From Okeania sp. SIO3I5 (GTDB lineage Bacteria > Cyanobacteriota > Cyanobacteriia > Cyanobacteriales > Microcoleaceae), in NCBI RefSeq assembly GCF_010672085.1, contig NZ_JAAHHT010000016.1:24887-88886 (forward strand): DNA of 64,000 nt. Reading direction: 5' to 3'. This document shows, piece after piece, positions 1 to 64,000 of the stretch. How positions within the stretch are numbered: position 1 is the stretch's first letter; the number at the start of each line of letters is the position of its first letter. Below the pieces are notes generated by a model. That model searched no databases and was not told the DNA's origin. It was given only the letters and a program-made list of their open reading frames with translations. A program made the translations under genes and the position numbers.

Positions 1-163
1 TTTGGTCCAATTGCTTCAATGTTACGAGACCGTATTGCCAAAGTACCATCGGTAATTGATTAGAGTCTTCTTCTTGATGTCGTAAAGCAGTAGCGATCGC
101 AGAATCAGATATGGACAACTCCCACTTTAAGAATTTGATTAATTGAGCTTCTTTTGCGGACAT
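1..163 (-). CDS. DUF2949 family protein, partial (C-terminus outside window)
   Basis: The reverse strand from an ATG at 163 reads an open frame to the window edge. It begins MSAKEAQLIKFLKWELSI and contains LRHQEEDSNQLPMVLWQYG followed by LVTLKQLD. This matches my memory of the short cyanobacterial DUF2949 proteins, which are usually about 60-75 residues, with a conserved acidic stretch and a LPMVLWQYGL-type core. About 54 codons are visible; the last few are missing. The function of DUF2949 is unknown. The family assignment is recalled from the motif and not searched. Confidence 0.75.
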   Translation of the reverse strand, partial: MSAKEAQLIKFLKWELSISDSAIATALRHQEEDSNQLPMVLWQYGLVTLKQLDQ

Positions 164-711
164 GATTAAAAGTTTTCTCCAGTAGTATCTTAAAAAATTT
201 CAAATAGTTATTATTTGATTATTATGATACCCAGTATCAATTATTATTAAGTAAGCCTCAGTGACTTTCATCTTGATAATTATGTGAGATATTTCAGTTT
301 TTTTAATGATTCAGATCACAATTTTGTTGTATAGAACACTAAATTATAGTGCTAAGTGTGAGTAGTCCATGAGATTTTTTGATTCAGCACTGAAATATTT
401 CTACATCTCAAAATTGTTATTAATTCAACTATTCAAGTAGAGGTATAGATGAAAATCTACTTTTTGATAAGTAGTAAATATCAAAGTGAAAAGCTTATCA
501 AATGATTAGGAACTCTCTCTGTTATCTTCCCTAACCAAAGTTTCATAATAGTGTCTTACTAGGGTGATGATTGAGGAACTTTATAAATTAATTACAGGAA
601 ACCATTATTACATCCCCCTAAGTGATATTACTGATGATAATTCAGCAATTAACAATTAAAAATTAACAATTACCTCTCCCTTTTAGGGCTATCCCTGATA
701 AGGAACTCTTG

Positions 712-800
712 AAACCCTTGTGGGAGGATGGGGAGGATGGGGAGGATGGGGAGGATGGGGAGGAGGGGGAGGAGGGGGAGGATGGGGAGGATGGGGAGGA
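712..800. repeat. GGA-rich minisatellite (GGGAGGAT units)
   Basis: The unit GGGAGGATG is repeated about eight times, with an interior variant GGGAGGAGG. Being divisible by three, it gives long artificial frames (WGG repeats on one strand, SPS repeats on the other). Confidence 0.9.
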
Positions 801-1102
801 AGAATTCTGTCTACATTCATAAAAGAGTGTATTGAAAAATACTCTTTTCTCCTGAAAAAGCCGATTCAAGACTTAAACATAACTCCTCTATGTTGTCAAG
901 TTTTATGAAAAGAGAAAGATGTTTATAAAGCATAGCTTTTAGGGAGAGGTAAGAGGATCAAAGAAAAAAATTTATTTCTTGAGGGGAGATTGGATATGGC
1001 GCCGGTAACCCATCCATGCCACCCTACGGGAAACTTTTCGTTTGGCATACTCCGCAAAGTTTTTCATGTCGGCGACATTATTAATTAATAATTAATAATA
1101 CT

Positions 1103-1216
1103 TTAGACATCTCCGATAATCAAAAATTAAATCAATTCTTATTGATAAATTATCAATTACTCCCCCCCTGTTCCCAGTTAAGTGTTCCCTCTTCCCTCTT
1201 TTATGGAGATGTCTTT
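1103..1216. mobile_element. Family B inverted-repeat element (MITE-like)
   Basis: It begins TTAGACATCTCC and ends GGAGATGTCTT, giving about 11-bp terminal inverted repeats. The interior has the block ATCAATTCTTAT..ATAAATTATCAATTA and a TTCCC-rich tail. The same ends and interior recur at 12060-12170, 27291-27401 and 60908-61012, and in reversed or partial form at 1917-2040, 21168-21225 and around 58880-59058. It has no coding capacity. Confidence 0.75.
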
Positions 1217-1314
1217 TGAATTACTAAATCTATAAGTAGACTAATCTCGTAGTAGATTCTGTACAAATAGAGACACCTAATCAATTGAATTGGAAATCAA
1301 AATCTATTTGAGAG

Positions 1315-1827
1315 CTACTTAGCTGATTTAGAAGACCCCTTTAATTCTGATTCTGTGAGTGCTTCATCAAGGATAACACGAGCTTCTTGTGCTTGCTCTC
1401 TTGCTTCTCTATAGCGTAAATTAGCTACAGCAAAAGTTTTCAGTATCTTAAAGCCATCTTTAAGATTAGTAATTTCCTCAACTGTTACAGGTTCATCTGT
1501 AAATAGCACCTCAATTGCAGAACGAATCTTTAATGCCTCTTCTCTAGATTCTACAACCTTCATCTTAAGTGCAGCAAAATCGCTAAGTATTTGTACTGCT
1601 TGAGCAACAGCATCTTCCTCCTCAGAAGTAATCTCTTTTGATTCTTTTGATTCTTTGACCTCAATAAACTGCTCCGGACTAAATCCATTTTCTAATTCTG
1701 TTGGTATATCACCAGAGTCCATCATTTCCACAAGCTTATCCATAGCTTTCTGACGGGCCCTTTCTGAATCTTTGCCCCTAACAGTTATGATTGTATCTGG
1801 ATTTTGAGGCAAGGTATAACTGACCAT
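1315..1827 (-). CDS. Hypothetical protein, acidic helical
   Basis: This is a 170-residue protein I do not recognise. The start MVSYTLPQNPDTIITVRGKD looks like a small beta segment. A low-complexity acidic stretch (KESKESKEITSEEEDA, about residues 57-72) follows, and residues 75-165 are rich in Ala, Glu and Lys with heptad-like spacing, suggesting a helical or coiled-coil bundle. No signal peptide, membrane segment or catalytic motif is visible. It stands alone between repeat-filled spacers. Its composition and length look like a real gene and the frame is clean for 513 bases. The VRGKDSERARQKAMDKL segment resembles small proteins that cyanobacteria encode near phage-like or TA regions, but I cannot name a family. 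Confidence 0.6.
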   Translation of the reverse strand: MVSYTLPQNPDTIITVRGKDSERARQKAMDKLVEMMDSGDIPTELENGFSPEQFIEVKESKESKEITSEEEDAVAQAVQILSDFAALKMKVVESREEALKIRSAIEVLFTDEPVTVEEITNLKDGFKILKTFAVANLRYREAREQAQEARVILDEALTESELKGSSKSAK

Positions 1828-2309
1828 AGTGTGACTAAACGTTTAGGTATAAATATAACAAATATACAGCAAAAATTAATAATATCATTTTAGAGTAATT
1901 TATCTGCAAGTAATCAATAGACATCTCCGGAAAAGAGGGAACAGGGAACAGGGAACAGGGAACAGGGAGAAGGGAGAAGTAATTGATAATTTCTGGATAA
2001 GAATTGATTCTATTTTTAATTTTCACGCCTATGTCTAATAGACTTTAGGACTCTTGTCACGAGCGGGGAGATTTGGATATAGGGAGTATAGCAGTCGAAG
2101 CAAAGGTTAAGACAGTTATAAATCCTGTTTGCGCAGCATTCCGTAGGAAAACCCTTTGATATTCTGCTGTTTCCTGTTCCCTGTTCCCTATTCCCTAGCG
2201 CTATATTTTGCAATTTTTCCTGTATTGCCTTCTAGCACCTCCTGAGTCTTGAATAGTGGTATCCTGATCTAGAAAGTTCGATCTAACTAATGTTTCAATT
2301 TCACTAGCG
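1828..2309. repeat. Spacer with family B and family H elements
   Basis: No gene is visible. 1917-2040 is a reversed family B copy (TAGACATCTCC end, GGGAACA heptamers, ATTGATAATTTCTGGATAAGAA interior). 2097-2205 is a family H element: TATAGCAGTCGAAGCAAAGG at one end, TTCCCTAGCGCTATA at the other, with TTCCCTG/TTCCCTA heptamers inside. Confidence 0.65.
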
Positions 2310-4271
2310 ATGTTAAATGGATGGCTCAAAAAATTACAGAGACTATCCCCACTTAGGCAAATACTCGCCTATTTGGATAGTGCTAACCCTACCTCTGGCA
2401 ATTCTACACACTTAACAAATCTCTCCTATCCACAGTGGCAACATCGTTTTTTAATTGCTCGGCTCAATTTAGCATTGTGGTTAGCTTTTTTCTTCTTTTT
2501 AAGTAGAACTATACTCAATCTAATCTACTTAATACAGGGTAAATCTTATAGTTTAGAAGAATGGGTAATTCCCATAATTTTAGTACATTTAATTGTACTT
2601 GGTTGTATCTTTCTGTTGCGAACTTCTTGGGGTCGTCGTCATTTAGGTCTAATCTTTCTGACCTTTTCTTGGGCCGTGACGATGATTCAGCAAATTTCAG
2701 ATACAATTAGAGGAAATGTTAATCCTGAGTTTTTTGTCTGGATATTTACTTTCTCTAGTCAGGCAACTTTAATTCCCGTCAGATGGTTTCTGCACCTAGT
2801 ATCCCAAATCACTATTTTAGGTTACTATTTTAGCGTGAATCAAATTCTTGGTTATGATGTAACATCTTTTGATTGGGATTTTGTTAAGATGTTCTTTCGC
2901 ATATTCTGGGTATGTTTAATATGCGACCTCTCAGTATATTTATATGAGTCTTTGCAAAAAACTGAGTTTAATACCAAATTACAACTAGAAGCAGCATATC
3001 AAAAATTACATTCAACTGAAGCTAGCTATCGCAGCATTCTGGAGAACTCGGTTGAAGGTATTTTTCGGTCTACACCAGATGGACGCTATGTGTATGCTAA
3101 TCCTACTTTAGCCAAGATATTTGGTTACGACTCACCAGGGCAACTGATGGCAAACGTTAATGATATTGGCAAGCAAATTTATGTTAACCCTAGTCGTCGA
3201 GATGAATTTTTAGAGTCGATCGATAGGGATGGAACAGTATTAAAATTTGAGTCTCAAGCTTATCGTGCTGATGGCAGTATTGTCTGGATTTCTGAAAATG
3301 CAAGAGCAGTACGCGATCCACAAGGTAACCTAATTGCTTATGAAGGTGATATTGAAGATATTACAGAGCGTAAGTGGGCAGAAGCAGAAATGAAGAAAGC
3401 ATTGGAAATAGAAAAAGAGCTAAATCAACTTAAGTCTCAGTTTATTTCTATGGCATCCCATGAATTTCGGACTCCTCTAACTACTATATTAGCTTCCGCA
3501 GAAGCATTGGAACACTACGGTAATAAATGGAATGAAGAAAAAAAACTGACTTATCTACATCGTATTCAAGCTACAGTTCAACACATGACAGGGTTAGTTA
3601 ATGACATATTAGTTATTGGCAAGACGGAATCAGGTAATTTTGATTTTAGCCCAGAACCATTAGATTTAGAAAAGTTTTGTCGAGATATTATAGAAGATAT
3701 TAAACTCAATATTGGTAGTGAATATTCCCTTGATTTTGTCGTTCAAGAAGCTAAACAATTAATCGCCAAAAAATCTACAGATACAAGTGTTTTAAATCAA
3801 ATATTAGAGCTAGATTTAAACCAGCAAAATTATCAGCAAAATGATTCTCTTTTAGTAGCACAAAATCAGTCTATAGGAAAAATACCTGAAGTAGTTTTTA
3901 TAGATGAAAAGTTGTTGCAACATATTCTGCATAATTTACTTTGGAATGCAATCAAATATTCGCCCGAAGGTAGTCAGGTTTACCTCAAACTTTCTTACTT
4001 GAATAACTATGTAATTTTTCAAGTCCAAGATGAAGGTATTGGTATTCCAGAAGCAGAACAAAAATATCTATTTAATTCTTTCTACCGCGCTGAAAATGCT
4101 GCTAATATTTCTGGTACAGGATTAGGACTTACTGTTGTGAAAAACTTTGTAGATTTACATCAAGGTCATATTTTTGTAGAAAGTGAAGTCGGGGTAGGAA
4201 GCACATTTACTGTCATATTACCATTGAATTTAGAAAAGGAAAATATAGATGAAAAAAATTCTAGTGATTGA
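2310..4271 (+). CDS. Membrane-bound PAS sensor histidine kinase
   Basis: This 653-residue two-component sensor kinase has five to six hydrophobic segments in residues 45-210 (LALWLAFFFFLSRTILNLIYLI is the first), a short coiled linker (about 215-235) and a PAS domain (about 236-355, ending in the PAC-type VRDPQGNLIAYEGDIEDITE). A HisKA domain follows with phosphoacceptor His384 in SHEFRTPLT, then a HATPase domain with N box Asn546 (NLLWNAIKYS), G1 box DEGIGIP and G2 box GTGLGL. All catalytic boxes are intact, so it should autophosphorylate. The stimulus is unknown; the polytopic N-terminus suggests membrane sensing. The stop overlaps the next gene by 23 bases, implying translational coupling with a receiver-containing partner. 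An N-terminal MASE-like module is possible, but I cannot assign one. Confidence 0.93.
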   Translation: MLNGWLKKLQRLSPLRQILAYLDSANPTSGNSTHLTNLSYPQWQHRFLIARLNLALWLAFFFFLSRTILNLIYLIQGKSYSLEEWVIPIILVHLIVLGCIFLLRTSWGRRHLGLIFLTFSWAVTMIQQISDTIRGNVNPEFFVWIFTFSSQATLIPVRWFLHLVSQITILGYYFSVNQILGYDVTSFDWDFVKMFFRIFWVCLICDLSVYLYESLQKTEFNTKLQLEAAYQKLHSTEASYRSILENSVEGIFRSTPDGRYVYANPTLAKIFGYDSPGQLMANVNDIGKQIYVNPSRRDEFLESIDRDGTVLKFESQAYRADGSIVWISENARAVRDPQGNLIAYEGDIEDITERKWAEAEMKKALEIEKELNQLKSQFISMASHEFRTPLTTILASAEALEHYGNKWNEEKKLTYLHRIQATVQHMTGLVNDILVIGKTESGNFDFSPEPLDLEKFCRDIIEDIKLNIGSEYSLDFVVQEAKQLIAKKSTDTSVLNQILELDLNQQNYQQNDSLLVAQNQSIGKIPEVVFIDEKLLQHILHNLLWNAIKYSPEGSQVYLKLSYLNNYVIFQVQDEGIGIPEAEQKYLFNSFYRAENAANISGTGLGLTVVKNFVDLHQGHIFVESEVGVGSTFTVILPLNLEKENIDEKNSSD

Positions 4272-5340
4272 AGATGAGAAACCAATTTTGACAATCATTA
4301 CAGATATTTTAGAAGCAGAAGATTTTGTGGTAATAGGAGCAAAAAATGGCAGAGTAGGAATAGAAAAGGCTCAACAAGAAGTTCCCGATTTAATTCTTTG
4401 TGATGTGATGATGCCGGAAGTTGATGGATATGGTGTCTTAAAATCATTACGGAAAAATTTAGCAACAGAAGCAATTCCATTTATTTTTTTGACTGCTAAA
4501 TCCACAAAAGCTGATTTAAGAGAAGGAATGGAATTAGGAGCAGATGATTATTTGACCAAACCTTTTACTAGAAATGAACTAATGAAAGCTATTAATACTA
4601 GGTTAGATAAACAAAGAGTTATTGAAAGAAAAACTCAAGAACAATTAGATGATTTAAGAAGTAGTATCACTTTATCTCTACCTCACGAACTACGGACTCC
4701 CCTCAATGGAATTATTGGTTATTCACAGTTGATAATTGAAGATTTTCCAGATTTGGAAGAGGATGAAATTTTCACCATGCTAGAAAATATTAATTTTTCT
4801 GCTCACCGTTTATATCGACTAATTCAAAATTTTTTACTCTATACAGATTTAGAGTTATTATCACGAGATAGAGATAGATTACAATTATTTAAAGCAGGCG
4901 AGCTGAGTAATCCTAAGTCAATAATTAAAGAGGTTGCTCTTGAAAAAGCAAAAAAATTTAATCGCTTAAAAGATTTAGATGTAACATCGGATAATGCTAA
5001 CTTAAAAATTTCTGAACCTAACTTTAGGAAAATCATAGATGAGTTGTTAGACAATGCTTTTAAATTTTCTATTCCAGATACAAAAGTGGAGGTAATAGGT
5101 AGATTAGTTAATAATATTTTTGCTGTTGATTTTATAGATCGTGGTACAGGAATGAGTATTAATGAAATTTCTAACGTGGGAGCTTATAAACAATTTAATC
5201 GCCGCATATATGAGCAACAAGGTTCAGGTTTAGGTTTAGTTATTGCTAAACGGATGACTGAATTACACAATGGTAAATTAATTATCGAAAGTATTCCTGA
5301 AGAGCAAACAACTGTTACTATTTTTATACCTACAAGTTAA
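4249..5340 (+). CDS. Receiver-histidine kinase hybrid (response regulator with C-terminal kinase)
   Basis: This 363-residue protein has an N-terminal CheY-like receiver (1-120): acidic pocket E8/D9, phosphoacceptor Asp52 in LILCDVMMPEVDG, Thr/Ala switch in FLTAKS and Lys in LTKPF. It continues into HisKA with His146 (LPHELRTPLNGIIGYSQLI) and a HATPase domain with DELLDNAFKFS, DRGTGMS and GSGLGL. The REC-HisKA-HATPase order is common in cyanobacteria and fits an intermediate in a phosphorelay. The start overlaps the 3' end of the membrane kinase gene by 23 bases, so the two are almost certainly co-expressed. The natural reading is that the membrane kinase phosphorylates Asp52, which then gates the second kinase. 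No output regulator is adjacent. Confidence 0.92.
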   Translation: MKKILVIEDEKPILTIITDILEAEDFVVIGAKNGRVGIEKAQQEVPDLILCDVMMPEVDGYGVLKSLRKNLATEAIPFIFLTAKSTKADLREGMELGADDYLTKPFTRNELMKAINTRLDKQRVIERKTQEQLDDLRSSITLSLPHELRTPLNGIIGYSQLIIEDFPDLEEDEIFTMLENINFSAHRLYRLIQNFLLYTDLELLSRDRDRLQLFKAGELSNPKSIIKEVALEKAKKFNRLKDLDVTSDNANLKISEPNFRKIIDELLDNAFKFSIPDTKVEVIGRLVNNIFAVDFIDRGTGMSINEISNVGAYKQFNRRIYEQQGSGLGLVIAKRMTELHNGKLIIESIPEEQTTVTIFIPTS

Positions 5341-5585
5341 GATGGAGAGTGTGGGAGGTGTGGGAAGTGTGGGAGGGGTGGGGAGATGAGGATATAACAA
5401 CTAGATATAGCATTACTATCTAGAAATGGTATTATACTAATCCTAAATGATTTGTGAAAAAAACTGTAGGGGTTTGGTCTCCAAACCCAAGCCAAAATTC
5501 GATTTTAAAACCAAATCCCTATGATAGAATATTACAAGCTATTTATATTTAGGATTGCTATATTTTATAATAAATTACAATACTT
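5340..5585. repeat. GTG-rich minisatellite and family E element
   Basis: 5341-5390 repeats GTGTGGGAG-type units, like those in the family F element in tnpB. 5433-5563 is a family E inverted-repeat element with ends TAATCCTAAAT and ATTTAGGATTG and an inner GTAGGGGTTTGG palindrome. The same element recurs at 35586-35704 and 61085-61207. Confidence 0.7.
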
Positions 5586-5858
5586 ATGAGTGAGGAATTA
5601 CTAACAATGAAAGACAAATTAATCAACTGGTTAGATACATTTTTAGTAGTAGATGTATTTCTAGTAATAATTGGTTTTGCCTGGTTCGCGATCGCTGTTA
5701 TTGGCCGTTATTCTGGAGTGTCTTTAGGTCTCGATCTTTGGCATAGATTATGGGAACCAGTCTTTACTCCAGCTATTGGAATTTTGATGGGAGGTGCTAT
5801 TCTTAGTGGCATAATTAAACAAATTACTAAATGGTTAAATTCTTCTAATAGGGAATAA
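5586..5858 (+). CDS. Small membrane protein, unknown function
   Basis: This 90-residue protein has two hydrophobic segments, about 21-42 (FLVVDVFLVIIGFAWFAIAV) and 57-78 (VFTPAIGILMGGAILSGII), separated by a short GRYSGVSLGLDLWHRLWEP loop. Both termini are charged. It contains a HIP1-like GCGATCGC within the first segment, which is common in genuine genes of this genome. I recall similar small two-helix proteins in other filamentous cyanobacteria but know no function. Met8 is an alternative start. It lies alone between repeats, transcribed like the two-component genes upstream but 245 bases away from them. Confidence 0.7.
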   Translation: MSEELLTMKDKLINWLDTFLVVDVFLVIIGFAWFAIAVIGRYSGVSLGLDLWHRLWEPVFTPAIGILMGGAILSGIIKQITKWLNSSNRE

Positions 5859-6183
5859 GCGTAGGTTGGGTTGAGGGACGAAACCCAACAATAGCTCACA
5901 CGGATTATGGCACGGATGTACGGATTAAGAATCCAGTAGTGGATTGTTTCATCTTAAATGGTGCATTACTTTTTGGTTGTGTCTAGACAAGGAAGACAAG
6001 GAAGACAAGGGAGACAAGGGAGACAAGGGAGAAAATCTATTGCACAGTTTTAGCTGAAACAGTCCAGTAGGGTGCGTTACATTTCATTAACGCACCCTTT
6101 GTATAGGATGTTGACGAGACTCTGGAGCGACTGTATTATTTATAGATTCATCTACTTTTCCTTCTTCCTTTTTCCTTGAAATA
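5859..6183. repeat. Spacer: GGTTGGGTTGAGG repeat, family J element, REP-like palindrome
   Basis: 5868-5892 is the common cyanobacterial GTAGGTTGGGTTGAGG/AACCCAACA repeat. 5941-6066 has imperfect inverted ends (GGATTGTTTCATCTTAAA and the complement of TTTTAGCTGAAACAGTCC) around GACAAGGGA tandem repeats. 6069-6101 is a strong palindrome (GGGTGCGTTA..TAACGCACCC) followed by TTT, which could act as a terminator. Confidence 0.6.
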
Positions 6184-6543
6184 ATGTACAAAACTCAAGC
6201 AGCAGATACAACAATAGAAGCTGAAAAAATTTGGTTTGAACTGATAGGTAAAATGCCTATAGAAACCAGACTCATGCAATATCATAGAGCATCTATTCAG
6301 TCACAACAAATCTGGTGGAATTTATTTAAATAGCAACATGATAATTTAACTAATAAACAATTCAAAATAGAGTACATCAAGTTAAAATTAGGAGAAAAAT
6401 ATTGCTCAATCAATAAATTACTTGAGACAGATTTTATGATTGTTTCTGAAATAGATTTGGCTGTAACCCTTGGTGAAATCTTAGATAATTTGAATATTCC
6501 TTACTATTTAGGTAGTGGTCTTGCTAATTCCTTATATTATTAA
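6184..6543 (+). pseudogene. Relic of nucleotidyltransferase-like gene, in-frame stop
   Basis: A 119-codon frame runs from ATG 6184 to TAA 6541, broken only by TAG at 6331 (codon 50). The first part (MYKTQAADTTIEAEKIWFEL) resembles the small proteins often encoded just before cyanobacterial nucleotidyltransferases. The last part (LAVTLGEILDNLNIPYYLGS, then GLANSL) resembles the start of such an enzyme (xxVTLxxxxxLxxLxIPYxIGGSLAS). The frame ends just where the ARxTxDIDLV catalytic region should follow. I read this as two neighbouring genes joined by deletion, cut off at the 3' end by a family A element (6546-6595), and inactivated. The family call is from memory and moderate. Confidence 0.5.
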
Positions 6544-6545
6544 TT

Positions 6546-6595
6546 ACAGCACTTACGCATAGAATCTACATTTAGTAGCTCTGCGTAAGTCCTGA
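6546..6595. mobile_element. Family A inverted-repeat element (short copy)
   Basis: This 50-bp element has ends ACAGCACTTACGCA and TGCGTAAGTCCTGA, nearly exact inverted repeats. It is the shortest of five family A copies in the window (others at 7327-7419, 7680-7793, 26756-26858 and 44934-45021). AATTATTC heptamer-like repeats follow at 6594-6635. Confidence 0.8.
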
Positions 6596-6637
6596 ATTAT
6601 TAATTATTCATTATTAATTATTCATTATTAATTATCC

Positions 6638-7273
6638 ATGATTCTCTTAAATGATTTATCTGAACATCTCCAGATTGAAGACCCCGAAGAAAACCATAGT
6701 ATTAGTCCGGTAAGTTGGTCGCAATACGAAATATTATTATCAGAAAGAGGGGAAAAATCCTCCTACCGTATCAGTTATTTAGATAGAGTGGTAGAGATTT
6801 TGTCCCCTAGTCGTCGCCATGAAAGTAGAAAAACCCGAATTGGAACTTTGTTAGAAATTTATTTTCTGGAAACCAACATAGAATACTTTCCCACAGGTTC
6901 CACAACTTTTCGTAAATCTGAACAGGAAGTGGGAGGAGAACCAGACGAGAGTTATTGTATTGGCACAGATAAAGAATTTCCCGACTTGGCAGTTGAAGTA
7001 GTTGTTACGTCTGGTGGAATTAATCGGTTAGCTCTTTACCAAAGATTAGGAATACAAGAAGTTTGGTTTTGGTTTGAAGAACGCCTTGCTATTTACCATC
7101 TGCGACAAGATATGGAGCAATGCACTGCAACCTTTGGTTATGAGGCAATTAATCGAAGTAAAGTTTTACCAGAATTAGACATTAAGTTATTAACCGAATC
7201 TATTCAGAACCCCAATCCTCTTGCTGCTGTAAAAGCGTTTCGAGAAGGAACCCGAAAAATAATTAATAATTAA
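6638..7273 (+). CDS. Uma2 family (DUF820) putative endonuclease
   Basis: This 211-residue protein belongs to the PD-(D/E)XK-like Uma2 family that is greatly expanded in cyanobacteria. Visible signatures are SWSQYEILLSERG (N-terminal region), VEILSPSRRHE, FPTGSTTFRK, the acidic VGGEPDESYCIG, the core FPDLAVEVVVTSGG with Asp and Glu spaced as in the nuclease fold, and IQEVWFWFEERLAIY. Length is typical (180-215). The biological role of the family is not settled. It is a single-gene unit. The gene ends inside AATTAAT tandem repeats, so its last codons (RKIINN) are probably repeat-derived. A second, divergent Uma2 gene is at 12206-12856. Confidence 0.9.
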   Translation: MILLNDLSEHLQIEDPEENHSISPVSWSQYEILLSERGEKSSYRISYLDRVVEILSPSRRHESRKTRIGTLLEIYFLETNIEYFPTGSTTFRKSEQEVGGEPDESYCIGTDKEFPDLAVEVVVTSGGINRLALYQRLGIQEVWFWFEERLAIYHLRQDMEQCTATFGYEAINRSKVLPELDIKLLTESIQNPNPLAAVKAFREGTRKIINN

Positions 7274-7326
7274 TAATTAATAATTAATAACGACAGTCAA
7301 GATAGTTGTGTTACAGTTTTATTTAC

Positions 7327-7419
7327 TCAGGACTTACGCAAAATACGAAATCATACACCACCTGTAGGGGCGAATGGCATTCGCCCTTACTATATATAGC
7401 AGTTCTGCGTAAGTCCTGT
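7327..7419. mobile_element. Family A inverted-repeat element
   Basis: Ends CAGGACTTACGCA and TGCGTAAGTCCTG enclose a GTAGGGGCGAATGGCATTCGCCC palindrome-like core. It lies immediately upstream of the DUF6737 gene. Confidence 0.85.
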
Positions 7420-7446
7420 TACTATTTTGCTCACATATTTTTTATT

Positions 7447-7680
7447 ATGAACAACTCAGTTGAAACAGAAAAATTTAATCCGTGGAATTACAAACCTTGG
7501 TGGTGTCAACCTTGGTCAATACTTTTGACAGGAATTACTATTATTAGTGGTAGTTGGTTGATTTTTAGAATGGTTTGGTTAACAGTTATTGTTTCCATCC
7601 CTATCTTGACTTGGATGGGATTTTTCCTAATAATTTGGCCGAAGTTAATGGCAGAATTAGAAATGTCAAATAAAGTTTGA
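7447..7680 (+). CDS. DUF6737-like small membrane protein
   Basis: This 77-residue protein begins MNNSVETEKFNPWNYKPWWC. The NPWNYKPWWCQPWSILLTG core, the two hydrophobic segments (about 27-45 and 48-66) and the WPKLM end match my recollection of the DUF6737 family, a short conserved cyanobacterial membrane protein of unknown function. I prefer the start at 7447 over an in-frame Met at 7306, because the extra 47 residues would be encoded by a family A element and spacer. The TGA stop (7678-7680) directly abuts the next family A element. The gene is therefore bracketed by two family A copies. Confidence 0.8.
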   Translation: MNNSVETEKFNPWNYKPWWCQPWSILLTGITIISGSWLIFRMVWLTVIVSIPILTWMGFFLIIWPKLMAELEMSNKV

Positions 7681-7793
7681 CAGGACTTATGCAGAAGCGC
7701 CGTATCTTGTAGGGGCAAATGGCATTTGCCCTCTACAGATGGCATTTGCCCTCTACTGATAGCGTATCATTTACGAGTTTGCGTAAGTCCTGT
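7680..7793. mobile_element. Family A inverted-repeat element, abutting a stop codon
   Basis: Ends ACAGGACTTATGCA and TGCGTAAGTCCTGT; the interior has a duplicated GGCATTTGCCCTCTAC. Its first base is the last base of the DUF6737 stop codon. Confidence 0.85.
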
Positions 7794-7814
7794 TTGATTG
7801 TTAGCAGCGATCGC

Positions 7815-7974
7815 TAAAAATCCAGTAGTAGGGTGTCTAGTTTGAAAATGTGGGTGAAAAAACCTAACCCCCCGACCCCACAACTATCCCCCCTTGCCCC
7901 CTTTGAAAGGGGGGAGGAGCGAAGGGGGGAGATAACTTCCCCTCTCCTCGCAGGAGAGGGGTTAGGGGAGAGGT
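7815..7974. repeat. C/G-run palindromic repeat (CCTAACCCCC..GGGGG type)
   Basis: GTAGGGTGTCTAGTTTGAAA then GTGGGTGAAAAAACCTAAC and a CCCCCTTTGAAAGGGGGG palindrome. Similar units occur at 10080-10200 and 30880-31060, and a short C/G-run version is inside the giant kinase gene near 49080-49110. Confidence 0.65.
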
Positions 7975-9150
7975 CTACTGTAAGACAAAATCTGACTCGG
8001 TAATATTCGGCGTTCCTTCTAAAGTTGCAAATTTGCCACCACCTCCAAAACCAGGGAAGACACTATTGGGATTGTAATATAAATCTCCGGTGGAGCGATC
8101 GTAAACGATATCTGCTACTGAACTCCTAGCAGCAGTTATGTTATCCACAATATCAAATTCCCGGTTGATGCTAAAACCATTGCCAGCACGACTGTGCAAG
8201 GTGAGAAAGGTATCTTTGTCGAGGATAATATCATCTACGCCTGGTGTAAAGTCGGTAATTCTGTCTGTACCGATGTCTCTGGAACGATACAATCTGTTGG
8301 TGTTGTAGATGAATTTGTCTCTGCCACTACCACCTGTGAAAATATCGTTGCCAGCGCCGCCTTCAAAGCGGTCGTTTCCATTGCCACCATTAATAGTGTC
8401 TCTACCATTACCGCCTAAAAGGCGATCATTACCGCGACCTCCGATTAAGTTATCGTTGTCAGCGCCACCCTCTAGGGTATCTCTACCACTGCCACCATTA
8501 AGAGTGTCTCTACCATTACCACCTCTGAGGCGATCGTTACCGCTGCCTCCGATTAAGTTATCGTTGCCACCGCGCCCGTTTAGTAGGTCGTTGCCGTTTC
8601 TGCCGTTAATTGTTTCGTTGCCACCAGTGCCGTTGAGTGTGTTGTTTCTGTTGTTGCCGTTGATGGTTGTGATAATGTCTCGGAGGCTGGAGTCTGGTAC
8701 TTCTACGTTTAGTAAATCGAAACCTCGCGAACTACCACTTACAGAGCTGGTACTAAAATTATCTAACCCGACAATTTGGATGCCTCTTACAGGTTGAGTA
8801 AATCCAATGCTTGACAAATCGAAAGTGCTAGAAGTGCCACTTGCAGCGGTTCCTAGAAAGCTAAAATTCTCCAAGTCAGAACTGACGAAAACATTCGCAA
8901 ATTCACCACTACCGACGAATTCGTTAATAATAATGTCGTTTCCAGGACCGTCAACAATAGTTTTGTCAGCAAAACCAACGGTTATGAATGAATCTGTTGG
9001 CAGGGATACAAAAGCTTGAGCATTACCAAACAAGACGACATCGGTAGGGATAGGTACAGGAGCGCTGCTTGTTGTTCCACCATAAGATCCGGTCTCAATC
9101 GATCCTGTCCCACTATTGAAAAACTCAAAAACTCTATCAACAAATGCCAT
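7975..9150 (-). CDS. RTX (hemolysin-type calcium-binding repeat) protein
   Basis: This 391-residue protein has no catalytic domain. The N-terminal half (to about 165) is a non-repetitive domain with ADKTIVDGPGNDIIINEFVG and SDLENFSFLG. Residues about 170-300 are glycine/aspartate nonapeptide repeats (NGRGGNDNLIGGSGNDRLRG and so on), which bind calcium and fold as a parallel beta-roll. The last 100 residues form a conserved module (GTDRITDFTPGVDDIILD, DIVYDRSTGDLYYNPN) shared with the CHRD protein at 61633-63585. Such proteins are usually exported by type I secretion with an uncleaved C-terminal signal; no transporter is in the window. I chose Met at 9150 (GGGAAG 9 bases upstream) over one 15 codons earlier. 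The plus-strand frames opposite are mirror images of the repeats. Confidence 0.88.
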   Translation of the reverse strand: MAFVDRVFEFFNSGTGSIETGSYGGTTSSAPVPIPTDVVLFGNAQAFVSLPTDSFITVGFADKTIVDGPGNDIIINEFVGSGEFANVFVSSDLENFSFLGTAASGTSSTFDLSSIGFTQPVRGIQIVGLDNFSTSSVSGSSRGFDLLNVEVPDSSLRDIITTINGNNRNNTLNGTGGNETINGRNGNDLLNGRGGNDNLIGGSGNDRLRGGNGRDTLNGGSGRDTLEGGADNDNLIGGRGNDRLLGGNGRDTINGGNGNDRFEGGAGNDIFTGGSGRDKFIYNTNRLYRSRDIGTDRITDFTPGVDDIILDKDTFLTLHSRAGNGFSINREFDIVDNITAARSSVADIVYDRSTGDLYYNPNSVFPGFGGGGKFATLEGTPNITESDFVLQ

Positions 9151-9262
9151 ATTTACTTCCCAATTACTAATTATGAGTAAAGTTATTTTTACCAATAACT
9201 GCTCCCAGTAATCCTAATTCAGCAACCCACCCCAAACAACTAACAAACATTAGCAATCTTGT

Positions 9263-9296
9263 TATAATCTAATTAGCAAACTTCCAACAGGAGGAC
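9263..9296 (+). promoter_or_regulatory. -10 element and strong ribosome binding site
   Basis: TATAAT at 9263-9268 is a perfect -10 hexamer, with no good -35 partner. CAGGAGGA at 9289-9296 is a strong Shine-Dalgarno sequence placed 8 bases before GTG 9305, and it decides that non-ATG start. Confidence 0.55.
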
Positions 9297-9304
9297 TTCC
9301 AACC

Positions 9305-9796
9305 GTGCCAGCTCAAGACCAACCATTCTCTGAAGCAGCCGAATATTGGGACTTGAAAACCCTCTATGCCGACATGGCCTCTGCTAAAGGCCGCCATCTA
9401 ACACCCACTGAAAAGCTACATTTGCGGGGTCTTTTATCTGGCTATAGTCCTGGAGAAATTGCCGAAAAACTCCATAAAAATGCCAATGGAGTTGAGGTTG
9501 CCTTGTGTAATACCCTGTACCAATACGTCAGAATTCTGGTAGGTAAACAAGAAGACAAAATTCAAAACTGGAGAAATATTTGTGAATGGTTGGAAGAAGC
9601 AGGTTATAAATCTCAGTTGCCTCTGGAACCAGAATCAGATGATTATTTATCAGCTAAACTTTTAATTAAAAAAGCAAATGTGGCGTTAAATAAAAATCAA
9701 ATTGTAGTTGATATCAACCTGCGAATAGTCGCCGAGTCACCAATAGAATTTCCGATCGCCCAAAACATTAAATACCACAGTGAAGAAGAACAATGA
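9305..9796 (+). CDS. Stand-alone HTH protein (vMAP/WD40-associated HTH type)
   Basis: This 163-residue protein starts at GTG and is supported by a strong ribosome binding site. Residues about 18-80 (LYADMASAKGRHLTPTEKLH, LRGLLSGYSPGEIAEKLHKN, VEVALCNTLYQYVRILVG) resemble the helix-turn-helix domain that in cyanobacteria usually heads large NACHT/WD40 or vWA-MoxR-associated (vMAP) proteins, where it is followed by effector or signalling modules. WRNICEWLEEAGY (about 95-107) is the usual tail of that domain. Here it is not fused to an ATPase or WD40; residues 110-163 are short and unassigned. It could be a free regulator or a fragment of a former larger protein; the clean stop and strong RBS favour a functional short gene. 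The family call is from motif memory. Confidence 0.65.
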   Translation: MPAQDQPFSEAAEYWDLKTLYADMASAKGRHLTPTEKLHLRGLLSGYSPGEIAEKLHKNANGVEVALCNTLYQYVRILVGKQEDKIQNWRNICEWLEEAGYKSQLPLEPESDDYLSAKLLIKKANVALNKNQIVVDINLRIVAESPIEFPIAQNIKYHSEEEQ

Positions 9797-10331
9797 AGAC
9801 CTCTCCCCCCTGCCCCTCCCCCTCTCCTGCAAAGAGAGGGGAGATAAGCTCCCCCTTCCCTCCTTTCACAGGGGTAGGTTTTTTACCGTCGATCTAAAAG
9901 AAGTGTGGGGAGAGGGGGAAGAGGGGGAAGAGGGGGAGGAGAGGGAAGAGAGGGAGGAGAGGGAAGAGAGGGAAGAGGGGGAGGAGGGGGGAGTTTATAG
10001 GTATTGTTTTGTATACAAAAGTACACTTTTTTGAGGATTTTTAACTGAATCAAAGCGATCGCTCGCTCCTTTGTTCAAAACCTACCCCTGTAAAGGAGAT
10101 AAGCTCCCCCTTCCTATCCCCCCTTTGAAAGGGGGGATAGGAAGGGGGTTAGGTTTTTTCAACCCATATTTTCAAGCTAAACACGCTACTACAAATAGTG
10201 CATAATTTCATTTTTTGTGTAAGTTCTACGCAAAGAAACCGGGTTTCTAAGGTCAATCATTATTTTTAACAATAAACATCTAGGAGAAACCCGGTTTCTG
10301 GGTTTGCCTGCATAAGTTTTAAATATTTTGT
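9797..10331. repeat. Spacer: GAGGAA microsatellite and C/G-run palindromes
   Basis: 9905-9985 is a purine-only GAGGGAAGA tandem repeat. 9800-9900 and 10080-10190 carry CCTAACCCCC-type palindromic repeats with CCCCCCTTTGAAAGGGGGG. 10225-10300 has an inverted pair AGAAACCGGGTTTCT/AGAAACCCGGTTTCT. No gene. Confidence 0.65.
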
Positions 10332-11043
10332 TTAAGAATCCGACTGATAAACTTGCCGTAATTGATCAATAGTCTCTACAGTTTTGATAGAAGCCAAAAT
10401 TGTTTCTAAAACCTGAATATTTTCAATAGTATTAATCTCTGAAAATATCTCTTTTCCTGACGAACCAAATTTTAATTCTAATCCTAGTTCTATTCCAGAG
10501 AGTATTCCTTTTTGCTCCCCTCTTTGTTCACCAATTTGTATTCCTCGTTGTTCACCAATTTGTATTCCTCTTTGTTCACCAATTTGTATTCCTCTTTGTT
10601 CTCCCTCTTGTAATATCTGTTGATACCAAGGAGATTGTTCTAATACAGCCATATCCCACCTCATTATTTGTTGTATTATTTTAGTCTTTAATGCAAATGT
10701 AGCAAAAAATGCTAGTAAATTTTCAAATTCTAAAAGCTCCCCATCCTCTCGTAAAAGTTGCAATGCTTTTCTCACAGTAACTTCTTCTTCTCCTCCTTTC
10801 ATAATAGGAACAAAAGGCATTCAACAATTAATAATTAACAATTAATAATTAATAATTACGTTAGAGGTACTGATAACTGATAACTGATAACTGATAACTG
10901 AAATGACTTAACCATTGGAAGTCTGAAGAAATAATTTCTTTGACAGTAACATTGGGAATTTCACTTACCCATTCTACCCAACGAGTTGGATCGATTCCAA
11001 TTAGACGTTTACTGCTAATATCTACTTTTTTTGGCTTTTTCAT
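10332..11043 (-). pseudogene. Rpn/PD-(D/E)XK nuclease gene with its middle replaced by short repeats
   Basis: Two minus-strand pieces together make the ends of one familiar cyanobacterial protein. 11043-10906 encodes the N-terminus (KRLIGIDPTRWVEWVSEIPN and SSDFQWLS). 10820-10332 encodes the C-terminal part (FVPIMKGGEEEVTVRKALQL, IQQIMRWDMAVLEQSPWYQ, GIELGLELKFG). In full-length relatives as I remember them, roughly 100-120 residues, including the nuclease core, lie between these. Here they are gone, and 10821-10905 holds only CTGATAA and AATTAATA tandem repeats. The C-terminal piece contains three direct repeats EQRGIQIG (24-bp units, 10545-10620), common in this family. The gene cannot make a nuclease, although the C-terminal piece still has an open frame. 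Confidence 0.75.
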
Positions 11044-11112
11044 TTTCTAGTAGATTGCCCATTGTATCATTTTATCTGAAACAGTTTACTACAATTTTGC
11101 TGGAAATAAATG

Positions 11113-11289
11113 TTAATCTTCTTCGACTTCGTTATCCGATTTTATTTCCTCTAGATTATAGGATTCTTCCAAAATATCTTGAACAATAGATTGTTGAGCT
11201 TCCAAGTCTAATGACTGAAAAACCTCGTTTTTTAAATAGAGGCGACCTAGCATTGAGTTAATCATACCACTGGTTTGATGGTCTGACAT
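11113..11289 (-). CDS. Small acidic hypothetical protein
   Basis: This 58-codon frame starts at ATG 11289, with GGAG eight bases upstream on the same strand, and encodes MSDHQTSGMINSMLGRLYLK followed by NEVFQSLDLEAQQSIVQDIL and an acidic tail. It ends 69 bases before the Rpn relic starts, so it may once have been co-transcribed with it. I recall similar short cyanobacterial proteins but no function. The good ribosome site and clean composition support it; short length keeps confidence moderate. Confidence 0.55.
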   Translation of the reverse strand: MSDHQTSGMINSMLGRLYLKNEVFQSLDLEAQQSIVQDILEESYNLEEIKSDNEVEED

Positions 11290-11434
11290 AATAATTCTCC
11301 TTAGTAATCCCTAGTTTCGATCTAAATAAACGAGCTTTATGTTTGCCATCTTTATGATTTTCTGCTAAAATATATGTTACTAATTTTTCATTTATTTGCT
11401 CTTTTTTTACTTATTCTCCATTTCGTAATTTCAT
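11258..11434 (-). pseudogene. DUF6883-like relic with early stop codon
   Basis: From ATG 11434 the frame reads MKLRNGE, then TAA at codon 8. It continues in the same frame with KLVTYILAENHKDGKHKARL and FRSKLGITKENYY before running out at 11258 inside the next gene. The pattern (MKLPNGE.., L..YLL...HPxGxHKAR.F...LGIT) matches my memory of DUF6883 proteins of about 100 residues. Only the first half remains, and the stop makes it non-functional. DUF6883 genes are often paired with DUF4926 genes, and one of those is nearby at 12868-13116. Confidence 0.5.
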
Positions 11435-11552
11435 TTTATCTAATTTCGACAATGGGAAGACAAAATTTGACTAGGAAATACAAACAAAATCTAATCATTC
11501 AATAGTAGTCTAGTTCTAAAAATATCCTCTTAAACAAATCATCCAAAAAATT

Positions 11553-12059
11553 ATGTCAGCATCTTTACCCCAAGGTTTTCCTCAACCTACTGAAGTAAAT
11601 GTTATCGAGATTAAACAATATCCTCAATACCGTGGCGTCACTTACACCCATACAGGTGATTCCCGGATGGCAACCAGAGTCGCTTTCGATCCACTTTATC
11701 AACATATCAGCACTAATGAAATTGCTATGACAACACCTGTAGAAGCTCGTTATGTCAGGGAAGGCGAACAAACAGAAGTATCTTTTCTATATTCCACCCC
11801 AAATATGACTCCCCAAAAAATTGATTCTCAGGTAATGGTGAGAGATACTTTGCCAATGACAGTTGTGAGTATTGGAGTGCAGGGTGCTTATAGTTGGGAG
11901 AGCTATGAACAAAATTTGCAAAAATTGAAAGATTGGTTGGCGCAGCACCCAGAATATGAAGTTGTGAGTTCCCCAAGACGGTTGTTGTATAATTCGCCAA
12001 TGACACCGGAAGATTTGAAACGGAGTGAGGTGCAAATTGCTATAGAGAGGATTGATTAA
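11553..12059 (+). CDS. SOUL family heme-binding protein
   Basis: This 168-residue cytoplasmic-type protein has the SOUL/HBP fold signatures: VIEIKQYPQYRGVTYTHTGD near the N-terminus, AFDPLYQHISTNEIAMTTPV in the centre (the IAMTTPV strand is the family hallmark), and SYEQNLQKLKDWLAQHPEYE followed by YNSPMTPEDLKRSEVQI at the end. The family binds heme or tetrapyrroles; the physiological role in cyanobacteria is not established. Length is near the usual 170-200. There is no signal peptide. The gene is solitary, and its stop is followed directly by a family B element. Confidence 0.85.
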   Translation: MSASLPQGFPQPTEVNVIEIKQYPQYRGVTYTHTGDSRMATRVAFDPLYQHISTNEIAMTTPVEARYVREGEQTEVSFLYSTPNMTPQKIDSQVMVRDTLPMTVVSIGVQGAYSWESYEQNLQKLKDWLAQHPEYEVVSSPRRLLYNSPMTPEDLKRSEVQIAIERID

Positions 12060-12170
12060 TAGACATCTCCAAAAATCCAAAATAAAATCAATTCTTATCC
12101 ATAAATTATCAATAACTTCTTCCTGTTCCCTGTTCCCTGTTCCCTGTTCCCTCTTTTCTGGAGAAGTCTA
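12060..12170. mobile_element. Family B inverted-repeat element
   Basis: It has TAGACATCTCC and GGAGAAGTCTA ends, the ATCAATTCTTATCCATAAAT interior and four TTCCCTG heptamers. It starts one base after the SOUL gene stop codon. Confidence 0.85.
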
Positions 12171-12205
12171 ATGGATAATTGATAATTGATAATTACCTCT
12201 GGACT

Positions 12206-12856
12206 TTAACTCATTTTCTTCCTCAACTCTCTTAGCATTTTACTGCTACCTATCGTTAATGCCTGGTTGACTAAATTAGGAATTAATTCTAAAATAGGTA
12301 AATTGGGAAAAGTACGACTGATAGATGATTCTACATATAATCCATCGGTAAAAACCTGAATCGTGAATTTTTCTTCAGTATAAATCCATAATTCCGGAAC
12401 TGCTAAAGCTTCATAAGCATCAAGAGTAGTTTTGGATGTGACATCTACCTCAATAGCTAAATCAGGAGGTGGATCTACATTCATATCTATCCTCATTCGA
12501 GAGCGCATTTTTTGAGCGTTTTGGATATAAAAACAAGTATCAGGTTCTAGACCGACTTTTTTAGCTCTTTTCCTAAAGGTTGTTGAACCGAAATCTTCCC
12601 AGTCTCGTTCTTGACTATCCAGCAATACTTTCACAATATCACTAATAATTCGGTGCGGTCGTTCGTGAGCGGGAAGAGGAGACATGATGGTTAAAGTTCC
12701 TTGAATATAAGCGATTCGTGTCTTGATTCCGTTAGCTTCTCTTTCTTCTAGAAATGCTTCAAACTGCTCCCAAGTTAAGTCATTTAGGATAATTAGACTA
12801 CCAGGGTTAAGCTCAATTTTGTTAATAGGTATGGTTACTGTCATTTCAGTTATCAA
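12206..12856 (-). CDS. Uma2 family (DUF820) putative endonuclease
   Basis: This 216-residue Uma2 protein is divergent from the one at 6638. Signatures are LTWEQFEAFLEEREANGIKT, IAYIQGTLTIMSPLPAHE, FGSTTFRKRAKKVGLEPDTC, the core PPPDLAIEVDVTSKTTLDAY and VPELWIYTEEKFTIQVF. Acidic residues of the PD-(D/E)XK-like core (Asp in EPD, Asp/Glu in PDLAIEVD) are present. It lies 11 bases downstream of the DUF4926 gene on the same strand, suggesting one transcript. The first Met (ITEM) or Met5 could start translation; I keep the longer. Its cellular role is unknown. Confidence 0.9.
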   Translation of the reverse strand: MITEMTVTIPINKIELNPGSLIILNDLTWEQFEAFLEEREANGIKTRIAYIQGTLTIMSPLPAHERPHRIISDIVKVLLDSQERDWEDFGSTTFRKRAKKVGLEPDTCFYIQNAQKMRSRMRIDMNVDPPPDLAIEVDVTSKTTLDAYEALAVPELWIYTEEKFTIQVFTDGLYVESSISRTFPNLPILELIPNLVNQALTIGSSKMLRELRKKMS

Positions 12857-12867
12857 TTATACTAATT

Positions 12868-13116
12868 TTATCTCTGGATTAGATTGGAACAGTCTGTATA
12901 GAGCAACATTAGTTTTTCAAGTTCAATGGATATCAATGCGTAAGTTTGCCCATTTTTATTAGCAAATTCTACCTCAAAAGCTTTTCCTTGATCGTAAATT
13001 TCTACCACAGTTCCTACTTGACCTCTAGGTAATATTACTTCTCTATCGGTCATAAATTGTGTAATTTTCATATTTTCTGTTAAAGCTACAGTATCATGTA
13101 GTTTTATTTCATTCAC
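12868..13116 (-). CDS. DUF4926 domain protein
   Basis: This 82-residue protein has the DUF4926 pattern: KLHDTVALTENM, then LPRGQVGTVVEIYDQGKAFE followed by VEFANKNGQTYALISIE. The GQxGTVVEIY..GxAFEVEF core suggests a small SH3-like beta barrel. In cyanobacteria these genes often sit beside DUF6883 or other toxin-antitoxin-like small genes; here the downstream neighbour (11 bases) is Uma2, and a DUF6883-like relic is 1.4 kb away. Function is unknown. The last 15 residues (LLYTDCSNLIQR) are unlike the family and may be an extension into spacer. Confidence 0.85.
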   Translation of the reverse strand: MNEIKLHDTVALTENMKITQFMTDREVILPRGQVGTVVEIYDQGKAFEVEFANKNGQTYALISIELEKLMLLYTDCSNLIQR

Positions 13117-13299
13117 TATGTTTTACCTCCATTAATCAATTGGATAAACCGTCGTTAAACGTGGATAATTTTCGTTTTGTACCAGACCAAAAATTTGTAG
13201 GGACGTTGTTTGGTTGGGGGGTTTGGAGACCAAACCCCTACGAGCAATACTACTTAATGAAAGGCGATCGCCACTGTTGAAAAATATTCCAAGTGGGTT

Positions 13300-13657
13300 C
13301 TATAAATCAAGATATCGTTTCACAATTGCCTGATCTTGCTTTAGTAGTTCGGTTTCCAGTTCGCCTACTTGTTCGACTAATCTAGATTTGTCAAATGTCA
13401 TCAAGTCAACACACACCAATAAACTATCTGTCGCTAAACCGTTTTTCGTGGATGCTGGTACGTATACGACAGCAGGAGAAATAGCTTCTTTCCCTACTTT
13501 AGCTGAGGTAAAAGGCATAACAGTTATTACAGGGTATATTAAAAGCTGTACCAGAAATAACCAAAGCAGGACGAGTTTTGCGTATTTCTGTTCTTATTGA
13601 GGGATCGAATCTGGCAATCCAGATGCTTCCCAGTCCGTAATTGCTTGAGTCTGCCAT
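13300..13657 (-). pseudogene. MazF/PemK-like toxin gene, frameshifted
   Basis: From ATG 13657, which overlaps the antitoxin 3' end by 64 bases in another frame, the minus strand reads MADSSNYGLGSIWIARFDPS followed by EIRKTRPALVIS, a good MazF/PemK N-terminus. The frame then fails. The rest of the toxin (VQLLIYPVITVMPFTSAKVG, then TDSLLVCVDLMTFDKSRLVE and GELETELL) is in the -1/+2 frame from about 13555 to 13300. One small indel near 13550-13560 accounts for everything. The active ribonuclease therefore cannot be made, whereas the antitoxin is intact. A sequencing error at one base is the alternative. Confidence 0.75.
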
Positions 13658-13836
13658 TCTTCGTCCCAACCTAAATTAAGTTCGTCAACCATTTTGCAAG
13701 CTTCAGCTAAGGCTTGTTTTTCTTGCTGTTGTTGCCATTTTTGTAAAAGAGATTCTATTAAAGCACTGGGGTTTTCGACTTTGCCTTCAATGTATGCCAG
13801 CAGATCGTCGGATAGAGATATAGAGATTTGAGCCAT
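13594..13836 (-). CDS. Ribbon-helix-helix type antitoxin
   Basis: This 80-residue protein begins MAQISISLSDDLLAYIEGKV, then PSALIESLLQKWQQQQ, typical of CopG/MazE-like ribbon-helix-helix antitoxins with an N-terminal DNA-binding strand and a C-terminal toxin-neutralising tail (EEWQTQAITDWEASGLPDSI). The 3' end overlaps the start of the MazF-like toxin reading frame, the usual arrangement of coupled antitoxin-toxin operons. Since the toxin is frameshifted, this is likely an orphaned antitoxin, perhaps kept as a repressor of its own promoter or as protection against a related toxin elsewhere. Confidence 0.8.
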   Translation of the reverse strand: MAQISISLSDDLLAYIEGKVENPSALIESLLQKWQQQQEKQALAEACKMVDELNLGWDEEWQTQAITDWEASGLPDSIPQ

Positions 13837-14155
13837 CAGTCATTTCAGTTATCAATTATCAGTTATCAGTTATCAGTACCTCTGCCTTTCGACAATGGCA
13901 ATACAAATGTAGGCCCTTGTTGAACGAAGTGAAACCCAACAAAACCTTACTTTTGTTGGGTTTATCCTGCGGATCAGCTCCGAAGATAGAACTTCCTCAA
14001 TCCAATCTATGCCTATTGTGGGATTTATCCTTCGGATAAGCTGCGCTTTTCATGTCGCGTAGCGTTAACGTTTGCGGAGCATTCCGTCAGGAAAGTTGTG
14101 CGTTAGCTAAACGTTCCTCAATCCGACCTACGCTTCATCAAAAACAACTGCAACA
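13837..14155. repeat. Spacer with CAGTTAT heptamers and GGTTGGGTT-type repeat
   Basis: 13845-13880 has CAGTTATCA tandem repeats. 13905-14135 holds pieces of the AACCCAACA/GGTTGGGTT repeat with GCGTAGCGTTAACG and GCGGAGCATTCCG motifs. No gene. Confidence 0.6.
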
Positions 14156-15736
14156 CTACTTAATTGCAGGCGCACGCATCGGCGACTCAGTTCCATCTGT
14201 TAACGCCACTTTCTCAGACTCCATCAACATCGGCACTGAATCTCGTAACCGCGCCGTTAACTGCACAGTTGTCGCATCATAAATCTGAGTCACAATCTTA
14301 GGATACAAACCTATCCCAATAATTGGCACTAACAAACAACCAATAATAAACACCTCGCGGGGTTCCGCATCCTTGAGAACTTCGTGTTCTACTAACTCCT
14401 TATTCTCAGGGCCGTACAAAATCTCCCGCAACATTGACAATAGATAAATTGGAGTCAAAATTACTCCCACTGCTGCCAAGAAAATCACCAATACTTTGAA
14501 AGTTGGGTTATAAGCATCACTGGTAGCAAAACCAATAAATATCATCACCTCAGCTACAAAACCACTCATTCCCGGTAACGCCAAAGATGCCATCGAACAA
14601 GTTGTCCACATAGCGAACACTTTCTTCATTTTCTGACCGACACCACCCATTTCATCTAATATTAAAGTATGGGTACGGTCATAAGTAGCTCCCACTAAAA
14701 AGAACAAACTCGCTCCAATTAAACCGTGGGAAATCATTTGCAGTACAGCTCCACTCAGACCAATTTCGGTAAACGAAGCTATACCAATCAACACAAACCC
14801 CATGTGAGAAATCGAAGAATAGGCAATTTTCCGCTTCAAATTTCGTTGAGCAAATGACGTCAAAGCAGCATAAACAATATTGATAACTCCCAAAATTACC
14901 AACGCCGGAGCAAACACCGCATGAGCATCCGGCAACATTCCGGCATTCATCCGCAGTAAAGCATAACCACCCATTTTCAGCAGAATTCCTGCCAGTAACA
15001 TATGAGCGGGTGCTGTTGCTTCCCCGTGAGCATCTGGCAACCAAGTGTGTAATGGGAAAATTGGTAACTTCACAGCATAAGCAATCAAAAATGCTCCATA
15101 CAATAACAGTTGCACATTAAAAGCGTAATCTTTGAGAGCGATCGCCCGCATATCAAAGGTAACAGTATCGCCATAAAACGCCATTGTTAAAGCTGCCACC
15201 AAAATAAACAGGGAGCCACCTGCTGTATAGAGGATAAACTTAGTTGCTGCATACAACCGCCGTTTTCCACCCCAGATTGACAGAATTAGATAAACAGGTA
15301 CTAATTCCAATTCCCAAACTAGGAAAAATAGCAACATATCCTGTACGGCAAATACAGCAATTTGACCACCGTACATTACTAACATCAAGAAATAAAATAG
15401 CTTTGGCTTAAAAGTTACAGGCCACGCTGCCATTATTGCTAGGGTGGTGATAAAGCCAGTCAGAATAATCAATGGCATGGATAAACCATCTGCTCCCACT
15501 GACCAATTTAAGTCTAGCGGCGGTACCCAAGCGTAACTTTCTACCAGTTGGAGTTCAGGATTATTAGTGTCGTAACCTGTGCAGAAAGCAGTAGTGATCA
15601 TGGTAAAATCAATTAATCCAATAATTAGGGCGTACCACCGCACCGTTTTGCCATCTTTATCCGGAATGATTGGAATTAGCAAAGAGGCAACTACTGGAAA
15701 TAGGATAATTGTAGTTAGCCAAGGAAAATCAGCCAT
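14156..15736 (-). CDS. ndhD: NAD(P)H-quinone oxidoreductase subunit 4 (NdhD1)
   Basis: This 526-residue polytopic subunit of the thylakoid NDH-1 complex is homologous to complex I subunit M. It contributes an antiporter-like proton channel. About 14 hydrophobic segments are visible, with the conserved functional core [20 protein letters not shown] (Glu of the channel), [17 protein letters not shown]-type sequence (here [20 protein letters not shown]) and [20 protein letters not shown]. Length matches the family. The [19 protein letters not shown] region and pairing with ndhF1 indicate the NdhD1 type used in respiration and PSI cyclic electron flow, rather than the CO2-uptake NdhD3/D4; that subtype is inferred. 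It lies downstream of ndhF across an 805-base repeat-filled gap. Confidence 0.95.
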
Positions 15737-16541
15737 AGGTATTTAATTCTCGCTTTGAAAATTTTGTAAAGTTATGAGCATTCAGCAATTAACAATTAAC
15801 AATTAACAATTAATAATTAATAATTACCTCTCCTGAATAATTAACAATTTTCATGTTGGCGACTGCTATTTTGCTCCGCAAACTCTTCAATTATTGATTA
15901 TTAATTATTAATTGCAAAGGGAGAATTTTAACCTGAATTATTTAATTATTAATTATTAATTACAGCAGTTCTTTAATGTATGAGGTACAGTTTTAGATCC
16001 CACCCTGCCCCCCTTAAAAAGGGGGGAGTCTTTAAAGTCCCTCTTAGAAAAGGGGGGAGCCTTTAAAGTCCCCCTTTTTAAGGGGGATTTAGGGGGATCG
16101 TAAATGTATCTCACCAGACTGAAAAACGCTATAGCAGTTCTTTAATGTATGAAGTACAGTTTTAGATCCCCCCCTGCCCCCCTTAAAAAGGGGGGAGCCT
16201 TTAAAGTCCCCCTTTTTAAGGGGGATTTAGGGGGATCGTCAATGTATCTCGTAACTTTGGGAATTGCTGTATTAATTATTAATTATTTAGTAATGAGGAA
16301 AACTTTAGTATGACTTCTTTTGTTCCTATTCCTTTTGAATTTAGTTTGATTATCTTAGTTTGTTATAATCAGCTATCAGTCAGAAGTTATATCAAATTCG
16401 TTTACTTTGGAGTATTGGCAAAAACTCATTCGTAGGGTATGGGTTTGGAGACCAAACCCCTACGATATTGAATTGTACCAACGCTACTAAATACCACTAA
16501 AAGAACGTCTGATAACTGATAACTGATAACTGATAACTGAA
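15737..16541. repeat. ndhF-ndhD spacer with duplicated palindromic repeat
   Basis: AATTAAT heptamers at 15780-15960. Two consecutive copies of a palindromic element at about 15962-16130 and 16131-16275 share the start AGCAGTTCTTTAATGTATGA, blocks CCCCCTTTTTAAGGGGGA and the end GGGGGATCGT.AATGTATCTC. A GTAGGGTATGGGTTTGGAGA repeat lies at 16433-16470 and CTGATAA heptamers at 16508-16540. No gene is visible. Confidence 0.7.
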
Positions 16542-18635
16542 CTAAACTCCAGAGAAAACAACGAAGCCTAAAACTGCCACAAATACAATTAGGGCATAGA
16601 ACTGAGCGCGACCATTCTCTAAATATTTCAAACCTTCCCCGCTCAACAAAGTAATAAAACCTGTTAAGTTAACAGCTCCATCAACTACTTTGTAATCTAC
16701 TTCCAAAACTTGGCGTGCTAGACGACGACTACCTTGAACAAATAGTTTGTCATTGATGTCATCTAGATACCACTTGTTTAGAGAAAAGTTGTAGAGAGGT
16801 TTGATTTTTTCCGCGATCGCACCAGGGTCAATTTTACGGCTCAAGTACATCAGCGAAGCAAAGGTAATACCAATCAAAGCAATACCCACAGAGTTACCTG
16901 CCATAATTAAAAATTCTGTCAAATCAAACTCTGCTAACCCCTCTAATACCTCTGCCAAAGATTCCCCAGGGGCATAAATAAATTGTTCAAAATAATTAGC
17001 AAAAGGCGTTCCCAATAAACCAATAATCATCGAAGGAATTGCCAAAGTCATCAATGGTAAAGTCATGGTTATAGGAGACTCATGGGGAGAATGACTATGA
17101 TGATGGTCATCGTGGCTATGGTCATCGTGGCTATGGTCATCATGGCCATGCTCTAGTTCCTGCGGGTCCATTGCACCAGGACCAAAAGCTACAGCAGGAG
17201 TAGCAGTTGCAGTTCCAGCTGCAGCTAATAATTGCTGTTTAATTTCGTTGTCGTTACCCCGGAACTCACCCTCAAAAGTTGAGAAATACATCCGGAACAT
17301 ATAAAAAGCAGTCATACCAGCAGTCGCCCAACCGATAAACCACAAAGCGGGGTTAGCTCCAAATGCACTGCCAAGAATTTCGTCCTTTGACCAAAAACCA
17401 GCAAAAGGAGGAATACCGCAAATTGCCAGAGTACCAATTAAAAAACAAGTAGAGGTAATAGGCATATATTTCCGCAGTCCGCCCATTAACCGCATATCCT
17501 GAGCGATAATTGGGTTATGGCCAACCACCGCCTCCATACCATGAATTACTGAACCAGAACACAAGAACAGCATGGCTTTGAAATAAGCATGAGTCATTAG
17601 GTGAAATAGTCCGGCGCTATAAGCACCAACACCCATTGCCATTACCATGTAACCCAACTGGGAAATGGTTGAATAAGCCAAACCTTTTTTAATGTCGTTT
17701 TGAGTAATAGCGATCGTTGCCCCCAGAAAAGCTGTAAAGCCTCCTGTCCAGGCGATAATATTCATTACCACTGGCAGATGTTCAAATACTGGGTACATCC
17801 TGGCAATCAGGAAGACGCCAGCAGCTACCATTGTTGCTGCATGGATTAGGGCTGAAATTGGCGTCGGGCCTTCCATTGCGTCTGGCAACCAAACGTGTAG
17901 TGGGAATTGGGCCGATTTGGCTGCTGGTCCTAAGAAAACTAAGACACCGAAAAGGGTGGCTAAACCAACGCTCAGAGCGCCTGTTTCTACGAGCTGCTCC
18001 AAGCGAACGCCCATGACTTCAAATTCAAAGCTACCTGTGGCCCAGTAAATTCCGAGCATTCCCAGTAGCAAACCAAAGTCACCGACGCGGTTGGTAACAA
18101 AAGCTTTTTGACAAGCATCGGCTGCTGCTTTACGGTCGTACCAGAAACCAATTAGTAGGTAGGAAGAGACACCTACCAGTTCCCAAAAGACATAAACTTG
18201 AACTAGGTTTGGAGAGACTACTAGACCTAACATTGAGGAGCTAAACAAGCTCAAGTAGGCATAAAAGCGTACATATCCAGGGTCGTGAGCCATGTAGCCA
18301 TCAGTGTAGACCATTACCAAGAAGGCAACTGTGGTGACGATGACTAACATTAGGGCAGTCAGATGATCTATGGTGTAGCCCATACTGAGCCTAAAGTCAC
18401 CTGCTGCTGCCCACTCAAACATTTGGACATAGGTTTCATGGCCATTTATTTGACTCCAGAGCAACCCAAAGGAGAGAACCATTGCAGTTCCGATCAGGGA
18501 GAGAATAAATATAGCTGCTTTTTGTCGCAAACTACTGGTGGCTTGACTATAGGAAATTAGCCCTAAGCCAACTACCATTGCTCCGACTAGGGGTAATACT
18601 GGAATTAACCAGGCATATTGATAAAGTCCTTCCAT
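16542..18635 (-). CDS. ndhF: NAD(P)H-quinone oxidoreductase subunit 5 (NdhF1)
   Basis: This 697-residue NDH-1 membrane subunit is homologous to complex I subunit L, the distal proton pump with its lateral helix. About 16 hydrophobic segments are visible. Hallmarks are VFWELVGVSSYLLIGFWYDR, SAQFPLHVWLPDAMEGPTPI, LIHAATMVAAGVFLIARMYP, KKGLAYSTISQLGYM and, further on, GFWSKDEIL. Between helices, residues about 497-519 are an unusually His/Asp-rich loop with repeated DDHSH units, followed by PHESPITMTLPL. A shorter His-rich stretch occurs in other cyanobacterial NdhF proteins I recall; here it is expanded. It is expressed upstream of ndhD on the same strand. The C-terminal LNKWYLDDINDKLFV segment is the usual one. 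Confidence 0.95.
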   Translation of the reverse strand: MEGLYQYAWLIPVLPLVGAMVVGLGLISYSQATSSLRQKAAIFILSLIGTAMVLSFGLLWSQINGHETYVQMFEWAAAGDFRLSMGYTIDHLTALMLVIVTTVAFLVMVYTDGYMAHDPGYVRFYAYLSLFSSSMLGLVVSPNLVQVYVFWELVGVSSYLLIGFWYDRKAAADACQKAFVTNRVGDFGLLLGMLGIYWATGSFEFEVMGVRLEQLVETGALSVGLATLFGVLVFLGPAAKSAQFPLHVWLPDAMEGPTPISALIHAATMVAAGVFLIARMYPVFEHLPVVMNIIAWTGGFTAFLGATIAITQNDIKKGLAYSTISQLGYMVMAMGVGAYSAGLFHLMTHAYFKAMLFLCSGSVIHGMEAVVGHNPIIAQDMRLMGGLRKYMPITSTCFLIGTLAICGIPPFAGFWSKDEILGSAFGANPALWFIGWATAGMTAFYMFRMYFSTFEGEFRGNDNEIKQQLLAAAGTATATPAVAFGPGAMDPQELEHGHDDHSHDDHSHDDHHHSHSPHESPITMTLPLMTLAIPSMIIGLLGTPFANYFEQFIYAPGESLAEVLEGLAEFDLTEFLIMAGNSVGIALIGITFASLMYLSRKIDPGAIAEKIKPLYNFSLNKWYLDDINDKLFVQGSRRLARQVLEVDYKVVDGAVNLTGFITLLSGEGLKYLENGRAQFYALIVFVAVLGFVVFSGV

Positions 18636-18759
18636 AATTTATGGTTGCTTTATAATTCTTAACTAAGTGGGCAAAACTAATAAGCATTCTTACACAGACT
18701 TCCTTGGGATCGGTGGTAAAGATCGATTTTTTTAAAAGTTGTTGGTTAATTTTAGTCAA

Positions 18760-18835
18760 AAGTCAGCATTTAGAAGGCAGAAGGCAGAAGGCAGAAGGCA
18801 GGAGGCAGAAGGAAAGAAAAGGTTAGAAGGGAAAA
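18760..18835. repeat. AGAAGGC heptamer tandem repeat
   Basis: Five to six consecutive AGAAGGC units, one variant AGGAGGC. Confidence 0.85.
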
Positions 18836-18845
18836 GATTTTTTTA

Positions 18846-18950
18846 TACAGCGCTTTTCAAATTGATGAACCACACTGTCACAACCAAAACCGAGTAGGGA
18901 CGTTCCATGGAACGTCCCTACTGTGGTCTACTGAAATGAAAACCGCTGTA
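18846..18950. mobile_element. Family C inverted-repeat element
   Basis: Ends TACAGCGCTTTTCAAATTGA and the complement of TGAAATGAAAACCGCTGTA. The centre contains a perfect palindrome around CCATGG (GGGACGTTCCATGGAACGTC core). Related copies at 57957-58062, 58917-59022 and 60376-60472. Confidence 0.85.
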
Positions 18951-19082
18951 AGTGATTATCCGAACATGATATTATGAACTAAGAAATGGTATTGAAGCTA
19001 TTCCCATACGACTCCTGTAGGGGCGATTTTCGTTTGTCATGCTCCGCAAACGCGAATCGCCCCTACAACTACTAACTACTGA

Positions 19083-20207
19083 CTATTGACTATTGACTAC
19101 TGATTCCAAATAACCTTCTAATAAATAATCACAACCAACAGTACGCATACTAACATTTTCTAACTTAAAAGCCTCCGTCATTTTAGTTAATCTTAAATCC
19201 CCCACAGGTGAAGGTGCTGCTTCCCCACCAATAATTTTCGGAGCAATAAAAGCCCAAATTTTTTGCACTGCACCATCAGCGATCGCCTCCGCAGCTAAAG
19301 TCCCCCCACACTCCCAAAGTACAGAGAGAAATCCGCGATCGTACAAATTACCCATTACCACCCCTGGAGTTAAAGTCGAAGTTTCCATCACTTCCACCCC
19401 TTTTTGCCTCAAATATTCCTGAAATTCTCGATTAGAATCTATTTCTGTAAATACCAAAGTTTTAGCCTCACCAACATCCCATAAATTAGCCTCTGTAGGC
19501 AAATCTAAACTGCGACTCATAACCACCCGCAAAGGATTATCATCTCGCTCCCTGCGACTCGTCAAAAAAGGATTATCTCGCCGAACCGTATTACCCCCAA
19601 TAATCACAGCATCACAAGCAACCCGTAACTGATGCACTTCACTCCGCGCTGACTGAGAAGTCACCCATGCACTATGACCTGTAGTAGTAGCAATTTTGCC
19701 ATCAAGAGTCATCGCATATTTCAAAATTCCAAAAGGACGATGGTAAAGCATTCGGTGAATAAAAGCTTCATTCAGTTGGCGACACTCCGCCTCTAATACT
19801 CCCACCACCACTTCAATACCAGCATCCCGCAACTTTGCCACACCACTACCTGCAACCAGAGGATTAGGATCGATCATTCCAATTACCACCCTTGCTACAC
19901 CTGCTGCAATTAAAGCTTCCGTACAAGGTGGCGTCCTTCCATAATGATTACATGGTTCTAAACTAACATAAGCAGTAGCTCCTCTAGCTTTTTCCCCCGC
20001 CTCTCTCAGAGCAAAAACTTCGGCATGAGGATGACCAGCACCAGGATGAAATCCCTCACCCATAATTTGGCCATTTTTAGCGATCGCACAACCCACCAAA
20101 GGATTAGGGGCAGTCTTTCCCAAAGGACGTCGGGCAAGTTCTAGACAATGACTCATAATTAAGCGATCGAACTTATCTTGATTTTCACTCTCATCAAATT
20201 GCAACAT
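19083..20207 (-). CDS. ribD: Bifunctional riboflavin biosynthesis deaminase/reductase RibD
   Basis: This 374-residue cytosolic enzyme carries out the second and third steps of riboflavin synthesis from GTP. The N-terminal cytidine-deaminase-like domain has the zinc site His61-Ala-Glu63 (HPHAEVFALREAG), Cys86 and Cys95 (LEPCNHYGRTPPC). The C-terminal reductase (about 150-370) has FGILKYAMTLDGKIATTTGH, IIGGNTVRRDNPFLTSR and VLWECGGTLAAEAI. Length is typical of the fused enzyme. The last few codons (ESVVNSQ) overlap GACTATT tandem repeats. It is a single-gene unit with no other rib gene nearby. Confidence 0.95.
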   Translation of the reverse strand: MLQFDESENQDKFDRLIMSHCLELARRPLGKTAPNPLVGCAIAKNGQIMGEGFHPGAGHPHAEVFALREAGEKARGATAYVSLEPCNHYGRTPPCTEALIAAGVARVVIGMIDPNPLVAGSGVAKLRDAGIEVVVGVLEAECRQLNEAFIHRMLYHRPFGILKYAMTLDGKIATTTGHSAWVTSQSARSEVHQLRVACDAVIIGGNTVRRDNPFLTSRRERDDNPLRVVMSRSLDLPTEANLWDVGEAKTLVFTEIDSNREFQEYLRQKGVEVMETSTLTPGVVMGNLYDRGFLSVLWECGGTLAAEAIADGAVQKIWAFIAPKIIGGEAAPSPVGDLRLTKMTEAFKLENVSMRTVGCDYLLEGYLESVVNSQ

Positions 20208-20542
20208 CTTCAGATTTTTAGTTTCAAGTTATATCAAATCCGGTAGTATCGGTATAAAAGAGCTTCATTACCGGGGAAAGTCTCAAATGCCCGACAATAC
20301 TAACATTAACCTCCCACAAACCCGGTTTTTTATGTACTGGCGATTCGGGCGATTTCCTAGGTCATGCTCCCCAAACGCTCTTCGCCCCTCCGAAGCAAGC
20401 GGATTTGATATTATATCAAATCCCTTAGTATCCTTACAATTCAATATTGGGTAGTCCTGCTCGCGTAATGGCGAAGATACATAAGTTTTGTAATTTCTTC
20501 CCCCTCCTCCCCCTCCTCCCAATATTGTAGGGTTTTGGAGAC
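20208..20542. repeat. Spacer with partial family F element
   Basis: 20440-20525 contains GTAGTCCTGCTCGCGTAATG, AAGTTTTGTAATTTCTTCC and C-rich repeats, which is the right end of the family F element of tnpB in reverse. Inverted ATATCAAATCC motifs at 20228 and 20400-20425 may be ends of another element. No gene. Confidence 0.6.
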
Positions 20543-21076
20543 CTAACCCTTAAGACGCAGCATTAATGTTTCAGATCTAGACTTAGCTAAAGCATTATTG
20601 TCTATTTCTGTCTCAACATTATTATTCTCCAGACTATCTGGATATAGCACCTCTGAGCGATCGCTAAAATGTGTAACAGTACCGCGTAATCTAGTCGATA
20701 AAAACTTAGTAACTGCTCGATAAAATCTGAGAGAAAATAATACATCCTGCTCTAGTTTTTCATTTAACTTTTCCTTAGAAATTGACAAAACCAATGTATC
20801 ATCTATCGCTTCTACAGTAGCAGATGGTAAACGACCATCTACAAAAGACATCTCTCCCAAAACTTCACCAGCAGCAATAATTCCTATTTCTTGAGCCTTA
20901 ACCCCAGATACATAAGCTTTCATTGTCCCCTCCAGCAGAATATAAAGGGCATCAATTGGTTGTCCTTCATTAATTAATATAGTATTAGCAGTAATTTTTT
21001 TTTTACTACCATTGGCAATCATCCAATCAATGTCACGATCGCTTAATTCCCCTAAAATAGCTAGAACTTTACTCAT
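20543..21076 (-). CDS. Cyclic nucleotide-binding domain protein
   Basis: This 177-residue protein starts at Met 21076, giving MSKVLAILGELSDRDIDWMI, the usual beginning of this conserved cyanobacterial family. An upstream in-frame ATG (21181) would add 35 residues, encoded partly by a family B fragment, and is less likely. Residues about 20-140 form one cNMP-binding beta roll: ILINEGQPIDALYILLEGTM, GEVLGEMSFVDGRLPSATVE (phosphate-binding cassette with Gly-Glu and Arg-x-Pro-Ser-Ala). There is no helix-turn-helix C-terminal, so it is not a Crp-type transcription factor; it may be a regulatory subunit or sensor for cAMP or c-di-GMP. It ends with a charged tail (SRSETLMLRLKG). Confidence 0.85.
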   Translation of the reverse strand: MSKVLAILGELSDRDIDWMIANGSKKKITANTILINEGQPIDALYILLEGTMKAYVSGVKAQEIGIIAAGEVLGEMSFVDGRLPSATVEAIDDTLVLSISKEKLNEKLEQDVLFSLRFYRAVTKFLSTRLRGTVTHFSDRSEVLYPDSLENNNVETEIDNNALAKSRSETLMLRLKG

Positions 21077-21167
21077 ATTATATTTGCTTAACAAAATATA
21101 GTGACTTAAGTTATATTTTACTGGAGATGACACACTAAACTTAACAGACTTTCCAGTTTCTATTCCA

Positions 21168-21535
21168 TTAGACTTCTCCAAAAATGAAAAATAAAATCAA
21201 TTCTTATCCATAAATTATCAATTATATAGAATCCGGTTATATAGTATATGTTCATTATTCAATTTCCCCATCTCCCCATCTCCCCATCTCCCCCAACAAT
21301 ACACTCTTGTATTCAACCGGATTTGATATTACTCCTTACTCCTTACTCCTTACTCATTACTCATTACTCCTTACTCCTCAGTAATACGATAACTAATTAC
21401 CCGGATTCTATATTACTCCCCCCAGTTAAGTGTTCCCTGTTCCCTCTTTAGAATTATAGCAGTCGAAGCAAAGGGCGCGGACATTTCTAAATCCTTAAAT
21501 CCTTTGACAGTTTACTATTCCCTATTCCCTATTCC
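21168..21535. repeat. Partial family B, heptamer repeats and family H element
   Basis: 21168-21225 is the left half of family B (TAGACTTCTCC). 21275-21300 has CCCCATCT units and 21330-21380 TTACTCC/TACTCAT heptamers, enclosed by ATATAGAATCCGG and CCGGATTTGATAT inverted ends. 21455-21560 is family H (TATAGCAGTCGAAGCAAAGG to TAGCGCTATA), running into the threonine aldolase gene. Confidence 0.7.
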
Positions 21536-22582
21536 CTATTCCCTAGCGCGTAGCGCTATACGTTTAACACTTTTCAAAAAAGCATCAACATCTTCATCTC
21601 TGGTATTAAAAGCAGTCACAAGTCTAATTATCGGCAAAGTCCCCTCCTGCCAAACATAAAACTGAAAACCATCAGCTCTCAAACCATTAACCACAGACTC
21701 AGGAAGTTCTACAAAAATTTCATTCGCTTCCACAGGATGACACAACTTTACCAAAGGAAACTCTACCAAACCTTGGGCTAACTTAGTTGCCATTTGATTA
21801 GCACGAGTAGCATTTTTGAGCCATAAATCATCAGTAATATAAGCCTCCAACTGAGCAGACAAATATCGCAGCTTCGAGAATAAATGACCACTACGTTTGC
21901 GACGATAAGCAAATGTTTTTGCCAAATCTTGATTAAAAAAGATTACCGCTTCTGCTGCCATCCCCCCATTTTTAGTTGCACCAAAACACAGTATATCTAC
22001 CCCCGCTCGCCAAGTTATATCTGCCGGCGCACAGTCTAAGCTCACAACAGCATTAGCAAAACGCGCCCCATCTATATGCAGATATAGATTATGAGCATGA
22101 GTAATTTTAGCAATCTCACCGATCTCTTCAGGCAAATATACTGTTCCTGCTTCCGTTGCTTGAGTAATACTAACTGCCGCAGGTTGAACATGATGTACTA
22201 TACCTGCACCCGCGTTTTCTAGTGTTTTGCTCAACTCAGAAGGATGAATTTGAGAATCTGTACCATTTAATGTTACCAACTTCGCACCACCTGTATAAAA
22301 TTCAGGCGCACCACATTCATCCACATTAATATGAGATTCAGCATGACAATAAATAGCTCCATAACCAGGAGCGATCGCTGATAAAGCTAGAGCATTAGCA
22401 GCAGAACCAGTAGCAACTGGGAAAACTGTCACAGGAGTTTCAAAAATTGATGAAAATTTAGCTGACAAACGTTGAGTGTATTCATCGGCACCATAAGGCA
22501 TCATAGCGCCTTCATTGGCAGCGATCAGAGCAGCCATAATTTCTGGGCACACCTGACTCACATTATCACTACAAAAATTCAT
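21536..22582 (-). CDS. Low-specificity L-threonine aldolase (beta-eliminating lyase family)
   Basis: This 348-residue PLP-dependent fold-type I enzyme cleaves L-threonine or allo-threonine to glycine and acetaldehyde. Visible features are PYGADEYTQRLSAKFSSIFE, the GTGSAANALAL-like FPVATGSAANALALSAI, HIDGARFANAVVSL with the Asp that contacts the PLP ring nitrogen, and the Schiff-base lysine Lys204 in CFGATKNGGMAAEAV. Length is standard. The final residues IALRARE and the stop are encoded by the end of a family H element (21536-21560), so the native C-terminus has probably been replaced. The enzyme could still work because the tail is distal to the active site. It is a single-gene unit. Confidence 0.9.
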   Translation of the reverse strand: MNFCSDNVSQVCPEIMAALIAANEGAMMPYGADEYTQRLSAKFSSIFETPVTVFPVATGSAANALALSAIAPGYGAIYCHAESHINVDECGAPEFYTGGAKLVTLNGTDSQIHPSELSKTLENAGAGIVHHVQPAAVSITQATEAGTVYLPEEIGEIAKITHAHNLYLHIDGARFANAVVSLDCAPADITWRAGVDILCFGATKNGGMAAEAVIFFNQDLAKTFAYRRKRSGHLFSKLRYLSAQLEAYITDDLWLKNATRANQMATKLAQGLVEFPLVKLCHPVEANEIFVELPESVVNGLRADGFQFYVWQEGTLPIIRLVTAFNTRDEDVDAFLKSVKRIALRARE

Positions 22583-23591
22583 AGTTCCTATACTTTTAAA
22601 TAAATTTAAAATACTCTACCAGTATGGAACATTCCCACTATCTTTGTATTTTCTTGTAGGACAGTTTTTCCTACTGAACACCAAGTCCAAATATAATCAA
22701 GTCAGAAGTCAAAAGTTAGAAGTCAGAAGTGGCGAAAGCGCGAATAATATCATGTTCGGTTGAACACTTACACTTTGATGATCCGAACATGATCGGGACT
22801 TATACAGAAACCGGGTTTATGAACGAAATTTCCTAGCTTGAACAAATAAAGATCGGCGCAATAAACTGCGTTTATTGGTTGGTTTGTGTAATTAGGGCTT
22901 GCTGATTAATTATAAAAGTATTGATATATAAAGGTTTGAGGTTTTTTAGTGCCGAAAAAAGTGCCTGGTTTTCAGTTGAAAATGCTAAAAAAGTCAGTAT
23001 TTTGGCTGACAAAGGCCGAAAAATCACTCTGACAATTCTTACTCCTACTTCCTCGCTCATTCCCATTTATCCTGACTCCTGACTCCTGACTCCTGACTCT
23101 TACCCCTACAAAAAGACTTTTTCAGCAAACCCTAATTACTGATGATATAAGAATAAGTTTGAGAACATCCTAACAATAATGGCGGATATTGTAATTAATA
23201 TTGGCTTAAAAATCGTAAATAATTACACAAAAACTTAATACTTTACAACATAATATAATTACAAGTTAGTTTAATTCTCATAAAATTTTCACAAAAAAAC
23301 ATATAAAAAACATATTGATTATCAGAAAAAAGAATGATACTATACAAAATAGTTAAGCAATAAAAGCTATGTGTTACTAACCTTGAAAACAAGGAGGTCA
23401 ATTAAATAATCCACACTAGAATAAACTCAAAAAAAATCAAAATCATTTATTAATTTTATCTATTTTTCAGCATACAATAATGTTTAAATCTAGATAAAAC
23501 TTAGCCCCAAGCAATATTCAATCCAAACAAAAATTGACAAAAATCAAAAGAATTGATTGAGTAAATAACTATAGAGAGCTGGTTAAAAAAG
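22583..23591. repeat. Spacer with family I fragment and family D element
   Basis: 22745-22795 has the inverted pair ATATCATGTTCGGTT / ATCCGAACATGAT. 22887-23135 is a family D element: TTAGGGCTTGCTGATTAAT at the left, CGAAAAAAGTGCC and AAAAAGTCAGTATTTTGG inside, GACTCCT heptamers, and TTTTTCAGCAAACCCTAATT at the right. 23140-23590 is AT-rich and holds no gene I can support; it is the 5' region of the GNAT gene. Confidence 0.65.
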
Positions 23592-24077
23592 ATGAAAAAC
23601 ACTACCAGAGATTACCGTCATATCCAATTCTGCGAAGGTCATTCAAAAGTAGACATTCCTCAACTCGTAGCATTATTTAATTCAGCAGCTATCTGGGCAA
23701 AAAATCGAAAAATAGAAGACCTAGAAATAGCCATTGCCAACAGTAACCCAGTCGTCAGTGTCTGGGATCACAAAACAATGATAGGTTTTGGCCGCGCCAC
23801 ATCAGACTGCGTATACAGAGGTACAATTTGGGATATAGTAATTCACCCAAACTATCAAGGAGGAGGACTAGGACGAAAATTAGTTGAAACAATTTTAAGT
23901 AATCCACGAATGTGCCATGTAGAAAGAATTTACCTAATGACAACCCATCAACAAAACTTCTACAAACGCATCGGATTTGAACACAATCAAACCACAACAA
24001 TGATATTGCACAATCAACCCATAGAAGGAGAAATCGAACTAACAACTAGAAATCAACCATCACTACTTGCCAGATAA
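23592..24077 (+). CDS. GNAT family N-acetyltransferase (NSI-like paralogue)
   Basis: This 161-residue acetyl-CoA-dependent N-acetyltransferase has the central GNAT motif A, IHPNYQGGGLGRKLVETIL (Q/RxxGxG/A acetyl-CoA pyrophosphate loop), preceded by IGFGRATSDCVYRGTIWDIV. It ends with a motif B-like NFYKRIGFEHN. The ARATSD..F..T.WD.VVHP..Q..GLG core is shared with the protein at 32458-33009, so the two are paralogues. Substrate is unknown. It is preceded by an unusually long AT-rich 5' spacer and followed within 11 bases by a family H element. Confidence 0.88.
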   Translation: MKNTTRDYRHIQFCEGHSKVDIPQLVALFNSAAIWAKNRKIEDLEIAIANSNPVVSVWDHKTMIGFGRATSDCVYRGTIWDIVIHPNYQGGGLGRKLVETILSNPRMCHVERIYLMTTHQQNFYKRIGFEHNQTTTMILHNQPIEGEIELTTRNQPSLLAR

Positions 24078-24087
24078 ACTTAACTAT

Positions 24088-24194
24088 TATAGCAGTCGCA
24101 GCAAAGGGTGCGGACATTGCTAAATGTTGTTTGTGCAGCATTTGATCACCCAAAACTCAATCAGAGATAACTTCTGACTTGCGCGTAGCGCTAT
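24088..24194. mobile_element. Family H element overlapping the 3' end of a kinase gene
   Basis: Starts TATAGCAGTCGCAGCAAAGG, ends GTAGCGCTAT. Positions 24157-24194 lie inside the next coding sequence, where they encode its last residues. Confidence 0.7.
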
Positions 24195-25125
24195 CAGCAT
24201 CATCTCTACAAATCGGAATCGAACATTGAGTCCGATTAAAATTAGACTCCTCACCATCAGAAGGAGTCGCTAGCACCTCCAAACGTCCATTCATCATTCC
24301 TAACAAATTTTGATTCATTAACAACCTCATACCAGGAGAAAGCTGGAAATCAACAGTCATGTTTTTTTCAGCTTTCTCCTCAATATTATGCTTGAGTAAA
24401 TCCCAAGACTCACTCCACGCACTAACAGGACGTTGATCATCAATCCAAATATGAACATAACCAGATTCCCATGCAGGATGAACAGAAACATTCACACTAC
24501 CTTCCTTCATTTGCGCGATCGCCGTATCAATCAAACTCACCAAAACCTGCTTCAGACGAGATTCATCCGCCAAAACATAAACATCTTCTGCAGGAGGTGA
24601 TATCTGCAAACGAATACTACGATTAGCAGCTTGCATATAAGTTAAATTTTCCACCGCCTCAAACACTTCAGTCAGTTGCAGCGACTCGATCTTTACTGCC
24701 TCAGTACCATGTTCCGTTTTAGCCACATAAATAATCTCATCCATTAACCCCAAAGTTTTCAAAGCAGAATTATAAGCTTGGTTCACAAACTCACGTTCCT
24801 CCTCCGGATCATCAGCTAAATCAGAAATAACTAACTGTAATCCACCAATCATACTATTAATCGGCGATCGCAACTCATGAGCAGTTCGAGCCAAAAAACC
24901 AGCCTTAAATTTACTCATTTCAGAAGCCATCTGATATGCTAGTTGAGTATGTTTCAGTTGCTCTAAAATATTCTCAAGCTGCTCAGAATCAGAATTAGAT
25001 TCTTCAGGAGATGACTCCACAGAAGGCGTTGATAAATTCTGACTTTCTTGCCTAGACCATAATTTACTAGCTATTAACCCAAATCCAAATCCTAATACCA
25101 AAAAGATAAAATCGTTCCCAGCCAT
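24157..25125 (-). CDS. Histidine kinase-like protein with degenerate ATPase domain
   Basis: This 322-residue protein has an N-terminal membrane anchor (FIFLVLGFGFGLIAS, about 6-20), an acidic linker, a HisKA-type dimerisation helix with His83 (ARTAHELRSPINSMIGGLQL), and a HATPase-like C-terminal region. The ATP lid signatures are poor: the N box reads VSLIDTAIAQMKEG instead of LxNAxKF, the G1 position reads IDDQRP, and no GxGLGL box is seen. It may therefore be a pseudokinase, phosphoacceptor or partner of another kinase. It starts 33 bases after tsaC on the same strand, an arrangement I believe is seen in other cyanobacteria. The C-terminal SATRKSEVISD is encoded by a family H element end. 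Confidence 0.8.
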   Translation of the reverse strand: MAGNDFIFLVLGFGFGLIASKLWSRQESQNLSTPSVESSPEESNSDSEQLENILEQLKHTQLAYQMASEMSKFKAGFLARTAHELRSPINSMIGGLQLVISDLADDPEEEREFVNQAYNSALKTLGLMDEIIYVAKTEHGTEAVKIESLQLTEVFEAVENLTYMQAANRSIRLQISPPAEDVYVLADESRLKQVLVSLIDTAIAQMKEGSVNVSVHPAWESGYVHIWIDDQRPVSAWSESWDLLKHNIEEKAEKNMTVDFQLSPGMRLLMNQNLLGMMNGRLEVLATPSDGEESNFNRTQCSIPICRDDADSATRKSEVISD

Positions 25126-25158
25126 TCCACTAAAAATACTAAATTTTTTAACAGTACC

Positions 25159-25752
25159 TTAAAATTTTAACTTTACTGCTCCCTGACGCAAGATTTCCCA
25201 ACCATCAATTCCATTCCACTTAGCAACAGTTGAAGGAACCCCAGAAGTTAACATCATTTCCTGACTTTGGGACAATGAAAGAACCAAAACATCTGGAAAT
25301 TGAGCATTAATTTCAGCCATCTGCTTCAAAGCCGGCTGGCCTGATAAATTAGCACTCGTAGTAGCTAAAGGCCCTGTTTTAGCCATTATCTCCCTAGCAA
25401 TATCGCAATTAGGAATCCTAAGTCCAATTGTAGTTGGATTAACAGGATTCATTACCCTGGGCACTCTTTCCGCAGCAGGTAACACCAAAGTTAACTGCCC
25501 AGGCCAATACTTTTTAGCCACCCCTTGCCATAATTGTAACTCTTCATCACTCCCACAAACATAAGGCCACAAAGATTCAGCAGTTGCCCCCATTAAAATT
25601 AATGGTTTATCTTGACTACGATCCTTCGCTTGAAAAATTAAATCGGCTTTGTCAGGTCGAGCAGCTAATGCTGGTACAGTATCAGTAGGAAAGCTTACCA
25701 AACTACCAGATATTGCCCCCTCAACTAAAATATCAATAGATACTAAATTCAT
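25159..25752 (-). CDS. tsaC: L-threonylcarbamoyladenylate synthase (Sua5/YrdC family)
   Basis: This 197-residue enzyme makes threonylcarbamoyl-AMP from threonine, bicarbonate and ATP, the first step of t6A modification of tRNAs reading ANN codons; TsaD (39255-40322) does the transfer. Features are VSFPTDTVPALAARPDKADL, IFQAKDRSQDKPLILMGATA, KKYWPGQLTLVLPA, TIGLRIPNCDIAREI and GPLATTSANLSGQP (the KR/SxN and TSAN signatures). It lacks the C-terminal Sua5 domain, so is the short YrdC type. The gene's own 5' end (about codons 1-55) and leader are repeated in decayed form four times upstream (25870-27150). Confidence 0.93.
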   Translation of the reverse strand: MNLVSIDILVEGAISGSLVSFPTDTVPALAARPDKADLIFQAKDRSQDKPLILMGATAESLWPYVCGSDEELQLWQGVAKKYWPGQLTLVLPAAERVPRVMNPVNPTTIGLRIPNCDIAREIMAKTGPLATTSANLSGQPALKQMAEINAQFPDVLVLSLSQSQEMMLTSGVPSTVAKWNGIDGWEILRQGAVKLKF

Positions 25753-27150
25753 TATTTATTTTTCATTTTTTAATTTTTTTAAAAATTTAAGGTAATTCCA
25801 CCATCTCTGGCACAAAAAACCTCCAACCTGGGGAGCTTAAGAAAATGATTTGAGCTTCAAATTAAATTATTTCCACCACTTACTCCCCATTAAAATCAAA
25901 GGTTTATTTTAACTGCGCCCCTGATTGAAAAATTCAATCTCCTCTGTCAGGCCGAGCTGCCAGTGCTGCTACAATATCAACAAGAAAGCTAGTATTTTTA
26001 ACAGAAATCGCTCCTTCGATATAAAATCTCAATAGACATCAAACTTATTTATTTTATTTTTCATTTTTTAATTTTTTGAAAATTTAGAGGCAATTCCAGC
26101 ATCTCTAACACAAAAAACCTCTAATCCAGGGAGCTTAAGAAAATGATTTGAGCTTCAAATTAAATTATTTTTACCACTTACTCCCCATTAAAATCAAAAG
26201 TCGATCTTGAGTCCTTCTGTGGAAAAATTCAATCTCCTCTGTCAGGTCGAGCTGCCAGTGCTGCTACAATATCAACAAGAAAGCTAGTATTTTTAACAGA
26301 AATCGCTCCTTCGATATAGAATCTCAATAGACATCAAACTTATTTCTTTTATTTTTCATTTTTTAATTTTTTGAAAATTTAGAGGCAATTCCAGCATCTC
26401 TAACACAAAAAACTTCTAATCCAGGGAGCTTAAGAAAATGATTTGAGCTTCAAATTAAATTATTTTTACCACTTACTCCCAATTCAAATCAAAGGTTTAT
26501 TTTAACTGCGCCCCTGATTGAAAAATTCAATCTCCTCTGTCAGGTCGAGCTGCCAGTGCTGCTACAATATCAGCAAGAAAGCTAGTAGTTTTAGCAGAAA
26601 CCGCTCCTTAAATATAGAATCTCAATAAACAGCAAACTTATTTATTTCATTTTTCATTTTTTAATTTTTTGAAAATTTGAGGCAATTCCAGGATCTCTGA
26701 GACAAAAAACCTCCAAACTGGGGAGCTTAAGAAAATGATTTTTGGTTCAAATTAAACAGGACTTACGCATTTTTGAATTCTAAACACTACATATTTATAA
26801 CGTTATAGTTTTTGAACCCCATAAGCCGCTATATATAGTGTCTCTGCGTAAGTCCTGTTAAATTATTTCTACCACTTACTCCCCATTAAAATCAAAAGTT
26901 TATTTTAACTGCGCCCCTAATTGAAAAATTCAATCGGCTTTGTCAGGTCGAGCTGCTAGTGCTGCTACAATATCAGCAAGAAAGCTAGTAGTTTTAGCAG
27001 AAACCGCTCCTTAAATCTTAAATATAAAATCTCAATAGACACTAAATATATTTCTTTCATTTTTCATTTTTTAATTTTTTGAAAATTTGAGGCAATTCTA
27101 GCACTTCTGACACAAAAAATCTCCAACCTGGGGAGCTTAAGAAAATGATA
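25753..27150. repeat. Array of four decayed copies of the tsaC 5' end and leader
   Basis: Directly upstream of tsaC, a unit of about 295-298 bp recurs with the landmark TTACTCCC(C) at 25880, 26178, 26473 and 26877. Each unit matches the first ~55 codons of tsaC plus its leader: for example AAATCGGCTTTGTCAGGTCG in the gene versus CAATCTCCTCTGTCAGGTCG in the copies, and the leader blocks TTTTTCATTTTTTAATTTTT, CACAAAAAACCTC and GGGAGCTTAAGAAAATGAT are nearly identical. All copies have stops and indels. The copies resemble each other more than the gene, so a decayed copy was amplified. The third interval is 404 bp because a 103-bp family A element plus 3 bp sits in it. Confidence 0.85.
26756..26858. 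mobile_element. Family A element inserted in the tsaC-derived array, with empty-site controls
   Basis: A perfect 14-bp inverted terminal repeat ACAGGACTTACGCA flanks a 103-bp element. The flanks are ...CAAATTAA and TAAATTATTT, whereas the neighbouring array units have uninterrupted CAAATTAAATTATTT. This gives a 3-bp TAA target duplication (TTAA if the border is shifted one base). Removing element plus duplication restores the 298-bp unit exactly. Confidence 0.9.
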
Positions 27151-27547
27151 TTTTCAACTTATTCGACAATAAGACTCTATGAAAATTTTTTGAACCTTAA
27201 AAAAATGACCATTTTTGGAATTCAAAATTCGCGCATTCACACGTTCAAAAATTTTGGTTCATTCCTTAATTTCAATAATTGTTTAATTAATAGACATCTC
27301 CAAAAATCAAAAATGAAATCAATTCAAGAGCTGAAATCAACAATTTCATTCCCTATTCCCTATTCCCTATTCCCTATTCCCTGACTTCTGCAAGAAGTCT
27401 AAAGATTCAAGCCTCGTTCTTTAGAACAAAAAAATCAAAAATATTTTCCTTCCTTATTTCAAGTCTCTGACTTTCCTGCTGATGCGGAACAAACAGGCAA
27501 AGGTTATAATTTTGAATTAATAATTTTGAATTTTGAATTGATTTTCC
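27145..27547. repeat. Spacer with family B element
   Basis: 27291-27401 is family B (TAGACATCTCC to AGAAGTCTA) with five TATTCCC heptamers. The plus-strand frame 27145-27384 reads through it and is not a gene. Confidence 0.7.
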
Positions 27548-28456
27548 CTACTTCAAATAAGCCATAGCAAACCTATTAACACCCTCAAAATCCCGAAAAA
27601 CCTCAACCCGACAATAAGCTCCATTATCTTCCAACATTTCAGCAACCATCTCCCCTTGCCCATCCATCATCTCCACCAACCAAACACCACCAGAAACCAA
27701 ATATAGTGGAGCCCTTTCAATTAAAAACCTAATACAATCTAGACCATCAACACCGCCATCAAGGGCCGAACGAGGCTCATGCTTCCTAACCTCTACTTGC
27801 AAAGTAGAAATCATACCACTAGGAATATAAGGAGGATTGGCCACCATCCCACTCACCCTACCCCGCAAATGCTCCAGCGGTTCCCACCAAGAACCCTCAT
27901 AAAAACTAATTCTATGAGCAAAACCTAACCTAATAGCATTCTGTCTAGCAATAGCCAAAGCTTCTAGACTACAATCAACAGCATAAATCGAAGCATCTGT
28001 CAATACACCAGCTAAACCACAAGCGATCGCCCCACTACCAGTTCCCAAATCCACCCAAATTCCTTGTCCAAGCTCCGAAACAGCATTAGTAGCATCTACA
28101 ACCAGATCAATTAAACACTCCGTTTCCGGCCTAGGAATCAAAACCCCAGAACCCACCTCCAAAGAAAAATTCCGCCAATAAGTAACCCCAGTTAAATATT
28201 GAAGCGGAACCCTATCCTCCAAACGTCGGCGCCAAAGACCATCCAACTCAACTAAAGAAAGACTCATTGAAACATTAGGCCAATCCTTAAAAGACTCCAG
28301 ACGCAATGTTAATCTATCCAGTCCAGTAAACTCCTGTAACAACAAATCAACCTCAGCAACAGATATATCTTCCCTCAAAGCATCAGCCTTAGTTTGACAA
28401 TACCATCGCCAAAGTTCCAGACCTGAAACGAAGCACTTAGAGGGAAAATCCATCAA
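27548..28456 (-). CDS. prmC: Peptide chain release factor N5-glutamine methyltransferase
   Basis: This 302-residue SAM-dependent enzyme methylates the GGQ glutamine of release factors RF1/RF2. It has an N-terminal helical substrate domain (1-95) with RVPLQYLTGVTYWRNFSLEV, then IPRPETECLIDLVVDA, the SAM-binding IWVDLGTGSGAIACGLA, and the catalytic NPPY motif (MVANPPYIPSG). DGGVDGLDCIRFLIERA and the C-terminal GVNRFAMAYLK are also typical. Length is normal. There are two Mets at the start; either is possible. It is a single-gene unit on the minus strand. Confidence 0.95.
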   Translation of the reverse strand: MMDFPSKCFVSGLELWRWYCQTKADALREDISVAEVDLLLQEFTGLDRLTLRLESFKDWPNVSMSLSLVELDGLWRRRLEDRVPLQYLTGVTYWRNFSLEVGSGVLIPRPETECLIDLVVDATNAVSELGQGIWVDLGTGSGAIACGLAGVLTDASIYAVDCSLEALAIARQNAIRLGFAHRISFYEGSWWEPLEHLRGRVSGMVANPPYIPSGMISTLQVEVRKHEPRSALDGGVDGLDCIRFLIERAPLYLVSGGVWLVEMMDGQGEMVAEMLEDNGAYCRVEVFRDFEGVNRFAMAYLK

Positions 28457-28685
28457 CCAATCACTTAGAATCTCAACTTACTTATTGATTACCAGAATTA
28501 CCGAAAAATTAAGGTATAAAACCTCTCAATTACATTGATAAAAAGCAGTCGTTTTACTAGCGCAAAGCTTTGCCCCAGCAAAAACGCCATATCCAATTGA
28601 CCAAGAGAAAGAAAAAAATTCCTTTTAGCCAATCCTCTTTTTTATAAGAAGAGGTAATAATTAATAATTAATAATTAATTATTAA
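28457..28685. other. prmC-tic22 spacer
   Basis: AT-rich with a few AATTAAT heptamers at 28655-28690 that reach the tic22 stop codon. Nothing else seen. Confidence 0.6.
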
Positions 28686-29447
28686 TTATTGAAGAGATTG
28701 TCTTAACTGTTGTAAAAACTCCACAGACTCCCGTGGAGGAATAAAAATAATTTTTTCCAAGAAAGGATCATTTTCATTATCATTTTTCAAGGCATTAATT
28801 ACACGCTCAAGACTCACAACCTCAATCTTCACAGAAGAAGCAAAATCAGGTTGTTGAGCTTTAGCCCGATCTAACATTCCTTGCAAATCTTCCTTATTAA
28901 AAAACATAGGAAAAAATTTCTCTTCCCCACGCTGCATCGACAAATATTGATTATCCGGACCCCCACTAGCTATAAACAAAGGTACCCCATTAAACTGTTT
29001 AACATCCTGACCATCCTGCTGAAGTAAAGCCTTAGCCGATTCAACCTGTCTTTTAATTGGAAAAAGATCAAATACTAATTTATGGCCATCCGGTTGTGTA
29101 GATTGGCTCATTTCATAAACTTTACCTAGAGGAATAGGGACAACCTGAGCCTTAGCAGCCATATCAGGATTTTCTCCTTTTAATTTGTTGTTCACAAAAG
29201 CATCTGCATCGCTCTTACTCATAAAAACTGTCAGCAAAGAAAAATTAGTTTCATTACCTTCTTTTTTAACCGAAAGTACAATAGGAGAACCGTTTTGATC
29301 GGTAATTGTAAATACGGGTACTTCAATTAACTTCCGTACAATTTCCTCCTCAGGCAGTGCTAATGCAGACATATCTTTCAGGGAAGGTCCAATTAAACTG
29401 CTGGCCACTATTCCTAACACTGCACTTAAGCGAATTAACGATTTCAT
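28686..29447 (-). CDS. Tic22 family protein
   Basis: This 253-residue protein begins with an N-terminal signal-like segment (MKSLIRLSAVLGIVASSLIG, with cleavage plausible after about residue 31 at SALA-LPEE). The mature part matches Tic22: VRKLIEVPVFTITDQNGSPI, LLTVFMSKSDADAFV, VPIPLGKVYEM, NGVPLFIASGGPDNQYLSMQ and EEKFFPMFFNKEDLQGML. In cyanobacteria Tic22 is a periplasmic or thylakoid-lumen chaperone-like protein linked to outer-membrane biogenesis; the plastid homologue works in protein import. Length is usual. It is solitary, with a long AT-rich 5' region. Confidence 0.9.
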   Translation of the reverse strand: MKSLIRLSAVLGIVASSLIGPSLKDMSALALPEEEIVRKLIEVPVFTITDQNGSPIVLSVKKEGNETNFSLLTVFMSKSDADAFVNNKLKGENPDMAAKAQVVPIPLGKVYEMSQSTQPDGHKLVFDLFPIKRQVESAKALLQQDGQDVKQFNGVPLFIASGGPDNQYLSMQRGEEKFFPMFFNKEDLQGMLDRAKAQQPDFASSVKIEVVSLERVINALKNDNENDPFLEKIIFIPPRESVEFLQQLRQSLQ

Positions 29448-31231
29448 AAATTCTCCTGTTATATTAAAATATTGGAATTAAAAAAAACTCTAAACATTAA
29501 ATAACGACAAAGCAAAATCAAAGCCAAAAAAATAAGTTTATCCTCCAATATGCTACTAATCAACATAATTTAATTTGTTTTCTATACAAATTTATAGATA
29601 CAATAATTAAATTATGAATCTTTTTACACTATTGAAAACATTTATCTAAATGTTAATTTGTTAATCTCAGTAAAATTATGCTTTCTCTTCAAATTTAAAC
29701 CATGAAACTCATAAATTATTTAACCAAAACCAAAATTATCATTAATTATAAAATACAATTGCTTTGTTATTCATTAATAAGTCGTCAGAAAAATAAATTT
29801 CCTAATTTCGTAAGCAAGTTCTCATACAAGATAGGATTGGCAGGATGTGTAATTAATTTTATATAGTTATTAAATAACTCTCAAAAAATTATTATCCTCA
29901 AATAACAGTAATCTATAGTATATTTAATACTTTAGTGACATACTCCTGCAGCAACATCACAGTATTGTGTGGACTTTCCTTTGAGTAATCCCGATATACC
30001 ATCTTAACTCGCGTGTCTTAAGAACAGAAAGCCCTATTTCCCTACGTTTTATACTTCTGAGTGCATTTTTATTGTGACACATTAAAATGCGACTCCGGGA
30101 GACAAGAGTAAATAGTTTTTGAGAAGTACCCTACCACAAATTGATTGATTTACTCAATTTGTTACTAGCTCGTCCTTTGATACTTAAGTCTATCTTCGGC
30201 GAACCACTCCGCATCTAAGTGACGGATAATTTCATATTTCCAGAAAAATTAGTTGGCAACAAATAACTGTAACAATCTTTATCTGTTGTTGGCAAATTTA
30301 TTTATATTCTTTGGCAATAGCTAAAAAAGCCTTAATCACCTAAAAATAATTAGGAATATGATTAATGGTTTATGGGTAAACAATTAATTATAACGTTAGT
30401 GTAGTATAACACAGATATTTTATTTACTGCACCTGAGAACATATTAAATATTTTCTGAAATAACTTAGCTTAATCTTTGAGGGTATTGCTAAACTGAAGA
30501 TGTTTACTAAATCACACCATTACGGAAAAGCATTTTTGTGGAGTTTGTTAAATTTTTAGGCCTCAGATAGCTTTGCTTCTCTTGGTTTTGAGGAAAGTTG
30601 TAGGTTTGAGATTTGAGGTTTGAGATTTGAGGTTCAATTGAATTGAGATTTAACCCTAGCAATTGTGGACACTACACGTAAAATTTTGGGCTTTTCAGAC
30701 TATTATGGAGCCAGAGGAACTGGAAAAATCTTCTACCTAGATTTCCAGTGGAAATTTGATACCCACGGTAATTTCAGTTATCACTTAGTACCTCCAAGTG
30801 AACCATTGGGATTGAAATAAGGAAATTGATTTTCTCAATAGGAGATTGGATCTTGTTAGAAAACCTAGTGGTGTCAAGCCTTAAATTGTGGATTAGGATG
30901 GAGCAACGAGGGAAGACCTCTCCTCTCCCCCCTGCCCCTCCCCCTCTCCTGCTTTTGAGAGGGGAGAAATTCCCCCTAACGCTAGCAGGGAAGGGGATTA
31001 GGGGGTTAGGTTTTTTTCACCCACATTTTTAAGCTTGACGCGCCACTAGCCATCCCTTGACCGCTTTTTCATCCCCTAAAAAGGGGAAGCTTTAGACCTG
31101 ATTTTTGGGCAATTTTAATCCTTGTATGAAAAATCACTCATAAGATTGAAGTCTATGTCCATTCTAGTTTAGGTAGAAGTATATGAAGTACATATTTTTT
31201 TCAACCCCAGAGTAATTTATCAGTTTATATA
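29448..31231. other. Long gene-poor spacer upstream of tRNA-Pro
   Basis: 29448-29930 is very AT-rich. 29940-30240 is a higher-GC patch without an open frame, with hairpins such as GAGTGCATTTTTA/TAAAATGCGACTC (30058-30096) and ACAAATTGA/TCAATTTGT (30135-30170); it could be a structured RNA or an element relic. 30595-30640 has TTTGAGGTTTGAGA tandem repeats. 30880-31060 is a C/G-run palindromic repeat (CCTAACCCCC type). 31075-31110 has AAAAAGGGGAAGCTTTAGAC, repeated at 36345 and 39205. Apart from the small fragment at 30647-30820 I see no gene. Confidence 0.5.
30647..30820 (+). pseudogene. Unrecognised coding fragment
   Basis: An open stretch just after a TGA encodes DLTLAIVDTTRKILGFSDYY then YLDFQWKFDTHGNFSYHLVP and PSEPLGLK, ending TAA at 30818. 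Its amino-acid composition is protein-like and unlike the surrounding repeats. There is no ATG; the only candidate start is GTG 30662. It looks like the C-terminal end of a lost gene, but I do not recognise the family. It could be chance. Confidence 0.35.
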
Positions 31232-31305
31232 TCGGGATGACAGGATTTGAACCTGCGACATCCTGCTCCCAAAGCAGGCGCGCTACCAAGCTGCGCTACA
31301 TCCCG
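31232..31305 (-). tRNA. tRNA-Pro (TGG anticodon)
   Basis: The minus strand folds as a canonical 74-nt tRNA. The acceptor stem is CGGGATG with CATCCCG plus discriminator A; the D arm is GCGCAGCTTGGTAGCGC, the anticodon stem CCTGC/GCAGG with loop TTTGGGA (anticodon TGG at 34-36), and the T arm contains GGTTCAAATCC. The 3' CCA is not encoded, as is usual in cyanobacteria. It is the only tRNA I find in the window. Confidence 0.95.
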
Positions 31306-32457
31306 GTTGAACTAAATATACTATAGCTCAATTTTCAAATTTGTGCAAGAAAATTTGAAAAAATTTCTAAACAAGCAATCAGTAAGAGTTAAGTAGAGCG
31401 ACCATAAGATCGTCTATAAATAATTCTTTAGGGACTTTTCCCCAAAAATTTGAGAAATTTTGACCTATGCCATTAGGATTCATAGTTATTGATTTACTCA
31501 ATCTGGCACCTTCTAAAAATCTAGACAATCCTAGACACGCTCTTCATCGGTGATGTTGAGCGATTTTCCGACTCACCTGTCCATAAGTCTACTGGCAAAG
31601 AAGGTTAATGTTCCGCTCAATTACCTTGAGTGAGGATTCCCTAGGCGGCTTTTCGTCAGACATGAAAAGTCGAGTGTTTTACACTCCAGAATTTTTGCTA
31701 AAATCCTCTGGTCTTAGCATTATGTAATAATAACACAGATTAATGCCGACAAAATATAGACATTGTGTGGATATTTGTCTAGGATAGTTTATGTTTTTAA
31801 GCTTTAGCAAGTAACAGTAGCGAATCCTTAATTATGGAAAGATTAACTTGATTTAAATGATAATCAATTTTTGCAAAGACTGCAAAAAATTATTGTTTTT
31901 TGACATCCTATCCAGCGGTTAGGCACGGAAATTCATACTGATCCGTAGCTCTTCGGTAGGTTGACGTTTCATTGGGTGCTACTACCTTGACGGCAGTTTA
32001 ATCTTTCCCTGGACATCCGTTTAATATCTTGGACTGCCTACCCGCAACAACAATACCATAGCCTATTTATAAATACTTCCCTAGATCAGGCGGGGTTTAA
32101 TCAAAAAGTCGCCCTAGAAGGGCGAAGCTTTAAACCAAATTTTCTGGTAAATATTCTATTAGAACAATCATTAGTCCTATTTTTAGAGGGAAGCTTGAGA
32201 GCAATTTTTTCGTTCAGGAATTAACAACTAACAATTACCTCTCCTAAAAAAGAAGGAGGATTAACAAAAAGGAAAAATTTTTCTTTTTTTTCTCCTGAAA
32301 AAGAGAAGCTTTCAACCAAAATTATTTAATAATTAATGATTAATTAAAATCAATTATCTAGATAGACCTTACCTAGTAGACTAGCAGTTTAGCTAAATCC
32401 GACTCTTACCCAATATAATATGACTCAGTTAAGCATATCCAATCAAGTCAAAAACAG
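31306..32457. other. Gene-poor spacer with structured and element-like sequence
   Basis: 31540-31700 is a GC-richer patch with several hairpins (GAGTGTTTTACACTC; CTTTTCGTCAGACATGAAAAG; CTCAATTACCTTGAG) and no open frame; it may be an RNA or an element end. 31908-32063 looks like a decayed IS200/IS605-type tail (listed separately). 32095-32330 contains AAGCTTTAAACC-type and CTCCTAAAAAAGAAGGAGG repeats. No other gene. Confidence 0.45.
31908..32063 (-). mobile_element. Possible decayed right end of an IS200/IS605 (tnpB) element
   Basis: On the minus strand the sequence ends with GAATTTCCGTGCCTAACC, a short hairpin, and GGATAGGATGTCA, matching the layout GAATCCC..GGGAGGATGTCAA seen at the tnpB relic (38190-38232). 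Upstream is a short broken frame (GRQSKILNGCPGK, then a stop) that could be a tnpB C-terminal extension. Low confidence, by pattern only. Confidence 0.35.
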
Positions 32458-33009
32458 CTAATCTGGATACCAGAACATTCCTTTAATTCCCTCTGGGTCA
32501 GAGATAAAACCTAAATTTCGGTAAAAATCAACAACATGAGGGTCTGCAAATAAGGTAATGTTGCTGATATCCTCACTACGAAGTTTTTTGATGATGTAAT
32601 TCATCAATGCCTTTCCCAAACCTTTGCTTTGGAAGTCAGGATGAACAACTACATCCCAAAGAGTGGCATTAAAAGCATGGTCAGATGTCGCTCTAGCAAA
32701 ACCAATCAGTCTTCGCTGACTACCTCGCATTTGCCACATGGAGACCACAAGAAAACTATGTTGAATGGCCTTTTTTACTTTACGCAATGGACGACGAGAC
32801 CAACCAACAGCATTGCAAAGATCTTCGAGTTCATAGATATCTATATCTCGATCGGTACTAAAAAAGATACGTCCATTACCTCTATTAGGTGAACTAACAG
32901 CTTGAGAAGAAGCATCTTGTCCCCCAATAGTTGTGTATCTTTCATAATCTAAATTTTGAGACTGAGATGTTGGCTCAGAACCGGTAAACAAATTTTTCCA
33001 GAAACCCAT
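32458..33009 (-). CDS. GNAT N-acetyltransferase, NSI/GNAT2-like
   Basis: This 183-residue protein is highly conserved in cyanobacteria and related to plastid NSI/GNAT-type acetyltransferases. A short [13 protein letters not shown] leader and low-complexity linker are followed by [55 protein letters not shown], the acetyl-CoA loop [18 protein letters not shown], and [20 protein letters not shown] ending GMFWYPD. In plants the relatives acetylate chloroplast proteins and affect state transitions; the cyanobacterial substrate is not known to me. It is divergently arranged with the ACT-domain gene, with 73 bases between starts, so the promoters overlap. A paralogue lies at 23592. Confidence 0.92.
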
Positions 33010-33082
33010 GCAGGTGTGGTTAAGTTAGTAGAAGTTGGATGACATTATTAGATAGTATATATCCCGTTCCCTCTCTTCGATT

Positions 33083-33808
33083 ATGGCTCCGGGTTTAAAA
33101 TCATCGACATTAGAACTGCTAAAGCGCTTCAACCGAGCGTTTCCACAGTTTTATGAACAATTTGTCAGTAGTGATATTCAACTGCAAAATTTGAAACTAG
33201 CATATCAACTCTATAAAAGCAAACAAGCTGTAATAGAGCTAAAACCAGAAAGCAACAAAAGTGCCCTGCACTTTACCTACCGAAATCAATCGTTCTTACT
33301 CAGTGATATTTTTGGAGTATTAGCTGCTTATGGACTAACTATTCATAGTCTTAGTCTTTATGGACAAATTTACCCACCGATGTTGGTCTTTATCAAATTA
33401 GTAATATCTCGGGGGGGCAAAGCATTAACAGAGAAAACCTCGGAAAATGTTTGTCGCGCCATCCGTGAATCACTAGCAGGCCACTTCGAGGTGGAAGAAA
33501 TGTTGGCAGTAGAATTTAATCTAGATAGTGGTTTAGAGGAGGTAGAAACAGAATTTTATGTCGATCCTGTATTTCATCTACCAGCACTATTAATTGAGGC
33601 CGATAATCAACCAGGTCTATTCTACAAAGTTATGTATGCTATCTGGCAGGAAGATTTGTTGGTAGTTAATGCCAATTTGTTAGTTTGGCGTGGACGAACT
33701 CGCCTCATTCTTTATCTCCTGGGGCCAAATGAAAGTTTGATTCCAGAATACCTAGGCCAGAAAATTGCTGAAGGTGTGCGACAAAGATTGATGGGAGAAA
33801 GGTACTAA
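33083..33808 (+). CDS. Tandem ACT-like domain protein
   Basis: This 241-residue protein has two ACT-like regulatory folds: about residues 68-150 (LHFTYRNQSFLLSDIFGVLA, then LTIHSLSLYGQ) and 163-235 (FHLPALLIEADNQPGLFYKV, then LLVVNANLLVWRGRTRLILY). The second has the canonical DxPGLxxxV/I turn. This pairing resembles the C-terminal ACT pair of GlnD-type sensors, but no catalytic domain is present. It probably binds an amino acid or acts as a regulatory subunit. The final codons Glu-Arg-Tyr-stop are the first bases of a tandem array (33801-34335). It is divergent from the NSI-like acetyltransferase. Confidence 0.8.
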   Translation: MAPGLKSSTLELLKRFNRAFPQFYEQFVSSDIQLQNLKLAYQLYKSKQAVIELKPESNKSALHFTYRNQSFLLSDIFGVLAAYGLTIHSLSLYGQIYPPMLVFIKLVISRGGKALTEKTSENVCRAIRESLAGHFEVEEMLAVEFNLDSGLEEVETEFYVDPVFHLPALLIEADNQPGLFYKVMYAIWQEDLLVVNANLLVWRGRTRLILYLLGPNESLIPEYLGQKIAEGVRQRLMGERY

Positions 33809-34335
33809 ATTAATTAATAATTAATAATTAATAATTAATAATTAATCCCCAGAGGTTTTTAGCCTCTCCTTATTAATGAGAAAAAAGTGCGAGGAGATTT
33901 CCATACTTGATTCAATCCTCTAGGTTTTTACCAAAGGTACTAAATTAATTAATAATTAATAATTAATAATTAATCCCCAGAGGTTTTTAGCCTCTCCTTA
34001 TTAAGGAGAAAAAAGTGCGAGGAGATTTCCATACTTGATTCAATCCTCTCGGTTTTTACCAAAGGTACTAAATTAATTAATAATTAATAATTAATAATTA
34101 ATAATTAATCCCCAGAGGTTTTTAGCCTCTCCTTATTAATGAGAAAAAAGTGCGAGGAGATTTCCATACTTGATTCAATCCTCTCGGTTTTTACCAAAGG
34201 TACTAAATTAATTAATAATTAATAATTAATAATTAATAATTAATCCCCAGAGGTTTTTAGCCTCTCCTTATTAATGAGAAAAAAGTGCGAGGAGATTTCC
34301 ATACTTGATTCAATCCTCTCGGTTTTTACCAAAGG
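33801..34335. repeat. Fourfold tandem duplication of a gene's 3' end and spacer
   Basis: Four direct copies of a 128-135 bp unit start at 33801, 33936, 34064 and 34199, each with GGTACTAAATTAATTAATAA. Each unit includes the last codons and stop of the ACT gene (AGGTACTAA), two to five AATTAAT heptamers (explaining the length difference of 7 bp), an AGAGGTTTTTAGCCTCT hairpin and GTGCGAGGAGATTTCCATAC. Copies are nearly identical, so the expansion is recent. Confidence 0.95.
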
Positions 34336-34717
34336 TAATTATTACTCTGGTGATTAAATCTAAACATTGACAGATCAAAATTTTAGGCTTTAAGGAGCGA
34401 AAAAAAGTGCAACTTTATTCAGCAAAACCTAATTATTCATTAATGAATCTTACCGAATAATTATTAATTATTAATTATTCACCTTTATTATTCTCCCCTG
34501 AAAAGCGGAAAATAATAAATTTTTTCCTTCTTGCTCAATCCTCTCCCTTTTAGGGAGAGGTAATTATCAATTATCCACAATTATCCATTAATGAACAAAT
34601 TCCCATTTCTTCTGTAGGGGCGATTCGCGTTTGCGCAGGATTCCGCAGGAAATCTCCCCTACGACTCCTACCCTCACCCATAAGACTTTTTCAGCAAGTC
34701 CTACTTAAAATAAAAAT
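34336..34717. repeat. Spacer with decayed family D pieces
   Basis: 34375-34435 has GGCTTTAAGGAGCGAAAAAA and TTCAGCAAAACCTAATTA, and 34660-34706 has ACTTTTTCAGCAAGTCCTA: both are family D remnants. A GTAGGGGCGATTCGCG repeat lies at 34613-34640. No gene. Confidence 0.6.
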
Positions 34718-35566
34718 ATGCCAACTATAGATATTCGAGGGGTCTCACACGCCTATGAATTGACTAACCCCACTCAATCTCCTCATGTACTTGTATTTAT
34801 ACATGGCTGGCTTTTAAGTCGTCACTACTGGCAACCTTTGATACAAAGACTATCAGTAGATTACCAGTGTTTATCTTACGACTTGCGGGGATTCGGTGAT
34901 TCTCAAATCTATTCAACCCAACAAAAATCAATCTCTAGCTATAGTCCAACTGATTATGTTGAAGACCTAGCAATACTATTACAGAAACTCAATATATCTA
35001 GTGCCTGGCTAATAGGCCATTCTCTGGGAGGGACTATTGCCTTATTCGGAGCTGATAAAATTCCCGACATTATCAAAGCAGTAGTCTGTATTAACTCTGG
35101 TGGTGGGGTTTATCTCAAGGAAGAATTTGAGCGATTTAGATATGCAGGGACACAAATAATTAAATTTCGCCCTAGTTGGTTACCTTATTTACCTTTTATT
35201 GAACAAATATATACTGGGACTCAAGTGGCTACTCCCCTCTCTCGTAAATGGGGACAACAACTATTATTCGACTTCGTGGCAGCATCTTATGAAGCTGCTC
35301 TTGGATCGTTATTATACTCTACTACAGAATCAGAGGTTAATCGACTCCCACAAGTAGTATCAGAATTAAAACAACCTGTTTACTTTATTGCCGGAGCAAA
35401 AGATACAATCATGGAGCCTAAATATGTACGACATTTAGCTAGTTTTCACTGGATGTTTCAAGGCGACTGTAAAAATGTCCTAGAAATTCCTGAATGTGGT
35501 CATTTATCTATCTTAGAAAAAACCGATATTGTGGCTACCCATATTCAAAGTCTCTTGAATAAATAA
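34718..35566 (+). CDS. Alpha/beta hydrolase
   Basis: This 282-residue soluble hydrolase has an oxyanion-hole strand LVFIHGWLLSRHYWQPLIQR, LRGFGDSQIY, and nucleophile elbow GHSLGG with Ser102. The catalytic Asp is in FIAGAKDTIMEP and the His in ECGHLSILEKTD. The triad is complete. The middle cap region (about 140-205) includes WLPYLPFIEQIYTGTQVATP. Substrate is unknown; the family covers esterases, lipases and MhpC/MenH-like enzymes. It is a single-gene unit between repeat-rich spacers. Confidence 0.9.
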   Translation: MPTIDIRGVSHAYELTNPTQSPHVLVFIHGWLLSRHYWQPLIQRLSVDYQCLSYDLRGFGDSQIYSTQQKSISSYSPTDYVEDLAILLQKLNISSAWLIGHSLGGTIALFGADKIPDIIKAVVCINSGGGVYLKEEFERFRYAGTQIIKFRPSWLPYLPFIEQIYTGTQVATPLSRKWGQQLLFDFVAASYEAALGSLLYSTTESEVNRLPQVVSELKQPVYFIAGAKDTIMEPKYVRHLASFHWMFQGDCKNVLEIPECGHLSILEKTDIVATHIQSLLNK

Positions 35567-36601
35567 ATCTTGTATTAGTTAGTGGCATCCTAAATGATTT
35601 ATCAAAAAAAACTGTAGAGGTTTGGAGAGCAAACTGAAGCGAAAAAGGGATTTGCAAACCAAACCCCTACGATAGAATATTACAAGAAATTTAGGATTGC
35701 TATAGCTCTAATTATCTACTTGAAAATCAACTTTAAGTATCAAAACATTGTTAAATATCTATTGCCAGTATGAGAGTCATATATCAGAGCTAGTTAGGAC
35801 TTTACTGATTAACTCTTAAAGCTTTATAGCAATCAGGAATCAGATGTGAAAATTGAGGTGTTCTTTAAAAGTAGAGAATATATAGTAATCCGCGCTTATG
35901 TTGCGGGTAATCAAAAAGTAGAAATAAACTCCTAAACTCTTACCCATTGCCCATTGCCCCCAAAGCTCCATACCAAAAAGTAGCAAGATTTGTGACACGA
36001 ATATGCGGAGGATTGTTATAGTAGTTATCTTATTGATATATATTTTTTTTCTTCTTCTATGTTCCCTGTTCCCTAAAAATATCCAATATCTCACAACTTA
36101 AATCTTATGGCTATATCTGTGAATGATTTAGCTTTTTGAGAGCGAAAAAAGTACGAGCTTTTCAGTCCCTAGAGCTGCAAAAAATTAGCATTTTTAGCAG
36201 ATAAGGGTGAAAAAAATAAAAGGACGGTAGTCGTGTACAAGTAGTAATTTTTGCATTTTTATCCCTTACTTTGAAAGGATTTTACTCATAAATATCACTA
36301 CATCTACAAGGCTACCCAAAGGACAATTATTCAATTTACCAAAAAATCAGGTCTAAAGCTTCCCCTTTTAAGGGAAAAAAAATATTTGGTTCATTATTTC
36401 AATCCCAATGGTTCACGCTTGAGGTACTGATAACTGATAACTGAAATGACCTCCTATATAATTCCCCTAACCCTTAACTCCTGACTCCTGATTTATCTAA
36501 TGTTGGCTTTTATACCCGCGCTCTCCCGTAGGGGAACGCCGGGATGAATGCCAACCCATCCTAAAATAAAGTCACTTAATATTAGTAACAGGCCCAAAAC
36601 A
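35567..36601. repeat. Spacer with family E and decayed family D elements
   Basis: 35586-35704 is family E (ATCCTAAATGATTTATC to AAATTTAGGATTGC). 36125-36300 is a decayed family D copy (GAGCGAAAAAAGTACGAGC, AAAATTAGCATTTTTAGC). 36345-36375 is the TCAGGTCTAAAGCTTCCCC repeat. 36425-36445 has CTGATAA heptamers. 36520-36545 has a CTCCCGTAGGGGAACGCCGG motif that could be part of the left side of the tnpB element. No intact gene. Confidence 0.55.
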
Positions 36602-36857
36602 TTGAAGTCCAGATACAAGTACCGTATCTATCCAAATCAGATCTAAATAACATTCATTAAATCAACTATTTGGTTGTTGTAGATATGTTTGGAATAGCAC
36701 ATTAGCACATTGTAACCAACTATATTCTAACGGCCAAAAGAAACCAGGCTATGTGGACTTGAACTTTACAATTCATAACTCAAGCATCCGCAAAAATTAG
36801 TTTGGTTAAAAGAAGTTGCATCTACTCCATTACAACAGTCTCTCAAAGATTTAGACC

Positions 36858-36885
36858 GTAGGGGCGAAAGGCCTTTCGCCCCTAC
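36858..36885. repeat. Perfect 28-bp palindrome inserted in tnpB
   Basis: GTAGGGGCGAAAGG followed immediately by its complement. The same GTAGGGGCGA motif appears in family A copies and elsewhere (19015-19070, 34613, 38140-38166). It sits where TnpB should read DLDxAYxNFF, and causes a frameshift. Confidence 0.85.
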
Positions 36886-37353
36886 AAAAATTTCTTTAAT
36901 AGTTGCAAGGTTAAAGGTAAAGGAATTAAGGTTAAACCTCCGAAATTCAAATCCAGAAAATCTAGACAATCTGCAAGATTTGTTGGAGGCAATTACAAAA
37001 TTGCTCAAGATAAAATCTATCTACCAAAGGTAGGCAAAATTAAAATTGTTTGGTAAGCGAGATTTGTCTAGCGAGCCTAGTTCTCTAACAATAATCAAAG
37101 ATTCAGCCAATCGTTACTTTGCTAGTTTTGTAGTAGAAATAAACCCTGAACCATTGCTTAAAACTAACAGCTCAACAGGAATTGATTTAGGCATTTCGAC
37201 TTTTGTAACTTTGAGCAATGGAGAGAAAATTAATACTCCAAAACCTCTCAAACAAAACCTGAAAAAGTTAGCTAAATTCCAGCGTCAATTTGGGAAAACA
37301 GAGATAGGCAGTAAGCGCCGTGAAAAAGCCAGGAAAAGAATTGCCAAACTACA

Positions 37354-37560
37354 CACAAAAGTGGTGGTGGTGCTGAGGAATGGTAGAGAGAGTGTGGGAG
37401 GTGTGGGAGGTGTGGGAAGTCTGGGAAGTTGGTTCGTGTGGGAAGTCTGGGAAGTTGGTTCGTGTGGGAAGTCTGGGAAGTCTGGGAAGTTGGTTCGTGT
37501 GGGAAGAAATTACAAAACTTATGTATCTTCGCCATTCCTCAGCAGGACTACCACAAAAGT
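37354..37560. mobile_element. Family F element with 9-bp target duplication, in frame within tnpB
   Basis: CACAAAAGT occurs at 37354-37362 and again at 37552-37560. The intervening element has imperfect inverted ends (GGTGGTGGTGCTGAGGAATG, and the complement of CCATTCCTCAGCAGGACTAC) and carries GTGTGGGAAGTCTGGGAAGT tandem units and AAATTACAAAACTTATGTAT. Element plus one duplication is 198 bp = 66 codons, so the reading frame is kept (SWFVWEVWEVG-like repeats). Removing it restores KLHTKVKDIRTDFLHKL, the normal TnpB sequence. A partial copy is at 20440-20525. Confidence 0.92.
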
Positions 37561-37722
37561 TAAAGACATTCGCACAGATTTTTTGCACAAGTTATCAACT
37601 GATTTAGTCAAAAAATATGACACAATTGTGGTAGAAGATTTTAATATTTCTGGGTTGGTTAAAAACCGGAAATTAGCTAAAGCAATTAGTGATTTAGGAT
37701 GGAGACAATTTAGAACTTGTAC

Positions 37723-37742
37723 CGACGTTTCGCGAAACGTCG
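37723..37742. repeat. Perfect 20-bp palindrome inserted in tnpB
   Basis: CGACGTTTCGCGAAACGTCG interrupts the TnpB sequence between FRT and AKCEKYG, in frame, giving [10 protein letters not shown]. Confidence 0.8.
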
Positions 37743-38111
37743 CTTCTGCCAAATGCGAGAAATATGGTAAAGAATTTAGAACTGTTTCTAGATGGGAGCC
37801 TACTTCACATCCATTGTTCTAATTGTGGTTTTAAAGGAGGCAAAAAAGAACTAAATGTCAGGGAATGGACTTGTTTGAATTGCGGTACATTCCATGATAG
37901 AGATGTTAATGCTGCTGTAAATATTCTGAATGTAATTCAACTAAAAACCAAGGTTGAAATATTTGAAGAAAAAGTAGTAGAAACGCCGGTCCTACTATCA
38001 CTTTTCAATGAAGTCGCCGTTCGCGTAGCGTCCCGGAGGGAAGGGTCAACGGTCGATTTTTATCGGACACGGAGGAAGCTTGGCTACTGGCAAGCCAGCA
38101 TTTTTCAGTGA

Positions 38112-38235
38112 TGTGTCAACCCGCCCTGAGTCATTCGAGTAGGGGCGATTCGCTTGCTCGCCCCTACAGTCTGTTCGAGTGATGGATGGGAATCCCGCGC
38201 TGTCTCGCAATCGCCGCGTCGGGAGGATGTCAAAA
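38112..38235 (+). mobile_element. Right end of the IS200/IS605-type element
   Basis: 38188-38232 reads GGGAATCCCGCGCTGTCTCG, a hairpin, then GGGAGGATGTCAAAACT, the usual IS605-type right end downstream of tnpB. A GTAGGGGCGATTCGC repeat at 38140-38166 lies between tnpB and this end. Confidence 0.6.
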
Positions 38236-38469
38236 CTCTTACTCTCACTCATGCATACTTTTTCAGCAAACCCTAGCCATTTATAAAAGGGCTATTTCGT
38301 TTTAGAATAAAGTGACAATTTTACTAGCTTTTAGAGATTGGTTGATATAAACTTCAATCCTTGAAAAGGCTTATGTTCCTGGTTGGCACAAAAAGTCAGA
38401 AATTAGAAGGAAATAGCCCTATATAAAACCACTTTAATAAAAGAGGAATTGTTTATTAGTTTCCTTCAT
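38236..38469. repeat. Spacer with family D end
   Basis: 38255-38277 reads ACTTTTTCAGCAAACCCTAG, the right end of family D. The rest is AT-rich; no gene. Confidence 0.55.
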
Positions 38470-38970
38470 TTATTTTTCTTCATTAATATGAAGCCCTACA
38501 ATTACTAAATCTTGCTTAGTACCATCTAAATCAGCTACTTTTGGTAAATAACCCCAACGTTGAAAACCAAATTTATCAAATAAACTTAAGCTAGGAATAT
38601 TATGAGCAAAAATAAAGCCGAGCAAAGTCTTAATTCCTAACTGAGGACTACGATCAATTGCCTCTGAAAGTAATTTTTTTCCTATGCCTTGACCTTTATA
38701 TTCAGGAGCAACATATATACTTATTTCTACAGTAGCTTTGTAGGCTGGCCTACCATAAAAAGACTGAAAACTTAGCCATCCTATAACTTTATTATCTATT
38801 TCTACAACTAAAATAGGACGACTATCTCGTGAGTGTTCTTGATACCAAGAAATACGACTATCAACCGATATAAGTTCCAAATCTCCAGTAGCAATACGAC
38901 TAGGAATTGAAGCATTATAAATTTCTACAATTACAGCTAAGTCTTTGGCTTCGGCATTTCTAATTTTCAT
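38470..38970 (-). CDS. GNAT N-acetyltransferase, phosphinothricin acetyltransferase-like
   Basis: This 166-residue protein has the PAT/Pat-type layout: IRNAEAKDLAVIVEIYNASI, SRISWYQEHSRDSRPILVVE, IGWLSFQSFYGRPAYKATVE, the acetyl-CoA loop PEYKGQGIGKKLLSEAI, and HNIPSLSLFDKFGFQRWGYL ending LDGTKQDLVIVGLHI. This subfamily (MnaT/PAT-like) acetylates methionine sulfone or sulfoximine and phosphinothricin in some bacteria; the substrate here is an inference. Length is standard. It is solitary; a GGGAACA/GGGAATA heptamer run follows its start. Confidence 0.9.
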   Translation of the reverse strand: MKIRNAEAKDLAVIVEIYNASIPSRIATGDLELISVDSRISWYQEHSRDSRPILVVEIDNKVIGWLSFQSFYGRPAYKATVEISIYVAPEYKGQGIGKKLLSEAIDRSPQLGIKTLLGFIFAHNIPSLSLFDKFGFQRWGYLPKVADLDGTKQDLVIVGLHINEEK

Positions 38971-39254
38971 TACTAATATAGCAGTCTATAGTAGGGAACA
39001 GGGAATAGGGAACAGTTGGAAAAACATTTCCTAATCTGAGATTCATCATCAGTAATTGTCAAGAGCAAATTCTTTCTTGGCTATAGTTTGAAAAAGTTAA
39101 GTAAAAGTATGGGTCATTTCAGTTATCAGTTATCAGTTATCAGTTATCAGTTTCTGTAATAGAAGGATTGGTTAAAAGGAATTTTTTTCTCCTTGAAAGG
39201 GGAGGCTTTAGACCTGATTTTTTGTAATAGAAATTGATATATTTTTCCCGACTT
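38971..39254. repeat. Heptamer repeats between genes
   Basis: GGGAACA/GGGAATA at 38990-39012, CAGTTAT heptamers at 39115-39152, and the GGGGAGGCTTTAGACCTGAT repeat at 39200-39225. No gene. Confidence 0.65.
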
Positions 39255-40322
39255 TTAAACTAAAGGAAATTTGTATAATTCCATCACATCTTGAATACCC
39301 ATTCGAGAACTAGCTCCTAAGTTAAGAGATGAAATATGGCCTCGACTCAGATGGTCAACTGCTGCACAACCAATCATGGCTGCATTATCTGTACATAATT
39401 TGAGTGGCGGAAATAGTACCTGCAAATTATGACTTTCTGCTGCTCTACTTAAGTGCCATCGTAAACCACTATTAGCTGCTACACCTCCACCAATAGCAAT
39501 TGTATTTAGGCCATAATCTAAGGCACAGGCGATCGCTCTTTTTGTTAGTCCCTTTGCTACGGTTTCTTGAAAGCTGGCTGCAATGTCCCTGGTTACTGAA
39601 GATTCAGATAATAATTCACTACCCTCTTTTTCTAATTTCTGAACTAATCTTAATACGGCTGTTTTTAGTCCACTGAAACTAAAATCATAAGGATGATAAC
39701 CTCCTCCTGGCAAAGAAATTTTCCCTTCAGGAAGAGCAAAGGCTAATTTATTGCCTTCTGCTGCTAATTTATCAATTATTGGACCTCCCGGATAACTAAG
39801 CTTTAATAATCTAGCTACTTTATCAAAAGCTTCTCCTGCTGCATCATCTCTTGTTTGGCCTAAAGTTTCATATTCTCCACAGTCTTTGACATAAATCAAA
39901 CTTGTATGGCCTCCAGAAACCAGTAAGCACAAAAAAGGTGGTTTTAATTCTGGTTGACTCAGATAAGTTGCATAAATATGACCTTCTAAATGATGGACTC
40001 CCACAAATGGTTTGTTATGGACAATGGCTAGAGTTTTTGCTGCTGTTAGGCCCACTAATAGAGCGCCAACTAAACCAGGGGCACAAGTAGCTGCTATACC
40101 ATCAATATTTGGCCAATCTAAATCTGCTTCTATCAAAGCTTGGGCGATCGCCTGATTAATTGTTTCTAAATGTTGTCGTGAAGCTACTTCTGGAACTACA
40201 CCTCCATAAAAGCTATGGATATTAATTTGTGACTTTACAATATTACTTAAAACTTGACGATTCTTAACAATTGCCACAGATGTTTCATCACAACTTGTTT
40301 CTATAGCTAAAACCCTTGTCAT
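39255..40322 (-). CDS. tsaD: tRNA N6-threonylcarbamoyladenosine transferase TsaD
   Basis: This 355-residue universal ASKHA-fold metalloenzyme transfers the threonylcarbamoyl group made by TsaC to A37 of tRNA. Motifs are [16 protein letters not shown] (phosphate 1), [16 protein letters not shown] (metal-binding His), [30 protein letters not shown] and [15 protein letters not shown], followed by [19 protein letters not shown]. Length is exactly typical. It is divergent from psaF across 344 bases; a tsaD (gcp)-psaF-psaJ neighbourhood is recurrent in cyanobacteria as I recall. TsaB and TsaE are not in the window. Confidence 0.96.
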
Positions 40323-40666
40323 TGCTTGATAAATTGATATTAATATTGTTCAGAATATTAGCACTAAATAAATTTAGTGTTGAGATGATTAAATTATTGT
40401 AAAATCAGACAAACAAGAAATACCTGCGGTGAAGCACATCGTGGTAAAAATACCTGTGGAGATGATGCAGAGAGGCTTAGACAAATATTGGCCTAACTAG
40501 CATTCATTGAAGTAGAAAATCTGGATCGTGAGGTCAAGAATACCAGTTCCAAACTATTGGCTTTGGAGTTGGGAAAATCTTAATCAGAAAATCCTTACTT
40601 TTAGCTTAATTTAGCAACAAAAGTATGGATAATTGTCAACACTTTGTAATAAAAGGAAACAATTCT
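40323..40666. promoter_or_regulatory. Divergent tsaD-psaF promoter region
   Basis: This spacer must carry both promoters. I could not recognise a convincing high-light (HLR1) repeat. AAAAGGA at 40651-40657 is placed about 9 bases before the psaF ATG. ACCTGCGGTGAAG / ACCTGTGGAGATG at 40425-40465 are a near-direct repeat. Confidence 0.4.
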
Positions 40667-41155
40667 ATGAAACGATTATTGGCTTTAGTTTTAGCCATTA
40701 GTCTTTGGGTAACTTGTGTACCTACAGCATCAGCATATAATTTAGTACCTTGTTCAGAATCACCTGCTTTTCAGGCACTAGCTGAAAATGCTCGCCCTAC
40801 TACCGACGATCCCGAATCTGGTAAAAAGCGATTTGAACGTTATTCTCAACAACTTTGTGGAGAAGATGGTCTACCTCATTTAATAGTAGATGGAAGTTGG
40901 AATCACGCAGGGGACTTTACTATTCCCGGCCTTTTATTCTTGTATATTACAGGTTGGATTGGTTGGGTAGGTCGGTCCTATCTTCAAGCAATTAAATCCG
41001 AGAAAAATACAGAGGAAAAAGAGATTGTTATTGACGTGCCTTTAGCAATCCAAAAAATGCTAGGTGGATTTTTATGGCCTTTAGCGGCATTCGGGGAATA
41101 TACCTCTGGCAAAATGTTTGCTAAAGACAACGAAATTACTGTTTCCCCTCGCTAG
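40667..41155 (+). CDS. psaF: Photosystem I reaction center subunit III (PsaF)
   Basis: This 162-residue precursor is a PSI subunit whose lumenal domain lies near the plastocyanin/cytochrome c6 docking side. The signal peptide [23 protein letters not shown] is cut before [13 protein letters not shown]. The mature protein has the paired Cys (LVPCSES and [16 protein letters not shown]), the membrane helix [20 protein letters not shown], and the C-terminal [21 protein letters not shown] chose ATG 40667 (AAAAGGA upstream, true signal peptide) over an in-frame ATG at 40625 that would put 14 polar residues before the signal. psaJ follows 283 bases downstream. Confidence 0.96.
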
Positions 41156-41424
41156 ATTGAGTGACCAACGGAGCAGTTAAATAATGGTAATTTTAGTCAG
41201 TATAAAAATACTAATTAATAATTACCAGCTGGATCTAAAACAATGTTTTTAAAGAAGCAGTCAGCAATTAGTAATCAGTAATCAGCAGGATTATTTTTTT
41301 GAGATAAGCGGATTTTAATCCAGTCAAAGCTGATAGCTGTTTGTGAAGTATTCCGGTACGGAAATGCTAAAAGCTGATAGCTAATTAACATTGGGTAAAC
41401 AATACCTGATTTAAAAATCAGTTT

Positions 41425-41430
41425 CAGGAG
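41425..41430 (+). promoter_or_regulatory. Ribosome binding site of psaJ
   Basis: CAGGAG located 8 bases before ATG 41439; it supports this very short gene. Confidence 0.6.
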
Positions 41431-41438
41431 AAATATTT

Positions 41439-41564
41439 ATGCAAGACTTACTTAAGTATCTGTCCACAGCCCCTGTTTTGGCAGCAATTTGGATGACTGT
41501 AACAGCAGGAATTTTAATCGAATTTAATCGCTTTTTCCCAGACCTGCTTTTCCATCCAATGTAA
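41439..41564 (+). CDS. psaJ: Photosystem I reaction center subunit IX (PsaJ)
   Basis: This 41-residue single-helix PSI subunit begins [20 protein letters not shown] and ends [13 protein letters not shown], which is the diagnostic PsaJ sequence (helix about 11-31, Glu28-x-Asn30-Arg31 and FFPDLLFHP tail). It sits next to PsaF in PSI and stabilises it and nearby chlorophylls. Length matches the usual 38-44. It is found downstream of psaF as in most cyanobacteria, although the 283-base gap with AGTCAGCAATTAGTAATCAG repeats may allow separate processing. A TTAACTT/AAGTTAA hairpin lies just after the stop (41577-41593). Confidence 0.95.
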
Positions 41565-41922
41565 AAGCTAAAAAAGTTAACTTGAAAAGTTAATTAAAGT
41601 TTTGATGTGAATTGTCTGAAATATTCAGATTAAATTGGATAGTCTGAAACAAGATTTAGATAGAATTTAGCATCAATAAATACGAAAAATAGTGGTTAAT
41701 TCAGAAATCAATATTCTCAATAAATACAACATTTGTTTGAAAATTTGATTTCTGAAAAAACCCTAGATAAAGTGGCGATAGTATTAATGAAGTGCAGTGT
41801 TTTTTCTATTCCCTATTTATTTGGTAAAATCTAAAAATTGTGTATCTCAGCAAGAGTGAGAAACGCTATACAATAAAAGTAAAATCAAAAAAAACTTCTA
41901 AGACCTCTGAAAAACTGAGTTA
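41565..41922. other. psaJ-nitrilase spacer
   Basis: AT-rich. TTAACTTGAAAAGTTAA at 41577-41593 is a small hairpin that could end the psaFJ transcript. GTGTATCTCAGCAAGAGTGA at 41840-41860 resembles the GTATCTCA..GAAACGCTATA end found in the ndhF-ndhD spacer. No gene. Confidence 0.45.
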
Positions 41923-42735
41923 ATGAAATCTTATATCACTGCAGCAATATCAATGACAAGCGTGCCTGACTTGTCAAAAAATTTATCACAGGCAGAAGAA
42001 TTAATAGATTTAGCTATCCGTCAAGGTGCAGAATTAGTTACCTTGCCCGAAAATTTTCCCTTCCTAGGTGAAGAGGAAGAAAAAATGTCTCAAGCAGAAG
42101 CGATCGCTACAGCAAGTGAAAAATTTCTCAAAACAATTGCTCAAAAATACCAAATCACCATTTTAGGAGGTGGGTATCCAGTACCGACAACAGATGGCAA
42201 AGTCTACAATGTTGCATCTTTAATTGATCCTACTGGCCTAGAAGTAGTCAGGTATGAAAAAGCGCATTTATTTGACGTTAACATACCCGATGGTAATACC
42301 TACCGAGAATCAAAGACAGTGATGGCAGGTACTCAGTTACCATCAGTTTATTCATCCAAAGATTATGGTAATTTAGGTATATCAGTATGCTATGATGTAA
42401 GGTTCCCAGAACTATACCGACATCTCTCAAGTAAAGGAGCAGAAGTTTTATTTGTACCAGCAGCTTTCACCGCATTTACAGGAAAAGACCACTGGCAAGT
42501 ATTACTCCAAGCGCGGGCCATAGAAAATACCTGTTATGTCATCGCTCCAGCTCAAACAGGTAATCACTACGGCAGAAGACAAACTCATGGCCATGCAATG
42601 ATAGTAGACCCCTGGGGTGTGATTTTGGCAGATACTGGTGATGAACCAGGAGTGGCGATCGCAGAAATTGACCCTATTCACTTGGAACAAGTTCGTAGAC
42701 AAATGCCATCCCTCCAACATAGAGTCTTTAAATAA
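41923..42735 (+). CDS. Carbon-nitrogen hydrolase (Nit1/omega-amidase type)
   Basis: This 270-residue nitrilase-superfamily amidase has the catalytic triad Glu43 (LVTLPENFPFLG), Lys113 (RYEKAHLFDVNIPDG) and Cys156 (LGISVCYDVRFPELYR). Also seen are VPAAFTAFTGKDHWQVLLQA and RAIENTCYVIAPAQTG, with GHAMIVDPWG near the end. The LFDVNIPDG segment and length point to the Nit1/Nit2 branch, which acts on deaminated glutathione or alpha-ketoglutaramate (metabolite repair); that specificity is inferred. The AATTAAT heptamers begin right at its stop codon. It is a single-gene unit. Confidence 0.93.
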   Translation: MKSYITAAISMTSVPDLSKNLSQAEELIDLAIRQGAELVTLPENFPFLGEEEEKMSQAEAIATASEKFLKTIAQKYQITILGGGYPVPTTDGKVYNVASLIDPTGLEVVRYEKAHLFDVNIPDGNTYRESKTVMAGTQLPSVYSSKDYGNLGISVCYDVRFPELYRHLSSKGAEVLFVPAAFTAFTGKDHWQVLLQARAIENTCYVIAPAQTGNHYGRRQTHGHAMIVDPWGVILADTGDEPGVAIAEIDPIHLEQVRRQMPSLQHRVFK

Positions 42736-43256
42736 TTAATAATTAATAATTAATAATTACCTCTTCTTAAAAAGAAGAGGATTGATTAAAAGGAAATTTT
42801 TTTCTTTTTTTTTATCCCTGAAACGAAGAGGCTTTATATTTTGTCCCCTGTCTTGTCTCCAGCGATCGTTTCCAAATTAACAGAACAGATACATCAAGCC
42901 CACCAATTCCTAGTCAAACCAGGTAAAACCGTTCATAGCAGTGTGACAGCAGAACCATCAACACTGGCGGTATCTCCCAATGTGCCGTGAAGAATATCCC
43001 CAAAGCGCTATTTTTTGACTGATTTATGGCCAACTGACATGAGTATTTATGTTGCGCTTTCTTTTTCTTGACTTGGCAACCATTAGGGATGACTCAAAGT
43101 CGGGAGCAAGATAACGCGATACTAATCAGTTTTCACTCATTTTTGATTTTGAATCGTAACACTATTTTCAAGAAATTGCCAGGAATTCTCAAATCTAGTA
43201 ATGCACCACTGCTCAAAGTCCTGTTACATTAAATCAGGATGATTTAGAAAAACTTA
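42736..43256. other. Spacer with a short unrecognised open stretch
   Basis: 42736-42765 has AATTAAT heptamers, and 42765-42840 the CTCTTCTTAAAAAGAAGAGG palindrome. 42841-42990 reads from TTG without stops as LSPVLSPAIVSKLTEQIHQA then HQFLVKPGKTVHSSVTAEPS, ending TGA; it looks like real protein sequence, possibly the remnant of a gene start, but I do not know the family. 42991-43256 shows nothing. Confidence 0.4.
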
Positions 43257-44681
43257 ATGTTTAGTTCAATGGCAGGGTCCAATTTTTTTAGTGAAATTTT
43301 CTTATTTCCTTTATCAGGGAAAATCACACCAATACTAGCTACGGCCACAGAAGGGGGAGCCGAACCAGCAATGGTAGTAGCAGGAGTGCTGCTGAGTTTA
43401 GTGGCCATTTATATAGCGAGTAAAGCAGGGGGTGAATTTTTTAACTGGTTAGGTTTTCCACCTGTATTAGGAGAATTGGTGGGGGGTGTAATTATAGGTA
43501 TTTCTGCCCTAAATTTAGTAATTTTTCCAGAAAGTGGAGTTGATAGTTCTTCGTCAGTAATTATTAACATCTTACAAGCAACAGCAGGTCTAAGTCCTGA
43601 CGCTGCCGAAGCTACATTTGAAGCACAAAGTGAGGTACTAGAAGTTCTAGCAGAACTGGGTGTCATTATTTTGTTGTTTGAAATTGGTCTAGAATCTAAC
43701 ATTAGAGAATTAAAACAAGTTGGTATTCAGGCCATAGTTGTAGCAACTGTTGGAGTAGTATTGCCATTCGTTGCAGGTACAGCAGGAATGATTACCATAT
43801 TCCATGTCTCAGCAGTACCAGCAATTTTTGCCGGGGCAGCACTTACAGCGACGAGTATTGGTATTACTTCTAGGGTACTAGCAGAAATTAACCGTCTCAA
43901 TACAAAAGAAGGTCAAATTATTCTTGGTGCTGCAGTTATAGATGATGTCATGGGTATTATTATCCTGGCAGTGGTAGCAAGTTTAGCTAAAACTGGCGAA
44001 ATAGATATCGTCAACGTTGTCTATCTAATTGTTAGTGCCACGGTATTTTTGGTGGGCGCAATATTGCTAGGTCGTCAGTTCAATAGCGTTTTCGTTTTCT
44101 TTGCTGAAAAATTTAAAACTCGTGGCAGGGCAGTTATTCCAGCTTTGACAATTGCATTATTTATGTCTTACATTGGTGCTGCTATCCATTTGGAAGCAAT
44201 ATTGGGAGCTTTTGCTGCTGGATTAGTTTTAGATAATTTAGATGAAACAGAAGTTGGACGGGAATTGGAAAAACTAATTCTTCCTATTTCTGATGTGATC
44301 GTTCCTATTTTCTTTGTGACTGTGGGAACAAAGACTAATTTGGCTGTTCTCAACCCTGCTGTTCCTACTAACCGGGAAGGTTTAGTGATTGCAATCTTTT
44401 TAATAGTGGTTGCTATTGTCGGTAAGGTTGCCTGCGGTTTTAGTGTCTTTGGTTTGGGTCCAGTTAACCGTTTAGCTGTTGGTGTTGGTATGGTGCCACG
44501 GGGTGAAGTTGGTTTGGTTTTTGCTGCAGTTGGTTCTGCTAGTGGTGCTTTATCTCCTGCTTTGAATGTGGCAATTATTCTGATGGTGATTCTCACAACA
44601 TTCTTAGCCCCTCCCCTACTGAAAGTAGTGTTTGGAGAAGCAGAAGCAGAAGCAGAAGAAGTGTCGGAAACTTCAGGGTAG
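43257..44681 (+). CDS. Cation:proton antiporter (CPA2 type, NhaS3-like)
   Basis: This 474-residue membrane protein has about 12-13 hydrophobic segments. Signatures are ASKAGGEFFNWLGFPPVLGE followed by LVGGVIIGISALNLVIFPE, IILLFEIGLESNIRELK, the discontinuous-helix ALTATSIGITSRVLAE, VIDDVMGIIILAVVASLAK (the DD pair that carries Na+/H+ exchange) and VGMVPRGEVGLVFAAVG. The C-terminal EAEAEAEEVSE is a short acidic tail. Similarity to Synechocystis NhaS3, an essential thylakoid Na+/H+ antiporter, is my best memory match. The first Met or Met5 may be the start. It is transcribed alone. Confidence 0.92.
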   Translation: MFSSMAGSNFFSEIFLFPLSGKITPILATATEGGAEPAMVVAGVLLSLVAIYIASKAGGEFFNWLGFPPVLGELVGGVIIGISALNLVIFPESGVDSSSSVIINILQATAGLSPDAAEATFEAQSEVLEVLAELGVIILLFEIGLESNIRELKQVGIQAIVVATVGVVLPFVAGTAGMITIFHVSAVPAIFAGAALTATSIGITSRVLAEINRLNTKEGQIILGAAVIDDVMGIIILAVVASLAKTGEIDIVNVVYLIVSATVFLVGAILLGRQFNSVFVFFAEKFKTRGRAVIPALTIALFMSYIGAAIHLEAILGAFAAGLVLDNLDETEVGRELEKLILPISDVIVPIFFVTVGTKTNLAVLNPAVPTNREGLVIAIFLIVVAIVGKVACGFSVFGLGPVNRLAVGVGMVPRGEVGLVFAAVGSASGALSPALNVAIILMVILTTFLAPPLLKVVFGEAEAEAEEVSETSG

Positions 44682-45281
44682 TGGACTGATACAGCTAATG
44701 GGTGTGCATTAGGTCAGGTGTACTTGATTGTATGTTATCTCATCCGGTTTAATAGTCATAATTACAGCAATTTCGGAGGCGCGTGAGGTACAAAATTTGG
44801 TCTAGTAATTTTGGTAACACAGCCTTCTAGACTGTAACAAGCAGGATGCTTGAACTGCAAATTCAACTGTACCCCACCTTCCTCATGCATTGCTGTAAAG
44901 CTTGTAGTAGGGCTTTAGTCCGAACATATAGATCGGGACTTACGCACAACCACCATATCTAGTTAAAGGTCGTTAACCCCTAAATATTTTGTATAATTTG
45001 ATATGCGTGCGCAAGTCCTGTAGATATTGTTCAAACCCTACTACGAACAAAAACTTTTTTATCTCTCATTATTCGGACATCATAATAAAATCTCTAGCTA
45101 TGCTCTCAACTGGTACAATTTTTGTTTGCGAATTCCGAAGCAAAGGAAAGAAGCTAATATCATGTTCGGATAATCAGTTATAAAAAAATCTTTTTCCTTT
45201 GAACCTTTCTTTTCCTTCTGCCATCTGCCTTCTGCTTTTCTGTAAATGTCTAATGACTAACTAAACAATTCTTGTTAATAC
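44682..45281. repeat. Spacer with family A element and other element ends
   Basis: 44763-44896 is enclosed by TACAGCAATTTCGGAGGC and CATGCATTGCTGTA, and contains GTGAGGTACA as in the ndhF-ndhD spacer repeats. 44934-45021 is family A (GGGACTTACGCA to TGCGCAAGTCCTGT). 45156-45177 is a family I end (AATATCATGTTCGGATAATC). 45217-45240 has CTGCCAT/CTGCCTT heptamers. No gene. Confidence 0.65.
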
Positions 45282-47009
45282 ATGAAAACACCGATTATTC
45301 TTGTCGTGGATGATGAGCCAAATAACTTTGATGTGATTGAAGCCCTGTTGGCAGCAAACGATTATGAATTACATTATGCCAAGAGTGGAGAGGCAGGAAT
45401 TAATTTCCTGAAATCAATTCAACCCGATCTTATTCTCCTAGATGTAGCGATGCCTGGGATGGATGGCATGGAAGTTTGTAAGAAGTTAAAAGCAATGCCC
45501 CAGTGGCAATTTATTCCGATCATTATGGTGACAGCTCTGACAGGCAAGGTGTTTCTATCTAGATGTTTAGAAGCTGGCGCAGATGATTTCATTAGTAAGC
45601 CAATCAGCCGTTTAGAACTTAACGCTCGCGTGCGTTCAATGTTGCGCATTAGCCAACAACATCAGCAATTATCCACCTTTAATGCCCAGTTGGAAGCAAC
45701 CGTACAGGAACGAACAGAGCAGTTGCAAACCATTATTGCTCAAGATAGCCTGACGAAACTGCCTAGTCGCACCTATCTCCTGGAGCAATTAACAGACTGT
45801 CTAGCTAGAAAAGATTCAGCTTTAGCTGTTCTTATTCTCGACTGCGATCAGTTCCACTTAGTGAATGGTTCTTTTGGTCACTTGTTTGGGGATAAACTTC
45901 TGTTTGCGATAGCTAAACGATTACTGCAACTGACTCGCCCTAATGATATCCTGGCACGCCTTGGTGAAGATGCGTTTTGCTTGGTAATCAATCCTATTGC
46001 TGAGGGAGATACCACTGCTATTGATTCAGTCATTCAAATGATTAGAAACAGTTTTCATCAGCCTTTTCTAGTGAAAGGGTGTGAAATTTATATGACTGTC
46101 AGTATGGGAATTGCCTTTAGTGAGGAAAGCTCTCAAACAGCAGCGGAACTCCTTCATGCTGCTGACACAGCTATGTATCAAGCGAAGCTTAAAGGTAAGG
46201 GAAGTGTTCAAATATTCTCCCCACAGATGCATATTCAAATTCACGATCGCTTGACTCTAGAAGCGGATCTCCAACGAGCGTTAAATAATCAGGAATTTAC
46301 GGCATTTTATCAGCCTATTATTGACCTTGAAACTTTAAAGATAATCGGTTTTGAAGCATTAATTCGTTGGCAACATCCTGATAAAGGTATTATCTCACCA
46401 GGTGTCTTTATCCCTTCCATGGAAACCTCGGGTTTGATTGAACCTGTCGGAGTTTTAATCTTTCAAAAAGCCTGTCAGCAGTTACAAGTCTGGCATCAAA
46501 AGGGATGGCCAGAGTTAACAATGAGCATCAATGTATCACCTAGGCAATTTAACTCTCCAAGCTTATTAGATGACATTGAGCGAGTGTTGAATGAAACCAA
46601 GGTGAATCCAGCATGCCTTAGCCTTGAAATTACCGAAAGTGCTATCATGGGCAGTATTGAGAAAGCGATCGCTATGACGAAAGAGTTACAAGCTCGACAG
46701 ATTCAACTGAGTATTGACGACTTTGGTACGGGTTATTCATCTTTGAAATATTTAAACAGCTTTTCAGTCAATAATCTTAAAATAGATCGTTCTTTCATCA
46801 AAGAGTTTACCTCAGAAGACAATCATTATCCAATTGTGAACACAATTGTAGCGCTTGCTCAAGAATTAGGATTATCGATTGTGGCAGAGGGAATTGAAAC
46901 ACAACAACAGCTTTTATGGCTCCAAAACCTAAAGTGTGACTTTGGACAGGGCTATTTTTTCTCGAAACCGCTCCCAGCAGATGAGATAGAAAGAAAATAT
47001 TTGAGTTAG
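45282..47009 (+). CDS. Receiver-GGDEF(degenerate)-EAL protein, putative c-di-GMP phosphodiesterase
   Basis: This 575-residue protein has a receiver domain (1-120) with Asp54 (DLILLDVAMPGMDG), Thr in MVTALTG and Lys in FISKPIS. A GGDEF-type domain (about 155-305) follows in which the active-site motif reads RLGEDAF, so it cannot act as a cyclase. The EAL domain (about 325-570) is complete: Glu358 in GFEALIRWQHP, SINVSPRQF, EITESAIM, IDDFGTGYSSLKYL, LKIDRSFI and VAEGIE. It is therefore predicted to hydrolyse c-di-GMP under control of phosphorylation. The giant hybrid kinase downstream (1.0 kb, same strand) is a plausible phosphodonor, but the gap is filled with tandem repeats. Confidence 0.93.
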   Translation: MKTPIILVVDDEPNNFDVIEALLAANDYELHYAKSGEAGINFLKSIQPDLILLDVAMPGMDGMEVCKKLKAMPQWQFIPIIMVTALTGKVFLSRCLEAGADDFISKPISRLELNARVRSMLRISQQHQQLSTFNAQLEATVQERTEQLQTIIAQDSLTKLPSRTYLLEQLTDCLARKDSALAVLILDCDQFHLVNGSFGHLFGDKLLFAIAKRLLQLTRPNDILARLGEDAFCLVINPIAEGDTTAIDSVIQMIRNSFHQPFLVKGCEIYMTVSMGIAFSEESSQTAAELLHAADTAMYQAKLKGKGSVQIFSPQMHIQIHDRLTLEADLQRALNNQEFTAFYQPIIDLETLKIIGFEALIRWQHPDKGIISPGVFIPSMETSGLIEPVGVLIFQKACQQLQVWHQKGWPELTMSINVSPRQFNSPSLLDDIERVLNETKVNPACLSLEITESAIMGSIEKAIAMTKELQARQIQLSIDDFGTGYSSLKYLNSFSVNNLKIDRSFIKEFTSEDNHYPIVNTIVALAQELGLSIVAEGIETQQQLLWLQNLKCDFGQGYFFSKPLPADEIERKYLS

Positions 47010-47011
47010 TA

Positions 47012-47236
47012 ATATCATATCATGTCCGGTTGAATACTTAGGGTTTGCTGAAAAAGTATACAATAGTAAGGGTAGGAGACAGGAGGAGTAAGGAGTAAGG
47101 AGTAAGGAGTAAGGAGTAAGGAGTAAGAAAGGAAATGAAAATGCATAAATTTTTAAATTCGTATTCATGCTTAACATTTGTAAGTTGAGGAAGTAATGAG
47201 CGCGATTATTGTATAACCGGACATGATATCATCCCA
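47012..47236. mobile_element. Family I element (ATCATGTCCGGTT ends) with nested repeats
   Basis: Inverted ends AATATCATATCATGTCCGGT and the complement of AACCGGACATGATATCAT. The interior has a TTAGGGTTTGCTGAAAAAGT (family D end) and six GGAGTAA heptamers. Single ends of the same family occur at 18960, 22747, 45156, 47990 and 59985. Confidence 0.65.
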
Positions 47237-47265
47237 AATTTGTAAATTCTCAATTCTAAATTCTA

Positions 47266-47954
<689 letters not shown>

Positions 47955-48044
47955 ATTATGACTTAGATTATATACACAAACGATGCTACCGAACATGATA
48001 TCATCCCAAATTTCTGAATTCTAAATTGTAATCAAAGCTCGCCT

Positions 48045-51000
48045 ATGTCAGATTATCTCTTACCATCTATCCCAGGTTACACTCTAACTGCACAACTCTA
48101 TGCAGGGAGTTCCTCCGCTGTTTATCGGGCTATTAGCGATCGCCATGGAGAATCGGTGGTGATTAAGATATTGATATCGCCCTACCCAAACTTCACAAAG
48201 TTAGTCCGCTTTCGCAATCAGTACATCATTGCTAAAAATCTGGATATTCCCAGTCTTGTCAAACCCTTGGCCTTCCTTGCTTGGGACTGTCACTATGCCC
48301 TGGTGATGGAAGATGTGGAAGCTATCGATCTACAGCACTATGTAGAGGCCCACGATCGCCTGACTGTAGAGAAAGTTTTGGCCATTGCACTGCAACTGGC
48401 GGATAGCCTCCATCACCTGGGTCAGCATCGGGTATTGCACAAGGACATCAAGCCGACTAATATCCTGATTCATCCCAACACCCACCAAATCTGGCTGATT
48501 GACTTTAGCCTGGCCTCGCTATTGCCCAAGGAAAGCCTGAAACTGCAGAGTCCCAGTGCTTTAGAAGGCACCCTGGCTTATATTGCCCCAGAGCAAACTG
48601 GACGTATGAACCGGGGCATTGACTACCGAGCTGATTTTTATAGTCTTGGAGTCACCTTATACGAATTGCTGACCGGGGAGCGACCCTTCCAGAGCGATGA
48701 CCCCATGGAGCTAATCCATAGTCACATTGCCAAGATGCCTGTGCCTCCATGGGAGTTCAGCATTTATTCTTCAACTTCCACCCTTACTTACCCTATTCCC
48801 AAATCCCTCTCCGATATTGTTCTCAAGCTGATGGCCAAAAATGCTGAGGATCGCTACCAGAGTGCGTTGGGTCTAAAGCATGATTTGCAACGGTGTCTGG
48901 AGCTATGGACTGAGAGAGGGACGGTTGTTGAGTTTGAGCTGGGGCAGGAGGATAGGTGCGATCGCTTCCTCATTCCTGACAAGCTTTACGGACGCGAGAC
49001 AGAGGTTCAAACCTTGTTAGATGCTTTTGAGCGGGTAGCATCTCCCCCAACCCCGAATCCCCCCCCATCCTCAATCCCCCCCAACCCCCCTTTGAAAGGG
49101 GGGGGAAGAGCAGAACTGATCTTGGTGGCAGGTTTTTCTGGTGTAGGTAAAACCGCCGTTGTGAATGAAGTTCATAAACCTATTACCAGGCAAAAGGGCT
49201 ATTTTATCAAAGGTAAATTTGACCAGTTTAACCGCAACATTCCCTTTTCGGCTTTTGTGCAGGCACTCCGTAGCTTAATTAGGCAGCTACTGAGCGAATC
49301 GGATGTCGCGTTAGCAAACTGGAAAGTTAAAATCCTGGCAGCGGTTGCTGGGCAAGGTCAAGTCCTGATTGAGGTGATACCAGAGCTAGCATTGATTATT
49401 GGCTCCCAACCTGCGGTGTCCGAATTGTCAGGGATAGCTGCTCAGAATCGTTTTAATCTCCTATTTGGTAAGTTTATTCAGATATTTACTACCCAAGACC
49501 ATCCCTTAGCGATCTTTTTAGATGACCTGCAGTGGGCTGACTCAGCCTCATTGAATCTGCTCAAGCTATTAATAAGTGGGGCAGAGACGGGGCATCTGTT
49601 GGTGTTGGGAGCCTATCGAGACAATGAGGTGTCTCCCATTCATCCCTTGATACTAACGCTGGATGAGCTGCGGCAACACTTAACAAAGTTCGATACCCTT
49701 ACCCTGGCTTCCTTAAAACAGAACGACATCCACCAGTTAGTGGCGGATAGTCTGCACTGCTCGGTGGAGATTGCTACTCCGTTAGCCGAACTGGTGTACC
49801 AAAAAACCCAGGGGAACCCATTTTTTGCAACTCAGTTTTTACACAGCCTCCAAGCGGACGGCTGGATTACATTTAATGCTGATGTGGGCTACTGGCAATG
49901 CGATTTTAGCCAGATCCGCCTGTTAGCCCTGACGGATGATGTGGTAGAATTTATGGTCAGACGATTGCAGCAATGGCCTGAAACAACCCAGAATGCTTTA
50001 GCGATCGCAGCCTGTTTGGGAAATGAGTTTAAGCTTGACACCCTGGGAGTGGTTTGTGAACAATCCTCAGAAGAGCTGGCTTCTGAATTGTGGCCAGCTC
50101 TCCAGGCTGGACTTATCGTTCCTGAAAACGAAAACTATAAATTTTTTCAGGGAATAGATGATCTGCCAACAACAACTCAACTAACAACACTCCATGATGT
50201 TACCGTTACCTATCGGTTTTTACACGATCGAGTCCAACAAGCAGCCTATACTTTCATTCCGGAACAGCAGAGACAACAAACTCACTATCAAATTGGCAGA
50301 TTTTTATTAGACCAGATTCCCCAAGAAAAACAGGAAGAGCATATTTTTGACATCGTTAATCAGCTCAATATTGGTCGAGATATCATCTCTAGTGCTGCCG
50401 AACAACACCAGTTAAGAGTGCTAAATTGGCGGGCAGGCATCAAGGCTAAGTCAGCAACCGCCTATGCTGCTGCGTTAAAATATTTTGATATTGCCATCGA
50501 AACCCTGTCAGAAGCAGGCTGGCAACAATACTATCCCCTGGCGTTAAATATCCACGAAAATGCGGCTGAGGCTGCCTATCTTGCTGGCAACAGTATCCGT
50601 ATGGAAGCCATAGTCCAAACCGTGACTACACAAGCTCAAACCTGCCTGGATACTGTCAAAACCCTACAGGTCAAAATGCAATTCTGTTTGGGGCAAAATC
50701 AACCCCTAGCCAGCATTGAAATTGCCCGCAATCTGCTCAAGGAATTGGGTGTTGTCTTGCCAGAATCTCCCAGCATGGAGGATGTTAAACAGGAGTTAGA
50801 AACCTTTAAGCAGTTTTCAGCCCGATTCAGTTTTGATGAGATTGTTGCACTACCTGTACTCACTGACCCAGAAAAATTGGCTATCGTTAGTACCTTGATA
50901 TTGGTGGTGACACCAATCATGATTGTAGATCCCAATTTATTTTTTCTGGTTGTTCTGATTACAACTCGATTTTCTTTGGAATATGGCAATCCTCCCTCTG

Positions 51001-54000
51001 CTCCCTATGGATACGCACTTTACGCAATTCTTATCAAGAACTTAGAACAGAATATAGACACAGCCTATGAATGGGGAAGTCTGGCTATAAGGCTACTTCA
51101 AACTGCTAATCCTAAGATTTTAGAAAATAGGGCTTACCACGCGATTAGTGCGTTTATCACCCACGAAAAATCGCATATCGAAGAAACTTTGAATGTTTTT
51201 CAGCAGGCTTACAACAACGGCCTGGAAAATGGAGATTTTGAATTTGCCAGCTATAGCATCTATATCAGATGTTATAGCCTCTATTTTCTTGGCTGGGAGT
51301 TGTCAGCTGTCAAGCAAGCGATCGTCAAAACAACTGAAGCTTTGTCCTCAATTGGGCAAAACCTGCCTATTTCCTGGAGTGAGTGCCTTTATCAAACGGT
51401 AATAGAATTATTGGGTACCGAAGATGATTCCCATCAAGTAGCAGGAAATGCCTTTGATGTCGATACCTATGTTCAATCTAAACAAGAACAAGGCGATATA
51501 TTTGGTCTTTGTTATTTTTATTTGAATCAGGCTACCTTATTGTATGTATTGGGGGATTATCCTCAAGCTTTAGACGCTTCAGAATCAGCAGAACAATATC
51601 TGGCAGGACCGGCAGGAATGCTCGTGGAAGTGGTTTTCTACTTCTATGATTCTTTAATTCGTCTAGCTTGCGCTCATGGGCTAGATAATGCAAATTGGCT
51701 CGCTAAGGTAAGTAAAAATCAAGAAAAAATGAAGCGTTGGGCTGATAACGCTCCGATGAATTTCCAACATAAATACGATCTGGTTTGTGCGGAGGAGCAA
51801 CGACTATTGGGCGATCGCTTGGCTGCCATGGACTACTATGATCTCGCTATTGCTGGAGCTAAAGAAAACAAATACCTCCAGGAAGAAGCGTTAGCAAATG
51901 AATTGGCAGCCAGGTTCTATCTGGACTGGGGGAAAGAAAAGATTGCTGCTGTCTATCTGCAAGAGGCTTATCTCTGTTATAACCGCTGGGGTGCGAAGGC
52001 TAAAACTGATAACATGGAAGCCTGCTACTCAGATTTGCTCCAGCCCATTCTCCAACAGACAAACGCTATCGATCCCGTGGCAACATTGCACAGTATTGCC
52101 CCGTTGCATCTGTCTATCCATTCATCTGGCAGTAGCGCCCAAACTTCTACCGGTAGCATAAATACAGCCTTTGATCTGACAACGATCTTTAAATCTGCTC
52201 AGGCTCTTTCTGAAAGTATCGATCTGAGTGAATTGCTAGAAAAACTGACTCCAATGATGCTCCAGACATCCGGGGCAGAAAGGTTAGTGCTGCTGTTGCC
52301 CGATGCCGACAACACCTGGCAGGTGAGGGTGACGGCAACTGCTGAAACTACAGAGCTAATCTCAGTACCGCTGAAGGAAAATATACACCTGCCAATACAG
52401 CTAATTCAGTACGTCCAACGGACTGAAGAAATTTTGGCAATCGATGGGCTAGATCAGTCGCTACCCATTGTCGATCCCTACCTGCAACAAAATCCACACC
52501 GCAGTGTGTTGTGTTTGCCTCTAGTGCATCAGACAAAACTTATAGGGTTGCTGTATCTAGAACATCACTCGGTGGCTGGGGTCTTTAGTCACGATCGTAT
52601 CACCATCCTCAATTTTCTCTGTAACCAAGCTGCGATTTCCCTGGAGAATGCCCTGCTTAATCAAGCTCTAGGGCAGAAATTGGAAATCCAAACCGCAAAA
52701 CGCCAAGAAAGTGAAGCTCACTTTCGTAACATGGTCAACAATGTTCCAGGTGTTGTTTACCAAGGTCGCTTTAATGCGGATGGAACTTTTTCATTCCTCT
52801 ACGTCAGTCCTGATTGCTATGACCTTTATGAGATATCGGCAGAGGCTATTATCAGTGGTCAATATAGTTTCCGGGATTTTGAACACAGTGAAGATCGCCC
52901 TCTCATTGACCAGATGCTGGCTGAAATTAGTCAAACATTACAGCCGTTCAATTATGAATTTCGGATTTTTACGGCTTCAGGTAAACTAAAGTGGGTTCAC
53001 GCAATTAGTCACTGCCGTAATCCCATGTCCGATGGATCGATCCTCTGGGATGGGATTGTGATGGATGTGAGCGAGCGCAAAGAAGCAGAAATTGCTCTCC
53101 AAGAGGCTCAAGCACGATTCTGCCGGATGACAGAAAATGTCCCAGGGATGATTTATCGTTATATCCTGCATGGGGATGGCAGTGATGAGCTGACCTATGT
53201 GAGTTCCCAAGTTCAGGATATATTTGAACTTGAACCTGAAATCGCACTCCAAGACATGGCTCAAGTGTGGGCAAGACTCCACCCCGATGATATCCCCCGG
53301 TTAGGAGAAGCAATTCAGGAGTCAGCCCAAACCCTACAATCTTTTACCAGTAACTATCGCCTGATTTTGCCTAATAAGGGCATCCGCTGGGTACAGAATA
53401 TGACCAGTGTAGATCGCATGGACAACGGCGATGTGGTTTGGAACGGAATTGTTGTTGATATTAGCGAGCGCAAACAAGCAGAAGATCAATTAAAAGTCTT
53501 ATCACAACGCCTCGAACTGGTTTTGGAAAGTGCAGAAATTGGCATCTGGGAATGGAACAAAACAGACAATCACTTGATTTGGGATAAGCGGATGTTTTGC
53601 CTGTATGGCGTCGCCCCCGAAGACTTTTCTGGCAGATACGAAGACTGGGTTCAAAGACTACACCCTGATGATCTTGAGCGGATGCTCCAACAAGAGGCGC
53701 AAATGCTCCATGAGCAGGTTTCTCTCACAACAGAGTTTAAAATTATTCGACCCGATAATCAGGTGCGACATATTTATTCCAATGTCATCAGTCAGCGCAA
53801 TCAACAGGGTGACTTGGTGAAAATGATTGGGCTAAACATAGATCTTACAGATCGTAAAACCGCAGAACTTGCCCTGGAAGGAAGCAAACGACGCTACGCC
53901 AGCTTGGCAGCAGCAGCTCCGGTTGTTATTTATCGCTTAGATAAACCACTGCATATTTCCTATATCAACGAGCGCTGGAGTGAGATGACGGGTAGACAAC

Positions 54001-57000
54001 CTGAAGCAGCACTCGGGTATGGTTGGATGGATGCATTGCACCCAGATGATCGTGAACAATTCGTCGCTAATTGGTCGAAAGTATATTCTTTAGAAGGTCT
54101 CCCCGATCAATTTTTTATGCACGGATCAGAGGGGCGATATCTCCGCCTAGACGGTAGTGTAAATTGGTTCTATTCTCGATTAGCGCGGGAGTTCGATGAT
54201 GATGGCAATGTTGTTGGCTATATCGGCACCCTAACTGATATTACTGAACGCAAAAAGGCAGAACTGGCTCTGCAAGATGCTCAAGCGCGATTTCGCCGGA
54301 TGACAGAAAATGTGCCGGGAATGATTTTTCGCTACATTCGCTATGCCGATGGCCATGATGAGCTGACCTATGTGAGTTCTCAGGTACGGGAGCTTTTTGA
54401 AGTAGAACCTGAAATCGCTCTGCAAAATACTCTATGGAATAGAATTCATCCTGATGATGTGCCTATAATGAGTCAGGAAACTCAGGTTGCAGCAGAAACC
54501 CTGGAAGCGTCTACAATTCCCTATCGCCTGATTTTGCCTAAAAAAGGAATCCGCTGGGTACAAAATATGAGCAGTGTAGAGCGCCTAGACAACGGGGATG
54601 TAGTTTGGGATGGCATTGTTGTTGATATTACCGATCGCAAACAAGCCGAAGAGCAATTAAAAGCTTTATCAACACGCCTCGAACTGGCTTTGAAAAGTGC
54701 GGAAATTGGCATCTGGGAATGGAATTTCCAAGACAGTCGTTTGTCCTGGGATGACCGGATGTTTGAAATATATGGCATATCACCCGATATGTTTGAGGGA
54801 ACTTACCAGGACTGGGAAAAGTATGTTCATCCGGATGACTTAGAACAGGCTAAAATGTGGAAAGAGGATGAAAATCCTGTTTTCAGAGAGTTTAGAGTTA
54901 TCCGAGCGGATGGCTTGATTCGGTATGTTGCCTCCACAGTCTTAAGGCAATATGACGATCGGGGGCAACCAATACGGGCAGTGGGAACTAATATTGATAT
55001 CACCCCTCACAAAGCTACAGAACTGGCTTTTGCAGAAAGCGAAAGACGCTATGCTAGTTTAGCTGCTGCTGCTCCAGTTGCCATCTTCCGCATGGATCAA
55101 CCAATGAACTGCACTTATGTGAACGATCGCTGGGGGGAGATGACAGGGCGACCCCTGGAAGCAGCTATGGGGAGAGGATGGATGGATACGTTACATCCCG
55201 ACGATCTGGAAAATAGGATTGCCGCATGGACTGAAATCTATCCCAATTTGCCTCCCGGTTCGCCAGTTTTGCCGGGGGCAGAAGGGAGATGTCTCCGTCC
55301 CGATGGCACAATCCGCTGGTATTACGTTCAGATCGCCCAGGAGTGGGATTATAATGGCAATGTTGTGGGCTATGTCGGCACCTTGACTGATATTACGGAA
55401 CGCAAAAAGGCTGAACTTGCCCTACAAGATGCCCAAGCACGATTCCGTCGCATGACGGAAAATGTGCCAGGAATGATTTTTCGCTATGTTATTCATCCTA
55501 ATGGCAGCGACAAACTGACCTATGTGAGTTCCCAGGTGCGAGATATTTTTGAACTTGAGCCAGAAACTCTTCTTAAAGATACCACTCAATTGTGGGCAAG
55601 AATTCATCCGGACGATATTCCCTGGTTACAAGATTCAATCCAGAGTTCGGCAGAGACGCTGCAACCTTTTCAGGTCGAGAATCGCTTGATTTTGCCGGAA
55701 AAGGGACTCCGATGGGTGCAAATTATATCTCGCCCAGAACGCCTGGAGAATGGTGACACGCTGTGGGACGGTGTTGTGATTGATATTAGCGATCGCAAAA
55801 CTGCTGAAAAGTCTTTAAAACTAACCCAGTTTGCAGTAGACAAAACTGGGCTAGGTATTTTTTGGATTCGGGAGGATGGTCTGATTTTGGAAGTCAATGA
55901 AGCAGCTTGTTCCGATCTTGGCTACAGCTATGAGGAGTTGAAAGGAAGTCATGTTTGGGATTTTAATCCTGAGTTCACCCCCCAGGAATGGATCATTCAT
56001 TGGGAAAAAATCCGTCAGAGTTCATTTCTCAGATTTGAAGTGAAACATCAACACAAAGATGGTCATATCTTCCCCGTTGAAATTGTGAGTAATTATATCG
56101 AATATGACGGCCAGGGTTTTCTATATGCTCAGGTGCAAGATATTAGCGATCGTAAACAAGCCGAACTTGCTCTAGAACAAGAGGTGCTTCGGCGTAACAC
56201 GATTTTCAATACCTCATCAGATGGCATCCATATCTTAGACATTGAAGGAAATCTCATTGAAGGCAATGCTAGCTTTTACCGGATGTTAGGTTATACCCAA
56301 GAAGAAGCTAGACATCTAAACGTTGGCGACTGGGATGCTAAGTTCCCGCTCAAACAAATCCAAGCGGACTTTAAGAGGCATTTCTTGAATAATACTCAAG
56401 TCAGGACGGTAGAAACTCTGCATCGGCGCAAAGATGGATCGGTTTTTCCAGTGCAGATTACTATATGTTCGATGACATGGGATGGGAAAGTTTCCTTCGT
56501 CTGCATTGCCCGCGATATTTCGGAATGGAAACAAGCTGAAGCCCAACTCCAACGCACCAATGAAGAACTGGTCCGCGCCACTCGTTTGAAAGATGAGTTT
56601 CTGGCTAACATGAGCCACGAACTTCGTACCCCTCTCAATACAATTTTGGGATTATCTGAAGCCTTGCAAGACACAGTTTTTGGTCCATTGACTGAAAAGC
56701 AAATCAAATATCTGAAAACAATTCAAAAAAGCGGTACCCATTTGCTAGAACTTATTAATGATATTTTGGATGTCTCCAAAATTGAGTCGGGACAACTAGA
56801 GCTAGATTTAAAGGCTACCAATATTAGGAGTTTGTGTGAATCTAGCATGACATTCGTGAAACAACAAGCGCTCAAAAAACAGATTTCCCTCAAGACGAAT
56901 CTGCCTCCCGATTCACTATCCCTGGTTATTGATGAGCGTCGCATACTTCAGAGCTTGGTGAACTTACTCAATAACGCGGTCAAATTCACCCCAGAAGGTG

Positions 57001-57812
57001 GATATGTTGCTCTGGAAGTTAGTTGTGATCACCAGGACGAAAATTGGAAAACATTAGACTCCCAAGAGCAATCTGAGGAAGTCGAGAATCCAAATAAATT
57101 GGTGTGGCAATCTGGTGCATTAATGGCGAGAAACTACATCAAAATCAGTGTGAGTGATACTGGAATTGGCATTTCTCCAGAACACATCACTAAATTGTTT
57201 AAACCCTTTTCCCAAATAGATACTGCTCTTAATCGAAAATATAACGGAACGGGTTTAGGGTTAGTTCTTGTTAAACAAATGACTGAGCTTCATGGGGGAA
57301 CGGTTAGTTTAACGAGCGAAGTCGGTGTGGGTAGTTGTTTTAGTATCAATATCCCCTATGATTCTGTTTCGCCCCTGGTTGAAGCTGATTCATCATCTGA
57401 TGATATAAACCAGCCAAGTCTGCCGATCTCTGTTCAAGGAGAAGATTCACGTCTCATCTTGTTAGCGGAAGACAACGAAGATACTGTTAGTGTGATAGTG
57501 CCCTACTTAGAGAATTCTGGCTATCGCCTGATTTTGGCTAAAAATGGTCTTGAAGCAATTGCATTAGCACAAACTCACCGTCCAGATTTAATTTTAATGG
57601 ATATTCAAATGCCGGAGTTAGATGGTCTCGAATCGATGCAGCGGATTCGTCAAGATTCACATCTCAAACACATTCCCATTGTTGTGCTAACAGCCCTTGC
57701 TATGTCTGGCGATCGAGAACGTTGTCTAGGCGCTGGTGCTAACCTATATTTCAGCAAACCAGTCAACCTCAGACAGTTAGTCTTGTCTCTCCAAACGTTG
57801 TTAGCTCAATGA
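48045..57812 (+). CDS. Giant Ser/Thr kinase-AAA ATPase-GAF-10xPAS hybrid histidine kinase-receiver
   Basis: This 3255-residue signalling protein has, in order: a Ser/Thr kinase domain (1-290; Lys in VVIKIL, HKD with Asp134 in VLHKDIKPTNIL, DFS at 153-155 in place of DFG); a proline/glycine linker (334-356) derived from a C/G-run repeat; an AAA_16-type ATPase with Walker A GFSGVGKT (Lys369) and FLDDLQWAD; a helical TPR-like region (about 690-1340); GAF (about 1392-1545); ten PAS domains (about 1555-2845); HisKA with His2858 (MSHELRTPLN); HATPase (NLLNNAVKFTPEGG, SDTGIGIS, GTGLGL); and a receiver with Asp3186 (LILMDIQMPELDG). This is the HstK-like class of cyanobacterial trifunctional kinases, unusually long because of its PAS block. 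No membrane segment is visible. Ligands are unknown. Confidence 0.95.
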   Translation: MSDYLLPSIPGYTLTAQLYAGSSSAVYRAISDRHGESVVIKILISPYPNFTKLVRFRNQYIIAKNLDIPSLVKPLAFLAWDCHYALVMEDVEAIDLQHYVEAHDRLTVEKVLAIALQLADSLHHLGQHRVLHKDIKPTNILIHPNTHQIWLIDFSLASLLPKESLKLQSPSALEGTLAYIAPEQTGRMNRGIDYRADFYSLGVTLYELLTGERPFQSDDPMELIHSHIAKMPVPPWEFSIYSSTSTLTYPIPKSLSDIVLKLMAKNAEDRYQSALGLKHDLQRCLELWTERGTVVEFELGQEDRCDRFLIPDKLYGRETEVQTLLDAFERVASPPTPNPPPSSIPPNPPLKGGGRAELILVAGFSGVGKTAVVNEVHKPITRQKGYFIKGKFDQFNRNIPFSAFVQALRSLIRQLLSESDVALANWKVKILAAVAGQGQVLIEVIPELALIIGSQPAVSELSGIAAQNRFNLLFGKFIQIFTTQDHPLAIFLDDLQWADSASLNLLKLLISGAETGHLLVLGAYRDNEVSPIHPLILTLDELRQHLTKFDTLTLASLKQNDIHQLVADSLHCSVEIATPLAELVYQKTQGNPFFATQFLHSLQADGWITFNADVGYWQCDFSQIRLLALTDDVVEFMVRRLQQWPETTQNALAIAACLGNEFKLDTLGVVCEQSSEELASELWPALQAGLIVPENENYKFFQGIDDLPTTTQLTTLHDVTVTYRFLHDRVQQAAYTFIPEQQRQQTHYQIGRFLLDQIPQEKQEEHIFDIVNQLNIGRDIISSAAEQHQLRVLNWRAGIKAKSATAYAAALKYFDIAIETLSEAGWQQYYPLALNIHENAAEAAYLAGNSIRMEAIVQTVTTQAQTCLDTVKTLQVKMQFCLGQNQPLASIEIARNLLKELGVVLPESPSMEDVKQELETFKQFSARFSFDEIVALPVLTDPEKLAIVSTLILVVTPIMIVDPNLFFLVVLITTRFSLEYGNPPSAPYGYALYAILIKNLEQNIDTAYEWGSLAIRLLQTANPKILENRAYHAISAFITHEKSHIEETLNVFQQAYNNGLENGDFEFASYSIYIRCYSLYFLGWELSAVKQAIVKTTEALSSIGQNLPISWSECLYQTVIELLGTEDDSHQVAGNAFDVDTYVQSKQEQGDIFGLCYFYLNQATLLYVLGDYPQALDASESAEQYLAGPAGMLVEVVFYFYDSLIRLACAHGLDNANWLAKVSKNQEKMKRWADNAPMNFQHKYDLVCAEEQRLLGDRLAAMDYYDLAIAGAKENKYLQEEALANELAARFYLDWGKEKIAAVYLQEAYLCYNRWGAKAKTDNMEACYSDLLQPILQQTNAIDPVATLHSIAPLHLSIHSSGSSAQTSTGSINTAFDLTTIFKSAQALSESIDLSELLEKLTPMMLQTSGAERLVLLLPDADNTWQVRVTATAETTELISVPLKENIHLPIQLIQYVQRTEEILAIDGLDQSLPIVDPYLQQNPHRSVLCLPLVHQTKLIGLLYLEHHSVAGVFSHDRITILNFLCNQAAISLENALLNQALGQKLEIQTAKRQESEAHFRNMVNNVPGVVYQGRFNADGTFSFLYVSPDCYDLYEISAEAIISGQYSFRDFEHSEDRPLIDQMLAEISQTLQPFNYEFRIFTASGKLKWVHAISHCRNPMSDGSILWDGIVMDVSERKEAEIALQEAQARFCRMTENVPGMIYRYILHGDGSDELTYVSSQVQDIFELEPEIALQDMAQVWARLHPDDIPRLGEAIQESAQTLQSFTSNYRLILPNKGIRWVQNMTSVDRMDNGDVVWNGIVVDISERKQAEDQLKVLSQRLELVLESAEIGIWEWNKTDNHLIWDKRMFCLYGVAPEDFSGRYEDWVQRLHPDDLERMLQQEAQMLHEQVSLTTEFKIIRPDNQVRHIYSNVISQRNQQGDLVKMIGLNIDLTDRKTAELALEGSKRRYASLAAAAPVVIYRLDKPLHISYINERWSEMTGRQPEAALGYGWMDALHPDDREQFVANWSKVYSLEGLPDQFFMHGSEGRYLRLDGSVNWFYSRLAREFDDDGNVVGYIGTLTDITERKKAELALQDAQARFRRMTENVPGMIFRYIRYADGHDELTYVSSQVRELFEVEPEIALQNTLWNRIHPDDVPIMSQETQVAAETLEASTIPYRLILPKKGIRWVQNMSSVERLDNGDVVWDGIVVDITDRKQAEEQLKALSTRLELALKSAEIGIWEWNFQDSRLSWDDRMFEIYGISPDMFEGTYQDWEKYVHPDDLEQAKMWKEDENPVFREFRVIRADGLIRYVASTVLRQYDDRGQPIRAVGTNIDITPHKATELAFAESERRYASLAAAAPVAIFRMDQPMNCTYVNDRWGEMTGRPLEAAMGRGWMDTLHPDDLENRIAAWTEIYPNLPPGSPVLPGAEGRCLRPDGTIRWYYVQIAQEWDYNGNVVGYVGTLTDITERKKAELALQDAQARFRRMTENVPGMIFRYVIHPNGSDKLTYVSSQVRDIFELEPETLLKDTTQLWARIHPDDIPWLQDSIQSSAETLQPFQVENRLILPEKGLRWVQIISRPERLENGDTLWDGVVIDISDRKTAEKSLKLTQFAVDKTGLGIFWIREDGLILEVNEAACSDLGYSYEELKGSHVWDFNPEFTPQEWIIHWEKIRQSSFLRFEVKHQHKDGHIFPVEIVSNYIEYDGQGFLYAQVQDISDRKQAELALEQEVLRRNTIFNTSSDGIHILDIEGNLIEGNASFYRMLGYTQEEARHLNVGDWDAKFPLKQIQADFKRHFLNNTQVRTVETLHRRKDGSVFPVQITICSMTWDGKVSFVCIARDISEWKQAEAQLQRTNEELVRATRLKDEFLANMSHELRTPLNTILGLSEALQDTVFGPLTEKQIKYLKTIQKSGTHLLELINDILDVSKIESGQLELDLKATNIRSLCESSMTFVKQQALKKQISLKTNLPPDSLSLVIDERRILQSLVNLLNNAVKFTPEGGYVALEVSCDHQDENWKTLDSQEQSEEVENPNKLVWQSGALMARNYIKISVSDTGIGISPEHITKLFKPFSQIDTALNRKYNGTGLGLVLVKQMTELHGGTVSLTSEVGVGSCFSINIPYDSVSPLVEADSSSDDINQPSLPISVQGEDSRLILLAEDNEDTVSVIVPYLENSGYRLILAKNGLEAIALAQTHRPDLILMDIQMPELDGLESMQRIRQDSHLKHIPIVVLTALAMSGDRERCLGAGANLYFSKPVNLRQLVLSLQTLLAQ
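49040..49112 (+). repeat. C/G-run palindromic repeat incorporated in a coding linker
   Basis: CCCCAACCCCGAATCCCCCC and CCCCCCTTTGAAAGGGGGGG within the giant kinase gene encode PPTPNPPPSSIPPNPPLKGG. The same palindrome (CCCCTTTGAAAGGGG) occurs in spacers at 7900 and 10120. Confidence 0.85.
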
Positions 57813-58236
57813 GGCAGTCATTTCAGTTATCAGTTATCAGTTATCAGTTATCAGTACCTCTATGGAATAGGGAAGCTTGAAATTCAGTTATCAGTTATCA
57901 GTACCTCTAATGCTATACTTCAGCCACACTTCAACAATCAAATATTTACCAAGATTTACAGCAGTTTTTATTCCGGTAGACCACAGTAGGGACGTTCCAT
58001 GGAACGTCCCTACGGGGTTTTGGTTGTGACGATGTGGTTCATCAAGAAAGAAAAGCGCTGTAAAGTCTGGGGCATGACAATTCAAGGTATGTTATATCAT
58101 ATCTAAAAACTTGACATTTTTGACAAAAGAATGTAATATTAACTTTTTTACTTACAGCCCTATTTGTTTGCGATTTAGGGCTGTTTTTTATTGCTTTATA
58201 CTATAGCAACAGTCAGGGCGATTAGGACATAAACTG
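57813..58236. repeat. Spacer with CAGTTAT heptamers, family C element and terminator
   Basis: CAGTTAT heptamers at 57822-57856 and 57883-57902. Family C at 57957-58062 in the reverse orientation (TACAGCAGTTTTTATTCCGG to AAAAGCGCTGTA). No gene. Confidence 0.75.
58154..58190 (+). terminator. Rho-independent terminator
   Basis: ACAGCCCTA, a loop TTTGTTTGCGATT, and TAGGGCTGT followed by TTTTTT: a clean 9-bp stem plus T-run. It is 340 bases after the giant kinase stop, so it either ends a long 3' leader of that transcript or belongs to a small RNA starting after 57900. Confidence 0.7.
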
Positions 58237-58356
58237 ATGATGAATCAAAGAACAAGGAAACACTTTTCCAACTGTTCCCTGTTCCCTGTTCCCTGTTCCC
58301 TGTTCCCTGCGATAAAATTAAAAGCTTCTGAAACTCAATTATACTCAATTCTATTT

Positions 58357-58887
58357 ATGCAACCAAGATATCATCAATCAAGTAAATGGTTTACGATTGG
58401 CATGGCTAGCATATTTCTATTTTCAGCCATCCTCAGATTTTGGCAATTAGGCCGTTTTAATACTCTCGTTTTTGACGAGGTTTATTATGCGAAATTTGCC
58501 AATAATTATCTCACTCAAACTGAATTTTTTAATGCCCATCCTCCCCTGAGTCAATATATCATTGCCATTGGTATTTGGATAAGTTCTCATTTACCTTTTT
58601 GGCAAGAAATAGTTAATAATGAAACGGGTTCTACTTTAGCACCTTGGAGTTATCGGTGGATCAATGCTTTAACAGGTTCATTTATTCCTCTGGTAGTCGG
58701 AGCGATCGCTTATCAATTAACACAGCGCTGGAGTTATGGTTTTATTGCTGCTTTATTCATAGCTTTAGATGGATTATTTCTGGTTGAGTCTCGCTATGCC
58801 CTGAATAATATTTATCTAGTAATTTTTGGATTATTAGCTCACTTGTGTTTAATTTTATCTCTACAAAATCGAAATTGTTATCCATAA
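58357..58887 (+). pseudogene. Truncated protein O-mannosyltransferase-type glycosyltransferase
   Basis: The frame encodes 176 residues matching only the N-terminal third of dolichyl/polyprenyl-phosphate-mannose protein mannosyltransferases (normally about 500): ILRFWQLGRFNTLVFDEVYY (catalytic Asp-Glu), AKFANNYLTQTEFFNAHPPL, WSYRWINALTGSFIPLVVGA and FIALDGLFLVESRYALNNIY, with four to five membrane helices. It stops at 58887 where a family B element begins (TTATCCATAAATTATCAATT), and nothing downstream resembles the rest. Met 58357 is preferred; an upstream ATG at 58237 would include TTCCCTG repeats. It is probably a dead gene, although a small membrane protein could still be made. Confidence 0.75.
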
Positions 58888-59058
58888 ATTATCAATTGCT
58901 TCTCTGTGCTCCCACTTACAGCGCTTTTCAGATTGATGAACCACACCGGCACAAGCAAAACCTTGTAGGGACGTTCCATGGAACGTCCCTACTGTGGTCT
59001 ACCGTGCAGGAAAACTGCTCTAAGTGTTCCTTGTTCCCTCTTTTCTGGAAAGGTCTAT
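58880..59058. mobile_element. Family B element interrupted by a nested family C element
   Basis: The left part of family B (TCCATAAATTATCAATTGCT) runs to about 58916. Family C occupies 58917-59022 (TACAGCGCTTTTCAGATTGA to AAAACTGCTCTA, CCATGG-centred core). The right part of family B (TGTTCCCTCTTTTCTGGAAA to GGTCTATTA) resumes at 59023-59058. So family C inserted after family B had landed in the mannosyltransferase gene. Confidence 0.8.
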
Positions 59059-59088
59059 TAATAAAAATGGTATACAATAAACAAAACA

Positions 59089-60003
59089 ATGGAAGGATTT
59101 CTCAATCTTAACAAACCATCTGGTATAACTTCCCATGACTGCGTAGCAAAGGTACGAAAGTTGCTACGTCTCAAGCGTGTCGGACATGGAGGAACTCTCG
59201 ATCCTGCTGCTACTGGAGTTTTACCTATTGCAGTAGGAAAGGCAACTAGGTTATTACAATTTCTTCCCTCAGAAAAAGCTTATCGTGGTACAGTCAGATT
59301 TGGTGTGATTACTACTACTGATGACTTAGAGGGAGAAATTGTTCAATCTGCACCAGCACCAGAATTAATGTTGTCGGATATTGAAGCAGTGCTGCCAAAT
59401 TTTTTAGGTAAAATTGAGCAAGTACCACCTAGTTATAGTGCAATACAAGTACAAGGAAAGCGACTTTATGATTTAGCGCGTCAAGGAAAAACTGTTGAAG
59501 TACCTACTCGGATTGTAGAAGTATTTAATATAGAAATTATTGAGTGGCGACATGGAAATTTTCCAGAAGTAGATTTAGCGATCGCTTGTGGTGCTGGTAC
59601 TTATATTCGAGCGATCGCCCGCGATCTAGGTGCAATTTTAAATACTGGTGGAACTTTAGCTGCTTTAACTAGAACAGAAAGTAGTGGTTTTTCTTATAAA
59701 AATAGTCTGACTTTTGCAGAAGTGGAAAATCAGTTACAGGAAAATAAATTTAGTCTTTTATCTATGGACGTAGCATTGGCACATTTACCAGGGATATTTT
59801 TGGTTGCTGAAGATGCAAAAAGATGGTGTCAAGGTCAACGTTTACTCTATGAAAAAAGATGGGAAATAGAAACTGAAAAAACTGAGCATCATTTCCGAGT
59901 ATCCAATATAGAAGGTGAATTTTTAGGTATTGGGCAGTTAATTAAGTCTGAGCAAAATTTATTATTAGCGCCTCAAGTTGTAATATCATGTCCGGTTGAA
60001 TAG
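59089..60003 (+). CDS. truB: tRNA pseudouridine(55) synthase
   Basis: This 304-residue enzyme isomerises U55 in the T loop of tRNAs. Hallmarks are [40 protein letters not shown] with the catalytic Asp, [20 protein letters not shown], and [15 protein letters not shown] followed by [16 protein letters not shown] short C-terminal domain (about 225-300) contains [20 protein letters not shown]. The final residues VVISCPVE and stop are specified by a family I end (AATATCATGTCCGGTTGAAT), so the original C-terminus has been overwritten. Spacing from the nested repeat element to the start is only about 30 bases, so that element may now carry the promoter. Confidence 0.95.
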
Positions 60004-60488
60004 TTATAAATAAAAATGCAGGAGTCAGGAGTCAGGAGGGAAGAGAAGAGAAGAGAGTTTGAATTTATAAGAAGGAGAAAGTTGTTTGGTCCCGTAAGCG
60101 GAAGGTCGTTCTATCACGCTATTATCCAGACTTGATATAATTAGTTAACCTCTCTATAAAAGAGGGAATAGGGAATAGGGAATAGGGAGAAAAAATGGAT
60201 TAAGATGTTTTCTAAACCTTCTACACTTTAGTCATCTGTTTATTGAGACATGGAATAATATTCAACAATTACCCTAATGCTACCTTTTTTGAGATTAAAC
60301 TCAGGAATATATTTAGTTAATTAGACTTGAAAAAATAGAGGAAAAGTCATTTCATTTCAGTTATCAACTATCAATTACAGCGGTTTTCATTTCAGTAAAC
60401 CACAGTAGGGACGTTCCATGGAACTAGGTTTGAAATGTGAATATGTGGTTCATCAATCTGAAAAGCGCTGTATAAGTTATACCGAATT
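60004..60488. repeat. Spacer with heptamers and a deleted family C copy
   Basis: GGAGTCA heptamers at 60022-60040 and GGGAATA heptamers at 60165-60195. 60376-60472 is a family C copy lacking half its central palindrome. No gene. Confidence 0.7.
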
Positions 60489-60851
60489 ATGAGACAAATT
60501 ACTTTAACCCCCGAACAAGAAAAGTTGTTAGAAAGATTATTGAATACTGGCAAATATAATACAGCTTAAGAGGCGATCGCTAGAGCATTTCAGTTATTGG
60601 AAAAAGAGGATAATGATATTAAATTACCTTCTTATGTCAAAGGGACTGAATCTGCGAAAAAGTTATTAAAGGAAAAGATTAAAAAGTATAGAGAGGAAGG
60701 AGAAAAAAATCAGAATAAACCTATCGATCCTGAAAGAGCAAAGTTAAGTAAAGAATTGCAAGAATTATTTGATAAAACTCAAGCAATTCCAGGAATTCAA
60801 GAGATTACTGAGGAGGAAATCGCTGCCAAAATTGAAGCTTACCGGATTTGA
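60489..60851 (+). pseudogene. Small antitoxin-like gene with an in-frame stop (copy 1)
   Basis: From ATG 60489 the frame reads MRQITLTPEQEKLLERLLNT then GKYNTA and TAA at 60567 (codon 27). It continues uninterrupted in the same frame with EAIARAFQLLEKEDNDIKLP and on to TAA 60849 (120 codons). The N-terminus with a short ITLTPEQ strand and helical EAIARAFQLLE resembles ribbon-helix-helix antitoxins. The charged middle (KKLLKEKIKKYREEGEKNQN) and the end TEEEIAAKIEAYR match short proteins that often precede PIN-domain toxin genes in cyanobacteria. No toxin is adjacent. The 3' 84 codons are open from Met 60597. Confidence 0.65.
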
Positions 60852-60907
60852 ATTCAAAATTCAAAATTCAAAGTTCAAAAATTTCGATTCTAAGTGAATT
60901 TCAATAA

Positions 60908-61012
60908 TAGACGTCTCCGAAAATTAAAAATAGAATCAATTCTTATCCAGAAATTATCAATTACTTCTTCCTGTTCCCTGTTCCCTGTTCCCTCTTTTCC
61001 AGAGAGGTCTAA
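60908..61012. mobile_element. Family B inverted-repeat element
   Basis: TAGACGTCTCC to AGAGAGGTCTA, with ATCAATTCTTATCCAGAAAT and three TTCCCTG heptamers. Confidence 0.8.
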
Positions 61013-61084
61013 TAGAAAGTCTCTAAGTTGAAAAATCATATAATCATTGAGCAATGCCGAAATTTATGGCAGAAATAAAGTATA

Positions 61085-61207
61085 GAAACTCTAAATAAGT
61101 TGTAACATTTTATCGTAGGGGTTTGGTCTCCAAACCCAAGCCAAAAGTGGGATAAAAAGACCAAACCCGTACAGTTTTTTTTCACAAATCGTTGAGGATT
61201 AGTATAG
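61085..61207. mobile_element. Family E inverted-repeat element
   Basis: CTCTAAATAAGTTG to CACAAATCGTTGAGGATTAG, with the GTAGGGGTTTGGTCTCCAAA core shared with 5433-5563. Confidence 0.7.
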
Positions 61208-61236
61208 GTTTTAAACAATTAGGATAAAATTGATTT

Positions 61237-61600
61237 ATGAGACAAATTACTTTAACTGCCGAACAAGAAAAGTTGTTAGAAAAATTACTAAAGATTGGCA
61301 AATATAACATAGCTCAACAGGCGATCGCTAGAGAATTTTAGCTATAATAAAAGAGGATAATGATATTAAATTATCCTCTTATGTGACTTATGTGAAAGAA
61401 AATGAATCTGAAAAAAAAGTGGCGTTGCTGATTTTGGGTATGATTTGTATTTTTTGGTAGTTGCTAAACTATTGAATCACAAATATTTGAGATTGTTCAA
61501 TTTTTATTTTCATACCTTGATTCAGCAACGCCAAAAAGTTATTAAAGGAAAAGATTAAAAAGTTATTCAGTTCGTTTTAATTGCTTAACGATCGAACTTT
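61237..61600 (+). pseudogene. Second decayed copy of the antitoxin-like gene, with element insertion (copy 2)
   Basis: MRQITLTAEQEKLLEKLLKI then GKYNIAQQAIAREF and TAG at 61339 (codon 35), followed by frameshifts. The remaining sequence (AAAGAGGATAATGATATTAA and TTATTAAAGGAAAAGATTAA) aligns with copy 1. A family G element at 61421-61532 splits it. In copy 2, codon 27 is CAA, the likely ancestor of the TAA in copy 1. Confidence 0.75.
61421..61532. mobile_element. Family G element with 7-bp target duplication
   Basis: GGCGTTGCTGATTTTGGGTA and the complement of TACCTTGATTCAGCAACGCC form about 23-bp imperfect inverted ends of a 112-bp element. AAAAAGT precedes it (61414-61420) and follows it (61533-61539), while the paralogue at 60489-60851 has a single GCGAAAAAGTTATTAAAGG. 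No coding capacity. The GGCGTTGCTGAATC end resembles cyanobacterial IS ends I remember, so a full-length transposon elsewhere probably mobilises it. Confidence 0.9.
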
Positions 61601-61632
61601 CACTGCAGATTTGCAGATTTGCTGTGCAACTT

Positions 61633-63585
61633 TTACTTAACTTGAAAATCATTTGTTACTAAATCTGGAGTACCATCTAAGTTGACAAACTCACCCCCAA
61701 TACCAAAACCATCTTCAGTACCGTTGGTATTGTAATACAACGTTCCACTCACAGAGTCGTAAACAATCTCAGCTTCAGCAGTTGCAGCATCACCTTCACT
61801 AGAAACAATTGCAAAATCATCTTCAGATAGACCAATACCAGGAGAACTATCTAGAGCAGTAAAAGTTCTCAAGTCAAGCAAAATTAAATCTTGCCCACTA
61901 TTAAAATCAGTGATTCGATCTGTGCCTAAATCCTGAGAATCAAACTCTTCATTGGTGTTAAAGATAAATCTGTCTCTACCTGATCCACCAGTCAATTCAT
62001 CGTCTCCAGATCCACCATTCAAGCGATCGCGACCTTGACCACCGCTGAGAGTATCATTACCGCTACCACCAAGCAATATATCTGACCCTAAACGACCTTG
62101 CAAAACATCATTACCATTCTGACCGAATAGACTATCATTTCCCCTAGCACCAATTAGGTTGTCACCACCATCACCACCAATAACTCGGTCATTACCTGCG
62201 AGTCCATTTAATCGATCGCCTCCTGCAAAACCTCTTATTATATCGTCAGCAGAACCTCCTTGAATATTGTTATCCCGGTTGTCTCCATTGAAAACTACAT
62301 CTTCTTGAGGAGTTACGGTATCCAAATTTTCCAACACAACCTGTCCGCGTAACTCACCACTCTGATTATTGTCTGTGTGCAGGTTAATATATACTTCTCC
62401 TGACTCTACTGCTTGAAGTTCAGTCTCATTCAGAGTAAAACTACCAGAGAAGAAACCACTGTTATCACCATTGTCAACTATAGTAAAGTTGCGTAAAAGA
62501 TCGCCATTCTCACCAAGTGCAGCTCCATGAAGGTGAATTGCACTTGCAGCATTTCCTTCTGAGTCCGGTTCAGTTCTAGAACTGAATAAATCGCTCGACA
62601 GTTCGGAAAAATCGCCAGATATATTCAGAGTATTGCCAGAGAGAACTGCATAAAAGTCTCCTGTAGCATCAGTATTTACTACTGGATCAACTTCTTGAGC
62701 TTCTGATATTGGCAAAAATGTTACTAGAGTATCGTCCGTTGGAGTCTCGTTGAGGAGAACTTGGGTACGCAACTCACCACTTGGATTATTTTGTGTGTGC
62801 AGGTTAACATAAAAATTCCCGGACTCCGCAGCTACGACTTCATCATCACTTAAAGTAAACTCTCCAAAAAATCCTCCTGATCCATCACTATTATCAATGA
62901 CATTTAAGTTGCGCACAATTCCACCATTAGAATTTGCTAATCCCTGATGCAGATGAACGGAACTTTGAGCATTTCCTTCAGAGTCGGGTTCTCCTACAGA
63001 AAATAAATTGCTGGATAAATCTGAAAAAGTTCCTTGTATTGTTAGGTTATTACCATCGAGAATCGCATTTACTATTCCTTCAGCAGGAGTGTCTGCTATT
63101 GGTGGTACTTCAAAAGCTTCTGACATGGGCAATCCAAGACCAAGTGCTACTTGTACATCATCTGCCAAAATTATCTGTCCCCGCAGTTCTCCACTTTGAT
63201 TATTTTCTGTGTGGAGGTTTATATACAACCCATCTGTTTCTGCTGCTTCTGTTTCTGCATTTGTGAGAGTAAAAGCACCATTAAATGTACCGGAATTATC
63301 ATCAATTTCAAGTACATTTAAGTTGCGAACAATGCCTCCATTTTGACCTGCTGGAGCTTGATGAACATGAATAGGACTTTGAGAATTTCCTTCTGAGTCT
63401 GGTTCTCCTAAAGGAATTAGAGGACTTGATAGTTGGTCAAAATTTCCTTCTACCAGTAATATATTATTAGGTAAAAAAACATCGAAAGTTCCTGTAGCTG
63501 GACCATCTACTATAGGTGGAACTTCCTGTAGTTCTGACATTGGTACAGAAAGTCCCAAAAAGTTTTCAAATGAATAAGTAGCCAT
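61633..63585 (-). CDS. Triple CHRD-domain RTX protein
   Basis: This 650-residue protein has three CHRD (chordin-type) domains at about 10-142, 148-285 and 289-425. Each has the pattern GEPDSEGN.xxxIHxHxxxxGxNGxxxRN and YINLHT.NNQSGELRGQ. They are followed by RTX calcium-binding repeats (about 440-555: GNDRVIGGDGGDNLIGARGN and so on) and a C-terminal module GTDRITDFNSGQDLILLD..AEIVYDSVSGTLYYNTNG, homologous to the end of the RTX protein at 7975. It is probably a type I-secreted surface or matrix protein. There is no Sec signal peptide. GAGG stands 7 bases before the start. CHRD function in bacteria is unknown. Confidence 0.92.
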   Translation of the reverse strand: MATYSFENFLGLSVPMSELQEVPPIVDGPATGTFDVFLPNNILLVEGNFDQLSSPLIPLGEPDSEGNSQSPIHVHQAPAGQNGGIVRNLNVLEIDDNSGTFNGAFTLTNAETEAAETDGLYINLHTENNQSGELRGQIILADDVQVALGLGLPMSEAFEVPPIADTPAEGIVNAILDGNNLTIQGTFSDLSSNLFSVGEPDSEGNAQSSVHLHQGLANSNGGIVRNLNVIDNSDGSGGFFGEFTLSDDEVVAAESGNFYVNLHTQNNPSGELRTQVLLNETPTDDTLVTFLPISEAQEVDPVVNTDATGDFYAVLSGNTLNISGDFSELSSDLFSSRTEPDSEGNAASAIHLHGAALGENGDLLRNFTIVDNGDNSGFFSGSFTLNETELQAVESGEVYINLHTDNNQSGELRGQVVLENLDTVTPQEDVVFNGDNRDNNIQGGSADDIIRGFAGGDRLNGLAGNDRVIGGDGGDNLIGARGNDSLFGQNGNDVLQGRLGSDILLGGSGNDTLSGGQGRDRLNGGSGDDELTGGSGRDRFIFNTNEEFDSQDLGTDRITDFNSGQDLILLDLRTFTALDSSPGIGLSEDDFAIVSSEGDAATAEAEIVYDSVSGTLYYNTNGTEDGFGIGGEFVNLDGTPDLVTNDFQVK

Positions 63586-64000
63586 GATAAACCTCTGCAG
63601 TTTTTGTGTTAGCTCTGTATTAAGCTAGCATAATTGAAATCTAATATAAGCTGAAGTTAGTATTGGTAAGTTATGCAACAAGAGTGTTTCAAGGAACTTT
63701 TAAGTTGTCAATTTACTAATTTTATTTTATTGATTAACCCTTTAGTATGACTGCGTGTAGTATTACTTTAGGGATTGAAATTATATCCTACTTCTATTAT
63801 TGATTTCTTGAGAAATTAATGTATAATATTATCGTAACCATTCAGCTATTAGCATTCAGCTATCAGGTGCATGGAAGAAAGAATCAAGCAATGACCAAGG
63901 TTAGCTGAAAGGATTATTTCATTCATAACTTTTAATTATCCTTGGGGTGCATCTCAATGCAAGAAGAATGCCAAAAATTTATTGCTTTTAGGGAGCAGGG
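63586..64000. other. Upstream region of the CHRD-RTX gene, window end
   Basis: AT-rich leader of the minus-strand CHRD gene. AGCTATTAGCATTCAGCTATC tandem-like motifs near 63842-63865. The last 100 bases contain no gene start I can support. Confidence 0.5.

Follow-up and report, generated by a model that had tools for sequence, protein, structure and literature searches.

The locus examined here raises the question of why an intact tsaC gene is preceded by several broken copies of its own beginning, and whether these copies serve the gene in any way. The window (the whole stretch of 64,000 nucleotides analysed) belongs to an Okeania genome of 10.5 Mb in 562 contigs, to which Okeania sp. SIO2F4 and Hydrocoleum sp. 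CS-953 are the closest named relatives. In the window, tsaC lies downstream of prmC with both genes on the minus strand, which is the usual arrangement in relatives, and the two genes are 1795 bp apart, compared with 54–406 bp in genomes without full extra units.

Structure and state of the array

TRF recovered a repeat with a period of 295 and 3.9 copies at 25588-26756, and the match between the tsaC 5' end and the units reached E=1.1e-54, confirming the preliminary description of four tandem decayed copies of the tsaC 5' end upstream of the intact gene (Table 1). Identities were 79.6-81.0% between the gene copy and the units and 85.4-94.6% among the units, so that the units are indeed closer to each other than to the gene, as had been claimed. 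The unit starts, earlier placed near 25880, 26178, 26473, and 26877, are corrected to those in the table. The array consists of head-to-tail copies of a defined segment that includes part of the adjacent intact gene, and its presence in related genomes, where a search for it had been advised, was verified in independent assemblies. The recurrence of the array in independent assemblies argues strongly against an assembly artefact, and the observed array is real.

Table 1. Features of the prmC–tsaC region (positions in the window)
Feature	Position	Strand	Remarks
tsaC (Sua5/YrdC/YciO family)	25159..25752	-	intact, 197 aa; ORF; PF01300 E=1.1e-36
Unit copy of tsaC itself	25588..25884	-	first ~55 codons (25588-25752) and leader (25753-25884)
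Array of four decayed units	25885–~27157	-	between tsaC and prmC; unit length ~295–298 bp
Unit u1	25885..26182	-	298 bp; 81.0% identity with the gene copy and 94.6% with u2; stops and frameshift
Unit u2	26183..26477	-	295 bp
Unit u3	26478-26756 + 26863-26880	-	297 bp excluding insert and target-site duplicate; interrupted by insert
MITE-like insert	26757..26857	.	101 bp; terminal inverted repeats CAGGACTTACGCA; 5-bp TTAAA target duplication at 26752-26756 and 26858-26862
Unit u4	26881..~27157	-	most distal; prmC-side end truncated
Spacer between array and prmC	27158..27547	.	non-repeated
prmC (HemK-type methyltransferase)	27548..28456	-	intact; first few unit codons derive from prmC (tail homology of leader); conserved tsaC neighbour

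Each of the four units contains at least one stop codon as well as indels, in agreement with the preliminary description, and the ATG is additionally absent from all of them. Differences at the three codon positions amounted to 352/245/853 between genes and to 168/233/126 and 821/966/675 between units. The concentration at third codon positions among the genes, but not among the units, indicates that the units evolve without coding constraint, and together with their stops and frameshifts this identifies them as pseudogene fragments.

The inverted arms of the MITE-like insert in u3 are 95% complementary, and about ten more copies with 80-96% identity were found elsewhere in the genome. The SIO2F4 unit u2, which is the sister of u3 of the window in the leader tree, carries an insert at the same site. 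As a separate observation, the 101-bp element occurs four times in tandem at G000:C501:32246-32876, spaced 176-177 bp, representing a MITE caught in tandem amplification.

The repeated unit is a prmC–tsaC junction

Each unit combines a few codons from the end of prmC with the former intergenic spacer and about 57 codons of tsaC. The earlier view of the unit as the tsaC leader plus ~55 tsaC codons was thus right for these parts, but it missed the prmC 3' end and the splitting of u3 by the insert. The sequence ATTTGAAGtAGCAAATATCATTTTCTTAAGCT following prmC in SIO2F4 aligns with ATTTGAAGCTCAAATCATTTTCTTAAGCTCCCC of the leader, and in the unduplicated outgroup G013 the sequence AAAAATCATTTTGTGAAGCTCCCCGG, shortly past the prmC stop, also matches the leader, with 0/500 shuffles as good in both cases. 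In genome G006, homology between the distal end of the leader and the prmC tail was likewise detected, with 1/500 shuffles reaching the score. The same shuffle test revealed no clear homology of the leader distal end to the prmC tail in Hydrocoleum or Okeania, where the prmC flanks have diverged. Since the distal end of the leader corresponds to the prmC end and its 3' flank, the unit represents the entire prmC–tsaC junction. Furthermore, the array-proximal ~60 bp of the spacer on the prmC side resemble the 3' flank of SIO2F4 prmC (84.8% over 66 bp). The motif TGCT is present at both breakpoints (tsaC …AACTGCT, prmC …TTTGCTATGGC), suggesting that the first duplication originated through short homology.

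Distribution among relatives

The number of extra units was four in Okeania SIO2F4, three each in Okeania SIO2B3, SIO1I7, SIO3B5, and G027, and two each in Hydrocoleum CS-953 and O. hirsuta, whereas no unit was found in G010, G013, or more distant family members; copy number therefore differs between relatives from 0 to 4. The array has been kept in 7/7 array-bearing relatives examined. The array genomes share the junction CAACTGCT-TGGAATAATT-TGAAGCTCAAATCATTTTCTTAAGCTCCC, a stub version of which exists in Trichodesmium. Four Trichodesmium-type genomes have a single gene copy and retain a dead tsaC end stub ('AATGAGGGCAGCTGCTTGGGAT…') upstream of the leader, indicating that the duplication is older than the Trichodesmium split and that the array was reduced there. 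The occurrence of the same array and breakpoint across relatives also marks the array as old and not as a product of assembly.

Between prmC and the array, five loci (L031 and L033-L036) carry an insert of ~600 bp that can be read as a small opposite-strand protein (...KWKLRWAAKAGVLVGEDGTCEDGKATIYMDHP...) and is absent from the window. The Okeania distal leader was considered as the ancestral leader and rejected, as it derives from the start region of an inserted small gene. Similarly, the near-identity of the distal unit between two Okeania strains was rejected as a sign of constraint, because it spans ~1.4 kb including prmC-side DNA, as expected from strain exchange or shared recent ancestry of the tract.

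Two histories within one unit

Topology tests (IQ-TREE, GTR+G, AU test) were conducted for the tsaC-derived half and the leader half of the unit separately, and they gave opposite results. For the tsaC-derived half, forcing the units of a lineage to group with their own gene cost 29 log units and was rejected (AU p=0.008-0.009), while a single clade of all units was allowed, though not proven, by the sequence comparison (AU p=0.44). For the leader half, in contrast, a single clade of unit leaders cost 98 log units and was rejected (AU p=2.7e-11), and grouping by lineage, with the gene leader included, cost nothing; the leaders are therefore paralogues more alike within than between lineages. 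In Hydrocoleum, the gene and u1 are 97% identical in the leader but 76.8% identical in the coding half. The similarity between gene and units was 87-90% for the leaders versus 72-77% for the tsaC-derived halves. Moreover, short variant blocks (e.g., 'ATTACAGCACTTTTGTCAGG') occupy differing unit positions among Okeania genomes, as expected from exchange between units, and u1 and u2 of the window stem from a recent duplication.

Taken together, the AU results suggest that one old duplicate decayed, and that the leaders, that of tsaC included, were homogenised within lineages, the coding half of the gene presumably being exempt because conversion would destroy the gene. The proposal that decay of a partial duplicate preceded its amplification is consequently supported for the tsaC-derived half, for which a lineage-wise origin is rejected and one clade is allowed. 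It needs amending for the leader half, which was homogenised in each lineage together with the leader of tsaC, so that decay and amplification overlap in time.

Origin of the array and alternative explanations

The best explanation of these patterns, to which a probability of about 0.8 is assigned, is a near-neutral tandem amplification under concerted evolution, in which the junction would have been duplicated once, decayed, and persisted. In an ancestor shared by Trichodesmium, Hydrocoleum, and Okeania, an illegitimate tandem duplication of ~295 bp, from the prmC end to about tsaC codon 57, may have arisen via slippage or recombination between short homologies such as the TGCT at both ends. 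The extra tsaC 5' end, with no gene behind it, would then have decayed, and the array would have expanded and contracted through unequal crossing-over or conversion between units. As the last leader of the array, the leader of tsaC itself has been homogenised with the units, while selection would shield the coding half of tsaC. The array itself is most probably functionless, although its retention in all seven array-bearing relatives could hint at selection.

A further reading, though an improbable one, is that the leader of the intact gene belongs to a decayed satellite array that rewrites it repeatedly, so that the upstream control sequences of an essential gene would evolve in concert with dead copies, perhaps with a regulatory effect. 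Somewhat less probable still is that the array itself is regulatory, each unit keeping a working tsaC leader and the copies tuning tsaC, after its separation from prmC, by way of additional promoters, a lengthened 5' untranslated region, or antisense RNA. The greater likeness of gene and unit leaders relative to the tsaC-derived halves would fit such a role, as would passages of PMC4649490, according to which ~80% of T. erythraeum non-coding DNA is reportedly transcribed. However, the leader similarity is accounted for by within-lineage homogenisation (AU tests), and the divergence of gene leaders from species to species (~10.6–13%) is comparable with that of the fourfold sites of tsaC and prmC (8–18%) and of other intergenic matches (10–16%), suggesting near-neutral evolution of the leaders; selection holding the unit leaders was rejected on these grounds. 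Trichodesmium leaders differ by 24–30%. In addition, the promoter scan of the array found 11 promoter-like sites, where 7.9 +/- 3.2 were expected, the terminator scan found 1 terminator against 1.7 expected, and neither type of element was enriched and conserved in each unit. An Rfam scan of the window returned only tRNA-Pro, and the array had no match. Trichodesmium has also lost the units while keeping tsaC. The extra promoters or antisense transcripts envisaged in the preliminary description are thus unsupported by the site counts, by the leader divergence, which reveals no constraint beyond synonymous rates, and by this loss, and a regulatory role of the array finds no support in the sequences.

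It is very improbable that separate duplications took place at the same breakpoints in each lineage, as at a recombination hotspot. The clustering of units by lineage in the whole-unit tree and the frequency of such arrays in these genomes are in line with this idea, but the tsaC-derived halves reject a lineage-wise origin (AU p=0.009), the same junction is present in the array genomes and survives as a stub in Trichodesmium, and the window and SIO2F4 have the insert in common. Hardly credible at all is that the decayed copies act as silent donor cassettes supplying variants to the tsaC N-terminus through gene conversion in the manner of pilS to pilE, for although the first 55 codons show somewhat more fourfold divergence than the remainder (5/21 vs 10/61; 5/26 vs 5/58), a difference set aside because the counts are too small, the units have no start codon and all contain stops or frameshifts, it is precisely the tsaC-derived half that lacks exchange with the expressed gene, and TsaC is a conserved housekeeping enzyme with no need of antigenic variation. 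The array shares with cassettes of the pilE/pilS and vlsE type the position of truncated copies beside an intact gene, but its copies are dead, keep no open frame, and have a coding half without exchange with the gene.

Near-neutral amplification under concerted evolution also agrees with known partial tandem gene duplications, with which the array shares head-to-tail units, variable copy number, within-lineage likeness, and mosaic variants. Unlike the usual cases, only a gene junction was copied here, and homogenisation has reached the functional leader of the intact gene but spared its coding part.

Similar arrays in the genome

A census of tandem arrays with a period of ≥80 bp in a non-random sample of 464 kb of this genome recovered 38 arrays, about 26 of which were intergenic or extended across an ORF end. 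For comparison, 12 such arrays were found in 400 kb of Okeania G030, while G026, a family member in which ORFs cover 80%, had 4 in 400 kb. One array (L067:15508-16620) has a 278-bp unit repeated four times (99%), spanning from the end of the upstream gene as far as codon ~35 of a Uma2 (PF05685) gene. As in the tsaC array, its unit combines the spacer after the end of the upstream gene with the start of the downstream gene, but at 99% identity it is young, whereas the tsaC array is old and decayed. Given the roughly 26 intergenic or gene-end arrays and this young analogue, the tsaC array is an old case of a common process, an ordinary genomic event although a well-resolved one.

Passages of PMC9950141 give Trichodesmium as ~64% coding, and passages of PMC4649490 as 40% non-coding; the tsaC array, at the old end of the process, lies in a group known for large non-coding fractions (PMC9950141). 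It shares with the repeat-rich non-coding DNA of Trichodesmium the same cyanobacterial group, low coding density, and repeats, although those passages of both papers treat selfish elements and paralogues and not gene-junction arrays such as those found here. A literature search found no report of a prmC–tsaC array. The locus is a well-dated illustration of how Trichodesmium-group genomes can enlarge their unusually large non-coding fraction: gene junctions are amplified in tandem, one gene end is dead from the outset, and the resulting units remain across genera under concerted evolution. As young (99%) and old (~80%) arrays coexist within one genome, the process is measurable.

Several further repeats were noted in the window. 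A 135-bp unit is repeated 4.1 times (95%) at 33798-34337, beginning at the stop codon of the ORF at 33083-33808 and forming a gene 3'-end array, and a 222-bp unit is repeated 3.0 times (98%) at 47255-47920, downstream of a response regulator-GGDEF-EAL gene (45282-47009). Moreover, many heptamer tandem repeats (ATTCCCT, CCTGTTC, TCAGTTA, etc.) are dispersed through the intergenic DNA, at 1936-1975, 21515-21545, 27348-27382, 58272-58309, and other positions.

Follow-up and report, generated by a model that had tools for sequence, protein, structure and literature searches.

The closest described system is ISPlag1, an IS701-like insertion sequence of Planktothrix agardhii that has been reported to inactivate and delete mcy genes (PMC9366434). 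In the IS701 family as analysed by De Palmenaer et al. (2008), the target duplication is almost always exactly 4 bp and the ends follow the pattern ---YACT-Y--YR, a consensus not representative of the whole family (PMC2266710), and 5-bp direct repeats have been described for ISAba11 of Acinetobacter (PMC7885321). Among short derivatives, 147 MITEs of Anabaena sp. 90 were classed as type II, without a matching insertion sequence (PMC3542288).

The locus described here lies in a window of 64,000 nucleotides (the whole stretch of DNA analysed) from Okeania sp. SIO3I5, whose genome comprises 10.5 Mb in 562 contigs. It holds an element of an already known kind, a well-documented relative of ISPlag1 and IS701-type insertion sequences. 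An annotated ISPlag1 copy (L321; target duplication TTCAA) has 13-bp ends, CAGGACTTACGCA, identical to those of the window element and, like it, the subterminal stretch ...ACACTATATATAGYG; ISPlag1 is approximately 1.3 kb long and carries a transposase gene, whereas the window element is a gene-less derivative of 101 bp. The MITEs of Anabaena sp. 90 resemble the window family in being short inverted-repeat elements of many copies, some of which interrupt genes, but in the present case the parent insertion sequence was identified, by its ends, its target duplication and a 31-bp shared end.

Ends, target duplication and copy number

The element is flanked by TTAAA on both sides (TTAAA/CAGG...CCTG/TTAAA; Table 1), and end-like sites were found ten times in the window where 0.32 would be expected. 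The first-pass annotation had assigned it perfect inverted ends of 14 bp, with TAA (3 bp) or TTAA as the duplicated target. Perfect repeats are indeed present in that register (26756-26769 and 26845-26858), but the fourteenth base varies among copies and the true ends are 13 bp. This emerged from a sample of 842 kb, made up of 40 stretches of at most 20 kb (several picked for carrying ends) and the window, which contained 73 end pairs, the majority spanning 88-119 bp. An exact 5-bp duplication was present in 41 of 63 paired copies, compared to 0.4 expected by random pairing, and a 6-bp match in 7 further copies of the 63 (0.23 expected); several of the remainder were overlapping pairings with one end in common. 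The 41 copies displayed 37 different duplicated sequences, with an AT-rich preference in the flanks. The target duplication is 5 bp, sometimes 6; the 3-bp duplication was wrong, with its TAA and the fourteenth base being the 5-bp duplication read in the wrong frame. A caution follows for similar loci, as a single copy in AT-rich DNA cannot give the length of the duplication.

Table 1. Coordinates of the element, its host array and related features (positions within the window unless a locus is named).
Feature	Location	Strand	Basis or comment
MITE core, 101 bp, CAGG...CCTG	26757..26857	+	sequence; relatives elsewhere in genome
Left 13-bp inverted end CAGGACTTACGCA	26757..26769	+	
Right 13-bp inverted end CAGGACTTACGCA	26845..26857	-	
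31-bp IS-type end CAGGACTTACGCAGAGACACTATATATAGCG	26827..26857	-	one mismatch vs full-length IS ends, same genome
TTAAA, left copy of 5-bp target duplication	26752..26756		sequence; register from genome sample
TTAAA, right copy of 5-bp target duplication	26858..26862		sequence; register from genome sample
Array unit 1, uninterrupted target	25831..26128		unit comparison
Array unit 2, uninterrupted target	26129..26423		unit comparison
Array unit 3, uninterrupted target	26424..26720		unit comparison
Array unit 4, interrupted by element	26721..27130		unit comparison
Short MITE copy, 48-bp core, target duplication AATTA	6547..6594		
MITE copy, another subfamily, 91-bp core	7328..7418		precise empty site in Hydrocoleum sp. 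CS-953
MITE copy, 112-bp core, target duplication TTTGA	7681..7792		precise empty site in Hydrocoleum sp. CS-953 and G004
MITE copy, 87-bp core, target duplication TAGAT	44934..45020		
MITE-bearing array	L197 1697-2432 (G000, the window genome; contig C501); also L198, L199, L200, L201, L202		

Searching the genome with the 14-mer end, allowing at most one mismatch, gave 790 matches (0 for the reversed control), and the 13-mer ends occurred exactly 304 and 315 times, so that the family amounts to several hundred copies. At least three interiors share these ends, of approximately 93 bp (with the palindrome GGGCGAATGGCATTCGCCC), 104 bp (AGAAACCCGGTTTCT) and 103 bp (ATAACGTTAT); the window copy is of the last type, and its core has full-length relatives in other parts of the genome at 93-96% identity. 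Neither an Rfam scan of the locus nor a literature search with the end sequence returned a match or a relevant paper. Three copies of different types lie within 1.25 kb of the window (6546-7793), where they surround a small conserved ORF at about 7445-7680. Exact 13-bp ends numbered 773 in G001, 538 in G005 and 461 in G025, which belongs to a different family; by these counts, expansion of the element varies greatly among close relatives.

The parent insertion sequence

A full-length insertion sequence of 1387 bp with the same ends was found in this genome (L074, target duplication TAATT), its transposase gene being broken by a 1-nt insertion. That the best local transposase copy is read through a programmed frameshift was considered and rejected, as the 1-nt insertion is absent from better-preserved relatives. 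No intact transposase gene was found among 25 matches in this genome, where the best copy is split and the full-length copies are diverged and decayed, which suggests that the family is now probably largely immobile here. An intact copy of 1181 bp, with a single ORF of 335 aa and the target duplication CTGCC, is present in G038, a genome of the same order (L110). The transposase scored 394-401 bits against the NCBIfam model NF049921 (transpos_IS701_2; cut-off 250). Scanning named genomes identified 354 relatives, the best 80 of which include copies from Planktothrix, Nostoc, Calothrix, Microcoleus and Okeania and also from Latescibacteria, Chloroflexi and Gammaproteobacteria.

The autonomous insertion sequences sharing the ends of the MITE comprise L074, L110, L211-L290 and the ISPlag1 copy, and an exact 5-bp duplication was observed for 44 of the 71 scored copies with ends YAGGACTTACGCA. 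A longer end, CAGGACTTACGCANNNACRCTATATATAGYG or near to it, is common to oscillatorian copies (Planktothrix, Microcoleus, G038 and this genome) and missing from most Nostocales copies. The window MITE retains this longer end in full on its right side (31-32 bp at 97%), with only the terminal 13 bp on its left. Two of the checks that the first-pass annotation had proposed, collecting flanks and searching for a transposase gene with the same ends, have both come out in favour of mobility, with a consistent 5-bp duplication and a full-length insertion sequence; what it had named as grounds for refutation, a lack of any consistent duplication or copies confined to larger duplications, was not what we found.

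With a 101-bp core too small for a transposase, perfect 13-bp ends, duplicated targets at many unrelated sites and autonomous elements bearing the same ends, the window element has the properties expected of a MITE. The placing of its parent differs according to the character used. At the level of the transposase the parent is like the IS701 family, exceeding the cut-off of the curated model and possessing the DDE and R(3)E(6)K arrangement, that is YREK without the Y, read by eye in the L110 protein as C-HL-R-WKI-E-EFHREV-K. Its duplication is 5-6 bp instead of exactly 4 bp (5 bp in 44 of 71 insertion sequences and 41 of 63 MITEs), and its ends match the IS701 pattern in part, agreeing at ACT and YR and differing at both other Y positions. 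The 5-bp duplication is shared with ISAba11. HHEK is reportedly the signature motif of the ISAba11 family (title of Rieck et al. 2012), and it is not evident in the parent's proteins. A relative of approximately 45% identity, which may or may not be ISAba11 itself, is present on an A. baumannii plasmid; it has ends TAGGACTTACGCA, and the repeat flanking it was read as 4 bp. Judged by its transposase the parent can keep the IS701 label, but it departs from the 4-bp definition of 2008, and 'ISPlag1-like' is the safest name for the parent because ISPlag1 has a measured 5-bp duplication too.

The interrupted array and the timing of insertion

The array is flanked by a sua5/tsaC-like ORF (25159-25752, minus strand) and a prmC-like ORF (27548-28456, minus strand), both named by reading their translations. 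Units 1-3 read TTCAAATTAAATTATTT unbroken and unit 4 reads TTCAAATTAAACAGGACTTACGCA...TGCGTAAGTCCTGTTAAATTATTT, so the reasoning of the first-pass annotation, that neighbouring units supply the empty site, is sound. Its statement that the 298-bp period is restored exactly stands in substance: subtracting 106 bp (the element and one duplication) from the interrupted unit of 403 bp leaves 297 bp, beside neighbours of 298 and 295 bp, and 'exactly' is slightly off because unit lengths vary. With three of the four units clean, its further claim that the element moved after the array had formed is supported. The array units of approximately 297 bp (window 25588-26756; L191 and L192) resemble the sua5/tsaC-like gene at its 5' end, together with its upstream DNA, and the array was also found in G003 and Hydrocoleum sp. 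CS-953, with the sequence apparently single in G001, G004, G005 and G006.

Mobility of the family was borne out by the empty sites of the array and also by orthologous empty sites in another species, tested for two window copies. The sequence of Hydrocoleum sp. CS-953 (genome G002, in the same genus as the window genome) aligns without a break across the sites of the 7328-7418 and 7681-7792 copies, each minus the element and one 5-bp duplication with gap-free junctions, and G004 too is empty at the second of them; the Hydrocoleum sites contradict the alternative of insertions shared everywhere. The sister species G003 shares the insertion itself, in the same array and at an identical site, between TTAGA on the left and TTAAA on the right; the element is 94% and the flanks are 89-90% identical to those in the window. 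The window insertion is therefore not recent, and took place after the array existed and before the window genome and G003 separated. The array of Hydrocoleum sp. CS-953, of about three units, has no element, which fits an insertion after its split or a loss there. Unit number and the position of the element within the array differ between the window genome and G003, indicating that the array kept changing.

In separate arrays of 145-177-bp units, the subfamily of the window element, often with worn ends, is present in every unit (periods of 177 bp on C501, 166 on C82, 169 on C202, 145 on C280 and C135, and 157 on C46). In these six the MITE inserted before amplification and was amplified together with the array, the reverse of the window case. 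That the 101-bp subfamily helps to create tandem arrays, as a seed and not only a passenger, is an idea we regard as unlikely. The window also contains a 222-bp unit array (47255-47920; 3 copies, 98% match), a 135-bp unit array (33798-34337; 4 copies, 95% match) and numerous 7-bp tandem repeats (TCAGTTA, CTATTCC, TAATTAA and others).

Origin of the element and what it implies

The element is very probably a MITE of an ISPlag1-like, IS701-type insertion sequence, moved into a pre-existing array by the transposase of a full-length copy. By this putative action in trans, the DDE transposase would recognise the 13-bp ends (with the complete 31-bp end at the right), move the element as DNA by a predicted cut-and-paste chemistry, and join it to a target in AT-rich DNA cut with a 5-bp stagger, which would leave TTAAA on both sides. 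Two observations weigh against this account: on the left the element keeps 13 bp instead of the complete 31-bp end, and the 25 matches in this genome yielded no intact transposase gene.

An IS5/IS1031-like transposon, with ends of 14 bp and a duplication of TAA (3 bp) or TTAA, is compatible with the window copy, as is the 5-bp reading, and in the 3-bp register 44 of 63 copies match where 3 would be expected; that match, however, is the middle of the 5-bp match, and the outer base is variable. The 5-bp statistics refute this reading, the partner transposase is IS701-type, and the IS5/IS1031-type source itself (3-bp TNA duplication with DDE_Tnp_4) was rejected on the length of the duplication and on a search of the genome for PF13359, which gave no match, so we consider it scarcely credible. 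Copying in of a palindromic REP-like repeat by recombination or repair, without a DDE transposase, would suit the good fold-back of the element's strand (DNA z-score -4.2), but transposition is indicated by the regularity of the 5-bp duplications across unrelated sites, by full-length insertion sequences that have the same ends and duplication, and by the precise empty sites; the duplication statistics disfavour this origin strongly, and it too is hardly to be believed.

A little less improbable, though still very unlikely, is that the element predates the array, having once been present in every unit and been precisely excised from all but one. The array on C501, where the same subfamily occupies every tandem unit (4 copies at approximately 177-bp spacing), gives a precedent for such a starting point. 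Against it, clean units without a footprint make up 4 of 5 in G003 and 3 of 4 in the window, the Hydrocoleum sp. CS-953 array is entirely without the element, and several independent precise excisions would be required. Insertion of the element into an array that already existed is the supported order of events.

What had been a suggestive insertion thus becomes a dated and mechanistically placed event, with a parent family, an exact target duplication and both empty and filled sites. Insertion sequences of the parent's type have been reported to disrupt the microcystin genes of Planktothrix, and with several hundred copies the family is usable as a marker of insertion history in these large cyanobacterial genomes.
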